A DNA stretch of 64,000 nucleotides from Streptomyces marinisediminis (GTDB taxonomy: Bacteria > Actinomycetota > Actinomycetes > Streptomycetales > Streptomycetaceae). The notes below the pieces were generated by a model. That model ran no database searches and was not told where the DNA came from. It worked only from the letters and a program-made list of their open reading frames with translations. This document shows positions 1 to 64,000 of this stretch, one piece after another. The number at the start of each line of letters is the position of its first letter. Positions within the stretch are counted from its first letter, which is position 1. Both the position numbers and the translations under genes were made by a program. The DNA is taken from the NCBI RefSeq assembly GCF_026262575.1, contig NZ_JAPKFL010000001.1:248001-312000 (forward strand), in the 5' to 3' direction.

Positions 1-2
1 AG

Positions 3-664
3 CTGCCCGCCACCTGGCCGGCCGAGCTGATGGACGGCCTGCGGGACGAGAGCCAGGTCGCCGGGGCCGCCGTCGTGGGCGGGGACGTCGTCCGGGGCGA
101 GACGATCACCGTGGCCATCACGGCGCTGGGCGACCTCCAGGGGCGCGAGCCGGTCACGCGCGGCGGCGCGCACCCCGGCGACGTGGTGGCCGTCACCGGC
201 TGGCTGGGCTGGTCGGCGGCCGGGTGGGCGATCCTGCAGCGGGGCTTCCGCTCGCCGCGGGCCTTCGTGGAGGCGCACCGGCGTCCCGAGCCGCCCTACC
301 ACGCGGGCCCGGCCGCCGCCGGCCTCGGCGCCACCGCCATGACGGACGTCAGCGACGGCCTGGTGGCCGACCTCGGGCACATCGCGCAGGCCAGCAAGGT
401 CCGCATCGACCTGTGCACCGAGGCGTTCGACGTCCCCGCGCAGATGCACGACATCGGCCAGGCCGTCGGCGTCGACCCGATGCAGTGGGTGCTCACCGGC
501 GGCGAGGACCACGCGATCGTGGCGACGTTCCCGGCCCACCGCAAGCTGCCCGCACGCTGGCGCGTCGTGGGCGAGGTGCTGCACCCGGCGGCCGAGCCGC
601 GCGTCACGGTGAACGGCGCCCCCTGGGCCGCGGCCGGGGGCTGGGACCACTTCGGAGGAGAGAC

Positions 665-668
<4 letters not shown>
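3..668 (+). CDS. thiL: Thiamine-monophosphate kinase, C-terminal part (5' end outside window)
   Basis: ThiL phosphorylates thiamine monophosphate to thiamine diphosphate, the last step of cofactor synthesis, in the cytoplasm. The reading frame is open to the left edge, so only the last 221 residues are visible. The AIRS/PurM-like fold of the family is recognisable from the SDGL motif in [13 protein letters not shown] (about nt 340-378) and from TGGEDHA (about nt 498-518), which corresponds to the conserved GGED of ThiL. The stop codon overlaps the thiD start in an ATGA arrangement, so the two thiamine genes are translationally coupled. The true start lies upstream of base 1. No internal damage is seen. 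Confidence 0.93.
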
Positions 669-1453
<785 letters not shown>

Positions 1454-1493
1454 CTGTATCGGCCTGTATCGGCCTGTATCGGCCTGTATCGGC
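1454..1493. repeat. Four perfect copies of a 10-bp tandem repeat
   Basis: The 10-mer CTGTATCGGC occurs four times head to tail immediately after the thiD stop codon, followed by a degenerate fifth copy (CCCTATCGGCC near 1502-1512). It lies in the noncoding gap between convergent thiD and rpmB. Nothing suggests it is translated. It looks like a simple-sequence expansion, possibly variable between strains. Confidence 0.85.
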
Positions 1494-1575
1494 CGACCCC
1501 GGCCCTATCGGCCGGTCCCCGGACCGCCGTTCCACCGGCGGCGGCCCGGGGACCGCCCGCGTGCGAGCATGCGAA

Positions 1576-1607
1576 CGAGCCCCATGGCCCGAGGGCCACG
1601 GGGCTCG
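1576..1607. terminator. Bidirectional hairpin terminator between thiD and rpmB
   Basis: A 15-nt arm at 1576-1590 pairs with 1593-1607 with a single A-C mismatch. The apical loop is tiny and probably opens by one pair. It sits between convergent thiD (+) and rpmB (-) and can serve both. There is no clear T-tract, which is usual for Streptomyces terminators. Confidence 0.75.
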
Positions 1608-1671
1608 GCGGACAAGCCGGGACCGGCCTGCGCGGTGAACGCCTGCTGGGGTCTGCTGACGCCCGGCGGGG

Positions 1672-1857
1672 TCAGCGCGAGACCTTGCCGGCCTTGATGC
1701 ACGAGGTGCAGACGTTGAGCCGCTTCGGCGTCCGACCGACCACGGCACGCACGCGCTGGATGTTGGGGTTCCAGCGACGCGGGGTGCGGCGGTGCGAGTG
1801 GGAGATGCTGTTGCCGAAGCCCGGCCCCTTGCCGCAGACGTCGCAGTTGGCAGCCAC
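1672..1857 (-). CDS. rpmB: 50S ribosomal protein L28, zinc-binding (C+) form
   Basis: L28 is a structural protein of the large ribosomal subunit. The 61-residue product begins at a GTG (minus strand, 1857), giving the expected N-terminus [17 protein letters not shown]-type ribosome site lies just upstream. It has two cysteine pairs, CDVC near residue 5 and CTSC near residue 50, so this is the zinc-containing paralogue. Streptomyces usually also carry a cysteine-free L28 elsewhere under zinc-dependent control; that second copy is not in this window. The gene is monocistronic and convergent with thiD, and its upstream region is shared with the divergent DAK2 gene. Confidence 0.96.
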
Positions 1858-2201
1858 GGGACACTCCAAAGACTTCAGATTCACGTACGGTGGGTCCTGG
1901 CCGCGCGGCTCGCGTGGAGTTCGTGTGCCAGGGAGTCGGCGCCCGACTCGAACGTCAGGCAACCGGAGCAGCATACAACGGCTGCCGGTCCACCCCGAAA
2001 TCAGGGCCGCCCGCCCCGCCGCCCGGCCCCCGCGCCCGGTACGTCCTGGCCCGCCCCCGGCCCGGCCTGCCGCTACCCTGCGGGGATCGCCACAGCTTCA
2101 CCACCGGCTCGCCGCACGCCGAGCGCCGCCGCACGGCCGCCGAGCGCCGCTGGACGCCGCCGAACGCCGCCGAACGCCGCTGAACAGGAGGTGCGCCGCC
2201 C
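1858..2201. other. Divergent intergenic region with 10-bp repeats
   Basis: This gap separates divergent rpmB and the DAK2 gene. I see no ORF with coding character. Its right part contains a 10-bp periodic repeat, CGCCGCCGAA at 2155-2164 and 2165-2174 with a variant at 2175-2184, ending just before the AGGAGG ribosome site (2186-2191) of the next gene. Promoters for both genes must lie here, but I cannot point to convincing -35/-10 pairs. Confidence 0.5.
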
Positions 2202-3827
2202 GTGCCGCACACGCTCGACGCCGCCGCGGTCCGCGCCTGGTGCGCCGGGGCGCTCGACGCCCTGGGCGGCGCCCGGGAGACGATCGACGCCATCAACGTC
2301 TACCCGGTCGCGGACGCCGACACGGGCACCAACCTCTACCTCACCGTCGAGTCCGCAGCGCAGGCCGTGGAGGCGGCCTGCGCGGGTGAGCCCACGCTGC
2401 GCGAGGCCGTCGGCGCGATGGCGCACGGCGCCCTGCTGGGCGCCCGGGGCAACTCCGGCACCATCCTCGCCCAACTGCTGCGCGGGGTGGCCCAGGAGCT
2501 CGGCGCGGGCGGCGGCCTGCGGGACGCGCTCGCCGGCGCGGCCCGCCTGGCCCGGCAGGCGGTGGCCCACCCGGTGGAGGGCACCATCCTGACCGTCGCC
2601 GAGGCCGCCGCCGAGGCCGCCGCGCGCGCCGAGGGCGACGACGCGGCCGTGGCCCGCGCGGCCTGCGCGGGGGCCCGCGCGGCCCTGGCGCGCACCCCCG
2701 GTCAGCTCCCGCAGCTCGCCCGGCGCGGCGTGGTGGACGCCGGCGGCTACGGTCTGGTGACCGTCCTCGACGCGCTGCTGGCCGCCCTCACCGGGGAACG
2801 CCCGCCGCGTCCGCCCGCCGCCCCGGCCGGGATACCGGCGCCCGCCGTGGGCCCGCCGGAGGGGGACGCCGACCCGGCGGCGGCCCGCCCGCCCGCCGAC
2901 CCCTGCGCGCCGCACCCCGCGCCCCCGACGGGCCCCGCGTACGAGGTCATCTACCTGCTGGACGCGCCCGGGCCCGCCGTGGACCGCCTCCGGGCGCGGC
3001 TGGCGGCCCTGGGCGACTCCCTCGTCGTCGTCGGCGGGGACGGGCTGTGGCACGTGCACGTGCACGTCGACGACGCGGGCGCCGCCGTCGAGGCGGGCAT
3101 CGAGGCCGGACGCCCGCACCGGGTGCGCGTCACCCACCTCGCGCCGCCGCGGCCCGCCGCCGAGCGCACCGGGCGCGCCGTGGTGGCCGTCGTGCCCGGC
3201 GAGGGACTGGCCCGGCTCTGCGCGTCGGCCGGGGCCACCCCGGTCACCGTCCACCCGGAGGAGCCGCCGGGCAGCGGCGAGCTGCTCGCGGCGGTGCGCC
3301 GGGCGCACGCGCGGGAGGTCGTGCTCCTGCTCGGCGGCCCCGAGCTCCGGCACGCCGCCGCGGCCGCCGCCGAACAGGCCCGGGCCGAGGACGTGCGGGT
3401 GGCGATCATCCCGGCCCGCTCGCCGGTGCAGTCGCTGGCGGCGCTGGCGGTGCACGACGCCGAGCGCCGCTTCGACGAGGACGTGGTCGCCATGACCTCG
3501 GCCGCCGGGGCCACCCGGTACGCGGAGGTGACGGTCGCCGAGCGGCGCTCGTGGACGACCCAGGGCGTCTGCCAGGCCGGGGACGTGCTCGGGCTCATCG
3601 ACGGCGACGTCGCGCTCATCGACGACGACCTCACCGCCGCCGCGGTCGCGGTGGTCGACCGCATGCTGGCCGCCGGCGGGGAGCTGGTCACCCTCGTCGT
3701 CGGGACGGGCGCGCCGGACGGGCTCGCCGAACGGCTCCGGGAGCGGGTGCGCGGCGCCCACCTGGGCGTGGACACCCTCGTCTACACCGGGCGGCAGCCC
3801 TCGCCCCTGCTGATCGGCGTGGAGTAG
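2202..3827 (+). CDS. DAK2/FakA-like (YloV family) kinase-type protein
   Basis: The 541-residue protein joins an N-terminal DhaL/DAK2 ATP-binding domain (about residues 5-200) to a C-terminal FakA/DegV-like domain (about 245-541). The DAK2 metal-binding motif is visible as NVYPVADADTGTN near residue 30, and the phosphate loop as GARGNSGTILAQ near residue 83. A Pro/Ala-rich linker lies around residues 195-245. In Firmicutes, FakA phosphorylates fatty acids held by FakB; whether actinobacterial homologues do the same is inference. The start is GTG at 2202, ten bases after a strong AGGAGG. It lies directly upstream of recG, an arrangement common in actinobacteria, with a gap under 80 bp that suggests co-transcription. 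Confidence 0.85.
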   Translation: MPHTLDAAAVRAWCAGALDALGGARETIDAINVYPVADADTGTNLYLTVESAAQAVEAACAGEPTLREAVGAMAHGALLGARGNSGTILAQLLRGVAQELGAGGGLRDALAGAARLARQAVAHPVEGTILTVAEAAAEAAARAEGDDAAVARAACAGARAALARTPGQLPQLARRGVVDAGGYGLVTVLDALLAALTGERPPRPPAAPAGIPAPAVGPPEGDADPAAARPPADPCAPHPAPPTGPAYEVIYLLDAPGPAVDRLRARLAALGDSLVVVGGDGLWHVHVHVDDAGAAVEAGIEAGRPHRVRVTHLAPPRPAAERTGRAVVAVVPGEGLARLCASAGATPVTVHPEEPPGSGELLAAVRRAHAREVVLLLGGPELRHAAAAAAEQARAEDVRVAIIPARSPVQSLAALAVHDAERRFDEDVVAMTSAAGATRYAEVTVAERRSWTTQGVCQAGDVLGLIDGDVALIDDDLTAAAVAVVDRMLAAGGELVTLVVGTGAPDGLAERLRERVRGAHLGVDTLVYTGRQPSPLLIGVE

Positions 3828-3906
3828 GCCGCCGGAGCGCGGGAGGGACCGCGCGGTGCGTCCCGCGCTCCCGCTGTCACCGCCGTGCGGCAGGATGGGC
3901 ACCGCG

Positions 3907-6132
3907 ATGGAGACCGTGTCGGCTCTGGCCGAGCCACTGAAGAAGACGGTCGGCGGCACCACGGCGAAGGTGCTGGCCGACCACCTCGACCTGCACACCG
4001 TCGGGGACCTGCTGCACCACTACCCGCGCCGCTACGCCGAGCGCGGGGAGCTGACGCGGCTGGCGGAACTGCCGCTGGACGAGCACGTCACCGTCGTCGC
4101 GCAGGTCGCCGACGCCCGGATGCTCACCTTCAACCGCGGCCGGGGCCAGCGCCTGGAGGTCACGCTGACCGACGGCAGCGGCCGGCTGCAACTGGTCTTC
4201 TTCGGCCGCGGCGCCTACGCGCACGAGAAGAAGCTGCTGCCCGGCCGGCGCGGGATGTTCGCCGGCAAGGTCTCGGTCTTCAACCGCAGGCTCCAGCTCG
4301 CCCACCCCGACTACAAGCTGCTCGACGAGGACAGCGGCCAGGAGGAGGTGCGCGAGTTCGCCGGTGCGCTGCTCCCGCTCTACCCGGCCGTCAAGCAGCT
4401 CAACTCCTGGAAGATCGAGCAGGCGGTGGCCACCGTCCTCACCTCCATGGAGGCGATCGGCTGGGCGGGTCTGGCCGACCCGCTGCCCGTCCCGCTGCGC
4501 GAGGGGCGCGGGCTGCTCCCGCTGGGCGAGGCGCTGCGCGCGGTGCACCGACCGGTGTCCTGGGCCGAGGTGCACGCCGCCCGGGCCCGGCTCAAGTGGG
4601 ACGAGGCGTTCGTCCTCCAGCTCGCGCTGGCGCGCCGCCGCGCGAACGAGGCGCGGCTGCCGGCCGTGCCGCGCACCCCGTCCGACGACGGCATCCTCGC
4701 CGCCTTCGACGCCCGGCTGCCGTTCACGCTCACCGAGGGCCAGCGCCGGGTCAGCGGCGAGATCTTCGCCGACCTGGCCACCGCCCACCCCATGCACCGG
4801 CTGCTCCAGGGCGAGGTGGGCTCGGGCAAGACGATGGTCGCGCTGCGGGCCATGCTCGCGGTCGTGGACGCCGGCGGGCAGGCCGCGCTCCTCGCGCCCA
4901 CCGAGGTGCTCGCCCAGCAGCACCACCGCTCCGTCGTGGAGATGATGGGCGAACTGGCCGAGGGCGGCATGCTCGGCGGCGCGGACCACGGCACCAAGGT
5001 GGTGCTGCTGACCGGCTCCATGGGGGCCACCGCCCGCCGCCAGGCGCTGCTGGACCTGGCCACCGGCGAGGCCGGCCTCGTCATCGGCACGCACGCGCTC
5101 ATCGAGGACAAGGTGCGCTTCCACGACCTGGGGCTGGTCGTCGTGGACGAACAGCACCGCTTCGGCGTCGAGCAGCGCGACGCCCTGCGCGCCAAGGGCA
5201 GGCAGCCCCCGCACCTGCTGGTCATGACGGCGACGCCGATCCCGCGCACCGTGGCCATGACCGTCTTCGGCGACCTGGAGACGTCGGTGCTCGACCAGCT
5301 CCCGGCCGGCCGGTCGCCCATCGCCAGCCACGTGGTCCCGGCGGCGGACAAGCCGCACTTCCTCGCCCGCGCCTGGGAGCGGGTGCGCGAGGAGGTGGCG
5401 GGCGGCCACCAGGCGTACGTGGTGTGCCCGCGCATCGGGGACGACGAGCCCGCCACCGCGGGGGACGCCGGGGCGGCACGGGACGCCGGGGACGAGGGCG
5501 CGGACGGCGCGGAGCGGCGGCCCCCGCTGGCCGTGCTCGACGTCGCCGCCGAGCTGGCCGCCGGGCCGCTGGCCGGGCTGCGGGTGGAGGTGCTGCACGG
5601 CCGGCTGGCGCCGGACGCGAAGGACGACGTCATGCGCCGCTTCGCCGCCGGGGAGGTGGACGTCCTGGTCGCCACCACCGTGATCGAGGTCGGCGTCAAC
5701 GTGCCCAACGCCACGGCCATGGTGATCATGGACGCCGACCGGTTCGGCGTCTCCCAGCTCCACCAGCTACGCGGCCGGGTGGGCCGCGGGTCGGCGCCCG
5801 GGCTGTGCCTGCTGGTCACCGAGGCGCCCGAGGGCGGCCCCGCGCGCGCCCGGCTGGACGCGGTGGCCGCCACGCAGGACGGCTTCGAGCTGTCCCGCAT
5901 CGACCTCGAACAGCGCCGTGAGGGCGACGTGCTGGGCCAGGCCCAGTCCGGGGCCCGCACCAGCCTGCGGATGCTGGCCGTCATCGAGGACGAGGACGTG
6001 ATCGCCGAGGCCCGCGCCGAGGCCACCGCCGTCGTCACCGACGACCCGGCGCTGGAGCGCCACCCGGAGCTGCGCACCGCGCTGGACGCCCTGCTCGACG
6101 CGGAGCGCGAGAGCTATCTCGACAAGGGCTGA
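3907..6132 (+). CDS. recG: ATP-dependent DNA helicase RecG
   Basis: RecG remodels stalled replication forks and branch-migrates Holliday junctions. The 741-residue protein has the N-terminal wedge/OB region (about residues 60-160) followed by two helicase lobes. Walker A GEVGSGKT is near residue 302, the RecG-type Walker B DEQHRFG near 414, TATPIPRT near 441, and the arginine-finger region QLRGRVGRG near 620. An acidic, Gly/Ala-rich insert of about 25 residues near 515-540 is a low-complexity feature typical of high-GC homologues. I chose ATG 3907 because METVSALAEPLKK matches the usual N-terminus; ATG 3895 and GTG 3856 in the same frame would add a short unconserved leader. Confidence 0.95.
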   Translation: METVSALAEPLKKTVGGTTAKVLADHLDLHTVGDLLHHYPRRYAERGELTRLAELPLDEHVTVVAQVADARMLTFNRGRGQRLEVTLTDGSGRLQLVFFGRGAYAHEKKLLPGRRGMFAGKVSVFNRRLQLAHPDYKLLDEDSGQEEVREFAGALLPLYPAVKQLNSWKIEQAVATVLTSMEAIGWAGLADPLPVPLREGRGLLPLGEALRAVHRPVSWAEVHAARARLKWDEAFVLQLALARRRANEARLPAVPRTPSDDGILAAFDARLPFTLTEGQRRVSGEIFADLATAHPMHRLLQGEVGSGKTMVALRAMLAVVDAGGQAALLAPTEVLAQQHHRSVVEMMGELAEGGMLGGADHGTKVVLLTGSMGATARRQALLDLATGEAGLVIGTHALIEDKVRFHDLGLVVVDEQHRFGVEQRDALRAKGRQPPHLLVMTATPIPRTVAMTVFGDLETSVLDQLPAGRSPIASHVVPAADKPHFLARAWERVREEVAGGHQAYVVCPRIGDDEPATAGDAGAARDAGDEGADGAERRPPLAVLDVAAELAAGPLAGLRVEVLHGRLAPDAKDDVMRRFAAGEVDVLVATTVIEVGVNVPNATAMVIMDADRFGVSQLHQLRGRVGRGSAPGLCLLVTEAPEGGPARARLDAVAATQDGFELSRIDLEQRREGDVLGQAQSGARTSLRMLAVIEDEDVIAEARAEATAVVTDDPALERHPELRTALDALLDAERESYLDKG

Positions 6133-6357
6133 GGCCCCGCCCCCAGCTTCGGCCCCCGCCCCGGCATTCGCCCCGCCCTCGTCCCCCGTCCCGTTCGGCG
6201 GGGCCGTTCCGCCCGTTCCGCCCGTGCCCGGCCCCGGCCCGCCGCGGCCACCCGTCGCCCCGGCAGCGGCCGTCCAACGCCCGTCCCGGTTCGGCCGACG
6301 CCCCGGCCGGTGCCCGGTCGACTGTCAGTGGTGGCTGGGAGAATAGGGCCAGTCCGA

Positions 6358-6378
6358 GCCGATCCGTGAGGGATCGGC
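6358..6378. promoter_or_regulatory. Perfect inverted repeat before the HTH gene
   Basis: GCCGATCC (6358-6365) and GGATCGGC (6371-6378) form a perfect 8-bp inverted repeat with a 5-nt spacer, 28 nt before the start of the HTH gene. It could be an operator for an HTH protein, perhaps autoregulatory, or an RNA hairpin in the leader. Function is inferred only from symmetry and position. Confidence 0.45.
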
Positions 6379-6405
6379 GGGACCCGGACGATTTGGGGGC
6401 TCTTC

Positions 6406-6924
6406 ATGGCATTCCGGCACATCAACGAACTCCCGCTGGGGGACAAGGTCTTCCGCATCGAGCTGGCCAGCGACGACGACGCCACCGTGACGCTGGGCCT
6501 CACCGGCTGGCACGAGTCCACCCCCGACACCCCGCTCGCCTCCGGGGCGCTCACCCTGCCGCTGGCCGACGTCCCGGCCCTGCGCATCGCCGTCAACCGC
6601 GCGCTGCGTGCCCTCGCCCTCGCCGCCGACGTCGCCGAGCCCATCCCGGACCGCGACGTGCTGCGCGAACTCTTCCCCGGGCACGGTGCCCCCTGGGTCC
6701 CCGCCCACGAGGAGGACCTGACGCGCCGCTTCCACGCGGGCGAGACCATCGCCCGCATAGCCGCCCGCTTCGGCCGCACCCCCGACTCCGTGCGCACCAA
6801 GCTCCGCGAGCTCGGGCACGACCCGCGGCGCCCCGAGCACTGCCCGCCCGACGGCTGCCTGTCGTGGTCCCGCTACGCGTCCCCGGCGCTGGTGGGCGCG
6901 GCGAAGGAGGCCGCGGGCGGCTGA
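6406..6924 (+). CDS. Conserved actinobacterial protein with helix-turn-helix motif
   Basis: I do not recognise a named family for this 172-residue protein. Residues 1-85 form a compact domain with alternating beta-like segments. Residues about 104-140 (GETIARIAARFGRTPDSVRTKL within it) read as a helix-turn-helix of the sigma-region-4/GcrA type, so DNA binding is likely. Cysteines in HCPPDGC near residue 145 are a possible metal or disulfide pair. The ATG is preceded by a GGGGGC ribosome site. It is a single gene between recG and rsmD, conserved there in Streptomyces as far as I recall. The palindrome at 6358-6378 just upstream may be its own operator. Confidence 0.8.
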   Translation: MAFRHINELPLGDKVFRIELASDDDATVTLGLTGWHESTPDTPLASGALTLPLADVPALRIAVNRALRALALAADVAEPIPDRDVLRELFPGHGAPWVPAHEEDLTRRFHAGETIARIAARFGRTPDSVRTKLRELGHDPRRPEHCPPDGCLSWSRYASPALVGAAKEAAGG

Positions 6925-7125
6925 GCGGGGCCGGGGCCGGGCCGGCCGAGGGGAGTTTGGCGGCGCGGCTCCCCGGCCCGCCCGGCCCCGGGGCGCGCCC
7001 GGAGTCCGGCCGCGGTGACCCGGTCGGCCCAGAGCCCGGCCGGGCCCCGTGCGGGGCCCGGCCTATCGTGGAGACGGCCGGGTGTCCGCCCGCGCCGTCC
7101 GCAGCGACGTAAGGACCTCGCGCCC

Positions 7126-7710
7126 ATGACCCGCGTCATCGCCGGAGCCGCAGGCGGCCGGCGGCTCGCCGTGCCACCAGGGCAGGGCACTCGGCCCACC
7201 TCCGACCGGGCCAGGGAGGGTCTGTTCTCCAGTTGGGAGTCCCAGCTCGGCGGCTGGGCCGGCCTGCGGGTGCTGGACCTGTACGGCGGCTCGGGCGCCG
7301 TCGGCCTGGAAGCGCTCTCCCGGGGCGCCGCGCACGTGCTGCTCGTGGAGTGCGACGCGCGTGCCGCCCGCACGATCCGGCAGAACGTGCGCGAACTGGG
7401 CCTGCCGGGAGCGGAGGTGCGCACCGGGCGGGCCGAGCAGGTCGTCGCCGCGGCCCCGGACGCGCCCTACGACGTCGTCTTCCTCGACCCGCCCTACGTC
7501 CTCGGCGACGACGCGCTGCGCGAGATCCTGCTCACACTCGGCAGCGGGGGGTGGCTTGCCGAGCGTGCGCTCGTCACCGTGGAGCGGAGCACCCGCGGTG
7601 GCGGATTCCGCTGGCCGGAGGGGTTCACGGCGCTGCGGTCCCGCCGTTACGGGGAGGGAACGCTCTGGTACGGTCGCGCCGCTCAGCCAGAAGTCACCGA
7701 CGCGTCATGA
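7126..7710 (+). CDS. rsmD: 16S rRNA (guanine(966)-N(2))-methyltransferase
   Basis: RsmD methylates N2 of G966 of 16S rRNA in the 30S subunit using SAM. The 194-residue protein has the expected length. The SAM-binding motif LDLYGGSGAVGLEAL is at about residues 49-63 and the amino-methyltransferase catalytic motif DPPY at 121-124. The N-terminal RVIAGAAGGRRL matches the family signature and fixes the ATG at 7126, preceded by AAGGA. The stop codon overlaps an in-frame ATG of the next gene in an ATGA arrangement. The rsmD-coaD pairing is widespread in bacteria. Confidence 0.95.
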   Translation: MTRVIAGAAGGRRLAVPPGQGTRPTSDRAREGLFSSWESQLGGWAGLRVLDLYGGSGAVGLEALSRGAAHVLLVECDARAARTIRQNVRELGLPGAEVRTGRAEQVVAAAPDAPYDVVFLDPPYVLGDDALREILLTLGSGGWLAERALVTVERSTRGGGFRWPEGFTALRSRRYGEGTLWYGRAAQPEVTDAS

Positions 7711-7736
7711 CCAGCTCCGAGAGCGAGGAAACGCCA

Positions 7737-8213
7737 GTGCGCCGCGCCGTCTGTCCGGGGTCCTTCGACCCCATCACCAATGGGCACCTCGACATCATCG
7801 CCCGGGCCACCAAGCTCTACGACGTGGTGCACGTGGCCGTGATGATCAACAAGAACAAGCAGGGGATGTTCACCGTCGAGGAACGTATCGAGCTGATCGA
7901 GGCGGTCACGGCCGAGTTCGGCAACGTGCAGGTCGAGGCGTACCACGGGCTGCTGGTGGACTTCTGCAAGCAGCGCGACATCCCGGCCATCGTCAAGGGG
8001 CTGCGCGCCGTCAGCGACTTCGACTACGAGTTGCAGATGGCGCAGATGAACAACGGCCTCTCCGGCGTCGAGACGCTCTTCGTGCCGACGAACCCCACCT
8101 ACAGCTTCCTCTCCTCCAGCCTGGTCAAAGAGGTCGCCACCTGGGGCGGCGACGTCTCGCACCTGGTGCCGCCGCAGGTGTCCGCCGCCCTCGGCAGCCG
8201 CCGGGCCCGCTGA
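7737..8213 (+). CDS. coaD: Phosphopantetheine adenylyltransferase
   Basis: CoaD transfers AMP from ATP to 4'-phosphopantetheine, the penultimate step of coenzyme A synthesis. The nucleotidyltransferase motif is visible as PGSFDPITNGHLD, where the TNGH residues replace the classical HxGH, and the C-terminal phosphate-binding stretch as YSFLSSSLVKEVA. I chose GTG 7737 because it gives the standard N-terminus VRRAVCPGSFD (158 residues) and has AGGAA seven bases upstream. The ATG at 7707, overlapping the rsmD stop, is an alternative that adds ten residues. The gene is co-transcribed with rsmD. Confidence 0.95.
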   Translation: MRRAVCPGSFDPITNGHLDIIARATKLYDVVHVAVMINKNKQGMFTVEERIELIEAVTAEFGNVQVEAYHGLLVDFCKQRDIPAIVKGLRAVSDFDYELQMAQMNNGLSGVETLFVPTNPTYSFLSSSLVKEVATWGGDVSHLVPPQVSAALGSRRAR

Positions 8214-8253
8214 CGGCCGCCCGGTCGACTGTCGCGTCCGGCGTCCCGGGCCG

Positions 8254-8259
8254 TACAGT
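8254..8259 (+). promoter_or_regulatory. -10 element TACAGT, leaderless start of DivIVA-like gene
   Basis: TACAGT fits the actinobacterial -10 consensus TANNNT and ends exactly 7 nt before the GTG at 8267. The stretch before the GTG has no Shine-Dalgarno sequence. Transcription would therefore begin at the start codon. The -35 region is weak (CTGTCG at 8229-8234 is the nearest resemblance, with an over-long spacer). Confidence 0.6.
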
Positions 8260-8266
8260 CGCCTGC

Positions 8267-9493
8267 GTGGACGTACAGTCAAGACTCGACGACATCGTCG
8301 CGGCGGTCCGCAGCGCCCGCTCCATGCCCATGTCCGCCTCCTGCGTGGTCAACCGGGCCGAACTGCTCGCGCTGCTGGAGGAGTTGCGCGAAGCCCTGCC
8401 CGGCTCGCTCGCCGAGGCCCGCGAGCTCCTCGGGGGCCGCGAGCAGATGGTCGCCGAGGCGCAGCAGGAGGCCCGGCGCATCATCGACGCCGCGCACTCC
8501 GAGCGCGGCTCCCTGGTCTCCGGCACCGAGGTCGCCCGCCGCTCCCAGCAGGAGGCCGACCGCATCGTGGCCGAGGCGCGGCAGGAGGCGGACCGCATCC
8601 GCGCCGAGGCGGACGACTACGTCGACAGCAAGCTGGCCAACTTCGAGGTCGTGCTGAGCAAGACCATCGACTCCGTGGGTCGCGGCAAGGACAAGCTGCT
8701 GGGCCGCGCCCCGGACGCCGACGACCACGGTGACGACGGCGGCGCCCCCGAGCGCGTCGCCGACCCGCGCGAGCTGCGCGAGCGGGCGGACGCCTACGTC
8801 GAGACCCAGTTCCAGGCGTTCGAGGCGGTGCTGACCAAGACGCTCAGCGCCGTGGGCCGCGGGCGCAGCAAGCTCGGCGGCCACCGGCCGATCGACGAGC
8901 TCGGCGCCCACATCGCCGCCCAGGACGAGGCGGGGGCCGAAGGCCACCACCGGGTGCACGTCAGCGACGCCGACTACCTCGCCGGGCTCGCCGATCCGCA
9001 GGCGGAGCAGCCCGCACCGCCGCAGCCGCGCACCCCCGCCCAGGCCCCGCCCGAGCCCGCCCCGTACGCACCCGCCGCCGCGTACGAGCAGTCCTACGGC
9101 CGGCAGTCCTACGGCCAGGGGCAGGACACCCACGGCCAGGGCGCCCACGGCCGGGACGCCTACGGCCAGGGTCAGGACGCCTACGGTCAGGTCCAGGACG
9201 CCTACGGCCGGCAGGAGGCCGGCGGCCCGGGGGAGACCTACGACTACCCCCAGCAGGCCTATCCGCCCCAGCCCGGCTCCTACGCCGACTACCCGCAGCC
9301 CTACGCGGACCCGTACGCGGCCGATCCGGCGTACGCCCCCGACGCGGCCTACGCCCAGCACCAGGGGTACCCGCCGCAGCCGTCGCCGTACGAGCAGCAG
9401 CCCCAGGCCGCCCCGGCCCTGGACGAGACCAGCCTGTTCGACACCAGCATGATCGACATGGAGCAGCTCCGCCGCTACGAGCAGGGCGGCTGA
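8267..9493 (+). CDS. DivIVA/ATP-synthase-B-like coiled-coil cell division protein
   Basis: The 408-residue protein has a long charged coiled coil at about residues 35-135, rich in Ala, Glu, Arg and Asp heptads, and a second related helical block near 165-200; the motif FEVVLSKTI in the first is echoed by FEAVLTKTL in the second. The C-terminal part (about 265-385) is a disordered Gln/Tyr/Gly/Pro-rich tail of imperfect AYGQGQD-type repeats. It ends with a conserved-looking block SLFDTSMIDMEQLRRYEQGG. Such proteins are annotated as cell division initiation or DivIVA-related in Streptomyces; a role at membranes or poles is inference. I chose GTG 8267 because VDVQSRLDDIV begins the conserved region, and it appears leaderless. 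Confidence 0.8.
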   Translation: MDVQSRLDDIVAAVRSARSMPMSASCVVNRAELLALLEELREALPGSLAEARELLGGREQMVAEAQQEARRIIDAAHSERGSLVSGTEVARRSQQEADRIVAEARQEADRIRAEADDYVDSKLANFEVVLSKTIDSVGRGKDKLLGRAPDADDHGDDGGAPERVADPRELRERADAYVETQFQAFEAVLTKTLSAVGRGRSKLGGHRPIDELGAHIAAQDEAGAEGHHRVHVSDADYLAGLADPQAEQPAPPQPRTPAQAPPEPAPYAPAAAYEQSYGRQSYGQGQDTHGQGAHGRDAYGQGQDAYGQVQDAYGRQEAGGPGETYDYPQQAYPPQPGSYADYPQPYADPYAADPAYAPDAAYAQHQGYPPQPSPYEQQPQAAPALDETSLFDTSMIDMEQLRRYEQGG

Positions 9494-9615
9494 GCCGGCC
9501 CGGAGCGACCCGTCGGCCCCGGGCCGCTTTGGAGCCGGTGCCGGACGGCCGCGGACCGGTGCCGACGCCCGCGGAGCGGGCCCGGGCGGCGTCGGCCACC
9601 TGCGGCTTCGCCGAA

Positions 9616-9645
9616 TTGGGCGAAGCGGGCCCGGTGAAGTAAGCT
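9616..9645 (+). promoter_or_regulatory. Candidate promoter of the DUF177-rpmF-rnc-mutM cluster
   Basis: TTGGGC (9616-9621) and TAAGCT (9640-9645) are separated by 18 bp and precede the cluster by about 80-110 bp. The -10 fits TANNNT; the -35 is a partial match. A perfect 8-bp inverted repeat, GCTTCGCC at 9605-9612 with GGCGAAGC at 9619-9626, overlaps the -35 and could be an operator or the terminator of the preceding gene. Confidence 0.5.
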
Positions 9646-9756
9646 GACGTTTCGGTCGCACCGACGCCCGCCTTTCCGGCTGCCCGGAACCACCGCAGCC
9701 GTTCGAGACGAAAGCAGGAAGCCCTGAACGCCCCCCTCGACCCCCGCGCCCCGCTC

Positions 9757-10359
9757 GTGTTCGACACACGCGAGCTGGGTCGGCGTCCGGGTGCCATGAA
9801 GCGGCTCTCCCGCACCGTGGACGCTCCGAAGGACCTCGGCACCGAGGTCATCGGCGTGCCGGAGGGAGCCCAGGTGGACCTGGACCTCCGCCTGGAGGCG
9901 GTCATGGAGGGCGTGCTCGTCACGGGGAGCGCGCGTGCGCCGCTGACGGGGGAGTGCGTAAGGTGTCTGGAGCCGCTGGAGCAGGAATGCGAGGCGGACT
10001 TCCAGGAGCTGTTCTCCTACCCCGACGCCGACGACCGGAGCCGTTTCACGGACACCGGTGACGACGCCGAGGACGAGGACGACACGCTCAACCTCGAGGG
10101 CGACCTGTTCGACCTCGAACCGGTGCTGCGGGACGCGGTGGTGCTCTCACTGCCCATGCAGCCCGTGTGCCAGGAGGACTGCCCGGGGCTCTGCCCCCGG
10201 TGCGGCGCCCGGCTCGCGGACGATCCCGACCACCAGCACGACGAGGCCGTCGACATCCGGTGGGCGGCCCTGGAGGGACTCGCCGAGGACATCCGCCACG
10301 GCGAGAAGGACAACGTGGACGGCACCGCACCCGGTGCCGACGAGAAGCAGGAGAAGTAG
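9757..10359 (+). CDS. DUF177 (YceD-type) protein upstream of rpmF
   Basis: YceD/DUF177 proteins are almost always encoded directly before rpmF and are implicated in 23S rRNA or ribosome maturation; the exact role is not settled here. The protein has two cysteine motifs, CVRC near residue 69 and CPRC with upstream cysteines near residue 145, consistent with a zinc ribbon. The coordinates use the first canonical start, GTG 9757, but that codon has no ribosome site (only C-rich sequence). The frame is open upstream and reads ALNAPLDPRAPL, which resembles the N-terminus of Streptomyces homologues as I remember them. The likelier start is CTG 9724, five bases after AGGAAG. The gene ends two bases before rpmF. 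Confidence 0.85.
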
Positions 10360-10361
10360 CC

Positions 10362-10535
10362 GTGGCCGTTCCCAAGCGGAAGATGTCGCGCAGCAACACG
10401 CGCCACCGCCGGTCGCAGTGGAAGGCTGCGGTCCCCACCCTGGTCAAGTGCGAGCGCTGCCAGGAGCCGAAGCAGCAGCACATCGCGTGCCCGAGCTGCG
10501 GCACCTACAACAAGCGTCAGGTCCTCGAGGTCTGA
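10362..10535 (+). CDS. rpmF: 50S ribosomal protein L32
   Basis: L32 is a small zinc-binding protein of the large subunit. The 57-residue product begins [17 protein letters not shown], the canonical N-terminus, from a GTG two bases after the upstream stop. The zinc site is CERC near residue 30 and CPSC near residue 43. The ribosome site lies inside the end of the preceding gene (GAGAAG), so the two are translationally coupled. It is followed after 19 bp by rnc. Confidence 0.96.
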
Positions 10536-10554
10536 TCGGCGGGTGACAGGCTCC

Positions 10555-11385
10555 ATGTCAGACGCCAGCAAGCCCACGGGGGCAACGGCGGGTCTGGTGG
10601 ATGCGGCCTCGTCCCACACGCTTCTGGAAGGGCGGCTCGGGTACCAGCTTGAGTCCGCCCTTCTGACGCGTGCGCTGACGCACCGCAGCTTCGCGTACGA
10701 GAACGGCGGGCTGCCGACGAACGAGCGTTTGGAGTTCCTCGGCGACTCGGTCCTGGGCCTCGTGGTGACGGACACGCTCTACCGCTCGCACCCGGAGCTG
10801 CCCGAGGGCCAGCTCGCCAAGTTGCGGGCGGCGGTCGTCAACTCCCGGGCGCTGGCCGAGGTCGCACGCGGTCTGGAACTGGGCTCGTTCGTCCGCCTCG
10901 GGCGGGGCGAGGAGGGCACCGGCGGCCGGAACAAGGCGTCGATCCTGGCCGACACCCTGGAGGCGGTCATCGGCGCCGTCTACCTCGACCAGGGACTGAC
11001 GGCGGCGGAGAAGCTGGTGCACCGGCTCTTCGACCCGCTGATCGAGAAGTCGGCGGGGCTGGGCGCGGGCCTGGACTGGAAGACCAGCCTCCAGGAACTG
11101 ACCGCCGCCGAGGGGTTGGGCGTGCCCGAGTACGTGGTGACCGAGACCGGCCCGGACCACGAGAAGACCTTCACGGCTGCTGCCCGCGTCGGTGGTGTCG
11201 CGTACGGCACCGGCACCGGCCGCAGCAAGAAGGAAGCCGAACAGCAGGCCGCCGAGACGGCCTGGCGCGAGATCCGCGCGGCGGCGGACGCGGGGGGCGA
11301 CTCCGCCCCTCCCACCGCCGGAACCGAGGCGGCGGGCGAGGCCGAGGCCGCCCCGGTGCGCGAGAGCGCGGACCGCAGCGTGTAG
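10555..11385 (+). CDS. rnc: Ribonuclease III
   Basis: RNase III cleaves double-stranded RNA in rRNA processing and mRNA decay; in S. coelicolor the gene is also called absB because its loss blocks antibiotic production. The 276-residue protein has the catalytic domain with signature [15 protein letters not shown] at about residue 56, the second acidic site [14 protein letters not shown] near 128, and a C-terminal double-stranded RNA-binding domain at about 170-240 ([10 protein letters not shown] start). A low-complexity Ala/Glu tail follows. ATG 10555 is preceded by ACAGG; GTG 10543 in the same frame is possible and would add four residues. It follows rpmF and precedes mutM, the standard actinobacterial order. 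Confidence 0.94.
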
Positions 11386-11510
11386 CACCCGGTGCGGGCG
11401 GGCGGGGCAGGGCGGCGCGCCCTGCCCCGCCCGCCCGCTCGGTGGGCGGTCCGCCGTCCACCGGGGTGCGCGGCGCGCCGGAAGCGAGCGGGAAACGGGA
11501 GGGGCGGGGC

Positions 11511-12383
11511 GTGCCCGAGTTGCCTGAGGTCGAGGTCGTCCGGCGCGGGCTGGACCGGTGGGTCAGCGGGCGGACGGTCGAGCTGGTCACCGTGTTGCAC
11601 CCGCGGGCGGTGCGCCGGCACGCGGCCGGGGCGGCCGACTTCGCCGCCCGGCTCGCCGGGCACCGCGTCGGCCCCGTGCAGCGGCGCGGGAAGTACCTGT
11701 GGCTGCCCCTGGCCGCCGAGGACGGCGAGCCCTCCGGGTCCGCGGTGCTCGCGCACCTGGGGATGAGCGGCCAGCTCCTGGTCCAGCCCGTCGGCGCGCC
11801 GGACGAGCGGCATCTGCGGGTGCGCGTCGCGTTCGCCGACGCGGGCGAGGGTGAGCTGCGCTTCGTCGACCAGCGCACGTTCGGCGGGCTGTCGGTCCAC
11901 CCGGTCACCGCCGAGGGCCTGCCCGACGTCATCGCGCACATCGCCCGCGACCCGCTGGACCCGGCGTTCGACGACGACGCCTTCCACACCGCGCTGCGCG
12001 CCCGGCGCACCACGCTCAAGCGCGCCCTGCTGGACCAGTCGCTCATCAGCGGTGTCGGCAACATCTACGCGGACGAGGCGCTGTGGCGCGCCCGGTTGCA
12101 CTACGACCGGCCGACCGCCACCCTCACCCGGCCGCGCACCCGCGAGCTGCTGGAGCACGTGCGCGCGGTGATGACGGCGGCGCTGGCGGTCGGCGGGACG
12201 AGCTTCGACAGCCTCTACGTCAACGTGAACGGCGAATCCGGTTACTTCGACCGCTCGCTGGACGCCTACGGACGCGAGGAGGAGCCCTGCCGGCGCTGCG
12301 GCACCCCGCTGCGCCGCCGCGCCTGGATGAACCGCTCCAGTTACTTCTGCCCGCGCTGCCAGCGCCCGCCCCGCCCCCGCTGA
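11511..12383 (+). CDS. mutM: Formamidopyrimidine-DNA glycosylase
   Basis: MutM (Fpg) excises 8-oxoguanine and other oxidised purines and nicks the abasic site. The processed N-terminus [13 protein letters not shown] contains the catalytic proline (residue 2) and Glu3. The helix-two-turn-helix region includes [15 protein letters not shown] near residue 180. The C-terminal zinc finger has CRRC near residue 262 and CPRC near 282. Its 290 residues match the family. The GTG is preceded by GGGAGGGG. The gene follows rnc by 125 bp and converges with the CAP-domain gene. The short proline/arginine tail after the zinc finger is minor. Confidence 0.95.
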
Positions 12384-12483
12384 CCGGCCGCCCACCGGGC
12401 GGTGCGCCGAGTGGGGCGCGGTTCACCTCGTGGGCCCGTCGGCCGGGCCCCGTCAGCGGCGCGGGGTGTGAGCGGCGGTCGGA

Positions 12484-13446
12484 TCAGTAGCCGAAGGCCT
12501 GGGTCCACCAGGGGCCGCCGTCGCCGTTGTGCACACCGACGCCCAGGGTAGTGAAGTCGCAGTTCACGATGTTCGCCCGGTGACCGGGGCTGTTCATCCA
12601 CGCCTCCATGACGGCCTCCGGGGTGGCCTGCCCGCGGGCGATGTTCTCGCCGCCCATGTGCCGCACGCCCGCCTCCGCGGCCCGGTCGAAGGGGCTGCGG
12701 CCCTCCGGGTCGGTGTGGGAGAAGTAGCCGCGCTCGGCCATGTCCCGGCTGTGGTCGCCGGCGAGCCCGGCCAGGGCGGCGTCCGCGCGGAGCGGTTGGC
12801 ACCCGGCCCGGGCCCGCTCCTGGTTGACCAGGGTGAGGACGCGGGCCTCGGTCGCCGAGTGCGCGCCGTCGTCCCCCGGAGGGGTGGGAGCGGGATTGTC
12901 GGGGGTCGGCTCGGGGGCGGGTCGGACGGGCGTCGGGGCCGCCGGCGGGGTGCTCGCGGGGGGCGCGGAGCTCTCCGGCCGCTCGCCGCCGTTCCCGCCG
13001 CCGGTGCCGGAGGCCGCGTCCTCCTCCGGCGCGCCGCCCCGGTCGGCCGGGTCCGCGGAGGCCCGTGCGGCGTCCTCGCCGGTGGGTTTCCTCGACGGGG
13101 AGGGCGTCGCCCCGGGTTCGGCGCGCTGTTCGTCGCGGCTGGCCGCGCGCTCCTCGCGGTCCTGCGCGGCGTCGGACCGGGTGCTCGGGGCGGGGAAGCT
13201 GGGCGTGGCGTCGGCCCGCACCGTCGAGGCGGGGTCGTCCGTGCCGCCGAGTGAGCCGGGGCCGGGGACGAGCCCGCTGGTGACGGCCACCGTGCCGACG
13301 GCCGCGGCCGCCGATATGCCCAGCAGTCCCGTCCGCACCGGCACGCGGCGGCGCCCGCGGTGGGAGGCCCGGGAGTCCTCGGTGGCGGAGTGCAGCGCGG
13401 GGTCGTGCACGACGGGAGCGCGGTGTGCGCGTCGGTGGCGGCCCAT
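12484..13446 (-). CDS. Membrane-anchored or secreted CAP/SCP-domain protein
   Basis: The 320-residue protein has a basic N-terminus, a hydrophobic segment at about residues 38-60 (signal peptide or anchor), a long Pro/Thr/Ala/Glu-rich disordered linker (about 65-195), and a C-terminal CAP domain (about 198-320). The domain carries [37 protein letters not shown] and [10 protein letters not shown], the conserved bacterial CAP motifs including two histidines. Two cysteines (in ARAGCQPL and VNCDF) could form a disulfide. Function is unknown; bacterial CAP proteins are usually extracellular. The start codon is separated from a TAGATT -10 by about 65 bp. It is monocistronic, converging with mutM and divergent from acyP. 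Confidence 0.85.
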
Positions 13447-13479
13447 CTCTCGCTGTCCTCACGTGGTCGACGACATCGT

Positions 13480-13519
13480 GCCTCACCCGTTCGAGTGAGG
13501 CTTGTTCGGGGGGAATCTA
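13480..13519 (-). promoter_or_regulatory. -10 TAGATT and leader inverted repeat of CAP gene
   Basis: On the minus strand TAGATT (complement of 13514-13519) is a near-ideal -10. Between it and the start codon lies a perfect 7-bp inverted repeat, GCCTCAC (13480-13486) and GTGAGGC (13495-13501 on the plus strand), that could be an operator or leader hairpin. The -35 is not clear. Confidence 0.45.
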
Positions 13520-13565
13520 CGCCATGGCGTGCGGAGCGGAAGTGCGGCGGCGGGAAATCCCCGGA

Positions 13566-13571
13566 TAGCGT
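13566..13571 (+). promoter_or_regulatory. -10 element TAGCGT, leaderless start of acyP
   Basis: TAGCGT ends exactly 7 nt before ATG 13579, and there is no ribosome site between them. This is the same geometry as at 8254 and 31763 and supports the upstream start of acyP. No good -35 is visible. Confidence 0.5.
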
Positions 13572-13578
13572 GCGTCAC

Positions 13579-14028
13579 ATGAGCACAGCGGGAAACGACG
13601 CGCCGGGCGGCCCACGGGAGGCCGGGGACGCGGCGGCGAGCCCGACGACGGGCACGGCGGGGGACGCGGCGGCGCCCCCGGCCGGGACGGCCACGGGCCC
13701 GGCCGGGGGAACGGCGGCGGGCGCGGCGGCGGAGGCGGGGAGCGCGGGGCGGGACGATGCGCGGATGACGGCGTGGGTGCGCGGCCGGGTGCAGGGCGTG
13801 GGCTTCCGCTGGTACACCCGGGCGAACGCGCTGCGCATCGGCGGCCTGACCGGCTTCGCCACCAACCTGGGGGACGGCCGCGTGCAGGTGCTCGCCGAGG
13901 GGCCGCGCGAGCGGTGCGCCGCGCTGCTGGACTGGCTGCGCGGCGACGACACGCCGGGCGAGGTGACAGGGGTCACGGAAATCTGGGACACCCCGCGCGG
14001 CGGCTACCCCGACTTCGAGATCCGCTGA
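13579..14028 (+). CDS. acyP: Acylphosphatase with long low-complexity N-terminus
   Basis: Acylphosphatase hydrolyses acyl phosphates. The catalytic domain occupies the last 87 residues. It has [15 protein letters not shown], where the Arg of the VQGVGFR loop binds phosphate, and the catalytic Asn in [10 protein letters not shown], ending in the usual DFEIR. With ATG 13579 the protein has 149 residues and the first 62 are Ala/Gly/Thr-rich and probably disordered. ATG 13765 (MTAWVRGR) would give a conventional acylphosphatase of 87 residues. I prefer 13579 because a TANNNT -10 sits 7 nt upstream, indicating a leaderless mRNA, but the shorter form with the weak GGGGCGGGA site is a real alternative. 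Confidence 0.85.
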
Positions 14029-14357
14029 CCACGGGACGGGTCGGCGGTATCGCGGCAACTGGTTGCCAAACGGCGGCTGACATGCAAGGCTGCGCTGCGA
14101 GTGATCCACTGTGGTCCGCGCACCCGCGGGGCCCCGCTCCGGCGCACACACCGCCGTCCGAGCCGGGCCGTCCGCCCACACTGCGTGTGATCGTGTTGAC
14201 CGTCGTCACTTTTGGTGAGACGCTTGAAGCCCCGCGCACCTTGGCAGTTCGGCCGTGCGAAACCGTACGCAGAGCAGGCGTTCGCGGGTGTCCAGAACAC
14301 ATCACTCACGACCCACCACCGCTGCGGTCGGTCACTCAGTGTGGAGGACCATCCATC
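14029..14357. other. Intergenic region before the small coiled-coil gene
   Basis: No coding sequence is apparent. It contains a 14-bp interrupted palindrome GGCAAC-TG-GTTGCC at 14054-14067 just after acyP. A possible promoter is TTGACC at 14196-14201 with GACGCT 17 bp downstream (14219-14224); the -10 match is poor. The sequence is less GC-rich than the flanking genes, consistent with a regulatory region. Confidence 0.4.
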
Positions 14358-14564
14358 ATGGCAAAGGCGCTTCTCGGTTACGTCGGCGGCTCCGACCCCC
14401 GAGTCCTCGCCGAGATGCGACGGCTTCAGCAGCGCGTTCAGGACCTGGAGTCCGAGCTCATCCGGATGCAGGCCGAGAACGACGCGCTGACCGCCGCCCG
14501 TCATCACGGCGACTCGTTGCTCGAGAGCATCGACGTCTCCCACGGCGAGCCGGCTCTCACCTGA
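14358..14564 (+). CDS. Small conserved coiled-coil protein (68 aa)
   Basis: The predicted 68-residue protein begins MAKALLGYVGGSDPR and contains a leucine-rich amphipathic helix from about residue 18 to 50 (MRRLQQRVQDLESELIRMQ), a probable coiled coil. A short tail ends in EPALT. GGAGG lies 10 nt before the ATG. I recall very similar small proteins in this position beside smc in other Streptomyces, which supports it being real, but no function is known to me. It is monocistronic, with a hairpin terminator right after it. Dimerisation or binding to a larger coiled-coil partner would be a natural hypothesis. Confidence 0.85.
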   Translation: MAKALLGYVGGSDPRVLAEMRRLQQRVQDLESELIRMQAENDALTAARHHGDSLLESIDVSHGEPALT

Positions 14565-14580
14565 CCCGGACACCGGGCGG

Positions 14581-14635
14581 GTGAGCGCGCGTAGCTCACC
14601 GAGTGCAGAACTGCGAGGGACGCTTCGGCGTCCCT
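14581..14635 (+). terminator. Tandem hairpins ending the small coiled-coil gene
   Basis: GTGAGC (14581-14586) pairs with GCTCAC (14594-14599). A second, stronger hairpin pairs AGGGACGC (14616-14623) with GCGTCCCT (14628-14635) across a TTCG tetraloop, followed by TCGTC. The second hairpin is a classic intrinsic-type terminator. Confidence 0.75.
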
Positions 14636-14809
14636 TCGTCATGTGGCCCCCTCGGAGCCGCCGTACCGCCCTCCCCTGACGCCCTTCCGGCCGGAGGCCG
14701 CCGCTCGTCCCGCTGCGTGTCACCGAGCGCGGCGCCCGCTCACCGAGCGCGCTCTCGTATACCGAGTGATGTGCCCTGCGCCTTCCGTCGTGAAACCGCG
14801 CCGCCCCGG

Positions 14810-14815
14810 TAAAGT
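14810..14815 (+). promoter_or_regulatory. -10 element TAAAGT, leaderless start of smc
   Basis: TAAAGT fits TANNNT and ends 8 nt before GTG 14824. The 8-nt gap (CACCCGCC) contains no ribosome site. Transcription probably starts at or next to the GTG. No strong -35 is visible at 16-18 bp. Confidence 0.6.
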
Positions 14816-14823
14816 CACCCGCC

Positions 14824-17800
14824 GTGCACCTCAAGAGCCTCACCCTGCGAGGGTTCAAGTCCTTCGCATCCGCCACCACGCTGCGCTTCGAGCCCGGCAT
14901 CACGTGCGTGGTCGGCCCGAACGGCTCCGGCAAGTCCAACGTCGTGGACGCGCTGTCGTGGGTGATGGGGGAGCAGGGGGCGAAGTCGCTGCGCGGCGGG
15001 AAGATGGAGGACGTCATCTTCGCCGGCACGGCGGGCCCCCACGGGCGCCCCGCCCTCGGCCGCGCCGAGGTCTCGCTCACCATCGACAACGCCGACGGCG
15101 CGCTGCCCATCGAGTACGCCGAGGTCACCATCACGCGGATCATGTTCCGCAACGGCGGCAGCGAGTACCAGATCAACGGGGACACCTGCCGGCTGCTGGA
15201 CATCCAGGAGCTGCTGTCGGACTCCGGCATCGGCCGCGAGATGCACGTCATCGTCGGGCAGGGCCAGCTCGACGGCGTCCTGCACGCCGACCCCACCGGC
15301 CGCCGGGCCTTCATCGAGGAGGCCGCCGGGGTGCTCAAGCACCGCAAGCGCAAGGAGAAGGCGCTGCGGAAGCTGGACGCGATGCAGGCCAACCTCGCCC
15401 GTGTGCAGGACCTCACCGACGAGCTACGCCGCCAGCTCAAACCGCTGGGCCGGCAGGCCGCCGCGGCGCGCCGGGCCGCCGTCATCCAGGCCGACCTGCG
15501 CGACGCCCGGCTGCGGCTGCTCGCCGACGACCTGGTGGCGTTGGAGAGCGCGCTGCGGGCCGAGATCGCCGACGAGGCGGCGCTCAAGGAGCGCAAGGAC
15601 GCCGCCGAGGCGGCGCTGGCCGAGGCACAGCGCCACGAGCACGCCCTCGAAGAGCAGGTGCGGCGCCTGACGCCGCGGCTGACGCGGGCCCAGCAGACCT
15701 GGTACGAGCTGTCCCAGCTGGCCGAGCGGGTGCGCGGCACGATCAGCCTGGCCGACGCCCGGGTCACCAGCGCCCGCGCCGCGCCGCCCGAGGAGCGCCG
15801 GGGCCGCGACCCGGAGGAGCTGGAGCGCGAGGCCGACCGCGTCCGGGAGCAGGAGGCCGAGCTCGAAGCCGCGCTGGAGGCCGCGAGCCGCGCCCTGGAG
15901 GACACCGCGGACCACCGGGCCGAGCTGGAGCGCCGGCTGGCCGACGAGGAACGCGCCCTCAAGGACGCCGCCCGCGAGATCGCCCAGCGCCGCGAGGAGC
16001 TGGCGCGGCTGGGCGGGCAGGCGAGCGCGGCCCGGAGCAAGGCCGCCTCCGCGCAGGCCGAGATCGACCGGCTGAGCGCCGCCCGGGACGACGCCACCGC
16101 GCGGGCCGCCGCCGCGCAGGAGGAGTACGAGGCCCTGCGCGCCGAGGTGGGCGGCATGGACGAGGGCGACGCCGAGCTCGCCGCCCGGCACGAGGCGGCC
16201 CGCGCCGAACTCGCGGACGCCGAGAGCGCGCTGAACGCCGCCCGGGACGCGCTCTCCGACGCCGAGCGGGAGCGGGCGGCCACCGCCGCCCGCCGGGACG
16301 CGCTCGCCCTCGGTCTGCGCCGCAAGGACGGCACCGGCGCGCTCCTGGCGGCCCGCGACCGGCTCACCGGCCTGCTCGGGCCGGCCGCCGAACTCCTGAG
16401 CGTCCACCCCGGTTACGAGGTGCCCGTCGCCGCCGCGCTGGGCGCCGCGGCCGACGCGGTCGCCGTCGCCGGGCCCGGCGCCGCGGCCGAGGCGCTGCGG
16501 CTGCTGCGCAAGCAGGACGGCGGACGCGCCGTCCTGCTCGTGGGGGGCGCGCCGGACCCCGCCGGGGCCGCCGCGGAGCCGACCGCCCCCGAGCCGGCCG
16601 CCGCGGCGCTGGTGCGCGGCCCGCAGGAGCTGCTGCCCGCCGTGCGGCGGCTGCTGCACCGCGTCGTCGTCGTCGACACCCTGGCGGACGCCGAGGACCT
16701 GGTGCGCCGGCGGCCGGAGCTGACCGCCGTGACGGCCGAGGGCGACCTGCTCGGCGCGCACGTCGCGCACGGCGGTTCGGCCGGCGCGCCGAGCCTGCTG
16801 GAGACGCAGGCCGCGGTGGACGAGGCGGGCGCCGCGCTGGAGCGTCTGGACGCGCGCTGCGCCGAACTCGGCCGGGCCCGGGAGCGGGCGGCGGCGCGGC
16901 GGGGGGAGTGCGCGGCCGCGGTGGAGGAGCTGGGCCGGCGGCGCAGCACGGCCGACCGGGAGAAGTCGGCCGTCGCCGCCCGGCTCGGGCGTCTGTCCGG
17001 CCAGGCCAGGGGGGCGGCCGAGGAGGCGGAGCGCTGCGAGAGCGCCGTGGCGCGGGCCGAGGAGTCGCTCGTGCGGGCCACCGCGCACGCCGCCGAGCTG
17101 TCCGAGCGGCTGGAGGTGGCGCAGGAGGCGGCCGACGGACTGGAGGAGCCCGACACCGCCGTGCGCGACCGGCTCGCCGCCGACGGCGCCAACGCCCGGC
17201 AGACGGAGATGGAGGCCCGGCTCCAGGTGCGCACCCACGAGGAGCGGGTGAAGGCGCTCGCCGGGCGGGCCGACGGCCTGGACCGGGCCGCCCGCGCGGA
17301 GCGGGAGGCCCGGGCCCGCGCCGAGCGGCGGCGGGCCCGGCTGCGGCACGAGGCCGAGGTCGCCGCCGCGGTGGCCGACGGCGCCCGGCAGGTGCTGGCG
17401 CACGTGGAGGTCTCCCTCGGCCGCGCCGAGGAGGAGCGCGCGGAGGCCGAGCGGGCCCGGGCCGAGCGCGACAGCGCGCTGACGGCCGCCCGCGCCCGGG
17501 GCCGGGAGCTGTCCGCGGAGCTGGACAAGCTCACCGACTCGGTGCACCGCGGCGAGGTGCTCGGCGCCGAGAAGCGCCTGCGCGTCGAACAGCTCCAGCA
17601 CCGGGCCCTGGAGGAGCTGGGCGTCGAGCCGGGCGTGCTGGTGGCCGAGTACGGGCCCGACCAGCCGGTGCCGCCGTCCCCGCCCGCCGAGGGCGAGGAG
17701 CTGCCACAGGACCCGGAGCACCCGCGCAACCGCCCGGTGCCCTTCGACCGCGCCGAGCAGGAGAAGCGGCTCCGGGCCGCGGAGCGGGCCTACCAGAAGC

Positions 17801-18393
17801 TGGGCAAGGTCAACCCGCTGGCGCTGGAGGAGTTCGCCGCGCTGGAGGAGCGCCACCAGTTCCTCAGCGAGCAGCTCGACGACCTGAAGAAGACGCGCGC
17901 GGATCTGCTCCAGGTGGTCCGCGACGTCGACGAGCGGGTGCGGCAGGTGTTCACCGAGGCGTTCCACGACACCGCCCGCCAGTTCGAGGGCGTCTTCGCG
18001 CGGCTCTTCCCCGGCGGCGACGGCCGCCTGGTGCTCACCGACCCGGAGGACATGCTCACCACCGGCGTCGACGTCGAGGCCCGGCCGCCCGGCAAGAAGG
18101 TCAAGCGCCTGTCGCTGCTGTCGGGGGGCGAGCGGTCGCTGACCGCCGTCGCCCTGCTCGTGTCGATCTTCAAGGCGCGGCCCAGCCCGTTCTACGTGAT
18201 GGACGAGGTGGAGGCCGCGCTGGACGACACCAACCTCCAGCGGCTGATCCGGATCATGAAGGAGCTCCAGGAGAGCTCGCAGCTCATCGTCATCACGCAC
18301 CAGAAGCGCACGATGGAGGTCGCCGACGCGCTCTACGGCGTCTCCATGCAGGGGGACGGCGTCTCGAAGGTGATCAGCCAGCGCCTGGCGTGA
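14824..18393 (+). CDS. smc: Chromosome segregation protein SMC
   Basis: SMC is the ATPase core of the bacterial condensin that compacts and segregates chromosomes. The 1189-residue protein shows Walker A GPNGSGKSN at residues 31-39, a long Ala/Glu/Arg coiled coil at about 165-500, a hinge at about 505-660, a second coiled coil at about 660-1030, the ABC signature LLSGGERSLTAVAL near 1097 and Walker B FYVMDEVEAALDD near 1122. The N-terminus VHLKSLTLRGFKSFA from GTG 14824 is canonical. The leader lacks a ribosome site. In S. coelicolor Smc is needed for accurate DNA segregation during sporulation. Its partners ScpA and ScpB are not in the window. Confidence 0.97.
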   Translation: MHLKSLTLRGFKSFASATTLRFEPGITCVVGPNGSGKSNVVDALSWVMGEQGAKSLRGGKMEDVIFAGTAGPHGRPALGRAEVSLTIDNADGALPIEYAEVTITRIMFRNGGSEYQINGDTCRLLDIQELLSDSGIGREMHVIVGQGQLDGVLHADPTGRRAFIEEAAGVLKHRKRKEKALRKLDAMQANLARVQDLTDELRRQLKPLGRQAAAARRAAVIQADLRDARLRLLADDLVALESALRAEIADEAALKERKDAAEAALAEAQRHEHALEEQVRRLTPRLTRAQQTWYELSQLAERVRGTISLADARVTSARAAPPEERRGRDPEELEREADRVREQEAELEAALEAASRALEDTADHRAELERRLADEERALKDAAREIAQRREELARLGGQASAARSKAASAQAEIDRLSAARDDATARAAAAQEEYEALRAEVGGMDEGDAELAARHEAARAELADAESALNAARDALSDAERERAATAARRDALALGLRRKDGTGALLAARDRLTGLLGPAAELLSVHPGYEVPVAAALGAAADAVAVAGPGAAAEALRLLRKQDGGRAVLLVGGAPDPAGAAAEPTAPEPAAAALVRGPQELLPAVRRLLHRVVVVDTLADAEDLVRRRPELTAVTAEGDLLGAHVAHGGSAGAPSLLETQAAVDEAGAALERLDARCAELGRARERAAARRGECAAAVEELGRRRSTADREKSAVAARLGRLSGQARGAAEEAERCESAVARAEESLVRATAHAAELSERLEVAQEAADGLEEPDTAVRDRLAADGANARQTEMEARLQVRTHEERVKALAGRADGLDRAARAEREARARAERRRARLRHEAEVAAAVADGARQVLAHVEVSLGRAEEERAEAERARAERDSALTAARARGRELSAELDKLTDSVHRGEVLGAEKRLRVEQLQHRALEELGVEPGVLVAEYGPDQPVPPSPPAEGEELPQDPEHPRNRPVPFDRAEQEKRLRAAERAYQKLGKVNPLALEEFAALEERHQFLSEQLDDLKKTRADLLQVVRDVDERVRQVFTEAFHDTARQFEGVFARLFPGGDGRLVLTDPEDMLTTGVDVEARPPGKKVKRLSLLSGGERSLTAVALLVSIFKARPSPFYVMDEVEAALDDTNLQRLIRIMKELQESSQLIVITHQKRTMEVADALYGVSMQGDGVSKVISQRLA

Positions 18394-18548
18394 GGCCCGC
18401 CGACGGCCGCCCGGGGCCCACCGGCGGCTCCCGCGGGGCCCCTTGGCGGCCGCCCGCGGGGACGAGCGCCCGCACGGCCCGCCGCCATACTTAACTATCT
18501 GAATCCTTGGGCGGAGGCGGTAGGGAGAGACCCGTTCATCACAGGGTA

Positions 18549-18576
18549 TTGACTTCGACATGTGAATGCATAGTCT
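18549..18576 (+). promoter_or_regulatory. Near-consensus promoter of glcP
   Basis: TTGACT (18549-18554), a 16-bp spacer, and TAGTCT (18571-18576) form one of the best vegetative promoters in the window. It lies in a locally AT-richer stretch about 112 bp before the glcP GTG. This implies a leader of roughly 100 nt. Confidence 0.75.
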
Positions 18577-18687
18577 CGTGCGAGGTCGCTCTTTCGTTCA
18601 GCCGGTGGCGCGCGGTCAGGTAGGCGCCGCCGGGGAGGGCGGCTACCCCCACCCCGGCACCGTCGCCGGGCCCCGCAGGAGACCACC

Positions 18688-20109
18688 GTGACCCGCACCG
18701 AGCAGGAGACACCGGGAGCCACCGGACGGCCCCCGAAGCTCACCTTCGTCATCTTCATCGCCGCGTCCGCCGCCATGGGCGGCTTCCTCTTCGGCTACGA
18801 CAGCGCCGTCATCAACGGCGCCGTCGAGGGCGTCCGGGGCAGGTTCGCCGTGGGCGACGCCACCCTGGGCGCGGTCATCGCCATCGCGCTGCTCGGCGCC
18901 GCACTGGGCGCCATGGTCGCAGGGCGGCTGGCCGACCGGCTCGGGCGGCTGCGCGTCATGCAGCTCGCCGCCCTGTCCTTCGCCCTGAGCGCGATCGGCT
19001 CCATGCTGCCGTTCAGCCTGTGGGACCTGGCCGCCTGGCGTGTGCTGGGCGGCTTCGCCATCGGCATGGCGTCCGTCATCGCCCCCGCCTACATCGCCGA
19101 GGTGGCCCCGGCCGCGTACCGGGGACGGCTGGCCTCCTTCCAGCAGGCCGCGATCGTGCTGGGCATCGCGACCTCGCAACTGGTGAACTTCGGCCTGCTC
19201 ACCCTGGCCGACGGCGACCAGCGCGGCGACCTGCTCGGCCTGGAGGCGTGGCAGGTCATGCTGGGCGTGGAGGTGCTGCCCGCCCTCGTCTACGGCCTGC
19301 TCGCCCTGCGCATCCCCGAGTCCCCGCGCTACCTGGTGGCCCAGGGGCGCACCGAGGACGCCCAGGCCGTGCTCACCCAGGTCGAGCCCGCCCGCACCGA
19401 CGTGGCCGCCGAGGTCTCCCGCATCGCCGCCCAGATGCGCCGCGAGCGCAAGCCGAGCCTGAAGGACCTCACCGGCGGCCGGTTCGGGCTGCTGCCCATC
19501 GTCTGGGTCGGCATCGGCCTGTCGGTGTTCCAGCAGCTCGTCGGCATCAACGTGATCTTCTACTACAGCTCCTCGCTGTGGCAGTCCGTCGGCATCGACC
19601 CGACCGGCTCGTTCTTCTACTCCTTCACCACCTCGATCATCAACATCGTGGGCACCGTGATCGCGATGGTCCTGGTGGACCGCCTCGGCCGCAAGCCGCT
19701 CGCGCTCATCGGCTCGGTCGGCATGTCGGTCTCCCTGGCCGTGCTGGCCTGGGCGTTCTCGTTCAAGACGGGCGTGGGCGAGGACGTCACCCTGCCCGAC
19801 GCGCAGGGCACCGTCGCCCTCCTCGCCGCCCACTCGTTCGTGCTCTTCTTCGCGCTCTCGTGGGGCGTCGTCGTCTGGGTGCTGCTCGGCGAGATGTTCC
19901 CCAACCGCATGCGAGCCGCCGCGCTCGGTGTGGCGGCGGGCGCGCAGTGGGTCACCAACTGGCTGATCACCGCCAGCTTCCCGTCGCTGTCCGGCTGGAA
20001 CCTGTCCGGTTCCTACGTGATCTACACCGTCTTCGCCGTGCTCTCCATCCCGTTCATCCTCAAGTGGGTGCCGGAGACGAAGGGCAAGGCGTTGGAGGAG
20101 ATGGGCTAA
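18688..20109 (+). CDS. glcP: MFS sugar transporter, glucose permease type
   Basis: The 473-residue protein is a major facilitator of the sugar porter family, probably a proton symporter in the cytoplasmic membrane. Twelve hydrophobic segments are readable. Family motifs are RLADRLGRLRVM in loop 2-3, PAYIAEVAPAAYRGRL after helix 4, PESPRYL at the end of the first half, VDRLGRKPLAL in loop 8-9 and PETKG at the C-terminus. In S. coelicolor the glucose permease gene glcP1 lies at this position next to smc, which supports glucose as substrate; the inference rests on synteny. GTG 18688 is preceded by AGGAG. The promoter upstream is strong, consistent with high expression. Confidence 0.88.
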   Translation: MTRTEQETPGATGRPPKLTFVIFIAASAAMGGFLFGYDSAVINGAVEGVRGRFAVGDATLGAVIAIALLGAALGAMVAGRLADRLGRLRVMQLAALSFALSAIGSMLPFSLWDLAAWRVLGGFAIGMASVIAPAYIAEVAPAAYRGRLASFQQAAIVLGIATSQLVNFGLLTLADGDQRGDLLGLEAWQVMLGVEVLPALVYGLLALRIPESPRYLVAQGRTEDAQAVLTQVEPARTDVAAEVSRIAAQMRRERKPSLKDLTGGRFGLLPIVWVGIGLSVFQQLVGINVIFYYSSSLWQSVGIDPTGSFFYSFTTSIINIVGTVIAMVLVDRLGRKPLALIGSVGMSVSLAVLAWAFSFKTGVGEDVTLPDAQGTVALLAAHSFVLFFALSWGVVVWVLLGEMFPNRMRAAALGVAAGAQWVTNWLITASFPSLSGWNLSGSYVIYTVFAVLSIPFILKWVPETKGKALEEMG

Positions 20110-20135
20110 CCCGACCCCGCCGCCCCTCTCCGCAC

Positions 20136-20168
20136 CGCCGCCCCGGCTCGCCCCGAGCCGGGGCGGCG
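20136..20168 (+). terminator. Strong hairpin terminator after glcP
   Basis: A perfect 15-bp stem (20136-20150 with 20154-20168) closes a CCC loop, starting 27 bp after the glcP stop. It separates glcP from ftsY. Confidence 0.85.
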
Positions 20169-20226
20169 CTGTGCCGGGCCGATGGCCGATACTGGTCAGG
20201 CCCGCGACTCCGACCCTAGGAAACCC

Positions 20227-21435
20227 ATGGAAATCGTCATCCTCCTCGTCGTCATCGCCGTGGTCGTCCTCGGCGCCATCAGCGGGCTCGTGGTCAGCGG
20301 GCGCCGCAAGAAGGAGGTGCCGCCCCCGGAGTCCGGCGCGCCGACGATCACCGCTCCGCCGACCGAGCCCCACGTGGGCGAGGAGGCCGAGGGCACGCCC
20401 GAGGCGCCCGGGCGCACCATCGACGAGGTGGGGCTGCCCGGGGTCACCGAGGCCCCGCCGGTCATCGAGGAACCGGCGCCGCCCGCCGTGGAGCTGGAGA
20501 CGCCCGAGCCCTCCGCCGGCCGCCTCGTGCGGCTCCGGGCCCGGCTCTCCCGCTCCCAGACCACCCTCGGCAAGGGCCTGCTGTCCCTGCTCTCCCGGGA
20601 CCACCTGGACGAAGACACCTGGGAGGAGATCGAGGACACGCTGCTCACCGCCGACGTCGGCGTCGCCTCGACCCAGGAGCTGGTCGAACGGCTCCGGGAG
20701 CGCGTGCGCGTCCTGGGCACCCGCAGCCCCGAGGAGCTGCGCACCCTGCTGCGCGAGGAGCTGCTGACGCTCGTCGGGCCCGACCTGGACCGCACCGTGC
20801 ACACCGAGACCTCCGGCGCGGCGGACCGGCCCGGCGTCGTGCTCGTCGTCGGCGTCAACGGCACCGGGAAGACGACCACCACCGGCAAGCTCGCCCGGGT
20901 CCTCGTCGCCGACGGGAAGTCCGTGGTCCTCGGCGCCGCCGACACCTTCCGCGCCGCCGCCGCCGACCAACTGCAGACCTGGGGCGAGCGGGTCGGTGCG
21001 CGCACCGTGCGCGGCCCGGAGGCCGGCGACCCCGCCTCCGTCGCCTTCGACGCCGTCAAGGAGGGCACCGCCGAGGGCGCCGACGTGGTGCTCGTCGACA
21101 CCGCGGGGCGGCTGCACACCAAGACCGGGCTCATGGACGAGCTGGGCAAGGTCAAGCGCGTCGTCGAGAAGCAGGGCCCGGTGGACGAGGTGCTGCTCGT
21201 GCTCGACGCCACCACGGGGCAGAACGGGCTCGTGCAGGCCCGCGTCTTCGCCGAGGTCGTCGACATCACCGGCATCGTGCTGACCAAGCTCGACGGCACG
21301 GCCAAGGGCGGCATCGTCGTCTCCGTCCAGCGCGAGCTGGGCGTCCCCGTGAAGCTCATCGGTCTGGGCGAGGGCCCGGACGACCTGGCCCCGTTCGAGC
21401 CCGAGGCCTTCGTCGACGCCCTCCTCGGCGACTAG
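20227..21435 (+). CDS. ftsY: Signal recognition particle receptor FtsY
   Basis: FtsY docks SRP-ribosome complexes at the membrane. The 402-residue protein begins with a hydrophobic segment (residues 3-22, IVILLVVIAVVVLGAISGLV), as in other actinobacterial FtsY proteins that carry a membrane anchor. A Pro/Glu/Ala-rich acidic linker follows (about 30-95), then the N domain (about 100-190) and the GTPase G domain. G1 GVNGTGKTTTTGKL is near residue 213, DTAGR near 294, and TKLDGTAKGG near 354. ATG 20227 is preceded by AGGAAA; the upstream in-frame ATG 20182 would put charged residues before the anchor. It pairs functionally with ffh at 28.9 kb. Confidence 0.95.
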   Translation: MEIVILLVVIAVVVLGAISGLVVSGRRKKEVPPPESGAPTITAPPTEPHVGEEAEGTPEAPGRTIDEVGLPGVTEAPPVIEEPAPPAVELETPEPSAGRLVRLRARLSRSQTTLGKGLLSLLSRDHLDEDTWEEIEDTLLTADVGVASTQELVERLRERVRVLGTRSPEELRTLLREELLTLVGPDLDRTVHTETSGAADRPGVVLVVGVNGTGKTTTTGKLARVLVADGKSVVLGAADTFRAAAADQLQTWGERVGARTVRGPEAGDPASVAFDAVKEGTAEGADVVLVDTAGRLHTKTGLMDELGKVKRVVEKQGPVDEVLLVLDATTGQNGLVQARVFAEVVDITGIVLTKLDGTAKGGIVVSVQRELGVPVKLIGLGEGPDDLAPFEPEAFVDALLGD

Positions 21436-21529
21436 GGCGGCTCCCGGGCGGGGGCCTGCCGGGGCCCGGGGCGCGCCTGCCCGCGGACGGCCCACGCGGG
21501 GCGGGGCGCGCGGGGTCCGCCCCGCGTCG

Positions 21530-22213
21530 TCACACGCGGGGGCGGGCCAGCGCGGCCAGGGTGCCCAGGAGCAGTCGGGCCTGCGGCGGTCGCGCGCCCG
21601 CCGCGTCCAGCGTCGGCGGCCGCAGCCACCGCACCGCCCCCAGCCCGCCGAAGTCGGAGGGCGGCGCGGTGATGTGCTCGCCCTGGCCCAGACAGCGCAG
21701 GTCCAGCCCGGAGTCGTCCCAGCCCAGCCGGTACAGCAGGCGCGGCAGCTCCGCCGCCGCGCCCGGCGCGACCAGGAACCACGCGCGTCCGTGCGGCGCG
21801 ACGGCGACCGGGCCGACGGGCAGCCCCATCCGCTCCAGCCGCACCAGCGCCCGGCGGCCGGCCTCCTCGGCCACCTCCAAGACGTCGAACGTGCGCCCCG
21901 TGGGCAGCAGCAGCGCCGCGCCGGGAACCCGGCTCCACGCCTCGCTCGCCTCCCGCAGCGTCGCGCCCGCCGGAACCTCCAGCGTGGCGTCCAGCGGATG
22001 CGCGCCGGGCGCGGGGCACACCGGCGAGCCGCAGGAGCACTCGGCGCCGCCGGGCCCGCCCAGCGCGCGCGTGCCCGGGACGACCGCCCAGCCCCACAGA
22101 CCGGTGTACTCGGCCACGGCCGTACCCGCGGCGCTCCTGCCGTGCCGCCGACCGCGGCGCGCGGTCAGCCGCAGTTCCCGGAACTCCCGCATGCCGCCGA
22201 TCGTGAAGCCCAT
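21530..22213 (-). CDS. Prim-Pol-like (bifunctional primase/polymerase N-terminal) protein, probably inactive
   Basis: The 227-residue protein resembles the archaeo-eukaryotic primase-type Prim-Pol N-terminal domain. The cysteine/histidine block CSCGSPVCPAPGAHPLD (about residues 63-79) matches the family's C-x-C...C...GxHP element. The expected acidic motif appears as FDVLEV, and the Gly-Gly-x-His motif of active enzymes appears as HGRAWFLV, without the histidine, so catalysis is doubtful. The ATG (minus strand, 22213) is preceded by GGAGGGGG. The gene is divergent from nsdA across a 316-bp region. I recall homologues at this place in many Streptomyces annotated as primase/polymerase; the real role is unknown. 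Confidence 0.78.
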   Translation of the reverse strand: MGFTIGGMREFRELRLTARRGRRHGRSAAGTAVAEYTGLWGWAVVPGTRALGGPGGAECSCGSPVCPAPGAHPLDATLEVPAGATLREASEAWSRVPGAALLLPTGRTFDVLEVAEEAGRRALVRLERMGLPVGPVAVAPHGRAWFLVAPGAAAELPRLLYRLGWDDSGLDLRCLGQGEHITAPPSDFGGLGAVRWLRPPTLDAAGARPPQARLLLGTLAALARPRV

Positions 22214-22529
22214 ACCCCCTCCAACGGGTCCGCCGGGCCGATGGTTACGCCGCTCGCAGGCCCGGATACGCAGCGCGGTCACCTGTTCGCGCGCCCCCGC
22301 CACGCGTCACCCGACCGGGTGGTGATGTCCGTATGCCAAGTGATAGCGAACGAGGGCGCCGATAGGTTCTGGCGCGGGGGTGGCGAATGGTGGCGATTGT
22401 GCGAAGGTCCTCGCCGCGACGGTGATCGCCGGATTACTTTCGGTGCACGCAGTGACCGTGCAGACCACACGGCTGTGAGTATGACGGGGGCATGGCTCGC
22501 GGCCGTGTCAGGACATAGGGGGCCAACTC
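22214..22529. other. Divergent promoter region between Prim-Pol-like gene and nsdA
   Basis: Noncoding. The middle (22321-22450) is relatively AT-rich and must hold promoters for both genes. TANNNT-like hexamers are present, such as TAGGTT near 22364, but none has a convincing -35. Both genes have strong ribosome sites at its ends (GGAGGGGG on the minus strand, AGGGGG before nsdA). Confidence 0.4.
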
Positions 22530-24032
22530 GTGGGCGGCAACGCAAGCAGTGGCGCAACGACCGGAACCACTGACAAGCGGCCGAACGAACGGCTGGGCTC
22601 GTGGTTCGCCCGCAGCGGCTGGTCGAAGGGCGAGCTGGCCCGGCAGGTCAACCGCCGGGCCCGCGAGATGGGCGCACACCACGTGAGCACCGACACCTCC
22701 CGGGTGCGGCGCTGGCTGGACGGGGAGCAGCCGCGCGAACCGATTCCCCGCATCCTCTCGGAGCTGTTCTCCCAGCGGTTCGGCTGCGTCGTGGCCGTCG
22801 AGGAGCTGGGGCTGCGCCAGCCCCGGCAGAGCGCGGGCGCCTCCGGCATCGACCTGCCGTGGGCCGGGCCGCAGACCGCCGAGCTGATCAGCGAGTTCTC
22901 CCGCAGCGACCTGATGCTCGGCCGCCGCGGCTACCTCGGCACCTCGCTGGCGATGTCGGCCGGCCCCGCGCTCATCGAGCCCATGCAGCGCTGGCTGGTG
23001 CCCGCCCCGGGGGTACCCGCCGAGCCCGGTGGGCCCGCCCAGGGCGGCGCGTCGCGTCCCCTGGCCCTCTCCTCGCCGGAGCTGGCGATGCTGGAGGACA
23101 CCACGCGCATGTTCCGCGAGTGGGACGCCCAGTGCGGGGGCGGCCTGCGGCGCAAGGCCGTCGTCGGGCAGCTCCACGAGGTCACCGATCTGCTCCAGGA
23201 GGCGCGCGACGCCGAGATGCGCCGCCGCCTGTTCTCCGTCACCGCCCAGCTCGCGGAGCTGGCCGGGTGGATGAGCTACGACGTCGGCATCCAGCCCACC
23301 GCGCAGAAGTACTTCGTCCTCGCCCTGCACGCGGCCAAGGAGGCCGGGGACCGCCCGTTCGGCTCGTACGTGCTGTCCAACATGGCCCGTCAGATGATCC
23401 ACCTCGGCCGCCCCGACGACGCGCTGGAACTGCTCCACCTCGCCCAGTACGGCAGCCGGGACGGCGCGACGCCCCGCACCCAGGCGATGCTCTACGCGAT
23501 GGAGGCCCGCGCGTACGCCAACCTGGGCCAGCCCAAGCAGTGCCACCGCGCGGTGAAGCTGGCCGACGAGACCTACGCCGAGACCGACCCGGCGCACGAC
23601 GGGGACCCGCACTGGATCACCTTCTTCTCCGAGGCCGAGCTGAACGCCGAGAACGCCCACTCCTACCGGGACCTGGCCTACGTCGCCGGGCGCAGCCACA
23701 CCTACGCCAGTCTCGCCCAGGAGCCGATGGAGAAGGCGGTGCGGCTGTTCGCCCAGGAGTGCGCGGGGGAGCAGGGCCACCACCGCAGCTACGCGCTGAA
23801 CCTGGTGGGGCTGGCCACCGTCCACCTGCTCCAGAAGGAGCCCGAGCAGTGCGCGGTCCGGGCCGAGGAGGCGATCGCGGTGGCCCAGCGGCTGCGCTCG
23901 GAGCGGGTCAACACCCGCATCCGCAAGACGGTGGCCAACGCCCGCCGCGAGTACGGGGACGTGGCCCGGGTCGTCGCCCTGGCCGAGCGGCTGCCGGGCG
24001 AGCTGCCCGCCGCGGAGGCCACGGCGGTGTGA
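22530..24032 (+). CDS. nsdA: Negative regulator NsdA (HTH plus TPR-like repeats)
   Basis: NsdA is a Streptomyces protein whose loss in S. coelicolor increases antibiotic production and sporulation; the name reflects negative control of differentiation. The product is 500 residues, the length I recall for the S. coelicolor protein. Residues about 17-75 look like a helix-turn-helix module (SKGELARQVNRRAREMG, then STDTSRVRRWLDGEQPREP). Residues about 200-500 form helical repeats like TPRs, with a run of AMEARAYANLGQPKQC type. No TTA codon stands out. GTG 22530 is preceded by AGGGGG. It is monocistronic, divergent from the Prim-Pol-like gene. How it acts on its targets is not visible from sequence. 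Confidence 0.9.
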   Translation: MGGNASSGATTGTTDKRPNERLGSWFARSGWSKGELARQVNRRAREMGAHHVSTDTSRVRRWLDGEQPREPIPRILSELFSQRFGCVVAVEELGLRQPRQSAGASGIDLPWAGPQTAELISEFSRSDLMLGRRGYLGTSLAMSAGPALIEPMQRWLVPAPGVPAEPGGPAQGGASRPLALSSPELAMLEDTTRMFREWDAQCGGGLRRKAVVGQLHEVTDLLQEARDAEMRRRLFSVTAQLAELAGWMSYDVGIQPTAQKYFVLALHAAKEAGDRPFGSYVLSNMARQMIHLGRPDDALELLHLAQYGSRDGATPRTQAMLYAMEARAYANLGQPKQCHRAVKLADETYAETDPAHDGDPHWITFFSEAELNAENAHSYRDLAYVAGRSHTYASLAQEPMEKAVRLFAQECAGEQGHHRSYALNLVGLATVHLLQKEPEQCAVRAEEAIAVAQRLRSERVNTRIRKTVANARREYGDVARVVALAERLPGELPAAEATAV

Positions 24033-24111
24033 GGCCACGGCGTGGTGTGTGGCCACGGCCCGGTGCGCGGTCGCCGGGACGCGGCGGGGCGGGTGGAGGT
24101 GTGGACCCGCC

Positions 24112-24204
24112 CCGCGGTGTGTGGTGGGCGGGTGCGAGTCCACCGCGGCGTGTGGTGGGCGGGCTTGATCCCGCCGCGGTGTGCGGCCGACGGGCGTGGG
24201 TCCA
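24112..24204. repeat. 31-bp imperfect tandem repeat, three copies plus a partial
   Basis: Units start at 24112, 24143 and 24174, each exactly 31 bp and each opening with CCGCGGYGTG. A partial fourth follows at 24205, and the 31 bp before 24112 show weaker similarity. Several units contain a GTCCACCGCGG junction. The array is noncoding and lies between nsdA and amtB, upstream of the GlnR box. Confidence 0.75.
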
Positions 24205-24408
24205 CCGCGGCGTCGGCCGCCGGGGCGGGCCGCCCGTCCGGTGGGCCCGCCGGGGCGGGGGGCCGCGGTGGGCGACGGCCGATCACGCGGCGGCGGTCCA
24301 CCGACGAACGGGGCGCCGGTGCGGACGCCGCCGTCCCCGGCGAGCGGCGCCCGCGGTCCGGGCCGCCCGGAGCGGCGTTCATCCGCGCGTAACACGCCCG
24401 GCCCACCC

Positions 24409-24446
24409 GTCACGGCGCCGAAACGGCGCGCGGCGCCACCGGAAAC
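24409..24446 (+). promoter_or_regulatory. GlnR-binding sites upstream of amtB
   Basis: GTCAC (24409-24413), 6 bp, GAAAC (24420-24424) matches the actinomycete GlnR box GTnAC-n6-GAAAC. A second GAAAC half-site follows exactly 22 bp later (24442-24446), the spacing of adjacent GlnR boxes. An additional GTAAC lies at 24389-24393. If the -10 is CAGTCT at 24457-24462, the array is centred near -41, suitable for activation under nitrogen limitation. Confidence 0.8.
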
Positions 24447-24521
24447 GGGGCTTGAGCAGTCTGGGGCCTTCCCAAGCCCCCAGATCCGCCGCACGGGTCG
24501 TGACTCGAGGAGACGTCCACA

Positions 24522-26137
<1,616 letters not shown>

Positions 26138-26149
26138 CCGGCCGGGCCC

Positions 26150-26182
26150 GCCGGGGCGGCGCACACGGCCGACCGCCCCGGC
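26150..26182 (+). terminator. Hairpin between glnK and glnD
   Basis: A 10-bp perfect stem (26150-26159 with 26173-26182) and a 13-nt loop lie in the glnK-glnD gap. It could be a partial terminator or a processing site that lowers glnD expression relative to amtB-glnK. No T-tract follows. Confidence 0.4.
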
Positions 26183-26243
26183 GCCCCGGCCCCGCGTGCC
26201 GCCCACACCGCGGCCACCCACGCAGCAGACGACGGGAGCGCAC

Positions 26244-28772
26244 ATGACGGCGGAGACCCAGCCCCAGCCCGCCGCGGGGTACGCCGCGGCCCGCCTGCGC
26301 CTGCTGCGCGGCACCGCGTCCGGCGGGCACCGCCGCGCCGCCCTGGCCACGCTCACCGACACCTGGCTCGCGGGTCTGCTCGCCCGGGCGGGCGGCGGGC
26401 GCGCCCCCACCGGCGTCGCCCTCGTCGCCGTGGGCGGGTACGGACGCGGCGAGCTCTCGCCCCGCAGCGACCTGGACGTGCTGCTCCTGCACGACGGCGC
26501 CCGCGCGGCGGCGGAGCTGGCGGCCCTGGCCGACGGCCTGTGGTACCCGGTGTGGGACCAGGGCCTCGACCTCGACCACGCCGTGCGCACCGTGGCCGAG
26601 GCGCGGCGGACCGCCGCCGACGACCTCAAGGCCCAGCTCGGACTGCTGGACGCCCGGCACGTCGCCGGGGACGCCGGGCTCACCGCCGTCCTGCGCACCG
26701 AACTGCTCGCCCAGTGGCGCGCGCAGGCCCCGCGCCGCCTGCCGGAGCTGCGGGCACTGGGCCGCGCGCGCGCCGAGCGCCACGGCGAGGCGCGGTACCT
26801 CCTCGAACCCGACGTCAAGGAGGCCCGCGGCGGCCTGCGCGACGTGACCGCCCTGCGCGCGGTGGCCGCGTCCTGGCTGGCCGACGCGCCCCGCGCGGGC
26901 CTGGCCGCCGCCCGCGCCACCCTGCTGGACGCCCGCGACGCCCTGCACCTGACCACCGGCCGTGCCACCGACCGGCTCGCGCTCCAGGACCAGGACCAGG
27001 TGGCGCGCGCGCTCGGCGTGCACGGCGCCGACGCCCTGCTGCGCCGGGTCTACGAGGCGGCCCGCACGATCACCTACGCCCAGGACGTCACCTGGCGCGA
27101 GGTGGACCGCGTGCTGCGCTCCCGCACCGCCGGGCGCGGGCCGCGCGCCCTGACCGGCGGCCGGGTCGCCCGGCGCGGCGCGCCCGAGCGCACGCCGCTG
27201 GCCGAGGGCGTGGTGGAACAGGACGGCGAGGCGGTGCTCGCCCGCACCGCCCGTCCCGAACGCGACCCGTGCCTGGTGCTGCGCGCCGCCGCGGCCGCCG
27301 CGCGGGCCGGGTTGCCGCTCGCGCCCGCCACCGCGCGGCGGCTCGCCCGGGAGGCCGCGCCGCTCCCGGTGCCCTGGCCGGCCGAGGCCCGCGAACTGCT
27401 GGTCACCCTGCTCGGCGCCGGTCCGGCCGCGGTGGGGGTGTGGGAGGCGCTGGAGGCCGAGGGGCTGGTGGCCGCGCTGCTGCCGGACTGGGAGCGGGTC
27501 CGCTGCCGCCCGCAGCGCAACCCCGTGCACCGCTGGACCGTGGACCGCCACCTGGTCGAGACCGCGGTGCGGGCCGCGGCGCTCACCCGCCGGGTGCGGC
27601 GGCCGGACCTGCTGCTGGTCGGCGCGCTGCTGCACGACATCGGCAAGGGCTGGCCCGGCGACCACTGCGTCGTGGGGGAGACCATCGCCCGCGACACGGC
27701 CGCCCGCATGGGCTTCGGTCCGGCCGACACCGCCGTGCTGGCCGCGCTCGTGCGCCACCACCTGCTCCTGGTCCACACCGCCACGCGCCGCGACCTGGAC
27801 GACCCGGCCACGGTCACCGCCGTCGCCGCGGCCGTCGGTGACGTCGGCACGCTGGAGCTGCTGCACGCGGTGACCGAGGCGGACGCGCTGGCCACCGGCC
27901 CCGCCGCCTGGTCCCCGTGGCGGGACCGGCTGGTCACCGACCTCGCCGGGCGCGTCGCCGCCGTCCTCGCCGGCGAGCCGCTCCCCGCGCCGGCGGCCCG
28001 GCCCGGGGCGCGGGCGCAGCGCCTGGCCGCGGCGGCCTCCCGCGCCGACGGACCGGTCTTGGCGCTGCACGCGCGGCCGGAGGAGGGCCCGCGCGCCGCC
28101 GGGCAGGCCGCCGCGGCGTCCGCGAACGCCACCGGCGGACGCCGCGGGGCGGACGGCGCGCACGGCGTGCACGGCACGGCCGACGGGGCCGGTGCGGCGG
28201 GCGCGCCCCTCGGCGTCGAACTGCTCGTCGCGCTGCCGGAGCACCCCCGCGCGCTGTCCGCCGTCGCCGGGGTGCTCGCCCTGCACCGCCTCACCGTCCG
28301 CTCGGCGGAGCTGCGCGGTGCCCACCCGGCGGGCGGCGGGCCCGTGCTGCTGCTGACCTGGCGCGTCGCGGCCGAGTACGGCTCGCTGCCCGCGGCCGAC
28401 CGGCTGCGGGCCGACCTCAAACGGGCCCTGGCCGGCACGCTGGACGTCCCCGCCAAGCTGGCCGAGCGCGAGCGGGCCTACCGGAACCGGGGGCGCGGCG
28501 CCCAGGCCCCGCCCCCGCGCGTCACCGTCGCGCCGGACGGCTCGCGGCGGGCCACCGTCGTCGAGGTGCGCGCCCGGGACGCCTCCGGCCTGCTCCACCG
28601 CATCGGACGGGCCCTGGAGGAAGCGGGCGTGACCGTCCGCAGCGCGCACGTCAGCACCCGGGGCGCCGACGCCGTGGACGCCTTCTACGTCACCGCTCCC
28701 GACGGTGCACCGCTGCCCCGCGCGGACGCCGCCGAGCTGGCCCGCGCGCTCCAGTGCGCCCTGGGCGGCTGA
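26244..28772 (+). CDS. glnD: PII adenylyl/uridylyl-transferase GlnD
   Basis: GlnD modifies and demodifies GlnK; in actinomycetes it attaches AMP to Tyr51. The 842-residue protein has the nucleotidyltransferase motif GGYGRGELSPRSDLDVLLL near residue 63, the HD domain with LLHDIGKG near 463 and RHHLL near 507, and two ACT domains at about 655-735 and 770-842, separated by basic and Pro-rich sequence. An Ala/Gly-rich insert (about 610-652) precedes the first ACT domain. ATG 26244 has GGGAG nearby. It is the last gene of the amtB operon. Its stop codon lies within the ffh promoter. Confidence 0.94.
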   Translation: MTAETQPQPAAGYAAARLRLLRGTASGGHRRAALATLTDTWLAGLLARAGGGRAPTGVALVAVGGYGRGELSPRSDLDVLLLHDGARAAAELAALADGLWYPVWDQGLDLDHAVRTVAEARRTAADDLKAQLGLLDARHVAGDAGLTAVLRTELLAQWRAQAPRRLPELRALGRARAERHGEARYLLEPDVKEARGGLRDVTALRAVAASWLADAPRAGLAAARATLLDARDALHLTTGRATDRLALQDQDQVARALGVHGADALLRRVYEAARTITYAQDVTWREVDRVLRSRTAGRGPRALTGGRVARRGAPERTPLAEGVVEQDGEAVLARTARPERDPCLVLRAAAAAARAGLPLAPATARRLAREAAPLPVPWPAEARELLVTLLGAGPAAVGVWEALEAEGLVAALLPDWERVRCRPQRNPVHRWTVDRHLVETAVRAAALTRRVRRPDLLLVGALLHDIGKGWPGDHCVVGETIARDTAARMGFGPADTAVLAALVRHHLLLVHTATRRDLDDPATVTAVAAAVGDVGTLELLHAVTEADALATGPAAWSPWRDRLVTDLAGRVAAVLAGEPLPAPAARPGARAQRLAAAASRADGPVLALHARPEEGPRAAGQAAAASANATGGRRGADGAHGVHGTADGAGAAGAPLGVELLVALPEHPRALSAVAGVLALHRLTVRSAELRGAHPAGGGPVLLLTWRVAAEYGSLPAADRLRADLKRALAGTLDVPAKLAERERAYRNRGRGAQAPPPRVTVAPDGSRRATVVEVRARDASGLLHRIGRALEEAGVTVRSAHVSTRGADAVDAFYVTAPDGAPLPRADAAELARALQCALGG

Positions 28773-28798
28773 CCGGACCCCCGGCGGGCGGATACCCT
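28769..28798 (+). promoter_or_regulatory. Promoter of ffh overlapping the glnD stop codon
   Basis: CTGACC (28769-28774), an 18-bp spacer and TACCCT (28793-28798) resemble a vegetative promoter. The same -35 and spacer occur before sipZ. It would give ffh a leader of about 100 nt. Confidence 0.55.
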
Positions 28799-28903
28799 TG
28801 GGCGATGCGTGCCGCGACGCCCCCGCTGGGACCGTCGGTCCAGCCGGGACACCGCGGTACGTCCGACCGCCGGCACCGATGTACGTGAGGATTCGCGACC
28901 GCC

Positions 28904-30478
28904 GTGTTCGACACTCTCTCCGATCGCCTCGCAGCAACCTTCAAGAACCTCAGGGGCAAGGGCCGCTTGAGCGAGGCGGACATCGACGCCACGGCGCGCG
29001 AGATCCGCATCGCACTGCTGGAGGCCGACGTCGCGCTGCCCGTCGTGCGGGCGTTCATCAAGCAGGTCAAGGAGCGGGCGCTGGGCGCCGAGGTCTCCAA
29101 GGCGCTCAACCCGGCCCAGCAGGTCATCAAGATCGTCAACGACGAGCTGGTCGGCATCCTCGGCGGTGAGGCGCGGCAGCTCCGCTTCGCCAAGCAGCCG
29201 CCGACGGTGATCATGCTCGCCGGCCTCCAGGGCGCCGGCAAGACCACGCTGGCCGGCAAGCTCGGCAGGTGGCTGAAGAGCAAGGGCCACACGCCGCTGC
29301 TGGTGGCCTGCGACCTCCAGCGTCCCAACGCCGTCGGCCAGCTCAGCGTCGTCGCCGAGCGCGCGGGCGTCGGCGTCTACGCCCCGGAGCCCGGCAACGG
29401 CGTCGGCGACCCGGTGCGGGTCGCCACGGACTCGATCCAGTACGCCCGGACCAAGCAGCACGACATCGTCATCGTCGACACCGCCGGCCGCCTGGGCATC
29501 GACCAGGAGATGATGCGGCAGGCCGCCGACATCCGGGACGCGGTCAGCCCGGACGAGGTGCTGTTCGTCGTCGACGCCATGATCGGTCAGGACGCCGTCC
29601 ACACCGCCGAGGCGTTCCGGGACGGCGTCGGCTTCGACGGCGTCGTGCTGTCCAAGCTCGACGGCGACGCGCGCGGTGGTGCGGCGCTCTCCATCGCCCA
29701 CGTCACCGGGCGCAAGATCATGTTCGCCTCCAACGGCGAGAAGCTGGACGAGTTCGACGCCTTCCACCCCGACCGGATGGCCTCGCGCATCCTCGGCATG
29801 GGCGACGTCCTCAGCCTCATCGAGAAGGCCGAGCAGACCTTCAGCCAGCAAGAGGCCGAGAAGATGGCCGCCAAGCTGGCGAAGGGCCCCAAGGAGTTCA
29901 CCCTCGACGACTTCCTGGCCCAGATGGAGCAGGTCAGGAAGATGGGCTCGATCTCCAAGCTGCTCGGCATGATGCCGGGCATGGGCCAGATCAAGGACCA
30001 GATCAACAACCTGGACGAGCGCGACGTCGACCGCACCGCCGCGATCATCAAGTCCATGACGCCCGGCGAGCGCCACGACCCGACGATCATCAACGGCTCG
30101 CGGCGCGCGCGCATCGCCCGCGGCTCCGGGGTGGACGTCAGCGCGGTCAAGTCGCTGGTGGAGCGGTTCTTCGAGGCCCGCAAGATGATGTCGCGCATGG
30201 CCCAGGGCGGCGGCATGCCCGGGATGCCCGGCATGCCGGGGATGCCGGGCGCGGGCGGCGGAACGAAGAAGAAGGGCAAGCAGCAGAAGAAGGCCAAGGG
30301 CAAGCGGCAGTCCGGCAACCCGATGAAGCGCCGCCAGGAGGAGCAGGCCGCCGCGGCCCGCCGGGAGGGCGGGGACGGCGGTGACGGCGGCAACGCCTTC
30401 GGCCTGCCCGGCGCGGGCCAGGACGCGGGGGACTTCGAGCTGCCCAAGGAGTTCCGGGACCTGCTGCCGCCGAAGTGA
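28904..30478 (+). CDS. ffh: Signal recognition particle protein Ffh
   Basis: Ffh is the SRP54-type GTPase that binds signal sequences on ribosomes. The 524-residue protein has the N domain (residues 1-95), G1 GLQGAGKTTLAGKLG near 107, DTAGRLG near 191, and TKLDGD-type motif SKLDGDARGG near 250. The methionine-rich M domain (about 300-435) is followed by an extended tail with a GMPGMPGMPGMPG stretch and Lys-rich sequence. The G1 and G4 regions mirror FtsY. The start is GTG 28904. A GAGGA lies 14 nt upstream, slightly far. A strong hairpin follows the gene. Confidence 0.96.
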   Translation: MFDTLSDRLAATFKNLRGKGRLSEADIDATAREIRIALLEADVALPVVRAFIKQVKERALGAEVSKALNPAQQVIKIVNDELVGILGGEARQLRFAKQPPTVIMLAGLQGAGKTTLAGKLGRWLKSKGHTPLLVACDLQRPNAVGQLSVVAERAGVGVYAPEPGNGVGDPVRVATDSIQYARTKQHDIVIVDTAGRLGIDQEMMRQAADIRDAVSPDEVLFVVDAMIGQDAVHTAEAFRDGVGFDGVVLSKLDGDARGGAALSIAHVTGRKIMFASNGEKLDEFDAFHPDRMASRILGMGDVLSLIEKAEQTFSQQEAEKMAAKLAKGPKEFTLDDFLAQMEQVRKMGSISKLLGMMPGMGQIKDQINNLDERDVDRTAAIIKSMTPGERHDPTIINGSRRARIARGSGVDVSAVKSLVERFFEARKMMSRMAQGGGMPGMPGMPGMPGAGGGTKKKGKQQKKAKGKRQSGNPMKRRQEEQAAAARREGGDGGDGGNAFGLPGAGQDAGDFELPKEFRDLLPPK

Positions 30479-30486
30479 CGCGGCCC

Positions 30487-30521
30487 GCGCACCCGGGACG
30501 CGCGGCGCGGCCCGGGTGCGC
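30487..30521 (+). terminator. Hairpin terminator after ffh
   Basis: GCGCACCCGGG (30487-30497) pairs perfectly with CCCGGGTGCGC (30511-30521) around a 13-nt loop, beginning 9 bp after the ffh stop. The following 170 bp are repetitive GC sequence with several further copies of CCCGGGTGCG and no ORF of note. Confidence 0.75.
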
Positions 30522-30693
30522 GGGACGCGCGGCGCGGGCCGGCACGCGGGGTCGCCCGGGTGCGGAAGGCGGCCCGTTGGGCGGCGCGGCCCGGGTGCGG
30601 GGGCGCCGTGCGCCGCTCCCGGGCCGGGGCTCCGGCGGGGCCCGTCGCCCGGGGCGCGTCCGCCCCGGGCAGCCGCCGCGCCCGCCCGCGTGC

Positions 30694-31491
30694 CTACACG
30701 CGGGCGATCACGTACCGGAAGAGGTTCGGCAGCCACACCGTGCCGTCGGCGCGCACGTGCGGGTGCAGCGTCTCGGCCAGCTCCTTGCGCACCTGCCCCT
30801 CGTCCGTCGCCCGCACCGCCGCCGCGTAGAACCCCGTGGACAGCAGTCCGCGCACGGCGCTGTCCAGGTCGGCGTAGCCGAACGGGCAGGACACCCGGCC
30901 GGAGCCGTCCGGGCTCAGCCCGGCCTGCCGGGCGAGGTTCTCCAGGTCGTCGCGCCCGCGCGGCTGCCAGCACGCCCCGTGGTGGAGCGGCTCGGCGAGC
31001 CGCGCCGCGATGCGCAGGGCCGGGGCGGCGGCGCAGCGCTCGGCCGGGCCCCAGTCGGCCAGGACGACGGTGCTGCCGCGCTCGGCGTGCCGCGCGGCGG
31101 CGGACAGGGTGGCCGCGCGCGGCCGTGCGTCGAACGCGGTGACGAGGTTGTACGGGGCGCCCTCCGGCCGGGCCGCGCGCGCGGCCGGCTCGCCGTGCGC
31201 CAGCCGCACCGCGTAGGGCCGCCCACCCCGCTGCGGCTCGCCGAGCAGCCGGGCCCGCGCCAAGGCGAGCCGGTGCTCGTCGGTGTCCAGGCCGGTCACC
31301 TCCGCCCCGCGGCCGGCCGCCAGCAGCAGGGCCAGCCCGGAGCCGCAGCCGAGCCCGAGCAGCCGGGTGTGCGGCCCGACCTCCAGCCGGTCGTAGACCG
31401 CCTCGTAGAGCGGCACGAGCATGCGCTCCTGGATCTCCGCCCAGTCACGGGCTGCGCGAGGGAGGTGCTGAGGCATGAACGTAGCTGTCAT
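30694..31491 (-). CDS. SAM-dependent methyltransferase-like protein
   Basis: The 265-residue protein has a class I methyltransferase fold: motif I reads LLGLGCGSGLALLLAA near residue 41 and an acidic motif II GLDTDEHRLALARARL near 64. Residues beyond 200 form a tail ending FRYVIARV. The substrate cannot be predicted. The ATG is at 31491 on the minus strand, preceded by AGGGGCG. It is a single gene between ffh and proS, divergent from proS. In the expected D/E-x-G-x-G-x-G motif the first acidic residue is absent (LGLGCGSG), which is a tolerated variation. Confidence 0.8.
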   Translation of the reverse strand: MTATFMPQHLPRAARDWAEIQERMLVPLYEAVYDRLEVGPHTRLLGLGCGSGLALLLAAGRGAEVTGLDTDEHRLALARARLLGEPQRGGRPYAVRLAHGEPAARAARPEGAPYNLVTAFDARPRAATLSAAARHAERGSTVVLADWGPAERCAAAPALRIAARLAEPLHHGACWQPRGRDDLENLARQAGLSPDGSGRVSCPFGYADLDSAVRGLLSTGFYAAAVRATDEGQVRKELAETLHPHVRADGTVWLPNLFRYVIARV

Positions 31492-31762
31492 CACAGGCGC
31501 CCCTATCCGGTCCGCGTGTCCGTCGTCGGCTTGTCGTACTGCCGTGGTCCCGGGCCGTCGCCCGCTCCCCGGGTGGGCCGCTCCTGCCCCCACGGGAGCC
31601 GCGTCCTCATGCCAGGGAACTCCCGATCGCCGCCCGCGTCCAGTGGACGGGGCGGAGCGGAGCACCCCTTCCGGCCGTGCCGGGTGAACCCCGCGCGGCG
31701 CGGTGAGACACCGCGGTGCGGCGGTGCGGGGTATCGATTCACGCTTTGGCGGCGGGCCGCCG

Positions 31763-31768
31763 TAACAT
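31763..31768 (+). promoter_or_regulatory. -10 element TAACAT, leaderless start of proS
   Basis: TAACAT fits TANNNT and ends exactly 7 nt before ATG 31776, with GCCCGCC between and no ribosome site. The geometry equals that at 8254 and 13566. No good -35 is found. Confidence 0.6.
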
Positions 31769-31775
31769 GCCCGCC

Positions 31776-33191
31776 ATGGCAAAGGCTCCCGTACTCACGC
31801 CCCAGGCGGACGACTTCCCGCGCTGGTACCAGGACCTGATCAACAAGGCCGAGCTGGCCGACAACGGGCCGGTGCGCGGCACCATGGTCATCCGGCCGTA
31901 CGGCTACGGGCTCTGGGAGCGGATGCAGCAGGAGATGGACGCCCGGATCAAGGCGGCGGGCGCCCAGAACGCCTACTTCCCCCTGTTCATCCCGCAGTCG
32001 TACCTGACCCGGGAAGCCGAGCACGTGGAGGGCTTCGCGCCGGAGCTCGCGGTGGTCACCCACGGCGGTGGCAAGGAGCTGGAGGAGCCCATCGTCGTCC
32101 GGCCCACCTCCGAGACCGTCATCAACGAGTACTTCTCGAAGTGGGTGCAGAGCTACCGCGACCTGCCGCTCCTGATCAACCAGTGGGCGAACGTCGTGCG
32201 CTGGGAAATGCGTCCCCGCATCTTCCTCCGAACGAGTGAGTTCCTCTGGCAGGAGGGCCACACCGCCCACGCGACGTACGAGGACGCGCGGGAGTACGCC
32301 GCCCGCATCCACCGCGATGTCTACGCCGACTTCATGCTCAACGTCCTCGGCATCGACGTCGTCCTCGGCCGCAAGACCCCGCAGGAGCGCTTCGCCGGAG
32401 CGATCAACACGCTCACGCTCGAGTCGATGATGCGGGACGGCAAGGCCCTCCAGATGGGCACCAGCCACGAGCTGGGCCAGAACTTCGCCCGCGCCTTCGA
32501 CACCCGGTACCTCTCCGGGGACGGCGAGCGCGAGCTGGTGTGGCAGACGTCGTGGGGCGTGTCGACCCGCATGGTCGGCGGCCTCATCATGACGCACGGC
32601 GACGACAACGGGCTCCGGGTGCCGCCGCGGCTCGCGCACGTCCAGGCCGTGGTGCTCGCGATCAAGGGCGACGACGCCGTGCTGGCCGCGGTCCGCGAGA
32701 TCGGCGACCGGCTCGCGGCGGCGGGCGTGCGCGTCCAGGTCGACGACCGCACCGACACCCCCTTCGGCCGCCGCGCGGTGGACTGGGAGCTCAAGGGCGT
32801 CCCCGTGCGGGTGGAGGTCGGTCCGCGCGACCTGGAGAACGGCACGGCGATGCTGGCCCGCCGCATCCCCGGCGGCAAGGAGCCGGTCCGGCTCGACGCG
32901 CTGGCCGAGGTGCTGCCGAAGGTGCTGGAAGAGGACCAGGCGCTGCTGCTGCGCGAGTCCCGCGAGCGACGCGAGGCGAACACCGCCGACGTGCGGACCG
33001 TCGAGGAGGCCGCCGAGGCCGCCACCGCCGGCGGCTGGGCCCGCATCCCGTGGGCGGACCTCGGCCCGCAGGGCGAGGCCCGCCTCGCCGAGCAGGCCGT
33101 GAGCGTGCGCTGCCTGGTGGCCGAGGACGGCTCCGTGCCCACGTCGGACGACGCCCCCGGCACGGTGGCGATCGTCGCCCGCGCGTACTGA
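31776..33191 (+). CDS. proS: Prolyl-tRNA synthetase, archaeal/eukaryotic-like type
   Basis: ProS charges tRNA-Pro. The 471-residue protein is the short form without the bacterial editing insertion. Class II motif 2 is visible in [20 protein letters not shown] near residue 148 and motif 3 in [17 protein letters not shown] near 265, where the latter's GGD/GDDNG is typical of this branch. A C-terminal anticodon-binding domain (about 285-390) is followed by a helical zinc-domain remnant ending with the ARAY terminus. I chose ATG 31776 ([10 protein letters not shown]) because of the leaderless -10. Some Streptomyces carry two prolyl-tRNA synthetases; whether a bacterial-type copy exists elsewhere cannot be seen. 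Confidence 0.95.
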
Positions 33192-33217
33192 GACGCACCC
33201 GGACGCGGGGTTCGGTT

Positions 33218-33250
33218 GCGCGTACGGGCACGCACAACGCCCGTACGCGC
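33218..33250 (+). terminator. Hairpin terminator after proS
   Basis: GCGCGTACGGGC (33218-33229) and GCCCGTACGCGC (33239-33250) form a perfect 12-bp stem with a 9-nt loop, 26 bp after the proS stop. Confidence 0.85.
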
Positions 33251-33354
33251 CCGCGCGTCGCAGGACGAACGGCCGGAACTGACTGGTACGTGCAAAATAT
33301 TTCGAATGGCCCCGGAATCGGAACACTTCACCCGCCCGGCTCGTTGTTCACGAC

Positions 33355-33945
33355 GTGAGCACGACACCACCAGTTCTCGCCGCCGAGCTGGCCACCGCGT
33401 GGGCTGACATTCAGCGCCACCACGCGGAGCTGCCGGACCTGGCCGCACCGGAATCGCTGATCGGAGAGTCCTCGTCCGCCTGTGGCGCGGAGCTCTCCTT
33501 CGAGCGCCTGCTGCACGAGGCCGTCCACGGAGTCGCCGCCGCGCGCGGCGTCCGTGACACCTCGCGGGCAGGCCGATACCACAACCGCCGTTTCCTGGCG
33601 ATCGCCGAGGAGATGGGCCTGGAGCACGTCGAGGAGCCGCATCCGAGCAGCGGATTCTCGCTCGTCACGCTGACGCCGCTGGCGCGCAAGCGCTACCGCG
33701 CGACGGCCGAGCGGCTACAGCGTGCCCTCCGCGCCCACACGGCGGCCACCCGCACCGACACGGGCCGCTCCTTCCGCGGTCCGGCCGCCCGCCACGGCTC
33801 CTCAGGCGGCGGGGTACGGGTCAAGGCCGTCTGCGACTGCGGGCGCAACGTCCGCGTCGTCCCCTCGGTGCTCGCCCAGGCGCCGATCATGTGCGGTGCC
33901 TGCGGCAAGCAGTTCCGCATCCCCGAGGTGATGGCCGTGGGCTGA
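33355..33945 (+). CDS. SprT-like zinc metalloprotease-type protein
   Basis: The 196-residue protein has an HExxH motif (LLHEAVHGV, His54, Glu55, His58) followed by RAGRYHNRRFLAIAEEMGL, with the third conserved histidine of SprT-like proteins. The C-terminus has a zinc-ribbon-like pair, Cys160-x-Cys162 and Cys180-x2-Cys183 (CDC...CGAC), as in SprT/Spartan relatives. The family includes DNA-protein crosslink proteases; substrates of bacterial members are mostly unknown. GTG 33355 gives MSTTPPVLAAELATAWADIQ; no clear ribosome site precedes it, so it could be leaderless, although the -10 hexamer at the right position (CGTTGT) is poor. It lies alone between proS and rpsP. Confidence 0.82.
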   Translation: MSTTPPVLAAELATAWADIQRHHAELPDLAAPESLIGESSSACGAELSFERLLHEAVHGVAAARGVRDTSRAGRYHNRRFLAIAEEMGLEHVEEPHPSSGFSLVTLTPLARKRYRATAERLQRALRAHTAATRTDTGRSFRGPAARHGSSGGGVRVKAVCDCGRNVRVVPSVLAQAPIMCGACGKQFRIPEVMAVG

Positions 33946-34320
33946 GGCCGGACTGCGCAGGCCACCCGAAACGGCGGACCCCCCTCGCCTGCCGTTTCCC
34001 CCACCGGCTCAGCACCGATGACGCTGACGCACACCGGTTCGGCACCGACACCGACACCGACACCGACACCACCACCGACCCATCCGCCCGTCCCCAGGGG
34101 CGGGTGGGCGCATCCGGTGCGCTCCCTCCCACGCCCCCGGCCCGGTGCCCGCCCCGGCGGACCGGGACGCGCGAGGCGTGTGGCAGAATGGTCCGCTGAA
34201 CTCGACAGCCGTGCGGACCCTCTCTCCTCCGGCTGACGCGTCCACCGGGCGCCCCGGTCCCACCACCCCACGTGGCGTTCCGCCGTGCCCACCCCGTCAA
34301 GACCAGGAGACACCACACCC
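33946..34320. other. Intergenic region with hexamer repeat before rpsP
   Basis: No gene is apparent. It holds four tandem copies of CACCGA (34043-34066) within an ACC-rich stretch, and a candidate -10 CAGAAT at 34184-34189, about 130 bp before rpsP, without a matching -35. Just before rpsP lies AGGAG, the ribosome site. Confidence 0.45.
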
Positions 34321-34770
34321 GTGGCAGTCAAGATCAAGCTGAAGCGTCTGGGCAAGATCCGTTCGCCTCACTACCGCATCATCGTCGCCGACTCCCGCAC
34401 TCGCCGGGACGGCCGCGCCATCGAGGAGATCGGCCTGTACCACCCGGTGCAGAACCCCTCCCGCATCGAGGTCGACAGCGAGCGCGCCCAGTACTGGCTG
34501 GGTGTCGGCGCGCAGCCGACCGAGCCCGTGCTGGCGATCCTCAAGGTCACCGGCGACTGGCAGAAGTTCAAGGGCCTTCCCGCCCCGGAGCCGATGAAGG
34601 TCGCCGAGCCGAAGGCCGACAAGAAGGCGCTCTTCGAGGCCGCCGCCAAGGACTCCGGCGACGAGCCCAAGGGTGAGGCGATCACCCCGAAGGCGAAGAA
34701 GGCCGACAAGGCCGACAAGGGTGCCGACGCCGAGGCCGCCGCCTCGCCCGCCGAGTCCACCGAGGCCTGA
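34321..34770 (+). CDS. rpsP: 30S ribosomal protein S16
   Basis: S16 is a small-subunit assembly protein. The first 90 residues ([20 protein letters not shown] onward) are the conserved fold. The C-terminus extends to 149 residues with an Ala/Lys/Glu-rich, charged tail ([10 protein letters not shown] region), as is usual in Streptomyces. GTG 34321 follows AGGAGACACC. It is the first gene of the rpsP-khpA-rimM-trmD cluster, with khpA starting two bases after its stop codon. Confidence 0.96.
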
Positions 34771-34772
34771 GC

Positions 34773-35012
34773 ATGCTGGAAGAGGCCCTCGAACATCTGG
34801 TCAAGGGCATCGTCGAGCATCCCGAAGAGGTGCAGGTCGCCTCGCGCAACCTGCGCCGCGGGCGCGTTCTCGAGGTGCGGGTCCACCCCGACGACCTCGG
34901 CAAAGTGATCGGCCGCAACGGCCGCACCGCCCGCTCCCTGCGCACCGTCGTGGGGGCGCTCGGTGGCCGGGGCATCCGCGTCGACCTGGTCGACGTCGAC
35001 GCCGTCCACTGA
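34773..35012 (+). CDS. khpA: KH-domain RNA-binding protein (KhpA family)
   Basis: This 79-residue protein is a single KH domain; GxxG loop [12 protein letters not shown] near residue 45. KhpA-type proteins bind RNA and in Firmicutes act with KhpB in cell elongation control. It begins two bases after the rpsP stop and is clearly co-translated. A strong hairpin follows the gene. Confidence 0.9.
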
Positions 35013-35032
35013 GCGAGGACACCGCACCGGCA

Positions 35033-35065
35033 CGGGCCGGGAACGGCAGCGCCGTTCCCGGCCCG
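35033..35065 (+). terminator. Perfect hairpin between khpA and rimM
   Basis: A 15-bp perfect stem (35033-35047 with 35051-35065) with an AGC loop lies in the 97-bp gap between khpA and rimM. It could terminate part of the transcripts or stabilise the upstream mRNA, which would set ribosomal protein S16 levels above RimM and TrmD. No T-tract follows. Confidence 0.7.
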
Positions 35066-35109
35066 CGTGCGATCGACCGAGCAAGACACCGGGGAACGAA
35101 GGACGGCAC

Positions 35110-35775
35110 GTGGAATTGGTAGTCGCGCGGATCGGCCGCGCCCACGGCATCAAGGGCGAGGTCACCGTCGAGGTGCGCACCGACGAGCCGGAGCTGCGGC
35201 TCGCCCCCGGCGCGGTGCTGGCGACGGAACCGGCCGCCGCCGGGCCGCTGACCATCGAGAGCGGACGCGTGCACAGCGGTCGTCTGCTGCTGCGCTTCAC
35301 CGGCGTCGCGGACCGCACCGCCGCCGAGGCGCTGCGCAACACGCTCCTCATCGCCGAGGTCGACCCGGAGGAGCTTCCGGAGGACCCCGAGGAGTTCTAC
35401 GACCACCAGCTCATCGACCTCGACGTGGTCACCCGGGACGGCACGCACGTCGGCCGGATCGCCGAGGTCGCCCACCTGCCCGCGCAGGACCTGCTCGTGG
35501 TGCGGCGCCCGGCGGGGGGCGAGGCCCTGATCCCCTTCGTGGCGGAGATCGTCCCCGAGATCGACCTGGCGGAGCAGCGCGCCGTCGTCGACCCGCCGCC
35601 CGGCCTCCTGGACGAGCTGCCGGAGGACGCCGAGGACGCCGCGCAGGAGGTGCCCGGCCCCCGCCCGGACGGCGGCGCGGAGCGTGACGGCGACGGCGGC
35701 GCGGATGGCGACGGCGGCGCGGATGGCGACGGCGGCGCGGAGTCGCGCGGCGCGGCCGGGGGCGGCCCCCGGTGA
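35110..35775 (+). CDS. rimM: Ribosome maturation factor RimM with repetitive C-terminal extension
   Basis: RimM assists 30S head assembly and binds S19. Conserved features are the N-terminal [19 protein letters not shown] and the PRC-barrel segment [16 protein letters not shown] near residue 98, followed by [13 protein letters not shown] near 141. At 221 residues it is longer than the usual 170-190. The tail contains three copies of an 18-bp DNA repeat (35689-35742) encoding GDGGAD, an acidic Gly/Asp extension. GTG 35110 follows AAGGA. The stop overlaps the trmD GTG (GTGA). Confidence 0.95.
35689..35742 (+). repeat. 18-bp tandem repeat inside rimM, three copies
   Basis: GGCGACGGCGGCGCGGAT is present at 35689-35706 and 35707-35724, with a third copy differing in the last base at 35725-35742. 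It keeps the reading frame and encodes repeated GDGGAD in the RimM tail. It is likely to vary in copy number among strains. Confidence 0.9.
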
Positions 35776-36596
35776 GGCTCGACGTCGTCACGATCTTCCC
35801 CGAGTACCTGGAGCCACTGGATCTCTCGCTCGTCGGCAAGGCCCGCGCCCGGGGACGGCTCGACGTCCACGTGCACGACCTGCGCACCTGGACCCACGAC
35901 CGGCACCACACCGTCGACGACACGCCCTACGGCGGCGGCCCCGGCATGGTGATGAAGCCCGAGCCGTGGGGCGAGGCCCTGGACGCGGTGGTCGACGCGG
36001 GGCGGGAGGCAGGGCTGGGCGAACCGCCGGTCATCGTCGTGCCCACGCCCAGCGGGCGGCCCTTCACCCAGGAGGAGGCCACCGAGCTGTCCGGCCGCCC
36101 CTGGCTGGTGTTCACCCCGGCCCGCTACGAGGGCATCGACCGCCGCGTCATCGACGAGTACGGCGAGCGCTACGACGTGCGCGAGCTCTCCATCGGCGAC
36201 TACGTGCTGGCCGGCGGCGAGGCCCCGGTGCTGGTGATGGTCGAGGCCATCGCCCGGCTGCTGCCCGGCGTGCTCGGCAACGCCGAGTCCCACCGGGACG
36301 ACTCCTTCGCGGCCGGGGCCATGGCCAATCTGCTGGAGGGCCCCGTCTACACCAAGCCGCCGCGCTGGCGCGACCGCCCGGTGCCCGAGGTCCTCGCGAG
36401 CGGGCACCACGGGAAGATCGCCCGGTGGCGCCGCGACGAGGCGCTGGCCCGCACCGCGCGGCACCGGCCCGACCTCGTCCGGCGCTGCGACCCCGCGGAG
36501 CTGGACCGGCACGACCTGCGCACGCTCGCCGAGCTGGGCTGGTCGGTCGGGGAGGACGGCCGATTTGGGCAGGCCGCCGGGCCCGTGGAAGAATAG
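35772..36596 (+). CDS. trmD: tRNA (guanine(37)-N(1))-methyltransferase
   Basis: TrmD methylates G37 of tRNAs to prevent frameshifting. The 274-residue SPOUT protein starts [16 protein letters not shown] and contains the knot region with [14 protein letters not shown] near residue 52, CGRYEGID-equivalent [13 protein letters not shown] near 117 (the usual Cys is Thr/Ala here) and [12 protein letters not shown] near 138. It is translationally coupled to rimM by the GTGA overlap. rplS follows after 128 bp. Confidence 0.96.
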
Positions 36597-36724
36597 GCGG
36601 CTGGCCCACGGCCGGACGGGTGACCCTGCCACAGGGGGACCGACGCCCGACCCGCCGCGCCGCACGAACCATCCACCCCTTTTCCGCCGTTGACCTGTGG
36701 CACCGGCGAAGAAAGCAGACGAGC

Positions 36725-37075
36725 ATGTCCCAGCTTCTCGACAGCGTCGACGCCGCGTCGCTGCGCAGCGACATCCCGGCCTTCCGCCCCGGTGACACCG
36801 TCGACGTCCACGTCCGCGTCATCGAGGGCAACCGCTCCCGCGTCCAGCAGTTCAAGGGCGTGGTCATCCGCCGCCAGGGCTCCGGCCTGCGCGAGACGTT
36901 CACCGTCCGCAAGGTGAGCTACGGCGTCGGCGTCGAGCGCACCTTCCCGGTCCACACCCCGGTCGTGGAGAAGATCGACGTCGTCACCCGCGGCCAGGTG
37001 CGCCGCGCCAAGCTGTACTACCTGCGCGAGCTGCGCGGCAAGGCGGCCAAGATCAAGGAGAAGCGCGAGCGCTGA
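36725..37075 (+). CDS. rplS: 50S ribosomal protein L19
   Basis: L19 lies at the 30S-50S interface. The 116-residue product is typical, with [20 protein letters not shown] and [16 protein letters not shown] 36725 has GAAAGCAG upstream as a modest ribosome site. The operon order rpsP-khpA-rimM-trmD-rplS is conserved. A hairpin terminator follows before sipW. Confidence 0.97.
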
Positions 37076-37117
37076 GCGGCGACGCGCCGACGCCCCGACG
37101 CCCCGACGACGGACCCC

Positions 37118-37160
37118 CGGCGGCCGGGCCCATCCCCTCGCGGATGCGGCCCGGCCGCCG
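37118..37160 (+). terminator. Hairpin terminator after rplS
   Basis: A 13-bp stem (37118-37130 with 37148-37160) carries a 17-nt apical region that itself pairs CATCC with GGATG. It lies between rplS and sipW. Confidence 0.8.
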
Positions 37161-37176
37161 CGTCGTTGCCGCCGGT

Positions 37177-37182
37177 TAGGCT
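37177..37182 (+). promoter_or_regulatory. Candidate -10 of the sipW-X-Y operon
   Basis: TAGGCT fits TANNNT, 37 bp before the sipW ATG and directly after the rplS terminator. No strong -35 is seen. Confidence 0.4.
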
Positions 37183-37219
37183 CAGCGGCAGCCCCGCCGC
37201 CGAGCCCCGGAAAGCAGCC

Positions 37220-37918
37220 ATGAAGGACACCCTCCGTACCCCGGCCCGCCGTGCGGCGGCGCGCGCCGGGCGCCTCCTGCGGGCGCGGGCCCGGCCGGTG
37301 GCGCTGTGGGCGGGGGCCGTGCTCACCGCGCTGCTCGCCGTCAGCGCCTTCGTGGTGCGGCCGTACGTGATCACCAGCGGGTCCATGGAGCACACGCTGG
37401 AGTCCGGCGACCGGGTCCTGGTGAACAAGCTCGCGTACCGTTTCGGCAACGAACCACGGCGCGGGGACGTTGTGGTGTTCGACGGAACGGGTACGTTCGC
37501 CGCTGAGGGCACCGCGCGGGGCCCGCTCACGCGGTTCCTGCGCACCACGGGGTCGGCCCTGGGGGTGACCGACCCGCCCGGGAGCGACTACGTCAAGCGC
37601 GTCGTCGGGGTGGGCGGGGACAGGGTCACCTGCTGCGACGCGCGGGGGAGGATCGAGGTGAACGGGACGCCGCTGGCGGAGGACTACCTGCACCCCGAGG
37701 GCGGTGCCGAGCGCGCCTCGTCCGTGGCCTTCGACATCGTCGTGCCCGAGGGCCGGCTGTGGCTCATGGGCGACCACCGCGCCGTCTCCAGCGACTCCCG
37801 CGACCACCTGGGCCGTCCCGGCGGCGGCACCGTGGCGGCCGGGGACGTCATCGGCCGGGTGGACTGGATCGGCTGGCCGCCCAGCCGCTGGGCGGGCCTG
37901 CGGGGCGCCCGTGGGTAG
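37220..37918 (+). CDS. sipW: Type I signal peptidase SipW
   Basis: Leader peptidase cleaving signal peptides of exported proteins at the outer face of the membrane. The 232-residue protein has one N-terminal membrane segment (about residues 28-47). The catalytic serine is in TSGSMEHT (Ser55), and the general-base lysine is in YVKRVVGVGGD near residue 130. The conserved box MGDHRAVSSDSRDH near 187 is present. ATG 37220 gives this N-terminus; the ribosome site is GGAAAG. The end overlaps the sipX start. Naming follows the S. lividans order sipW-X-Y-Z at this locus. Confidence 0.9.
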   Translation: MKDTLRTPARRAAARAGRLLRARARPVALWAGAVLTALLAVSAFVVRPYVITSGSMEHTLESGDRVLVNKLAYRFGNEPRRGDVVVFDGTGTFAAEGTARGPLTRFLRTTGSALGVTDPPGSDYVKRVVGVGGDRVTCCDARGRIEVNGTPLAEDYLHPEGGAERASSVAFDIVVPEGRLWLMGDHRAVSSDSRDHLGRPGGGTVAAGDVIGRVDWIGWPPSRWAGLRGARG

Positions 37919-39020
37919 GCGGGGGCGGCCACGCTCCGCGACCCGGGCGGCCGGTGAACTCCGCACCGCCGAGCACGCCCCGGTGGGGGAGGGCCGGGCG
38001 GCCCGGCGCCGCGCGGCCAAGCGGCTCACACGCCGCCGGCGGCTGTCGGCGACCAAGGAGATCCCGCTGCTGGTCGGCGTCGCCCTGCTCATCGCGCTGG
38101 TGCTGAAGACCTTTCTGGTGCAGGCGTTCGTCATCCCCTCCGGTTCCATGGAGCAGACCATCCGCATCGACGACCGGGTGCTCGTGGACAAGCTCACGCC
38201 CTGGTTCGGGGCCGAGCCCGCCCGGGGCGACGTCATCGTCTTCCAGGACCCGGGCGGCTGGTTGGAGGAGCAGCGGCAGACCGTCCCGGCCGACGACCCG
38301 CCGGTGATCAAGCAGGGCAAGGCGTTCCTGACGTTCATCGGCCTGCTGCCCTCGGCCGACGAGCAGGACCTGATCAAGCGCGTCGTCGGCGTCGGCGGCG
38401 ACCGGGTGGTGTGCTGCGACGAGGACGGCCGGGTCACGGTGAACGGCACGCCCCTCGACGAGCCCTACCTCCACCCCGACGGCAAGCCGTCCGACATCGC
38501 CTTCGACGTGACCGTGCCGCGGGACCGGTACTTCGTGATGGGCGACCACCGGTCGAACTCCGCCGACTCCCGCTACCACCTCGACGGCCCCGGCCAGGGC
38601 ACGGTTCCGGCGGACCTGGTGGTGGGCGAGGCCGTGGTGATCGCCTGGCCCGTGGCGCACTGGACGCGGCTGGACGAGCCGGGCACGTACGCTTCGGTAC
38701 CGGAGGCGGGCACCCCGGCCGGTGGTGCCGAGGCGCGCGCCCCCGCGGCGAGCGAACACAGGCACAATTTCACGCCCGCCCCGAGCCCTGCGGAACTCAC
38801 GCTCGTTATGGGAGTGGCAGGCCTGCTCCGGGCGACGGACGGGCGGCGGCACAGCGTGAGGAGAGAGCGTGGGGGACGTGGCGGTCGGCGCCCGGTCGGG
38901 GTCCGGTGGAGAAGAGCCGGAGCGGCGGCCGGGGCAGGACGACGAGCGGGTCGCGGGCCCGGTCGGCGAGCGGCCCGGGGAGCGCGCCGGCGAGCCCGCG
39001 GCCGGGCCCGGCGCGGCTGA
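37911..39020 (+). CDS. sipX: Type I signal peptidase SipX, long tail overlapping sipY
   Basis: The second signal peptidase. The N-terminal region is Arg-rich cytosolic sequence, followed by a membrane segment (IPLLVGVALLIALVLKTFLV) and catalytic VIPSGSMEQT. The lysine is in LIKRVVGVGGD and the box is MGDHRSNSADSRYH. GTG 37911 overlaps the sipW stop by eight bases. The frame continues to 39020, 152 nt into sipY, giving an Arg/Gly-rich tail of about 70 residues after the usual end (LDEPGTYASVPEAG). That tail looks like an out-of-frame reading of the sipY N-terminus, so its biological reality is uncertain. The predicted 369 residues exceed the roughly 320 I recall for S. lividans SipX. Confidence 0.85.
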   Translation: MGRRGRPRSATRAAGELRTAEHAPVGEGRAARRRAAKRLTRRRRLSATKEIPLLVGVALLIALVLKTFLVQAFVIPSGSMEQTIRIDDRVLVDKLTPWFGAEPARGDVIVFQDPGGWLEEQRQTVPADDPPVIKQGKAFLTFIGLLPSADEQDLIKRVVGVGGDRVVCCDEDGRVTVNGTPLDEPYLHPDGKPSDIAFDVTVPRDRYFVMGDHRSNSADSRYHLDGPGQGTVPADLVVGEAVVIAWPVAHWTRLDEPGTYASVPEAGTPAGGAEARAPAASEHRHNFTPAPSPAELTLVMGVAGLLRATDGRRHSVRRERGGRGGRRPVGVRWRRAGAAAGAGRRAGRGPGRRAARGARRRARGRARRG

Positions 39021-39876
39021 GGCGGCCCCGGGCGGCGGCAGCGCCGGGCCCGGCTCCCACACCGGAGGTGACGGCGGCGGTGACGACGGCGGCGGGGCCG
39101 ACGGCGACGGGCCGCGCCGGGGCGGCAGCAAGCAGCGCTCCTTCTGGAAGGAGCTGCCCCTGCTCATCGCCATCGCCCTGGTGCTCGCCCTGGTGATCAA
39201 GACGTTCTTGCTCCAGGCGTTCTCCATCCCCTCGGACTCGATGCAGAACACCCTCCAGCGCGGCGACCGGGTGCTGGTGGACAAGCTGACGCCCTGGTTC
39301 GGCGCCGAGCCCGAGCGCGGTGAGGTGGTCGTCTTCAACGACCCGGGCGGCTGGCTCGACTTCCCCCCGCCGGAGCCGAACGCCTTCCAGCAGGCGCTGA
39401 GCTGGGTGGGCCTGATGCCCTCGGCCGACCAGCAGAACCTGATCAAGCGCGTCGTGGGCGTCGCGGGCGACACCGTGGAGTGCCGCCGCGGCGGCCAGGT
39501 GACCGTCAACGGGGAGCCGCTGGACGAGTCGTCCTACCTCTACCCGGGGAACACGCCGTGCGGCGACCGCCCCTTCGGCCCCCTGGAGGTGCCCGACGAC
39601 CACCTCTGGGTGCTGGGCGACCACCGGCAGAACTCGCAGGACTCGCGCTACCACATGGACGGCCCCGCGGGCGGCGCCGTGCCGGTCGACGACGTGGTGG
39701 GGCGCGCGGTGGTCCGGGCCTGGCCGGTGGACCGCTGGGGCGCCCTGTCGGTGCCGGACGCCTACGACGAGCTGTCCGCCGCGGCTCCGGCCGCCCTCGG
39801 TCTCGTCGGCGCCGTGCCCCTGGTGCTCTGGCGCCGTCGGCTGCGGGCCGCCGCCGAGCCCGCGACGCGGGGCTGA
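38869..39876 (+). CDS. sipY: Type I signal peptidase SipY
   Basis: The third signal peptidase, 335 residues. A long Gly/Glu/Pro-rich cytosolic N-terminus (about 1-90) precedes the membrane segment LPLLIAIALVLALVIKTFLL and the catalytic SIPSDSMQNT. The lysine is in LIKRVVGVAGD and the box is LGDHRQNSQDSRYH. A second hydrophobic segment (APAALGLVGAVPLVLW) near the C-terminus is followed by RRRLR, a C-terminal anchor typical of these Streptomyces enzymes. GTG 38869 follows GAGGAGAGA. It overlaps the sipX tail. Confidence 0.88.
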   Translation: MGDVAVGARSGSGGEEPERRPGQDDERVAGPVGERPGERAGEPAAGPGAAEAAPGGGSAGPGSHTGGDGGGDDGGGADGDGPRRGGSKQRSFWKELPLLIAIALVLALVIKTFLLQAFSIPSDSMQNTLQRGDRVLVDKLTPWFGAEPERGEVVVFNDPGGWLDFPPPEPNAFQQALSWVGLMPSADQQNLIKRVVGVAGDTVECRRGGQVTVNGEPLDESSYLYPGNTPCGDRPFGPLEVPDDHLWVLGDHRQNSQDSRYHMDGPAGGAVPVDDVVGRAVVRAWPVDRWGALSVPDAYDELSAAAPAALGLVGAVPLVLWRRRLRAAAEPATRG

Positions 39877-39902
39877 CCCGTTCGGGCTACCGCCGGTAGG
39901 GT
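39873..39902 (+). promoter_or_regulatory. Candidate promoter of sipZ
   Basis: CTGACC (39873-39878), an 18-bp spacer and TAGGGT (39897-39902). The -35 overlaps the sipY stop. In S. lividans sipZ is transcribed separately from sipW-X-Y, which fits. Confidence 0.55.
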
Positions 39903-39950
39903 GCGCCCCGGGGGAGGGCCCACCCGACGGAACCGAGCAGGGAGCAGCGC

Positions 39951-40679
39951 GTGAGCACGACGGCGACGAACACGGCGGCCTCGCGCGGCGGCCCCGGCCG
40001 CGTCGCCTCCTCGATCGCCGTGGCCGTCGGCTGCGTCCTGCTCGTCGGCTCCTTCGCCTGGGCCGTGGTGCTGTACCGGCCCTACGCGGTGCCGACGGAC
40101 TCGATGGCGCCCACCATCAACGCCGGCGACCGGGTGCTGGCCGAGCGGATCGAGGGCGCGGAGGTGCGCCGGGGCGACATCGTCGTCTTCGCGGACCCGA
40201 CGTGGGGCGACCTGCCGGTGGCCAAGCGCGTCATCGGCGTCGGCGGGGACGAGGTCGTCTGCTGCGACGCCGAAGGCCGCCTGTCGGTGAACGGGACGCC
40301 GGTGCCCGAGCCCTACCGCTCCGGTCCCGGGCCGGCCTCGGTGAGCGACTTCACCGCCCGGGTGCCCGATGACTCGCTCTTCCTGCTCGGCGACAACCGC
40401 CGTCACTCGATGGACTCCCGCAGCCTCCTGGGCGGCGAGAGCCAGGGCGCGGTGCCGCGCGAGGCGGTCCGGGCCCGCGTCGACGCCCTGGCCTGGCCGC
40501 CCGGTGCGGCCGGGCTCGTCGAGCGTCCCGCGGGCTTCGCCGGGCTGCCCGGCGGCGTCTCGGACACCGGGCCGCTGCCCGTCCAGCTCGCGGCGGCCGT
40601 CGTGGGCGCCGTGCTCATCCTGGGCGGGGCCGCCTACGGCCCCGTCGCGCGGCGCGCCGGACGGGGTCGGCGGCACTGA
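39951..40679 (+). CDS. sipZ: Type I signal peptidase SipZ
   Basis: The fourth signal peptidase, 242 residues. It has one N-terminal membrane segment (VASSIAVAVGCVLLVGSFAWAV region), catalytic AVPTDSMAPT, lysine in VAKRVIGVGGD, the box GDNRRHSMDSRS and a C-terminal membrane segment (VVGAVLILGGAAYG region). Its Asn in GDNRR differs from the DHR of the other three. GTG 39951 follows AGGGAG. It has its own promoter candidate and is followed after 39 bp by the DUF2469 gene, with which it is probably co-transcribed. Confidence 0.88.
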   Translation: MSTTATNTAASRGGPGRVASSIAVAVGCVLLVGSFAWAVVLYRPYAVPTDSMAPTINAGDRVLAERIEGAEVRRGDIVVFADPTWGDLPVAKRVIGVGGDEVVCCDAEGRLSVNGTPVPEPYRSGPGPASVSDFTARVPDDSLFLLGDNRRHSMDSRSLLGGESQGAVPREAVRARVDALAWPPGAAGLVERPAGFAGLPGGVSDTGPLPVQLAAAVVGAVLILGGAAYGPVARRAGRGRRH

Positions 40680-40718
40680 CGCACAATGGGGGGACGCACG
40701 GCTGAAGGGGAACATGCC

Positions 40719-41042
40719 ATGAGCGCCGAGGACCTCGAAAAGTACGAGACCGAGATGGAGCTGAAGCTCTACCGGGAGTACCGGGACGTCGTCGGCCTGT
40801 TCAAGTACGTGATCGAAACCGAGCGGCGCTTCTACCTCACCAACGACTACGAGATGCAGGTGCACTCCGTCCAGGGCGAGGTGTTCTTCGAGGTCTCCAT
40901 GGCGGACGCCTGGGTGTGGGACATGTACCGGCCCGCCCGCTTCGTCAAGCAGGTCCGGGTGCTCACCTTCAAAGACGTGAACATCGAGGAGCTCAACAAG
41001 AGCGACCTCAGTCTCCCGGAGGACTCCGGCTTCAACGGCTAG
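40719..41042 (+). CDS. DUF2469 family conserved actinobacterial protein
   Basis: This 107-residue protein (MSAEDLEKYETEMELKLYREYRDVV start) is one of the most strongly conserved actinobacterial proteins of unknown function. It is acidic and alpha/beta, with aromatic-rich core blocks RRFYLTNDYEMQ and DAWVWDMYRPARF. The ATG is preceded by AAGGGGAA. It sits between sipZ and yraN in Streptomyces. No enzymatic motif is visible. Confidence 0.9.
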   Translation: MSAEDLEKYETEMELKLYREYRDVVGLFKYVIETERRFYLTNDYEMQVHSVQGEVFFEVSMADAWVWDMYRPARFVKQVRVLTFKDVNIEELNKSDLSLPEDSGFNG

Positions 41043-41417
41043 GCGACGCGAGGGCCCGGAGCGGGCGGCCGGCGGGCCCGCCGGTGCGGTCGGCCGGTGC
41101 GACCGGCACGGTCCGGCCGGACGGTCCGGCCGGCGGCGGTCGGCCGAGGGGAGCGGCGGGAGCGGCGGGCCACGTTTCCGGCGGGCGGGCGCGGTCTCCC
41201 TGTGCCTCCCGCGCCTCCCGCACCTCCCGCGCTTCCGGCGGACGCGGTCGGACCACGCTCCGCCTCCGCCCGGTGTGGCCAGCCGACGGGAGCGGTGGCG
41301 AGGGGTAGCCCACACGGGTGGCGCAGTTGTCCACAGCCGGAGGGTTGTCCACCGGTTTCCACCAAGATCCACTTTTTTCCGTCCGGGCGGCCAGAGTCGG
41401 GCGCGGAGGTGGACGTG
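41043..41417. other. Intergenic region with GC hairpins, 9-bp repeat and DnaA boxes
   Basis: The left half (41060-41150) is composed of overlapping inverted repeats of CCGGC/GGCCGG type, likely terminators of the DUF2469 gene. A 9-bp tandem repeat CCTCCCGCR occurs three times at 41205-41231. The right end carries two DnaA-box-like 9-mers (see 41327-41353) and an AT-rich run TTTTTT at 41373-41378. No ORF of coding quality is seen. Confidence 0.5.
41327..41353 (+). promoter_or_regulatory. DnaA-box pair
   Basis: TTGTCCACA at 41327-41335 equals the preferred Streptomyces DnaA box; TTGTCCACC at 41345-41353 has one mismatch and starts exactly 18 bp later on the same strand. TTTCCACCA follows at 41356. 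Located about 65 bp before yraN. Confidence 0.55.
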
Positions 41418-41792
41418 ATGAACGCACGTGAAGCGCTGGGCCGGTACGGCGAGGACGTGGCCGCCCGCAGGCTGCGCGAGGCCGGCATGGCCGTGCTGGA
41501 CCGCAACTGGCGGTGCCGGGACGGGGAGATCGACATCGTGGCCCGGCAGGGCGACGCCCTGGTGGTCTGCGAGGTGAAGACGCGCAGCGGGGGCGGCTAC
41601 GAGCACCCGATGGCGGCCGTGACGCCGCGCAAGGCCGCGCGGCTGCGGCGGCTGGCCGCGCGCTGGCTGAGCGAGCGCTGGCTGACGCGCTACGGCAGAC
41701 CACCGGCCGGCGGGGTCCGGATCGACGTGGTGGGCGTGGTGCTGCCCCGGCGCGGCGCCCCGGTGGTCGAGCACGCGCGGGGGGTGGCCTGA
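41418..41792 (+). CDS. yraN: YraN/UPF0102 family endonuclease-fold protein
   Basis: This 124-residue protein has the restriction-endonuclease-like fold of UPF0102: [23 protein letters not shown] with the core acidic [22 protein letters not shown] containing the D...ExK-type catalytic set. Its cellular role is not established. ATG 41418 follows GGAGG. It is directly upstream of comM (one base between the genes) and dprA, the standard trio, which ties it to DNA uptake or recombination. Confidence 0.92.
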
Positions 41793-41793
41793 C

Positions 41794-43404
41794 ATGGCTT
41801 TCGCCCGCGCCTGCTCGGTGGCGCTCGTCGGGGTGGAAGGCGTGCTGGTGGAGGTCCAGGCCGACCTCGAACCCGGCGTCGCCACGTTCACCCTGATCGG
41901 GCTGCCCGACAAGTCCCTGACGGAAAGCCGGGACAGGGTCCGCGCCGCCGTGGTCAACTCCGGTGTCGACTGGCCGCATATGAAACTCACCGTGGGGCTG
42001 AGCCCGGCCGCCGTGCCGAAGGGCGGCTCGGGCTTCGACCTCGCGGTGGCGTGCGCCGTCCTCGGCGCGACGGAGCGGATCGACGTGCGGCGGCTCGCCG
42101 GGGTCATGCTGATCGGCGAACTCGGCCTGGACGGCCGGGTGCGCCCGGTGCGCGGGGTGCTGCCCGCCGTCCTGGCCGCCGCCGACGCGGGCTACCGACA
42201 GGTGGTCGTCCCCGAGCAGACGGTCTCCGAGGCGCGCCTGGTACCCGACGTGGCGGTGCTCGGGGTGCGCACCCTGCGCCAGCTCATCGCCGTGCTGGCC
42301 GACGAGCCGGTGCCACAGGAGGTGGCCGCCGAGGACGAGGGAGCCCCCGACCTGGCGCTGGCCGGACTCGCCGTGCCCGGCGCGGGGCTGGGCACCGGCC
42401 CGCCGGGGCTCGCCCACCCGGTGGATCTCGCGGAGGTCGCGGGACAGGCGGCCGCCCGGCGCGCCCTGGAGATCGCGGCGGCCGGGCGCCACCACCTGTT
42501 CCTCAAGGGGCCTCCGGGCGCGGGCAAGACCATGCTCGCCGAGCGGCTGCCCGGGCTGCTGCCCGAGCTCACGGCCACCGAGTCGCTGGAGGCGACGGCC
42601 GTGCACTCCGTGGCCGGGGTCCTGCCGCCCGGCCAGCCGCTGGTCTCCCGGCCCCCCTACTGCGCGCCGCACCACTCCGCGAGCATGGCGGCGCTCATCG
42701 GCGGCGGCACCGGACTGCCCCGCCCCGGCGCGGTCTCCCTCGCCCACCACGGCGTCCTCTTTCTCGACGAGGCCGCCGAGTGCAGCGCCCGGGTGCTGGA
42801 CGCGCTGCGGCAGCCCCTGGAGTGCGGCCACGTGGTGGTGGCCAGGGCCCAGGGCATGCTGCGGATGCCCGCGCGCGTGCTGCTCGTCCTGGCCGCCAAT
42901 CCCTGCCCGTGCGGTCGGCACGGCACAGCGAGCGGCGGCTGCGAGTGCCGTCCGTCGTCGGTGCGCCGCTACCGCGCCCGGCTGTCCGGCCCGCTGCTCG
43001 ACCGGGTGGACCTGCGGGTCACGGTCGAGCCGGTCGGCCGGGCGGAGCTGCTCGCGGCCGGGCGCGACACGGAGGACACCGCCACCGTCGCCGCCCGGGT
43101 GCTCGCCGCCCGCGAGCGCGCCGCCGCCCGGTACGCGGAGCTGCCCTGGCGGACCAACAGCGAGGTGCCCGGGCACGAGCTGCGCACCCGCTGGCCGGTC
43201 ACCCCGGGGGCGCTGCAACGGGCGGAGGCCGACATGGAGCGCGGGCTGCTCACCGCGCGCGGTCTTGACCGAGTGCTGCGCGTGGCCTGGACGGCGGCCG
43301 ACCTCGCCGGGCGCCCCCGGCCCACCGCCGAGGACGTCGACTGCGCGCTGCACCTGCGCACCGGCGTGGCCCGGGGCTCCGCCCTGGCCGGAGCCCGGCG
43401 GTGA
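41794..43404 (+). CDS. comM: Magnesium-chelatase-like AAA ATPase ComM
   Basis: ComM is a hexameric helicase that promotes branch migration during natural transformation in Gram-negatives; its job in Streptomyces is unproved. The 536-residue protein has an N-terminal Lon-protease-like domain (about 10-165), Walker A GPPGAGKTMLAERLPG near residue 238, Walker B LFLDEAAEC near 324 and the zinc-like CPCG...CECRPSSVRRY block near 370. The C-terminal helicase-associated domain is intact. The stop overlaps the dprA start (GTGA). Confidence 0.93.
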   Translation: MAFARACSVALVGVEGVLVEVQADLEPGVATFTLIGLPDKSLTESRDRVRAAVVNSGVDWPHMKLTVGLSPAAVPKGGSGFDLAVACAVLGATERIDVRRLAGVMLIGELGLDGRVRPVRGVLPAVLAAADAGYRQVVVPEQTVSEARLVPDVAVLGVRTLRQLIAVLADEPVPQEVAAEDEGAPDLALAGLAVPGAGLGTGPPGLAHPVDLAEVAGQAAARRALEIAAAGRHHLFLKGPPGAGKTMLAERLPGLLPELTATESLEATAVHSVAGVLPPGQPLVSRPPYCAPHHSASMAALIGGGTGLPRPGAVSLAHHGVLFLDEAAECSARVLDALRQPLECGHVVVARAQGMLRMPARVLLVLAANPCPCGRHGTASGGCECRPSSVRRYRARLSGPLLDRVDLRVTVEPVGRAELLAAGRDTEDTATVAARVLAARERAAARYAELPWRTNSEVPGHELRTRWPVTPGALQRAEADMERGLLTARGLDRVLRVAWTAADLAGRPRPTAEDVDCALHLRTGVARGSALAGARR

Positions 43405-44585
43405 GCGGCACGGCGGCCCCCGCCCCGGGCACGGACCCGGGGGAGTCCACCGGTGGCCCCGGGTGGGACGAACGGCTCGCCCGGGTGGCGCTCAGCCGCA
43501 CGGTCGAGCCCGGGGACGCGCTCGTCGGCGGCTGGCTCGACCGCCTGGGGCCGGTGGAGACGGTGCGGGCGCTCGCCGGGGAACGGCCGCTGCCCGGGGC
43601 GAGCCCGCAGCGCTGGGCCGGGCTGCGGCTGCGGGCGGCGGCGGCCCGCCCGGAGGCCGACCTCACCGCCGTCACCGACCTGGGCGGCCGCTTCCTGTGC
43701 CCCGGGGACCGGGACTGGCCGCGCCAGCTCGATGACCTCCAGGCGGCCCGGCCGGTGGGCCTGTGGGCGCGGGGCGCCGGCGCGCTGCGGCTGGCCGCGC
43801 TGCGCTCCGTCGCCGTGGTCGGCGCCCGGGCCTGCACCGAGTACGGCTCCCACGTCGCCTCCGTGCTCGGCGCCGAGCTGGCCGAACGGGGGTGGACGGT
43901 GGTCTCCGGCGCCGCGTACGGGGTGGACGGCGCGGCCCACCGCGGCGCGCTCGCAGTCGGCGGCGTCACCGTGGGGGTGCTCGCCTGCGGCGTCGACCGG
44001 GCCTACCCGCCGGGCAACAGCCGACTCATCGACCGCATCGCCGAGGCGGGGCTGCTGCTGGCCGAGCTGGCGCCCGGCGAGCACCCCACGCGACCCCGGT
44101 TCGTCCTGCGCAACCGGGTCATCGCCGCCCTGACCCGCGGCACCGTCGTCGTGGAGGCCCAGGTGCGCAGCGGCTCCTTGGTCACGGCCCGCTGGGCGGA
44201 CCGGCTGGGCCGCCAGACGATGGGCGTGCCCGGCCCGGTCACCTCCGGGCTCTCGGCCGGCGTGCACCGGCTGCTGCGCGAGGGGGCGCAGGTGGTGACG
44301 AACGCGGCCGAGGTGATCGAGCTGGTTGGCGCCATCGGTGAGCTGGCGCCGCAGCCGTCCGGTCCTGCGGTGCCCCGGGACCTGCTGCGTCCGGCCGCCG
44401 CCCGGGTGCTGGAGGCACTCCCCGCGCGCGAGGCGGTCGGCGTCGCCTGGCTGGCCCGGGCCTCGGGCACCCCCGAGAAACGGACCAGGGGGCTGCTGGG
44501 CGAACTGCGCTCCCTCGGGTTCGTCCACGGCACGGGGGACCGCTGGCAATTGACGTCCCCGCGGCGAAGACACCCCGACAGGTGA
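43401..44585 (+). CDS. dprA: DNA processing protein DprA
   Basis: DprA loads RecA onto single-stranded DNA. The 394-residue protein has an N-terminal variable helical region (about 20-110), the Rossmann-like core with SVAVVGARACTEYGS near residue 135, VVSGAAYGVDGAAHRGAL near 168 and RNRVIAALTRGTVVVEA near 240, and a C-terminal winged-helix domain (about 325-390). GTG 43401 overlaps the comM stop. In this genome whiG follows directly, without an intervening element. Confidence 0.94.
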   Translation: MSGTAAPAPGTDPGESTGGPGWDERLARVALSRTVEPGDALVGGWLDRLGPVETVRALAGERPLPGASPQRWAGLRLRAAAARPEADLTAVTDLGGRFLCPGDRDWPRQLDDLQAARPVGLWARGAGALRLAALRSVAVVGARACTEYGSHVASVLGAELAERGWTVVSGAAYGVDGAAHRGALAVGGVTVGVLACGVDRAYPPGNSRLIDRIAEAGLLLAELAPGEHPTRPRFVLRNRVIAALTRGTVVVEAQVRSGSLVTARWADRLGRQTMGVPGPVTSGLSAGVHRLLREGAQVVTNAAEVIELVGAIGELAPQPSGPAVPRDLLRPAAARVLEALPAREAVGVAWLARASGTPEKRTRGLLGELRSLGFVHGTGDRWQLTSPRRRHPDR

Positions 44586-44729
44586 CCGATCGGTGCTTGA
44601 CCTGCCATGACCGAGTGAAAGGGTGAGCCCATGGCGGCTGAATGGCGGATAGCGGCGCGGGCGTGCGGGGCGGACGCGCGGCGGAGCCGTACCACGGGGG
44701 TGCGGGCCGAAGAACGTATCTGCGCATAC

Positions 44730-44756
44730 CGCATCGGCTGTTCATAGCCCGATGCG
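44730..44756. promoter_or_regulatory. Inverted repeat upstream of whiG
   Basis: CGCATCGG (44730-44737) and CCGATGCG (44749-44756) form a perfect 8-bp inverted repeat with an 11-nt centre, 106 bp before the whiG ATG. It may be an operator; it does not fit the BldD box as I know it. The 276-bp gap also has a TTGACC at 44597-44602 without a matching -10. Confidence 0.4.
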
Positions 44757-44861
44757 ACCGCACGCTCACGCTACGCTCGCGAAGTTCCCCCTCCCTCCCG
44801 CATTCCGCTCGATCGTCGTATCCGGCGGCCCCGCTCACAGCAGAACGGCTCCAGGTCACGC

Positions 44862-45704
44862 ATGCCCCACCACACGTCCGGGTCCTCCCGCACCGTCGCG
44901 GCACCGCGCGCCGCGGCCGGTGCGCGGACGCGGCCCGCCGCCCCCAGCACGCTGGACGAGCTGTGGCGGTCGTACAAGGACACCGGTGACGGACGGCTGC
45001 GGGAGCAGCTCATCCTGCACTACTCGCCGCTGGTGAAGTACGTGGCCGGCCGCGTCAGCGTGGGGCTGCCCGCCAACGTGGAGCAGGCCGACTTCGTCTC
45101 CTCCGGCGTCTTCGGGCTCATCGACGCGATCGAGAAGTTCGACCCGGGGCGGTCCATCAAGTTCGAGACGTACGCCATCAGCCGCATCCGGGGGGCGATG
45201 ATCGACGAGCTGCGGGCGCTGGACTGGATCCCCCGCTCGGTCCGGCAGAAGTTCCGCGCGGTGGAGCGCTGCTACGCCTCCCTGGAGGCGCGGCTGCGCC
45301 GCACGCCCAGCGAGAGCGAGGTCGCCGCCGACATGGGCATCGCCGTCGAGGAGCTGCACGCCGTCTTCAGCCAGCACTCGCTGGCCAACGTCGTCGCCCT
45401 GGAGGAGCTGCTCAACGTCGGCGGGGAGGGCGGCAGCCGGCTCAGCCTCATGGACACCCTGGAGGACACCGCGGCGGACGACCCGGTGGAGGTGGCCGAG
45501 GACCGGGAGCTGCGCCGCCTGCTCGCCCGGGCCGTCAACACGCTGCCGGAGCGGGAGAAGACGGTGGTCACCCTCTACTACTACGAGGGGCTGACGCTCG
45601 CCGAGATCGGTGAGGTGCTCGGTGTCACCGAGAGCCGGGTCAGCCAGATCCACACCAAGTCCGTGCTGCAACTGCGGGCCAAGCTCGCCGAAGTGGGGCG
45701 CTGA
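44862..45704 (+). CDS. whiG: Sporulation sigma factor WhiG
   Basis: WhiG is the FliA-type sigma factor that commits Streptomyces aerial hyphae to sporulation. It directs transcription of whiI and whiH and is held inactive by the anti-sigma RsiG with c-di-GMP. The 280-residue protein has region 2 with [17 protein letters not shown] and [14 protein letters not shown] (about 48-95), region 3 near 135-185, and region 4 with [37 protein letters not shown] (about 227-263) as the -35 binding helix-turn-helix. The start ATG 44862 gives an Arg/Ala-rich N-terminus; ribosome site is a weak CCAGG. TetR follows 52 bp later. Confidence 0.96.
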
Positions 45705-45720
45705 ATCGTCCCTCCGCCGC

Positions 45721-45749
45721 CTGACGTGCTCGGAGCGAGGGCCTATCGT
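45721..45749 (+). promoter_or_regulatory. Promoter of tetR gene, leaderless
   Basis: CTGACG (45721-45726), a 17-bp spacer, and TATCGT (45744-45749) give a good vegetative promoter. The -10 ends exactly 7 nt before GTG 45757, so the mRNA would start at the start codon. The GGGAGGC between is too close to act as a ribosome site. Confidence 0.7.
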
Positions 45750-45756
45750 GGGAGGC

Positions 45757-46338
45757 GTGCCCAGGATTCGAGCGGCCACCGTGGCCGAGCACCGGACCAT
45801 GCAGCGACAGGCCCTGCTGGAAGCGGCGCGCACGCTGCTCTCGGAGGGTGGCACCGACGCCCTCACCTTCCCCGCCCTCGCCGAGCGCACCGGGCTGGCC
45901 CGCTCCTCGGTCTACGAGTACTTCCGCTCCCGCGCCGCGGTCGTCGAGGAGCTGTGCGCCGTCGACTTCCCCGTGTGGGCCGCCGAGGTGGAAGCGGCCC
46001 TGGCCGACGCCCCGACCCCCGAGGCGAAGATCGAGGCCTACGTCCGGCGGCAGCTCGCCCTGGTGGGCGACCGTCGGCACCGCGCGGTGGTGGCCATCTC
46101 CGCCGGTGAGCTGGACGAGGGCGCGCGGGAGAAGATCCGCGCCGCCCACGGTGGGCTCGTCGCGCTGATCGTGGAGGCGATCGAGGCACTCGGGCACCCC
46201 GAGCCCCGGCTCGGGGCGATGCTGCTGCAGGGCGTGGTCGACGCGGCGGTGCGCCGCATCGAGCTGGGGGCGGCGGAGGACCCGGCCGCGGTGACGGACG
46301 CCGCCGTCGCGATGGCTCTGCGCGGGCTCACGGCGTAG
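45757..46338 (+). CDS. TetR family transcriptional regulator
   Basis: The 193-residue protein has an N-terminal TetR helix-turn-helix (about 16-62: QALLEAARTLLSEGGTDALT, then LAERTGLARSSVYEYFRSRAAVV) and a C-terminal ligand/dimer domain of about 130 residues. GTG 45757 begins VPRIRAATVAEHRTMQ; the leaderless promoter fits. It follows whiG but carries its own promoter. Ligand and targets unknown; its only clues are the neighbours whiG and the minus-strand M23 gene. Confidence 0.88.
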   Translation: MPRIRAATVAEHRTMQRQALLEAARTLLSEGGTDALTFPALAERTGLARSSVYEYFRSRAAVVEELCAVDFPVWAAEVEAALADAPTPEAKIEAYVRRQLALVGDRRHRAVVAISAGELDEGAREKIRAAHGGLVALIVEAIEALGHPEPRLGAMLLQGVVDAAVRRIELGAAEDPAAVTDAAVAMALRGLTA

Positions 46339-46440
46339 GCACCCCGGCGCACGCCCGCGCGGCGCACACCGGCTGTCCGCCCGGCGGCCCCGTCGCCTGT
46401 CGCCCGTCGTCCGGCGCTCATCCGCTCGGCGAGGGCGGTG

Positions 46441-47052
46441 TCACCTCCCCGTGCGGTCGCCCGGCCCGGCCCGGGGCGGGTGGGGCAGCGGTACGCCGGT
46501 GACCGGCAGGAGCACCGAGGGTCCGGACGCCAGCAGCGACAGCGGGTCCTCGTAGGCCGGGCCCACGCGCAGGCCCCAGTGCAGGCAGACCCGGGGCGCG
46601 CAGTGGGAGCCCTCGGCCGCGAGGGCGCCCAGCACGTCCCCGGGGCGCACCCGGTCGCCCTCCGCCACCGCCGGGGCCAGCGGTTCGTACGTCACCCGGT
46701 GACCGGCCGGGGGGCCGTCGAGCGCGACGGACACCACGCCCCGGCCGGCCAGCACGCCGGCGAACACCACCCGGCCGTCGGCCACCGAGCGCACCGGCAG
46801 CCCCGGGCGGCCGAGCACGTCCACCCCGCGGTGTCCCGGCGCCCAGCGCACCGCGGGCGGTGCGAACTCCCGCACCACGGAACCGCCGGCCAACGGCCAG
46901 ACCGGCTCCGCGGCGGGCACGGCGACGGGCGCAGCGGTCGAGCCGGCGGCGCGCACGGCGAGCGGCGCGGCGGTGGGTGCGGCGGGGGGCGCGGCACGGG
47001 GTGCGGCTGCGAGCGCGAGGAGGCACAGCAGCGCGGTGAGCGGGATCAGCAT
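46441..47052 (-). CDS. Secreted M23 family (LytM-like) peptidase-domain protein
   Basis: The 203-residue protein has a signal peptide ([20 protein letters not shown]), an Ala/Pro-rich stretch to about residue 50, and a C-terminal LytM domain. HRGVDV supplies the zinc-binding His and Asp. The second motif reads VCLHWGLRV: the third-position His is present but the first His of the usual HxH is a Cys, so hydrolase activity is doubtful. Conserved GD.V..G..LG and DPLSLL blocks are present. A cysteine upstream (SHCAPRVC) may form a disulfide. ATG at 47052 on the minus strand. It converges with the TetR gene and is divergent from rpsB. Confidence 0.82.
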
Positions 47053-47356
47053 GGGACCAGCGTGCCGTCCCCCGCCGCAACGCACCGGAGCCTGTGGACT
47101 ACTCACCGGTTGTGCACAACCGCGCGTGTCGCTCGCCCTGCGTGCGGTCCCGTACACTTCTGCTGGCGGCCCGGGTCACCGGGTCGACTTCGCACGCCCC
47201 GCCGCCCCCCGTCGGGCGGCCGCGTATCTCGGTCCTGACGTACCGCCCGCCACCTCCGTGGACACCGGCGGACGGCAGGTACGACGTGTCAGGGGCGTCA
47301 GGGGCGCCGGCCGCCGGCCGTCGCCGACAACCGAGTACACACCAAGGAGAACGGCC
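47053..47356. other. rpsB leader/promoter region
   Basis: Contains a 12-bp perfect palindrome GTTGTGCACAAC at 47109-47120 and a strong -10 TACACT at 47153-47158 for the plus strand, about 200 bp before rpsB. No good -35 is found at 17 bp. The rest is a long leader with no ORF. AAGGAGA precedes rpsB. Confidence 0.5.
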
Positions 47357-48274
47357 ATGGCCGTCGTCACGATGCGGGAGCTGCTGGAGAGCGGCGTCCA
47401 CTTCGGGCACCAGACCCGCCGCTGGAACCCGAAGATGAAGCGCTTCATCTTCACCGAGCGCAACGGCATCTACATCATCGACCTGCTCCAGTCGCTGTCG
47501 TACATCGACCGCGCCTACGAGTTCGTCAAGGAGACGGTGGCCCACGGCGGCACCGTCATGTTCGTCGGCACCAAGAAGCAGGCCCAGGAGGCCATCGCCG
47601 AGCAGGCGACGCGCGTGGGCATGCCGTTCGTCAACCAGCGCTGGCTCGGCGGCATGCTGACGAACTTCTCGACCGTCCACAAGCGGCTGCAGCGCCTCAA
47701 GGAGCTGGAGCAGATCGACTTCGAGGACGTGGCCGCCTCCGGCCTCACCAAGAAGGAGCTGCTCGTCCTCTCCCGCGAGAAGGCGAAGCTGGAGAAGACC
47801 CTCGGCGGTATCCGCGACATGCAGAAGGTGCCCAGCGCCGTCTGGATCGTGGACACCAAGAAGGAGCACATCGCCGTCGGCGAGGCGCGCAAGCTCAACA
47901 TCCCGGTCGTCGCGATCCTGGACACCAACTGCGACCCGGACGAGGTCGACTACAAGATTCCGGGCAACGACGACGCGATCCGCTCCGTCACCCTGCTCAC
48001 CCGGGTGATCGCCGACGCCGTCGCCGAGGGCCTCATCGCCCGTTCCGGTGCGGCCGAGGGCAAGGGCGGCGCGGCGGCGGAGCAGAAGACCGCCGAGCCG
48101 CTGCCGGAGTGGGAGCGCGACCTCCTGGCGGGTGGCGAGAAGCCCGCCGAGGCCAAGGCCGAAGCCCAGGACGAGGCCAAGAGCGAGGCCCCGGCCGAGC
48201 AGCAGGCCGCCGAGCAGCCGGCGGAGCAGCCCGCCGAGCAGGCGCAGCCGGAGGCCCCGGCCGAGCAGGCCTGA
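47357..48274 (+). CDS. rpsB: 30S ribosomal protein S2
   Basis: S2 binds the small subunit. The 305-residue protein has the conserved core ([20 protein letters not shown] to about residue 235, with the [10 protein letters not shown] and [15 protein letters not shown] blocks). It is extended C-terminally by about 70 residues of Ala/Glu/Gln/Pro repeats ([11 protein letters not shown]), a high-GC low-complexity tail found in other Streptomyces S2 proteins. ATG 47357 follows AAGGAGA. rpsB-tsf is a conserved pair. Confidence 0.97.
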
Positions 48275-48446
48275 CGCCCGTCCCGGCGCACCACCCCAGC
48301 GCCACCGGACGCACGGCGGGAGCGGCGCCCAGCGCGCCGCCCCGCCGTGCGCCCGCACCCACACTTCGATCGACCCCGATCGGCGCTCCGTGCTCGACCT
48401 GGGGCTCGACACCACCTCATCGACATTCCGGGAAGAGATTCACCCC

Positions 48447-49283
48447 ATGGCGAACTACACCGCCGCCGACGTCAAGAAGCTCCGGGAGCTCACCGGCGCC
48501 GGCATGATGGACTGCAAGAAGGCGCTCGACGAGGCCGAGGGCAACGTCGACAAGGCCGTGGAGATCCTGCGCGTCAAGGGCCAGAAGGGTGTCGCCAAGC
48601 GCGAGTCCCGCACCGCCGAGAACGGCGCGGTCACGGCGCTCATCGCCGACGACAAGGCCTCCGGCGTGCTGGTCGAGCTGAAGTGCGAGACGGACTTCGT
48701 CGCCAAGGGTGACAAGTTCCAGGCCGCCGTCACCGCCGTCGCCGAGCACATCGCCGCCACCTCCCCGGCCGACACCGCCGCGCTGCTGGCCTCGGAGATC
48801 GAGAGCGGCAAGACCGTCCAGGCGTACGTGGACGAGAAGAACGCCGAGCTGGGCGAGAAGATCGTCCTGGACCGCTTCGCGCAGTTCTCCGGCGGCTTCG
48901 TCGCCACCTACCTGCACCGCACCAACCCGGACCTGCCGCCGCAGGTGGGCGTGCTCGTGCAGCTCGACCAGGAGAACGCCGAGGTCGCCAAGGACGTCGC
49001 GCAGCACGTCGCCGCCTTCGCGCCGAAGTTCCTCTCCCGTGAGGACGTCCCGGCCGAGACGGTGGAGAACGAGCGCCGCGTCGCCGAGGCCACCGCGAAG
49101 GAGGAGGGCAAGCCGGAGGCCGCCCTGCCGAAGATCGTCGAGGGCCGGGTGAACGGCTTCTTCAAGGAGAACTGCCTCCTGGACCAGCCGTTCGCGAAGG
49201 ACAACAAGAAGTCGGTCCAGAAGGTGCTGGACGAGGCCGGCGTCACGGTGCAGCGCTTCGCCCGGTTCCGCGTCGGCGCCTGA
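48447..49283 (+). CDS. tsf: Elongation factor Ts
   Basis: EF-Ts exchanges GDP for GTP on EF-Tu. The 278-residue product has the canonical N-terminal [26 protein letters not shown] and the conserved signature [12 protein letters not shown] near residue 75. ATG 48447 follows GGAAGAG. The 172-bp rpsB-tsf gap has no clear terminator. Downstream a GC hairpin (49308-49331) ends the unit. Confidence 0.97.
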
Positions 49284-49307
49284 GCCACGTCAGGGCGCGT
49301 CCTCTTC

Positions 49308-49331
49308 GGGGCGGGCCCCAGGGCCCGCCCC
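49308..49331 (+). terminator. Hairpin terminator after tsf
   Basis: GGGGCGGGCCC (49308-49318) pairs with GGGCCCGCCCC (49321-49331) with a minimal loop that opens by one pair. It lies 25 bp after tsf and is followed by a -10-like TAGGGT at 49336-49341 for pyrH. Confidence 0.75.
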
Positions 49332-49373
49332 CGGATAGGGTCGGGCACACGGCAGCAAAGCCGAGCCGCGCCG

Positions 49374-49420
49374 AGGAGGCCATTGCCACGGGGAACCGCC
49401 GTTCCGGGCAATGGCCTCCT
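49374..49420 (+). other. Long hairpin in the pyrH leader
   Basis: AGGAGGCCATTGCC (49374-49387) pairs perfectly over 14 bp with 49407-49420. The 19-nt loop can itself form GGAAC/GTTCC pairs around CGCC. It ends 33 bp before the pyrH ATG and is separate from the tsf terminator. The left arm carries an AGGAGG that would be sequestered. If a -10 at 49336-49341 is used the hairpin lies in the transcript leader, so a role in attenuation or mRNA stability is possible. Confidence 0.65.
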
Positions 49421-49453
49421 GGTGTAGAGCCGTACGTGCACGAGGAGATCTTC

Positions 49454-50203
49454 ATGAGCAGGACCGAAACCGACCCAGACGTTCCCCGCCGTTTTCTGCT
49501 GAAGCTCTCCGGTGAGGCCTTCTCGGGTGGTGGCGGCCTCGGCGTCGATCCCGACATCGTGCACAAGATCGCCCGTGAGATCGCCTCCGTCGTCCGGGAC
49601 GGTGCGCAGATCGCCGTCGTCATCGGCGGTGGGAACTTCTTCCGCGGTGCCGAGCTCCAGCAGCGCGGGATGGACCGGGCCCGTTCCGACTACATGGGCA
49701 TGCTCGGCACCGTCATGAACTGCCTCGCCCTCCAGGACTTCCTGGAGAAGGAGGGCATCGACTCGCGCGTGCAGACGGCGATCACCATGGGCCAGGTCGC
49801 CGAGCCGTACATCCCGCTGCGCGCCATCCGCCACCTGGAGAAGGGCCGCGTCGTCATCTTCGGCGCGGGCATGGGCATGCCGTACTTCTCCACCGACACC
49901 ACCGCGGCGCAGCGGGCCCTGGAGATTCACGCCGAGGCCATGCTGATGGGGAAGAACGGCGTCGACGGCGTCTACGACTCCGACCCGGCCAAGAACCGTG
50001 ACGCGGTGAAGTTCGACGCGTTGACCTACGACGAGGTCATCACCCGCGACCTGAAGGTCGCCGACATGACCGCCATCACCCTGTGCCGGGACAACAAGCT
50101 GCCCATCCTCGTCTTCGAACTGCTCGCCGAGGGGAATATCGCGCGGGCCGTCCAGGGTGAGAAGATCGGCACGCTGGTCAGCAGCCAGAGCAACCGCGGC
50201 TGA
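49454..50203 (+). CDS. pyrH: Uridylate kinase
   Basis: PyrH phosphorylates UMP to UDP. The 249-residue product has the amino acid kinase fold with [13 protein letters not shown] near residue 14, [11 protein letters not shown] near 56, [11 protein letters not shown] near 78 and the ATP-site [12 protein letters not shown]-type segment [11 protein letters not shown] near 149. ATG 49454 is chosen because GAGGAG lies six bases upstream; the in-frame GTG 49436 would add six residues. It precedes frr by 73 bp, the usual order tsf-pyrH-frr-cdsA. Confidence 0.96.
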
Positions 50204-50276
50204 GGCAGGCGCCTCCCGGCGTCGTCCAGGTGAACAACGCTCATTCCCGCTCAATTCATCGAACCAGGAGCACGTG

Positions 50277-50834
50277 GTGATCGAAGAGACCCTCCTCGAA
50301 GCCGAGGAGAAGATGGAGAAGACGGTCGTGGTCGCCAAGGAGGACTTCGCCGCGATCCGCACCGGCCGTGCGCACCCGGCGATGTTCAACAAGATCGTGG
50401 CCGACTACTACGGGGCCATGACGCCGATCAACCAGTTGGCGTCCTTCTCGGTCCCCGAGCCGCGCATGGCGGTCGTGACGCCGTTCGACAAGGGCGCCCT
50501 GCGCAACATCGAGCAGGCCATCCGCGACTCCGACCTGGGCGTCAACCCGTCGAACGACGGCAGCATCATCCGGGTGGTCTTCCCGGAGCTGACCGAGGAC
50601 CGGCGCAAGCAGTACATCAAGGTCGCCAAGGCCAAGGCCGAGGACGCGAAGGTCGCCATCCGCAGCTCGCGCCGCAAGGCGAAGGAGGCCATCGACAAGG
50701 CGGTCAAGGACGGGGACATCGGCGAGGACGAGGGGCGCCGCGGCGAGAAGGACCTCGACGAGACCACCTCGAAGTACGTCGCCCAGGTCGACGAGCTGCT
50801 CAAGCACAAGGAAGCCGAGCTGCTCAAGGTCTGA
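50277..50834 (+). CDS. frr: Ribosome recycling factor
   Basis: RRF splits post-termination ribosomes with EF-G. The 185-residue product starts [17 protein letters not shown] and has the signature [13 protein letters not shown] near residue 28 and the C-terminal helix ending [15 protein letters not shown] 50277 has CAGGAG six bases upstream; GTG 50274 is directly adjacent and in frame but would be too close to it. The gene lies between pyrH and cdsA. Confidence 0.96.
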
Positions 50835-50866
50835 CGGCGTCTTCACGGTTAGGGCTGCGAATTCCA

Positions 50867-51991
50867 GTGAACGACTCACCCTGGGGCGCCGCGGGTGCCT
50901 CCCCGCCGGCGTCCTCGCCGACCGGATACGCCTTTCGGCCCGGTCCGGCACCCCGCCCGTCGGCGGGTCCCGCACACGAGGTCCGCGACACGGCGCAGAC
51001 TCGGCCTATGCCCATCGCGTCCGACGCCGACGGCGGCGACCAGGAGGAGCACGGCGACCGCTTCGGCCCGCGGCCGGAGGGTCGGCAGCACGGCGGCGCG
51101 CCCCTGCCACCCGGAGACCCGGGCCCGGGCGCCGCGCCCGCCAGTCCCGTGCCCGCTTCGCCGCCGGGGCGCGCGAAGCGGGGCGGGCGAGACCTGGGCG
51201 CGGCGATAGCGGTCGGTGTCGGCCTCGGTGCCGTCATCCTCGCCTCCCTGTTCTGGGTCAAGGACGTCTTCGTCGCCGTCATCGTGGCGGCGGTCGTGGT
51301 GGGCCTGTGGGAGCTGACCACGCGCCTGCGGGAGCGCCGGGGCGTCCGCGCGCCGCTGGTGCCGCTGGCCGCGGGCGGCGCGGTGATGGTCGTGGCCGGA
51401 TACCTGCGGGGCGCGGAGGCCGCGTGGACGGTGATGGCGCTGACCTGCCTCGGCGTCCTGCTGTGGCGGATGGCGCAGTCCCCGCACGACTACCTCAGGG
51501 ACGTCACGGCCGGGGTCTTCGCCGCCTTCTACGTCCCCTTCCTGGCCACCTTCGTCGCGCTGATGCTCGCGGCCGACGACGGCTCGCTGCGCGTGCTGAC
51601 GTTCCTGCTGCTGACCGTGGTCAGCGACACCGGCGCCTACGCCGTGGGCTACCGCTTCGGCAGGCGCAAGCTCGCGCCGCGCATCAGCCCGGGGAAGACC
51701 CGCGAGGGCCTGGTGGGCGCCGTCGGCTTCGCCATGGCGGCCGGCGCGCTGTGCACGCACTTCCTCATCGACGGCGGCGTGTGGTGGCAGGGCCTGGTGC
51801 TGGGCCTGGCCGTCGCCGCCAGCGCCACCCTCGGGGATCTGGGCGAGTCCATGATCAAGCGGGATCTGGGGATCAAGGACATGGGCCGCCTCCTGCCCGG
51901 TCACGGCGGCATCATGGACCGCCTCGACTCCCTGCTGCCCACGGCACCGGTCGTCTGGCTCCTGCTGGTCCTGTTCGTCGGCGCGAGCTGA
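50867..51991 (+). CDS. cdsA: Phosphatidate cytidylyltransferase
   Basis: CdsA makes CDP-diacylglycerol from phosphatidate and CTP in the cytoplasmic membrane. The 374-residue protein has an extended hydrophilic Pro/Gly-rich N-terminus (about 1-110) and then eight or so hydrophobic segments. The CDP-diglyceride synthetase signature reads [19 protein letters not shown]...[12 protein letters not shown] near residues 322-353. [14 protein letters not shown] near 272 is also conserved. GTG 50867 has AGGG 12 nt upstream, rather distant. A second start, ATG 51008, would remove the first 47 residues and cannot be excluded. Confidence 0.92.
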
Positions 51992-52076
51992 CCTCCGCCT
52001 CCGGCACGGCCCGCTCCGACGCCCCCCCGGCCGCCCGGCACGGAACGCACCGCGCATCTGCGACACTGGTGAGGTT

Positions 52077-53183
52077 ATGCCTGCGCCTGGAGAACTGACC
52101 TTTGTCGCGCCGCGGGGGGCCAAGAGGCCGCCGCGGCACCTCGCCGATCTCGATCCCGCCCAGCGCAAGGAGGCGGTGGCCGGGATCGGGGAGAAGCCGT
52201 TCCGGGCGAAGCAGCTCTCGCAGCACTACTTCGGCCGGTTCGCGCACGACCCCGCCGAGTGGACGGACATCCCCGCCACCGCCCGCGAGAAGCTCGCGGC
52301 CGAGCTGCTGCCGGACCTGATGAGCGTCGTGCGCCACATCGCCTGCGACGACGGGGCGACGCGCAAGACGCTGTGGCGGCTGCACGACGGGACGCTGGTG
52401 GAGTCGGTGCTGATGCGCTACCCCGACCGCGTCACCATGTGCATCTCCTCGCAGGCGGGGTGCGGTATGAACTGCCCGTTCTGCGCCACCGGCCAGGCGG
52501 GGCTCGACCGCAACCTGTCCACCGCGGAGATCGTGCACCAGATCGTGGACGGCATGCGGGCGCTGCGGGACGGTGAGGTGCCCGGCGGTCCGGCGCGGCT
52601 GTCCAACATCGTCTTCATGGGCATGGGTGAGCCGCTGGCCAACTACCAGCGCGTCGTCGGCGCGATCCGGCGGCTGACGGACCCGGCCCCGGACGGGCTC
52701 GGGCTCAGCCAGCGCGGCATCACCGTCTCCACGGTGGGGCTGGTGCCGGCGATCCACCGGCTCGCGGGCGAGGGGTTCAAGTGCCGCCTGGCGGTCTCCC
52801 TGCACGCCCCCGACGACGAGCTGCGTGACACCCTCGTGCCGGTCAACACCCGCTGGAAGGTGCGCGAGGTGCTGGACGCGGCGTGGGAGTACGCGGCGGC
52901 CTCCGGGCGCCGGGTGTCCATCGAGTACGCGCTGATCCGGGACATCAACGACCAGGCGTGGCGCGCCGATCTGCTGGGCCGGCTGCTCAAGAACAAGCGG
53001 GTGCACGTCAACCTCATCCCGCTCAACCCCACCCCGGGTTCGAAGTGGACCGCGTCGCGGCCCGAGGACGAGCGGGAGTTCGTCCGCGCGCTGGAGCTGC
53101 ACGGGGTGCCGGTCACGGTGCGCGACACCCGGGGCCAGGAGATCGACGGCGCGTGCGGCCAGCTCGCCGCGGGCGAGCGGTAG
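52077..53183 (+). CDS. rlmN: 23S rRNA/tRNA adenine C2-methyltransferase RlmN
   Basis: RlmN is a radical SAM enzyme that methylates C2 of A2503 in 23S rRNA and A37 of tRNAs. The 368-residue product has the 4Fe-4S motif CGMNCPFC (CxxxCxxC) near residue 129, FMGMGEPL near 181 and the C-terminal Cys in IDGACGQL (about residue 361) that is methylated in the mechanism; the second conserved Cys also present. ATG 52077 is preceded by GAGG, very close, so leaderless initiation with a GACACT -10 cannot be excluded. It follows cdsA by 85 bp. Confidence 0.95.
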
Positions 53184-53207
53184 GCGGCGGTAGCGAGCGG
53201 TAGGCGG
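53173..53207. repeat. Short direct repeat at the rlmN stop codon
   Basis: GCGAGCGGTAGGCGG occurs at 53173-53187 and again at 53193-53207, 20 bp apart, and related GCGGTAG elements continue to about 53215. The first copy includes the rlmN stop codon (TAG). A replication-slippage duplication is likely. Confidence 0.75.
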
Positions 53208-53315
53208 GCGGTAGGGCGGGTGCGCCAGCCGGCGGTGGTCGGGCGGCGGGCCCGTCCGGGGGAGGCCGCGGGGCCGCACGTCGGCCCTGGTATCGTCCGA
53301 ACATACGAATAATCA

Positions 53316-53421
53316 TCCGACAGGGGAGCGCGCAGCGCTGAGAGTGCGGTACCCGCCTCGCACGGCAGGGGACCGCAGACCCTCGAACCTCGCCCGGGTC
53401 ATGCCGGGTAGGAAGTTCGGA
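53316..53421 (+). promoter_or_regulatory. Thiamine pyrophosphate (TPP) riboswitch
   Basis: The THI element is recognised by GGGGAGCGC, the GCGCTGAGAGTGCGGT segment carrying CTGAGA, GACCCTCGAACC (ACCC...GAACCT-type) and CGGGTCATGCCGGGTAGGAAG (3' core). Ends pair as P1: TCCGA (53316-53320) with TCGGA (53417-53421). It lies directly upstream of thiB. In such elements TPP binding closes expression, so thiamine sufficiency should turn the transporter off; the P1 closing arm is 45 nt before the start codon. Confidence 0.93.
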
Positions 53422-53465
53422 AGTCCGCTCTCGTGCTGCCTTGCGCCCGTATCCGAAGGCGGCAC

Positions 53466-54539
53466 ATGAAGCGCACCACTTACCGCGGCGTCCTGGCCGC
53501 CGCGGTCGGCACCGCCCTGCTGGCGGGCTGCGGCGGCTCCGGCGACGGCGGCTCGGCGGACGGGGACCGGACGGTCACCCTGGTGACGCACGAGTCCTTC
53601 CTGGTGTCGGACGACGTGCTGGACCGGTTCACCGAGGAGACCGGCTACGAGGTCCGGCTGATCAAGAGCGGTGACGCCGGCGTGGCGGTCAACAAGGCCA
53701 TCCTCAGCGCGGGCAACCCCGAGGGCGACGTCCTCTTCGGCGTCGACAACACCATGCTCTCCAAGGCGCTGGAGGCCGACGTCTTCACGCCCCACCGGGC
53801 CGAGGGCCTGGACCGGGTGCCCCAGGAGGTGCGCCTGGACCCCGAGCAGCACCGGGTGACGCCGATCGACACCGGCGAGGTGTGCGTCAACTACGACCGC
53901 GCCTACTTCGCGGACCGGGGCGTCGAGCCGCCGCAGACCCTGCGCGACCTCACCGACCCGGCGTACAAGGACCTGCTCGTCGTGCAGAACCCCGCCACCT
54001 CCTCGCCGGGCCTGGCCTTCCTCCTGGCGACCGTCGGCGCCTTCGGCGAGGCCGGCTGGCGCGACTACTGGGAGGACCTCAAGGCCAACGGCGTCCTGCG
54101 CACCGAGGGCTGGGAACAGGCGTACAACGACCACTTCAGCGCCTCCGCCGCCGGCCGGGACGGCGACCGCCCGCTGGTCGTCTCCTACGCCTCCAGCCCG
54201 CCGGCCGAGGTGTACTACGGCACCGAGGACAACCCCGGGCAGGCGCCGACCGGCGTCGCCACCGGCACCTGCTTCCAGCAGACCGAGTTCGCCGGGCTGC
54301 TGGACGGCGCGGCCAACCCCGAGGGCGGCAAGGCGCTGCTGGACTTCATGCTCAGCCCCGCCTTCCAGGAGGACATCCCGCTGAACATGTTCGTCCGCCC
54401 GGTGCGCGAGGACGCCGAACTGCCGGAGGTCTTCACCCGGTACGGCGCCGAGGTGCCCGAGCCGCACCGCGTGGCGCCCGAGAAGATCGACGCGCACCGG
54501 GAGCGGTGGATCGAGCAGTGGTCATCGCTGATGCGCTGA
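53466..54539 (+). CDS. thiB: Thiamine-type ABC transporter substrate-binding lipoprotein
   Basis: The 357-residue protein has a lipoprotein signal with lipobox LLAGC (Cys22), after a basic Lys-Arg N-terminus. The mature part is a periplasmic-type binding protein of the ThiB family: TLVTHESFLVSDDVLDRFTE near 38 and PIDTGEVCVNYDR near 137 are typical ThiB blocks. With the TPP riboswitch directly upstream, thiamine, TPP or thiamine derivatives are the likely substrates. ATG 53466 follows GAAGG. It is the first gene of the thiB-thiP-thiQ operon. Confidence 0.93.
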   Translation: MKRTTYRGVLAAAVGTALLAGCGGSGDGGSADGDRTVTLVTHESFLVSDDVLDRFTEETGYEVRLIKSGDAGVAVNKAILSAGNPEGDVLFGVDNTMLSKALEADVFTPHRAEGLDRVPQEVRLDPEQHRVTPIDTGEVCVNYDRAYFADRGVEPPQTLRDLTDPAYKDLLVVQNPATSSPGLAFLLATVGAFGEAGWRDYWEDLKANGVLRTEGWEQAYNDHFSASAAGRDGDRPLVVSYASSPPAEVYYGTEDNPGQAPTGVATGTCFQQTEFAGLLDGAANPEGGKALLDFMLSPAFQEDIPLNMFVRPVREDAELPEVFTRYGAEVPEPHRVAPEKIDAHRERWIEQWSSLMR

Positions 54540-56362
54540 CGCGGCGCGCCGCACCGCGGTCCGCCGGAGGGCGCGCGGCCGGGCGCCGGACGGCCGCCCG
54601 CCGGTGGACGCCACACCGGCCGGCCGCGCGGCGGGCGCCGGCCGACGGGCCCGGCGGACCGGGGCCCGCGGGACCCGGCGGCCGCCGCCCCGGCCGCCGC
54701 CCCGCCGTGCCGGGCCGGGCGCGGGGGCGCGCGGTGCGACCGGCGCTGATGGCCGTCCCCGTGGCGTTCTTCGCCCTCTTCTTCGGCTACCCGGTGGCCG
54801 CCATCGTCGCGCGGGGCCTGCGCCCGGACGGGCAGTGGGACCTCGGCCACGCCCGCGAGGTGCTCACCGACCCGGTGACGGCCCAGGTCGTGGGCTTCAC
54901 CGTCGGCCAGGCGGCCGCGTCCACCGCGCTGACGCTGGCGCTCGCCCTGCCCGGCGCCTACGTCTTCGCCCGCTTCGACTTCCCCGGCAAGCGGCTCCTG
55001 CGCGCGGTGGTGACCGTGCCGTTCGTGCTGCCGACCGTCGTCGTCGGCTCCGCCTTCCTCGCGCTCCTCGGGCGCGACGGGCTGCTGGACGAGGCCTGGG
55101 GGGTGCGGCTGGACACCTCCCTGTGGGCGATCCTGCTCGCCCACGTCTTCTTCAACTACGCCGTGGTCGTGCGCACCGTGGGCGGCCTGTGGGGGCAGCT
55201 CGACCCGGGCCAGGAGGAGGCCGCGCGCATGCTCGGCGCCTCCCGGCTGGCCGCCTGGCGACGGGTGACCCTGCCCGCGCTGGCGCCCGCGGTCGCCGCC
55301 GCCGCGCTCATGGTCTTCCTGTTCACCTTCACCTCCTTCGGCGTCATCGAGGTGCTCGGCGGCGCCCGGTACGTCACGCTGGAGGTGGAGATCTACCGGC
55401 AGACCGCCCACTTCCTCGACCTGCCCACCGCCGCCGTCCTGACCTGCCTGCAGTTCGCCGCCGTCACCGCGCTGCTGGCCGTGCACGCCCGGACGGTGCG
55501 CCGCCGCGAGGGCGCGCTGCGGCTGGTGGACGCCGGGCGCACCGCGCGCCGGCCGCGCGGCGCCGCCCAGTGGACGCTGCTGGGCTCGCAGCTCGTGCTC
55601 ATCGCCGGGCTGCTCCTGCTGCCGCTGGCGGTCCTCGTCGAACGCTCGCTGGCCGGTCCGGACGGCTACGGTCTGGACTTCTACCGGGCGCTGGCCGCCG
55701 CGCCGGACGCGGCCTCCGGCTTCGCCGTCGCCCCGCTCGCGGCCGTCGGCACGTCCCTGCGGTACGCCGCCGTGGCCACACTGATCGCCGTCGTCGTCGG
55801 GGGGCTGGCGGCCGCCGCGCTCACCCGGCGCGCCGGGCGGCTGGTGCGTGGCTTCGACGCGCTGCTGATGCTCCCGCTGGGCACCTCGGCGGTCACCGTC
55901 GGGTTCGGGTTCCTCATCGCGCTGGACGAGCCGCCGCTGGACCTGCGCTCGGCCTGGCTGCTCGTGCCGCTCGCGCAGGCGCTGGTGGGCGTGCCGTTCG
56001 TCGTCCGCACGATGCTGCCGGTGCTGCGCGCGGTGGACGAGCGGCTGCGGGAGGCCGCCGCGGTGCTCGGCGCCTCGCCGCTGCGGGCCTGGCGCGAGGT
56101 GGACCTGCCGATGGTGCGCCGGGCGCTGGCCGTGGCCGCGGGGTTCGCGTTCGCCGTCTCGCTGGGCGAGTTCGGCGCGACCGTCTTCATCGCGCGCGGC
56201 GACGAGCCCACCCTGCCGGTCGCCGTCACCCAGTTCCTCGGCCGGGCCGGGGAGCTGAACTACGGTCAGGCGATGGCGCTCAGCACGATCCTGATGCTGG
56301 TGTGCGCCGCCAGCCTGCTGGCCCTGGAGTGCGTCCGCACCCACCGCGCGGGGGAGTTCTAG
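54518..56362 (+). CDS. thiP: Thiamine-type ABC transporter permease (two-domain)
   Basis: The permease has two membrane-spanning halves, each with an inner-membrane-component EAA loop: EEAARMLGASRLAAWRRVTLPAL near residue 235 and REAAAVLGASPLRAWREVDLPM near 510. About twelve hydrophobic segments are readable. I chose GTG 54518, which overlaps thiB by 22 bases, but the first 72 residues are Arg/Gly/Pro-rich and not conserved-looking; GTG 54734 (VRPALMAVPVAFFALFFGYPV) gives 542 residues, close to E. coli ThiP, and may be the real start. The thiQ ATG follows directly after the stop. Confidence 0.85.
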   Translation: MVIADALTRRAAPRSAGGRAAGRRTAARRWTPHRPAARRAPADGPGGPGPAGPGGRRPGRRPAVPGRARGRAVRPALMAVPVAFFALFFGYPVAAIVARGLRPDGQWDLGHAREVLTDPVTAQVVGFTVGQAAASTALTLALALPGAYVFARFDFPGKRLLRAVVTVPFVLPTVVVGSAFLALLGRDGLLDEAWGVRLDTSLWAILLAHVFFNYAVVVRTVGGLWGQLDPGQEEAARMLGASRLAAWRRVTLPALAPAVAAAALMVFLFTFTSFGVIEVLGGARYVTLEVEIYRQTAHFLDLPTAAVLTCLQFAAVTALLAVHARTVRRREGALRLVDAGRTARRPRGAAQWTLLGSQLVLIAGLLLLPLAVLVERSLAGPDGYGLDFYRALAAAPDAASGFAVAPLAAVGTSLRYAAVATLIAVVVGGLAAAALTRRAGRLVRGFDALLMLPLGTSAVTVGFGFLIALDEPPLDLRSAWLLVPLAQALVGVPFVVRTMLPVLRAVDERLREAAAVLGASPLRAWREVDLPMVRRALAVAAGFAFAVSLGEFGATVFIARGDEPTLPVAVTQFLGRAGELNYGQAMALSTILMLVCAASLLALECVRTHRAGEF

Positions 56363-57403
56363 ATGGCGTCCCTGGACGTGACCGGCCTGACCGTGCGCTT
56401 CGGCGGCCACACCGCGCTCGACGGCGTCGACCTGGCGGTGGCCGAAGGCGAGACGGTGTGCGTGCTCGGCCCCAGCGGCAGCGGCAAGTCCACGCTGCTG
56501 CGCGCGGTGGCCGGGCTGCGGCCGGTCGACGCGGGCCGGGTGCTGCTGGCCGGGCGCGACGTGGCACGGGTGCCGGCGCACCGGCGCGGGGTGGGGCTGA
56601 TGTTCCAGGACCACCAGCTCTTCCCCCAGCGCGACGTGGCCGGGAACGTCGCCTTCGGGCTGCGCGTGCGCGGGGTCGGGAAGGCGGCGGCCCGGGAGCG
56701 GGTGACGGAGCTGCTGGAGCTGGTCGGGCTGCCCGGCGCTGGGCGGCGCGCGGTGGCCTCGCTCTCCGGCGGCGAGCAGCAGCGCGTCGCGCTGGCCCGC
56801 GCGCTGGCGCCGGAGCCGGGCCTGCTGATGCTGGACGAGCCGCTGGGCCAGCTCGACCGGGGCCTGCGCGAGCGCCTGGTGGTGGAGCTGCGCCAGCTCT
56901 TCGACCGGCTGGGCACCACGGTGCTGGCCGTCACGCACGACCACAGCGAGGCGTTCGCGCTGGCCGACCGGGTCGTCATCATGGCCGAGGGGCGCATCGC
57001 GCAGAGCGGCACCCCGGTGCAGGTCTGGGAGCGCCCCGCCTCCCCGTTCGTCGCCCGGTTCCTCGGCTTCGACAACGTGGTGCCCGGCACCGCGCGGGGC
57101 GCGGCCGCCGACACCCCGTGGGGTCCGGTGCCGCTGCCCCCGGGCACGCCGCCGGGACCGTGCTCGGTGCTGGTGCGCCCGGCCGGGGTGCGGCTGGGTG
57201 AGCCGCGGGACGCCGACGGCGGCGGGCTCACCGGCACGGTGGCGGCCCGCACGTTCCGCGGCGACCACGTGGTGGTGCTTTTGGACATGGCGCGCGGACC
57301 CCGGGCCGAGGCCGCCTGCCCGCTGCGTTCGGCCCCCGAGGTGGGCGAGCGGGTGGCGGTCGGCTTCGACGCGGCCGACGTCGTCCGGCTGCCGCCCGCC
57401 TGA
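56363..57403 (+). CDS. thiQ: Thiamine-type ABC transporter ATP-binding protein
   Basis: The 346-residue ATPase has Walker A GPSGSGKST at residues 36-44, the Q-loop FQDHQLFP near 80, the ABC signature LSGGEQQRVALARAL near 134 and Walker B LLMLDEPLGQLD near 154. A C-terminal TOBE-like domain (about 250-346) probably regulates transport. The start codon abuts the thiP stop. The operon ends at about 57403; the next gene is on the opposite strand. Confidence 0.94.
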   Translation: MASLDVTGLTVRFGGHTALDGVDLAVAEGETVCVLGPSGSGKSTLLRAVAGLRPVDAGRVLLAGRDVARVPAHRRGVGLMFQDHQLFPQRDVAGNVAFGLRVRGVGKAAARERVTELLELVGLPGAGRRAVASLSGGEQQRVALARALAPEPGLLMLDEPLGQLDRGLRERLVVELRQLFDRLGTTVLAVTHDHSEAFALADRVVIMAEGRIAQSGTPVQVWERPASPFVARFLGFDNVVPGTARGAAADTPWGPVPLPPGTPPGPCSVLVRPAGVRLGEPRDADGGGLTGTVAARTFRGDHVVVLLDMARGPRAEAACPLRSAPEVGERVAVGFDAADVVRLPPA

Positions 57404-57446
57404 CACGCCCGGTCGCCCGCCTGGCCCGTCCGGTCGGCCGCCGCGC

Positions 57447-58172
57447 TCAGCGCGCCAGCGGCAGGGCGGCCAGCACGGCCACGCCCCAGGTCACCGGCGC
57501 CAGCACGGCGACGGCCGCGCCCGGCTGGGCGAGCGCCTGCCGGGTGGGGGCCAGCGCGGAGCGGGCGCCGGCCACCGCCGTCAGCACCCCGGTCACCGCG
57601 CACGCCAGCACGATGCCGCCGCCGAGCACGGTCAGCGGCCCGAACGGGCGGTCGGGGCCGTAGAGGGTGAGCGCGGCGATGAGGCCGCAGACGGTGGCGC
57701 ACAGCACGCCCAGAGGCGGGGCGAGGTGCGCGGCCTTCTCCTGGAGCACGCGCCCGGCCAGCAGCCGCACCGCGCCGGGCCGGAACGCCGTGAGCGCCCG
57801 CCCGGCGAGCCGGGTGAGCCCGGGCCCGGCCAGCACCAGTCCGAGGGCGGTGAGCGGCCACCCGGCGAAGACCCCGGCGCCCGGGTCCGCCCCGGCGCCG
57901 GGCAGCGGGACCGGAGCCCCGGCGGCCCCGGCCGCGTACGTCTCCAGCGCGAGGCCCAGGCCCACGAGCGCGGCCCCGTTGGACAGACCGGCGGGCACGG
58001 GGGGCCCGGTGGGCTCCGGCGCGTCGGGCGGGGCCGGGGCGGCGCGGCGGTCGGCTGCGCGGCGCGGGGCCAGCGCGCACGCCACCGCCGTCACGGCCGG
58101 GGCGACGAGCAGCAGGGTGAGGGCCGCAGCGGCGCGCGGTGGCCTCCCGCACCGCACGCCACCGCACGGCAC
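57447..58172 (-). CDS. Predicted integral membrane protein of unknown function
   Basis: The predicted 241-residue protein has about five to six hydrophobic helices, with Pro/Ala-rich linker around residues 40-62 and no recognised motif. The GTG at 58172 is the first start in the frame; a short direct repeat CCGCAC precedes it and the ribosome site is not clear, so the N-terminus is uncertain. It is located between thiQ (convergent) and the aminotransferase gene, which is on the same strand upstream of it. Coding character is supported by the conserved hydrophobic pattern and GC3 bias only; I do not recognise the family. Confidence 0.6.
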   Translation of the reverse strand: MPCGGVRCGRPPRAAAALTLLLVAPAVTAVACALAPRRAADRRAAPAPPDAPEPTGPPVPAGLSNGAALVGLGLALETYAAGAAGAPVPLPGAGADPGAGVFAGWPLTALGLVLAGPGLTRLAGRALTAFRPGAVRLLAGRVLQEKAAHLAPPLGVLCATVCGLIAALTLYGPDRPFGPLTVLGGGIVLACAVTGVLTAVAGARSALAPTRQALAQPGAAVAVLAPVTWGVAVLAALPLAR

Positions 58173-58355
58173 CGCACGGTGGCGGGGGCACGGGGCGGTG
58201 GGCCGGCGCCCGGCGCGGGGCCCGGGGAGCCCGGTGCGTCCGGGCGTCGGTCGGCCGGGGCCCGGCGGCGAGGGCGTCCCCGGCCCGCCGGCCGGCCCCG
58301 CACCCCGGCGGCCGGGGCCGGGGGCGGGGCGCGAAGGGCGCGGGGCGGGGTGGGG

Positions 58356-59717
58356 TCAGAGCTTGGTCCACGCCTCGGTGAGCACGGTGCGCAGCTTCTG
58401 CTCGATCTCGTCGAACGTGCTCTGGTCGGAGATCAGCGGCGGTGCGAGCTGCACGACCGGGTCACCGCGGTCGTCGGCACGGCAGTACAGGCCGTTGTCG
58501 TAGAGCGCCTTGGAGAGATAGCCGTACAGGACGCGCTCGGTCTCCTCGTCGTCGAAGGACTCCTTGGTGGCCTTGTCCTTCACCAGCTCGATGCCGTAGA
58601 AGAAGCCGTTGCCGCGCACGTCGCCGACGATCGGCAGGTCGAGCAGCTTGCTCAGGGTGGCGCGGAAGGCGTCCTCGTGGTCCAGCACGTGCTGGTTGAG
58701 TCCCTCGCGCTCGAAGATGTCGAGGTTGGCCAGGGCCACCGCCGCCGAGACCGGGTGGCCGCCGAAGGTGTAGCCGTGCAGGAAGGTGTTGTCGCCCCGG
58801 TAGAAGGGCTCGGCCAGGCGGTCGGAGACGATCGCCGCGCCGATGGGGGAGTAGCCCGAGGTCATGCCCTTGGCGCAGGTGATGATGTCGGGCACGTAGC
58901 CGAACTTGTCGCACGCGAAGAGCGTGCCCAGCCGTCCGAAGGCGCAGATGACCTCGTCGGAGACGAGCAGCACGCCGTACTGGTCGCAGATCTCGCGCAC
59001 GCGCTGGAAGTAGCCGGGCGGCGGTGGGAAGCAGCCGCCGGCGTTCTGCACCGGCTCCAGGAAGACGGCGGCGACCGTCTCCGGGCCCTCGAAGAGGATC
59101 TGCTGCTCGATCTGGTCGGCGGCCCAGCGGCCGAAGGCCTCCGGGTCGTCGCCGTGGATCGGGGCGCGGTAGATGTTGGTGTTGGGCACCTTGTACGCGC
59201 CGGGCACCAGCGGCTCGAAGGGGGCCTTGAGGGCCGGCAGGCCGGTGATGGACAGCGCGCCCTGCGGGGTGCCGTGGTAGGCGACGGCGCGGGAGATCAC
59301 CTTGTACTTGGTGGGGTTGCCGGTGAGCTTGTGGTACTGCTTGGCCAGCTTCCAGGCGGTCTCCACCGCCTCGCCGCCGCCGGTGGTGAAGAACACCTTG
59401 TTCAGATCGCCCGGGGCGTGGTGGGCGAGCCGCTCGGCGAGTTCGACGGCCCTGGGGTGGGCGTAGGACCACACGGGGAAGAAGGCGAGCTCGGCCGCCT
59501 GCTTCGCGGCGGCCTCGGCCAGCTCGGTGCGGCCGTGCCCGGCCTGGACGACGAACAGCCCGGCGAGCCCGTCGAGGTACTGCTTGCCCTGGTCGTCGTA
59601 GACGTAGGTGCCCTCACCGCGCACGATGGTCGGCACGGGGGCGTTCTCGTACGACGACATGCGGGTGAAGTGCATCCACAGGTGGTCGTACGCGGTACGG
59701 GAGAGGTCCTTGCTCAC
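58356..59717 (-). CDS. Class III aminotransferase, polyamine/GABA type
   Basis: The 453-residue PLP enzyme (residues: TYVYDDQGKQYLDGLAGLF near 37, FFTTGGGEAVETAWKLAK near 109, VAYHGTPQGALSITG near 145, PVQNAGGCFPPP near 222, SDEVICAFGRLG near 254 and the PLP lysine in TCAKGMTSGYSPIG near 282) is in the putrescine/GABA-pyruvate aminotransferase family. It follows the lrp gene by two bases, with the GGGGA ribosome site inside the lrp 3' end, so the two form one transcript. Its neighbour, the divergent aldehyde dehydrogenase, would act on the resulting aldehyde. In S. coelicolor the homologous cluster (around SCO5655-5657) is linked to polyamine catabolism by published work; I infer the same here. 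Confidence 0.88.
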   Translation of the reverse strand: MSKDLSRTAYDHLWMHFTRMSSYENAPVPTIVRGEGTYVYDDQGKQYLDGLAGLFVVQAGHGRTELAEAAAKQAAELAFFPVWSYAHPRAVELAERLAHHAPGDLNKVFFTTGGGEAVETAWKLAKQYHKLTGNPTKYKVISRAVAYHGTPQGALSITGLPALKAPFEPLVPGAYKVPNTNIYRAPIHGDDPEAFGRWAADQIEQQILFEGPETVAAVFLEPVQNAGGCFPPPPGYFQRVREICDQYGVLLVSDEVICAFGRLGTLFACDKFGYVPDIITCAKGMTSGYSPIGAAIVSDRLAEPFYRGDNTFLHGYTFGGHPVSAAVALANLDIFEREGLNQHVLDHEDAFRATLSKLLDLPIVGDVRGNGFFYGIELVKDKATKESFDDEETERVLYGYLSKALYDNGLYCRADDRGDPVVQLAPPLISDQSTFDEIEQKLRTVLTEAWTKL

Positions 59718-59719
59718 GG

Positions 59720-60205
59720 TTATCGAGTTCCCCAGGTGTAGGTCTGCTTGCGCAGCTTGAGGTAGACGAAGCTCTCGGTGGAGCGGACGCCGGGCAGCGT
59801 CCGGATCCGCTTGTTGATCATCTCGAGCAGGTGCTCGTCGTCCTCGCAGACGATTTCGACGATGAGGTCGAAGGAGCCCGCCGTGACCACGACGTAGGCG
59901 ACCTCCTCCAGCTCGGCGAGCGCGTCGGCCACCGGCTCGAGGTCCCCTTCGACGTTGATGCCCACCATGGCCTGCCGCAGCAGGCCGACGGTCAGCGGAT
60001 CGGTGACCGCGACGATCTGCATGACGCCCTGGTCCTGCAGCTTCTGGACGCGCTGGCGCACGGCCGCTTCCGACAGGCCGACGGCCTTGCCGATGGCGGC
60101 GTACGGCCGCCGGCCGTCCTCCTGGAGCTGTTCGATGATGGCCAGGGAGACGGCGTCGATCGTCACTCCGCCGTTCGGTTTCTTCTCATCACGAGCCACG
60201 AGCAT
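59720..60205 (-). CDS. Lrp/AsnC family transcriptional regulator
   Basis: The 161-residue regulator has an N-terminal winged HTH (SLAIIEQLQEDGRRPYAAIGKAVGLSEAAVRQRVQKL within residues 20-60) and a C-terminal RAM ligand-binding domain (about 75-150: VAYVVVTAGSFDLIVEIVCED and LPGVRSTESFVYLK). The start is uncertain: ATG 60205 (MLVARDEKKP), ATG 60232 or GTG near 60168 (VTIDAVSLAI) are possible and none has a strong ribosome site. It is divergent from the aldehyde dehydrogenase gene and upstream of the aminotransferase gene; such regulators usually control neighbouring catabolic genes in response to an amino acid or amine. Confidence 0.9.
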   Translation of the reverse strand: MLVARDEKKPNGGVTIDAVSLAIIEQLQEDGRRPYAAIGKAVGLSEAAVRQRVQKLQDQGVMQIVAVTDPLTVGLLRQAMVGINVEGDLEPVADALAELEEVAYVVVTAGSFDLIVEIVCEDDEHLLEMINKRIRTLPGVRSTESFVYLKLRKQTYTWGTR

Positions 60206-60309
60206 CACTGTGCACGAGGTCTCGGCGGTCATGCAAGCCGACAGCGGTGTTTTTCGTTGTGGATCAGCCATGTGGCGACTGATTCCGTGGTTGGCGCACA
60301 GTGGCCCTG

Positions 60310-60337
60310 TTGAAAACGTGAGAGAGCCGGTTAGGGT
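60310..60337 (+). promoter_or_regulatory. Candidate promoter of the aldehyde dehydrogenase gene
   Basis: TTGAAA (60310-60315), 16 bp, TAGGGT (60332-60337). An inverted repeat GGGTGGG...CACCC follows. The AGGAGGG ribosome site lies at 60368-60374. An Lrp operator is plausible in the divergent gap. Confidence 0.6.
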
Positions 60338-60379
60338 GGGTATCTCACCCATCGGACAACGGAGCAGGAGGGTGTTGAC

Positions 60380-61813
60380 GTGACCACCGAGCTGCGTCGG
60401 CTGCGCAACTACATCGACGGCGAGTTCCGGGACGCCGCGGACGGGCGGACCACGGAGGTGGTCGACCCGACGACCGGCGAGCCGTACGCGCTCGCCGCGC
60501 TCTCGTCCGCCGCCGACGTCGACGCGGCCATGGCCGCCGCGGAGTCGGCGTTCCCGGCCTGGCGCGACGCCACCCCCGGCACCCGGCAGCTCGCGCTGCT
60601 GAAGGTCGCCGACGCCCTGGAGGCCCGGGCGGACGAGCTGCTGGCCGTCGAGTGCCAGAACACCGGCAAGCCGCTGGAGCTGACCCGGCACGAGGAACTG
60701 CCGATGATGCTCGACCAGATCCGGTTCTTCGCGGGCGCCGCCCGCATGCTGGAGGGCAAGTCGGCGGGCGAGTACATGGACGGCATGACGTCCTTCGTGC
60801 GCCGCGAGCCCGTCGGCGTCTGCGCCCAGGTGGCGCCGTGGAACTACCCCATGATGATGGCGGTGTGGAAGTTCGCCCCGGCCATCGCCGCGGGCAACAC
60901 CGTGGTACTCAAGCCCGCGGACACCACCCCCGCGTCGGCCGTCTTCCTGGCCGAAGTCATGGGCTCGATTCTGCCCAAGGGCGTCTTCAACGTCGTCTGC
61001 GGGGACCGGGACACCGGCCGCCGCATGGTCGAGCACCCCACCCCGGCCATGGCCTCCATCACCGGCTCGGTCCGGGCGGGCATGGAGGTGGCGGCCAGCG
61101 CCGCCAAGGACGTCAAGCGCGTCCACCTGGAGCTGGGCGGCAAGGCCCCCGTCCTCGTCTTCGGCGACGCCGACATCCCGGCGGCCGTCGAGGGCATCCG
61201 CGACGGCGGCTTCTTCAACGCCGGGCAGGACTGCACCGCCGCCACCCGCGTGCTGGTGCACGACAGCGTCCACGACGAGTTCGTCTCCGCGCTCGCCAAG
61301 GCGGCCGCCGAGGTCAAGACCGGTGACGTCACCGACGAGGACTGCTTCTACGGCCCGCTGAACAACCCCGTCCACCTGGAGAAGGTGCAGGGCTTCATCG
61401 ACCGCCTCCCGGCGCACGCCAAGGTCGAGGCCGGCGGCGAGCGCGTCGGCGACAAGGGGTACTTCTTCGCCCCCACCGTCGTCTCCGGGCTGCGGCAGGA
61501 CGACGAGATCATCCAGAACGAGGTCTTCGGCCCGGTCATCACCGTGCAGCGCTTCGGCGACGAGGACCAGGCCGTGCGGTGGGCCAACGGGGTGGAGTAC
61601 GCCCTGGCCTCCTCGGTGTGGACGACCGACCACGGGCGCGCGATGCGGCTGTCCAAGGCGCTGGACTTCGGCTGCGTGTGGATCAACACGCACATCCCGC
61701 TGGTGGCGGAGATGCCGCACGGCGGGTTCAAGAAGTCCGGCTACGGCAAGGACCTCTCCTCGTACGGCTTCGACGACTACACGCGGGTGAAGCACGTGAT
61801 GACCGCGCTGTGA
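60380..61813 (+). CDS. Aldehyde dehydrogenase, gamma-aminobutyraldehyde type
   Basis: NAD-dependent aldehyde dehydrogenase of 477 residues. Key residues: VAPWNYPMMM near 153 (substrate tunnel and catalytic Asn), ITGSVRAG near 230, general-base Glu in HLELGGKAP near 252, catalytic Cys in NAGQDCTAATR near 287. The closest functional class I recognise is 4-aminobutyraldehyde dehydrogenase (PatD/PuuC-like), consistent with the divergent lrp-aminotransferase unit. GTG 60380 follows AGGAGGG. A strong hairpin terminator follows the gene. Confidence 0.9.
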   Translation: MTTELRRLRNYIDGEFRDAADGRTTEVVDPTTGEPYALAALSSAADVDAAMAAAESAFPAWRDATPGTRQLALLKVADALEARADELLAVECQNTGKPLELTRHEELPMMLDQIRFFAGAARMLEGKSAGEYMDGMTSFVRREPVGVCAQVAPWNYPMMMAVWKFAPAIAAGNTVVLKPADTTPASAVFLAEVMGSILPKGVFNVVCGDRDTGRRMVEHPTPAMASITGSVRAGMEVAASAAKDVKRVHLELGGKAPVLVFGDADIPAAVEGIRDGGFFNAGQDCTAATRVLVHDSVHDEFVSALAKAAAEVKTGDVTDEDCFYGPLNNPVHLEKVQGFIDRLPAHAKVEAGGERVGDKGYFFAPTVVSGLRQDDEIIQNEVFGPVITVQRFGDEDQAVRWANGVEYALASSVWTTDHGRAMRLSKALDFGCVWINTHIPLVAEMPHGGFKKSGYGKDLSSYGFDDYTRVKHVMTAL

Positions 61814-61861
61814 GCCGGCGCCGGGCGTGCTCCCGCGCCCGGCCCGACGCACGCACCGGCG

Positions 61862-61914
61862 CGCACCCCGGCCCCGTCCTCCCGGCCTTACGGCGAGGAC
61901 GGGGCCGGGGTGCG
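61862..61914. terminator. 20-bp perfect hairpin, bidirectional terminator
   Basis: A perfect 20-bp stem (61862-61881 with 61895-61914) with a 13-nt loop lies between convergent aldehyde dehydrogenase (+) and the ybdK-type gene (-). It is the longest perfect stem noticed in this window. Confidence 0.85.
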
Positions 61915-61949
61915 TGGCACCGACCGCCAGGCGGGCGCGGGGCCGGAGA

Positions 61950-63026
61950 TCAGGCGAGGGTGCGCTCGACCGCGTCGGCCACGACGTCGCGCAGGTCGCC
62001 GCCGCGCTCGCGGACCGCGCGCTGGCGCCGCGCGCCGTTGCCCCGGCCGAGCACCGCGCCCACCCCGTCCTTGACCAGCGCCAGGTCCCCGGCGTCGGCC
62101 AGCGCGTCGGCCACGTGGTCGACCAGGGCCGCCACCACCGTCCCGGCGGGGGCGGCGCGCCGGGTCAGCGGGTGCACGAGCGTGCCGGTCAGCCCCGAGC
62201 GGGCCGCCCGCCAGGACGCCAGCCGCAGCACCTCGGCCCCCACGGGCGCCGGCGGCTCGCCCGCGCGCCACTGCCGTGCGGCCGTCTCCACCAGGCCCCG
62301 CACGAGCGCCGCGAGGAGGACGGTGTCCGCGCTGTCCAGGCAGACGTCCGCCACCCGCACCTCCACGGTCGGGTAGTTCCGGGAGAGCCGGGCGTCGAAG
62401 TAGACCATGCCCTGGTCGAGCAGGGAGCCGGTGTCCAGCATGGCCGCCACCGTCGCGTGGTAGGCCTCCGGGTCGCCGAACAGCGGGGTGGGGCCCGAGG
62501 AGGGCCACCGCCCCCACACCTGCGTCCGGTAGCTGTCGTGGCCGCTGTCCCGCCCCTGCCAGAACGGCGAGTTGGCGCTGAGCGCCACGAGCGGCGCCAG
62601 CCACGGCCGCACCCGGTCCAGCACGGCCACGCCCTCCGCCTCGGAGGCGACGCCGACGTGCACGTGGCAGCCGCACGTCAACTGCTCCTCGGCGGTCATG
62701 CGGAACTCCTCGCGCAGCCACCGGTAGCGCTCGCCGGCGCTCACCGAGGGCTCCACGCGCAGCGGCGAGGTCCCCAGCGCCGCCACCGCCGCGCCCGCCT
62801 GACCGGCCCGCCGCGCCGCCTCGGCGCGCCACCTGCGGACCTCCTCGGCCAGCTCGGCCATGGTCGTCCGGGGCCGGGTCCCGGTCTCCAGTTGCTCGCG
62901 CTGCAACTCCTTCTCCAGCCGGGTGTCGTCCTCGGCGTAGGCGAGCGCGGCTCCGGAGACGTCCTGCGGCTCCCCGGTGTCCGGGTCCACGAGCAGCAGT
63001 TCTTCCTCTACGCCCACGCTTCGCAT
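61950..63026 (-). CDS. YbdK-type carboxylate-amine ligase (glutamate-cysteine ligase 2 family)
   Basis: The 358-residue ATP-dependent ligase resembles the gamma-glutamyl:amine/cysteine ligase family that includes YbdK and EgtA relatives. The N-terminus reads SVGVEEELLLVDPDTGE; the family blocks HVHVGV near residue 112 and YPTVEVRVADVCLDSADTV near 223 contain the metal-binding Glu/His residues. ATG at 63026 on the minus strand has GAGGGG 7 nt upstream. In actinobacteria some members make gamma-glutamyl compounds or ergothioneine precursors; no ergothioneine gene cluster is visible here, so the substrate is unknown. Confidence 0.88.
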   Translation of the reverse strand: MRSVGVEEELLLVDPDTGEPQDVSGAALAYAEDDTRLEKELQREQLETGTRPRTTMAELAEEVRRWRAEAARRAGQAGAAVAALGTSPLRVEPSVSAGERYRWLREEFRMTAEEQLTCGCHVHVGVASEAEGVAVLDRVRPWLAPLVALSANSPFWQGRDSGHDSYRTQVWGRWPSSGPTPLFGDPEAYHATVAAMLDTGSLLDQGMVYFDARLSRNYPTVEVRVADVCLDSADTVLLAALVRGLVETAARQWRAGEPPAPVGAEVLRLASWRAARSGLTGTLVHPLTRRAAPAGTVVAALVDHVADALADAGDLALVKDGVGAVLGRGNGARRQRAVRERGGDLRDVVADAVERTLA

Positions 63027-63334
63027 CCGCAGCCCCTCAGCCTGCCGGTCGCGCCCCGCCCGGGAGCCGCCGGTCCACCCGTTCACCCTGGTGTGACCTG
63101 CCGCCTTCCCCGCGAGCGGCGGACCAATCCGGCGGGTGCGCGGGACGGGTGCGACGGGCGCCGCAAGGCCGGGGCGGCGGCCATCGCACCGCGCCCGGCG
63201 GCGCGGGGCGCCCCGGGCCGGTGGGTCGCGGGCGGGCCGACCGGTGCCGCGGAGGGGCGGGGCGGCGAAGGCCGGGCCCGTAAGGGGCGCGGGGCGCCGG
63301 GCCGTCGGCCGTCCCTCCGGTGTGGGCGGTGCCC
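63027..63334. other. Intergenic region between the ybdK-type gene and adenosine deaminase
   Basis: No ORF with coding bias. The sequence is GC-rich with imperfect inverted repeats such as GGCGCGGGGCGCC near 63200. A 10-bp direct repeat CGGTGTGGGC appears near 63318-63349 across the end of the adenosine deaminase gene. The promoter of the ybdK-type gene must lie here. Confidence 0.35.
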
Positions 63335-64000
63335 CTACGGTGTGGGCAGCTCCGGCGTGTGGGAGGCGAGGTAGGACGAGAGGTAGGCGTCGATCTCCGC
63401 GGTGAGGGCCGCCTTCGCCGGCGCCTCCAGGAACGAGGCCTCGACGCCGTTCCTCGCCAGCCCCGCGAGCCCGGCCGCGTCGAGGCCCAGCAGGCGCGCG
63501 GCGATGGCGTACTCGGTGTTCAGGTCGGTGCCGAACATCGGCGGGTCGTCGCTGTTGATGGTCACGAGCACCCCGGCGTCCACCATCTCGCGCACCGGGT
63601 GCTGGTCCAGGACCGGCACCGCGCGCGTGGCGATGTTCGACGTCGGGCACACCTCCAGCGGGATGCGCCGCTCGGCGAGGTGTTCCAGCAGGCGCGGGTC
63701 CTGCGGGGCGCTGGTGCCGTGGCCGATGCGCTCGGCGCGCAGGTGGGTGAGGGCGTCCCAGATCGTCTCCGGGCCCGTCGTTTCGCCCGCGTGCGGCACG
63801 CTGCGCAGGCCCGCCGCGATGGCGCGGTCGAAGTAGGGCTTGAACTGCGGGCGCGGCACGCCGATCTCCGGGCCGCCCAGACCGAAGGAGACCAGGCCCT
63901 CGGGGCGCAGGTCGCAGGCCAGGCGCGCCGTCTCCTCGGCCGCCTCCAGACCCGCCTCGCCGGGGATGTCGAAGCACCAGCGCAGCGTGACGCCCAGCTC
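63335..64000 (-). CDS. add: Adenosine deaminase, C-terminal part (5' end outside window)
   Basis: Adenosine deaminase converts adenosine to inosine. The visible 221 residues are the C-terminal two thirds of the TIM barrel: SVPHAGETTGPE (catalytic Glu after HAGE), IGHGTSA, EVCPTSN and the zinc/catalytic INSDDPPMFGTDL. The frame is open to the right edge of the window and its start lies beyond base 64000. The C-terminus ends with LPTP and a stop at 63335. Streptomyces encode several related deaminases; which paralogue this is cannot be told from a fragment. Confidence 0.93.
   Translation of the reverse strand, partial: ELGVTLRWCFDIPGEAGLEAAEETARLACDLRPEGLVSFGLGGPEIGVPRPQFKPYFDRAIAAGLRSVPHAGETTGPETIWDALTHLRAERIGHGTSAPQDPRLLEHLAERRIPLEVCPTSNIATRAVPVLDQHPVREMVDAGVLVTINSDDPPMFGTDLNTEYAIAARLLGLDAAGLAGLARNGVEASFLEAPAKAALTAEIDAYLSSYLASHTPELPTP

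Follow-up and report, generated by a model that had tools for sequence, protein, structure and literature searches.

A weak CTG start codon of the DUF177/YceD gene upstream of rpmF is very probably kept by selection in Streptomycetaceae

The window, the whole 64,000-nt stretch of Streptomyces marinisediminis DNA analyzed here, carries on its + strand a DUF177/YceD gene followed by rpmF (ribosomal protein L32) and rnc. The DUF177/YceD protein matched the PF02620 profile with an E value of 6.1e-32 (110.6 bits against a gathering cut-off of 33.2). Its score with the NCBIfam equivalog model for YceD was 22 against a cut-off of 192 and, therefore, equivalence to E. coli YceD is not claimed. The features of the locus are as follows, with counts from the 244 sequences described below.

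9616 to 9645, + strand: promoter-like sequence, TTGGGC (9616-9621), 18 nt, TAAGCT (9640-9645)
9640 to 9642, + strand: in-frame stop TAA, upstream of the DUF177 gene
9710 to 9719, + strand: GAAAGCAGGA, an extended element of Shine-Dalgarno type whose end is 4 nt from the CTG, near-invariant in relatives and predicted to form a duplex with the 16S 3' tail
9724 to 9726, + strand: proposed start codon CTG; the position holds CTG, ATC, GTG or TTG in 221 of 244 sequences, and in the remaining 23 an in-frame ATG precedes it by two codons
9724 to 10359, + strand: DUF177/YceD coding sequence, 211 amino acids if read from the CTG, PF02620
9727 to 9756, + strand: codons 2-11, a conserved N-terminus with coding rhythm, lost from gene models begun at GTG 9757
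9757 to 9759, + strand: GTG, the first canonical in-frame start, rejected as the main start
10362 to 10535, + strand: rpmF (ribosomal protein L32), GTG start 2 nt past the DUF177 stop, PF01783
10543 to 11385, + strand: rnc (RNase III), the third gene; longest reading frame, with the start as given by the frame

The same three genes in S. coelicolor, SCO5570-SCO5571-SCO5572, are reported as a single operon (PMC5775266, seen in part), and the SCO5570 protein was detected by mass spectrometry in a pull-down according to the portion of PMC10771440 consulted. No paper on the start codon of DUF177/SCO5570 was found in the literature searched. An rpmF start was found past the DUF177 stop in all 244 sequences, with a gap of exactly 2 nt in 241 of them, and this constant spacing (10357-10364 in the window) suggests that the two genes may be translationally coupled. 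The gene upstream, which runs to 9493, has a repetitive Tyr/Gly/Gln-rich tail of QSYGQGQD-like units at 9090-9230, and Pfam gave no match for the stretch 8279-9490.

The sequences were collected in three sets. The first was 80 named Streptomyces loci, with the genus taken from the locus name and not from GTDB. The second came from 199 genomes drawn evenly from the genus Streptomyces, 197 of which had a match; 30 loci and 100 regions were taken from the matches listed. The third came from 61 family genomes in 17 genera, which provided 28 new loci and 20 fetched regions. These 258 loci were re-anchored by tblastn and gave 244 distinct Streptomycetaceae sequences, 204 from Streptomyces and 40 from 16 other genera. 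In 21 sequences of nine genera (g2-g5, g9-g11, g14, g15), the start was set one codon nearer the VFDT residues that begin at GTG 9757, since the N-terminus is one residue shorter; this placement was post hoc and thus fitted. Sequence L139, which carries an insertion of one codon, was read by eye and scored as CTG.

The codon aligned with CTG 9724 was CTG in 175 of the 244 sequences, ATC in 32, GTG in 11, TTG in 3 and a non-start codon in 23; ATG was found in none. CTG or ATC therefore occupies the position in 207 of 244, and 54 of the CTG sequences also carry an upstream ATG. Examples are S. cinnamoneus (L066) for the CTG class and S. lydicus (L035) for the ATC class. An in-frame ATG two codons upstream is missing from 127 of the Streptomyces sequences; these have CTG (93), ATC (23) or GTG (11), and nothing else. 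The 77 with this ATG had CTG (54), TCC (10), CCC (7), CAC (3), TCT (2) or CCT (1). Non-start codons were thus seen in 23 of 77 Streptomyces sequences with the upstream ATG against 0 of 127 without it (Fisher 1.7e-11, with tips that are not independent). The 40 sequences of other genera had CTG in 28 (L139 included, by eye), ATC in 9 and TTG in 3. No sequence among the 244 lacks both a start-capable codon at this place and the upstream in-frame ATG.

The same picture was seen in a pattern search, in which 288 of 392 genomes matched. Among the matches listed, 81 further ones came from genomes outside the even genus sample; the pattern required AGGA plus part of the coding sequence, and species overlap with the named loci is possible. 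The 47 without the upstream ATG had CTG (34), GTG (7), ATC (5) or TTG (1) and no non-start codon, and the 34 with it had CTG in 21 and a non-start codon in 13. As a control, the rpmF start codon was read across the 244 sequences: it is GTG in 243 and ATG in one. The positive control, infC, had ATC aligned in 29 of 30 Streptomyces loci; the thirtieth (L288), with a partly repeated N-terminus, also reads ATC by eye.

From the letters of the window, the sequence-only reading had proposed a rare non-canonical start at this CTG. The CTG start is supported, as relatives begin at the same place with AGGA at ribosome-binding distance. It is not an oddity of the strain, since CTG is the ancestral state of the family on our tree. 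The most similar named locus, that of Streptomyces sp. JJ38 (86% identical), has CTG too, with an in-frame stop five codons upstream. Sequencing error as the source of the CTG was ruled out by the number of separate assemblies.

Next, we asked where coding begins. The first ATG, GTG or TTG in frame after the stop TAA at 9640-9642 is at exactly 9757, as had been read from the sequence, and a start at this GTG (Val12) would make the preceding eleven codons an untranslated leader. The codon is nearly invariant (GTG in 239 of the 243 Val codons, one change, tied fourth lowest of 68 conserved codons), which fits such a start, but other codons are equally invariant, for example Leu135, Ala138 and Val148. 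Moreover, comparison across the family showed the N-terminus from the CTG to be conserved, with codons 2-11 under strong protein-level constraint: counted by parsimony, a site changed 3.8, 3.1 or 18.3 times depending on whether it was codon position 1, 2 or 3 (222 sequences). The upstream stretch from -36 to -16 showed 51.7, 50.6 and 47.0 changes per site and no rhythm, and the ribosome-binding region between the two was quiet. Homologues that begin at VFDT would have spoken for the GTG; instead, this codon is GTC in L282-L285 and ACG (Thr) in L281. By eye, the sequence near GTG 9757 shows no ribosome-binding site, in agreement with the sequence-only reading. GTG 9757 is not the main start because coding constraint sets in right after the CTG and, in 236 of 244 sequences, the conserved GAAAGCAGGA precedes the start by 3-7 nt. 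We consider initiation at GTG 9757 in place of the CTG very improbable, and its use as a minor second start is possible.

Within the gene, at 9958-9963, GTA (Val79) is kept in 233 of 241 sequences and AGG (Arg80) in 219 of 241. GTA and AGG are rare codons in Streptomyces. Their retention may be a sign of nucleotide-level constraint inside the DUF177 gene.

The AGGAAG that had been noticed just upstream of the CTG lies at 9716-9721. From the end of AGGA to the start there are 6 nt in 107 sequences, 4 nt in 106, 5 nt in 14, 3 nt in 5 and 7 nt in 4, and in the remaining 8 of 244 AGGA is absent or more distant. The 3' sequence of the 16S rRNA in the same genome is GGCTGGATCACCTCCTTTCT, and GAAAG and AGG of the window's leader pair with it around one mismatch at -8.9 kcal/mol. 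The mean duplex energy over the 244 sequences was also -8.9 kcal/mol, compared to -4.5 for 976 control windows taken further upstream and -6.4 after shuffling of the leaders; 5.5% of the control windows reached the leader median. For comparison, infC of the same genome gave -10.2 and the sigR site -13.1 kcal/mol. The Shine-Dalgarno pairing of the DUF177 leader is, therefore, moderate.

The promoter-like sequence is found upstream at a median distance of 96 nt. Relatives have TTGG(G/A) and TANNNT at this site: the permissive pattern was found in 244 of 244, TATCCT in 209 and a spacer of 18 in 211, counts that carry no chance control. This promoter-like sequence and the conserved ribosome-binding site would both speak against a leaderless transcript. 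Right after the promoter-like sequence, at 9646-9695 and in relatives, there is a short hairpin (GGTCGCG / CGCGATC in many) followed by GGCTGCCCG. In 26 hand-chosen leaders, 90.1% of the pair cells hold and 8 cells changed on both sides, values that 0 of 500 shuffles reached; the number of pairs with a two-sided change was reached by 108 of 500. The window's own copy of the hairpin is degenerate, its leader folded with no more structure than shuffles (z -0.64), and Rfam gave zero matches for 9480-10600. Since cleavage by RNase III of the transcript of its own operon has been reported (PMC5775266, seen in part), the hairpin is a lead for the cleavage site.

We also weighed a canonical start upstream, with the CTG as an ordinary leucine codon and, in the clade with AGGA-ATG-GCY-CTG, the ATG as the only start. 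Of the 204 Streptomyces sequences, 77 have this ATG in frame, and it is always present where CTG became a non-start codon, so it is able to serve, and it is possibly already the main start throughout its clade. However, it abuts AGGA with no spacer, and seven events on the tree took it out of frame while CTG or GTG stayed. Among 143 CTG or ATC sequences without this ATG and with the stop visible, 48 have no ATG, GTG or TTG between that stop and the CTG or ATC; in the other 95, a canonical codon does occur in frame farther upstream, the closest of them at -5 codons. The region upstream has no coding rhythm, and the AGGA-to-start spacings differ by amounts not divisible by 3, which leaves no conserved upstream frame running into the gene. 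The CTG, furthermore, was never exchanged for the synonymous CTC. An upstream start is, in our judgment, very improbable.

The history of the codon was traced on a FastTree phylogeny of 1433 downstream columns, which we rooted with genera g2 and g5. CTG was ancestral on this tree, with 12 changes in all: two gave ATC, four GTG, one TTG and five a non-start codon. The two ATC clades have 9 and 23 tips, with support of 0.997 and 0.983. The in-frame upstream ATG was gained once (90 tips) and lost or frame-shifted 7 times. The idea that an original ATG had changed to GAA just before the CTG finds no support in these data, as the GAA is part of the conserved ribosome-binding site and the nearby in-frame ATG is derived. 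In most GTG sequences of the upstream-ATG clade, the ATG survives out of frame (ATGGCGTGA). In L079, L115, L185, L187, L197 and L248, the GTG start overlaps such an out-of-frame ATG, which abuts the ribosome-binding site; it is possible that in these Streptomyces the ATG acts as a competing start.

Outside Streptomyces there were 73 matches, and 65 loci from other actinobacterial families were read. In several of them (among others L322, L323, L326, L163, L158, L153 and L346, with ATG in L141), a GTG or ATG stands in the homologous column, and this supports a start there. In several other families, an ATG or GTG is found about 8 codons upstream instead. L164, L317, L325 and L334 have CTG, with no canonical codon back to the stop (L325) or within 14 codons (the others). 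The weak start may thus be older than Streptomycetaceae, with CTG in two other actinobacterial families under thin sampling.

Changes of the first base that would make ATG, GTG or TTG numbered 5, compared to about 20 expected from fourfold-site rates on the same tree (P = 7e-5), rates that include codon bias and come from parsimony, which undercounts changes. Conversions to canonical codons are thus about four-fold depleted. On the same basis, CTC was seen 0 times against 6.2 expected (P = 0.002). ATG was also seen 0 times, against 2.4 expected (P = 0.09), which is not significant alone, and selection against ATG as a separate claim was dropped.

Another possible explanation is that CTG is the start but its weakness is a historical accident with no regulatory meaning. 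CTG may be merely adequate, given the drift to GTG or TTG in several lineages, and the four events to GTG and one to TTG show that the non-canonical codon is not indispensable. The gene is also reported as non-essential in the bacteria tested, E. coli included (PMC5049393, seen in part). Against this, CTG was kept, or twice became the equally non-canonical ATC, while upstream sites changed about 50 times, and there is the depletion of conversions to canonical codons. We regard an accident as possible but unlikely. The comparison makes it highly probable that the DUF177/YceD gene starts at CTG 9724 and that the weak codon is kept by selection.

Non-canonical starts have precedents in Streptomyces. 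According to Feeney et al. (PMC5472188, seen in part here and below), very few starts of this kind are characterized at all, and prediction restricted to ATG, GTG and TTG hides them. The GTC start of S. coelicolor sigR is repressed by IF3 (PMC5472188). Like the DUF177 gene, sigR has a non-canonical start conserved across Streptomyces with a ribosome-binding site upstream, is the first of two closely spaced genes and is missed with ATG/GTG/TTG-only starts. The two differ in codon (GTC against CTG or ATC), in product (a sigma factor against a ribosome-related protein), in 16S pairing (-13.1 against -8.9 kcal/mol) and in that the IF3 effect is shown for sigR and inferred for DUF177. The IF3 gene, infC, starts with ATC in Streptomyces and ATT in E. 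coli (PMC5472188), and with AUA in S. aureus (portion of PMC13009471 consulted). It, too, is a translation-machinery gene with a non-canonical start, the same ATC as in 32 DUF177 family members; in contrast, infC is autoregulated by its own product, and any IF3 control of DUF177 would act on another gene. The DUF177 gene is, by sequence comparison, a candidate to join infC (ATC) and sigR (GTC) as a Streptomyces gene with a conserved weak start.

In S. aureus, cvfC1 (AUU) and ccpN (AUA) also have conserved non-canonical starts, with reporter output of about 10-30% of AUG (PMC13009471, in the part seen). They share with DUF177 an extended Shine-Dalgarno sequence, but belong to another phylum, have other functions and were shown by footprints and reporters. 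Results from M. smegmatis count against efficient use of CTG: in a reporter selection, CTG starts showed no enrichment (0.03%), and those with ATC were retained at just 0.2% (PMC4633059, seen in part). As here, a DUF177 gene lies directly upstream of rpmF in the E. coli yceD-rpmF operon, and loss of yceD lowered 23S rRNA (both in the part of PMC5049393 seen). No weak start is described there, as the text of that paper contains "start codon" 0 times.

The following mechanism can be proposed. Initiator tRNA would read CTG 9724 as (formyl)methionine, and GAAAGCAGGA, which ends 4 nt ahead of this codon, would position the ribosome by pairing of its GAAAG and AGG with the 16S 3' end. Across Streptomycetaceae, most sequences have CTG or ATC and, without a nearby in-frame ATG, the codon is swapped only for another start-capable one. 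By analogy with infC and sigR, IF3 would repress initiation at CTG and ATC. Little DUF177 protein would then be made relative to L32, whose gene follows after 2 nt on the same message, and DUF177 output could respond to the level or activity of IF3. The DUF177 gene is thought to help build ribosomes, and the benefit of the weak codon is likely a low ratio of DUF177 protein to L32, or a link of initiation fidelity to large-subunit assembly. A more speculative proposal, which we consider rather doubtful, is that the DUF177-rpmF-rnc operon acts as an initiation-fidelity sensor. Scarce or impaired IF3 would lead to more initiation at CTG or ATC, more of this 23S-accumulation protein and, by coupling, more L32. 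Large-subunit assembly might then track the state of the initiation machinery, a suggestion that we hold just as tentatively.

The family-wide weak start makes a strong comparative case in a ribosome-related gene, and the regulatory part is what we infer from other genes. If the weak start is true, gene models that begin at GTG 9757 would need a corrected N-terminus, and one more operon would allow a direct test of how far IF3 control extends in Streptomyces. The lineages with CTG, ATC, GTG, TTG and the upstream ATG would provide a ready natural experiment.
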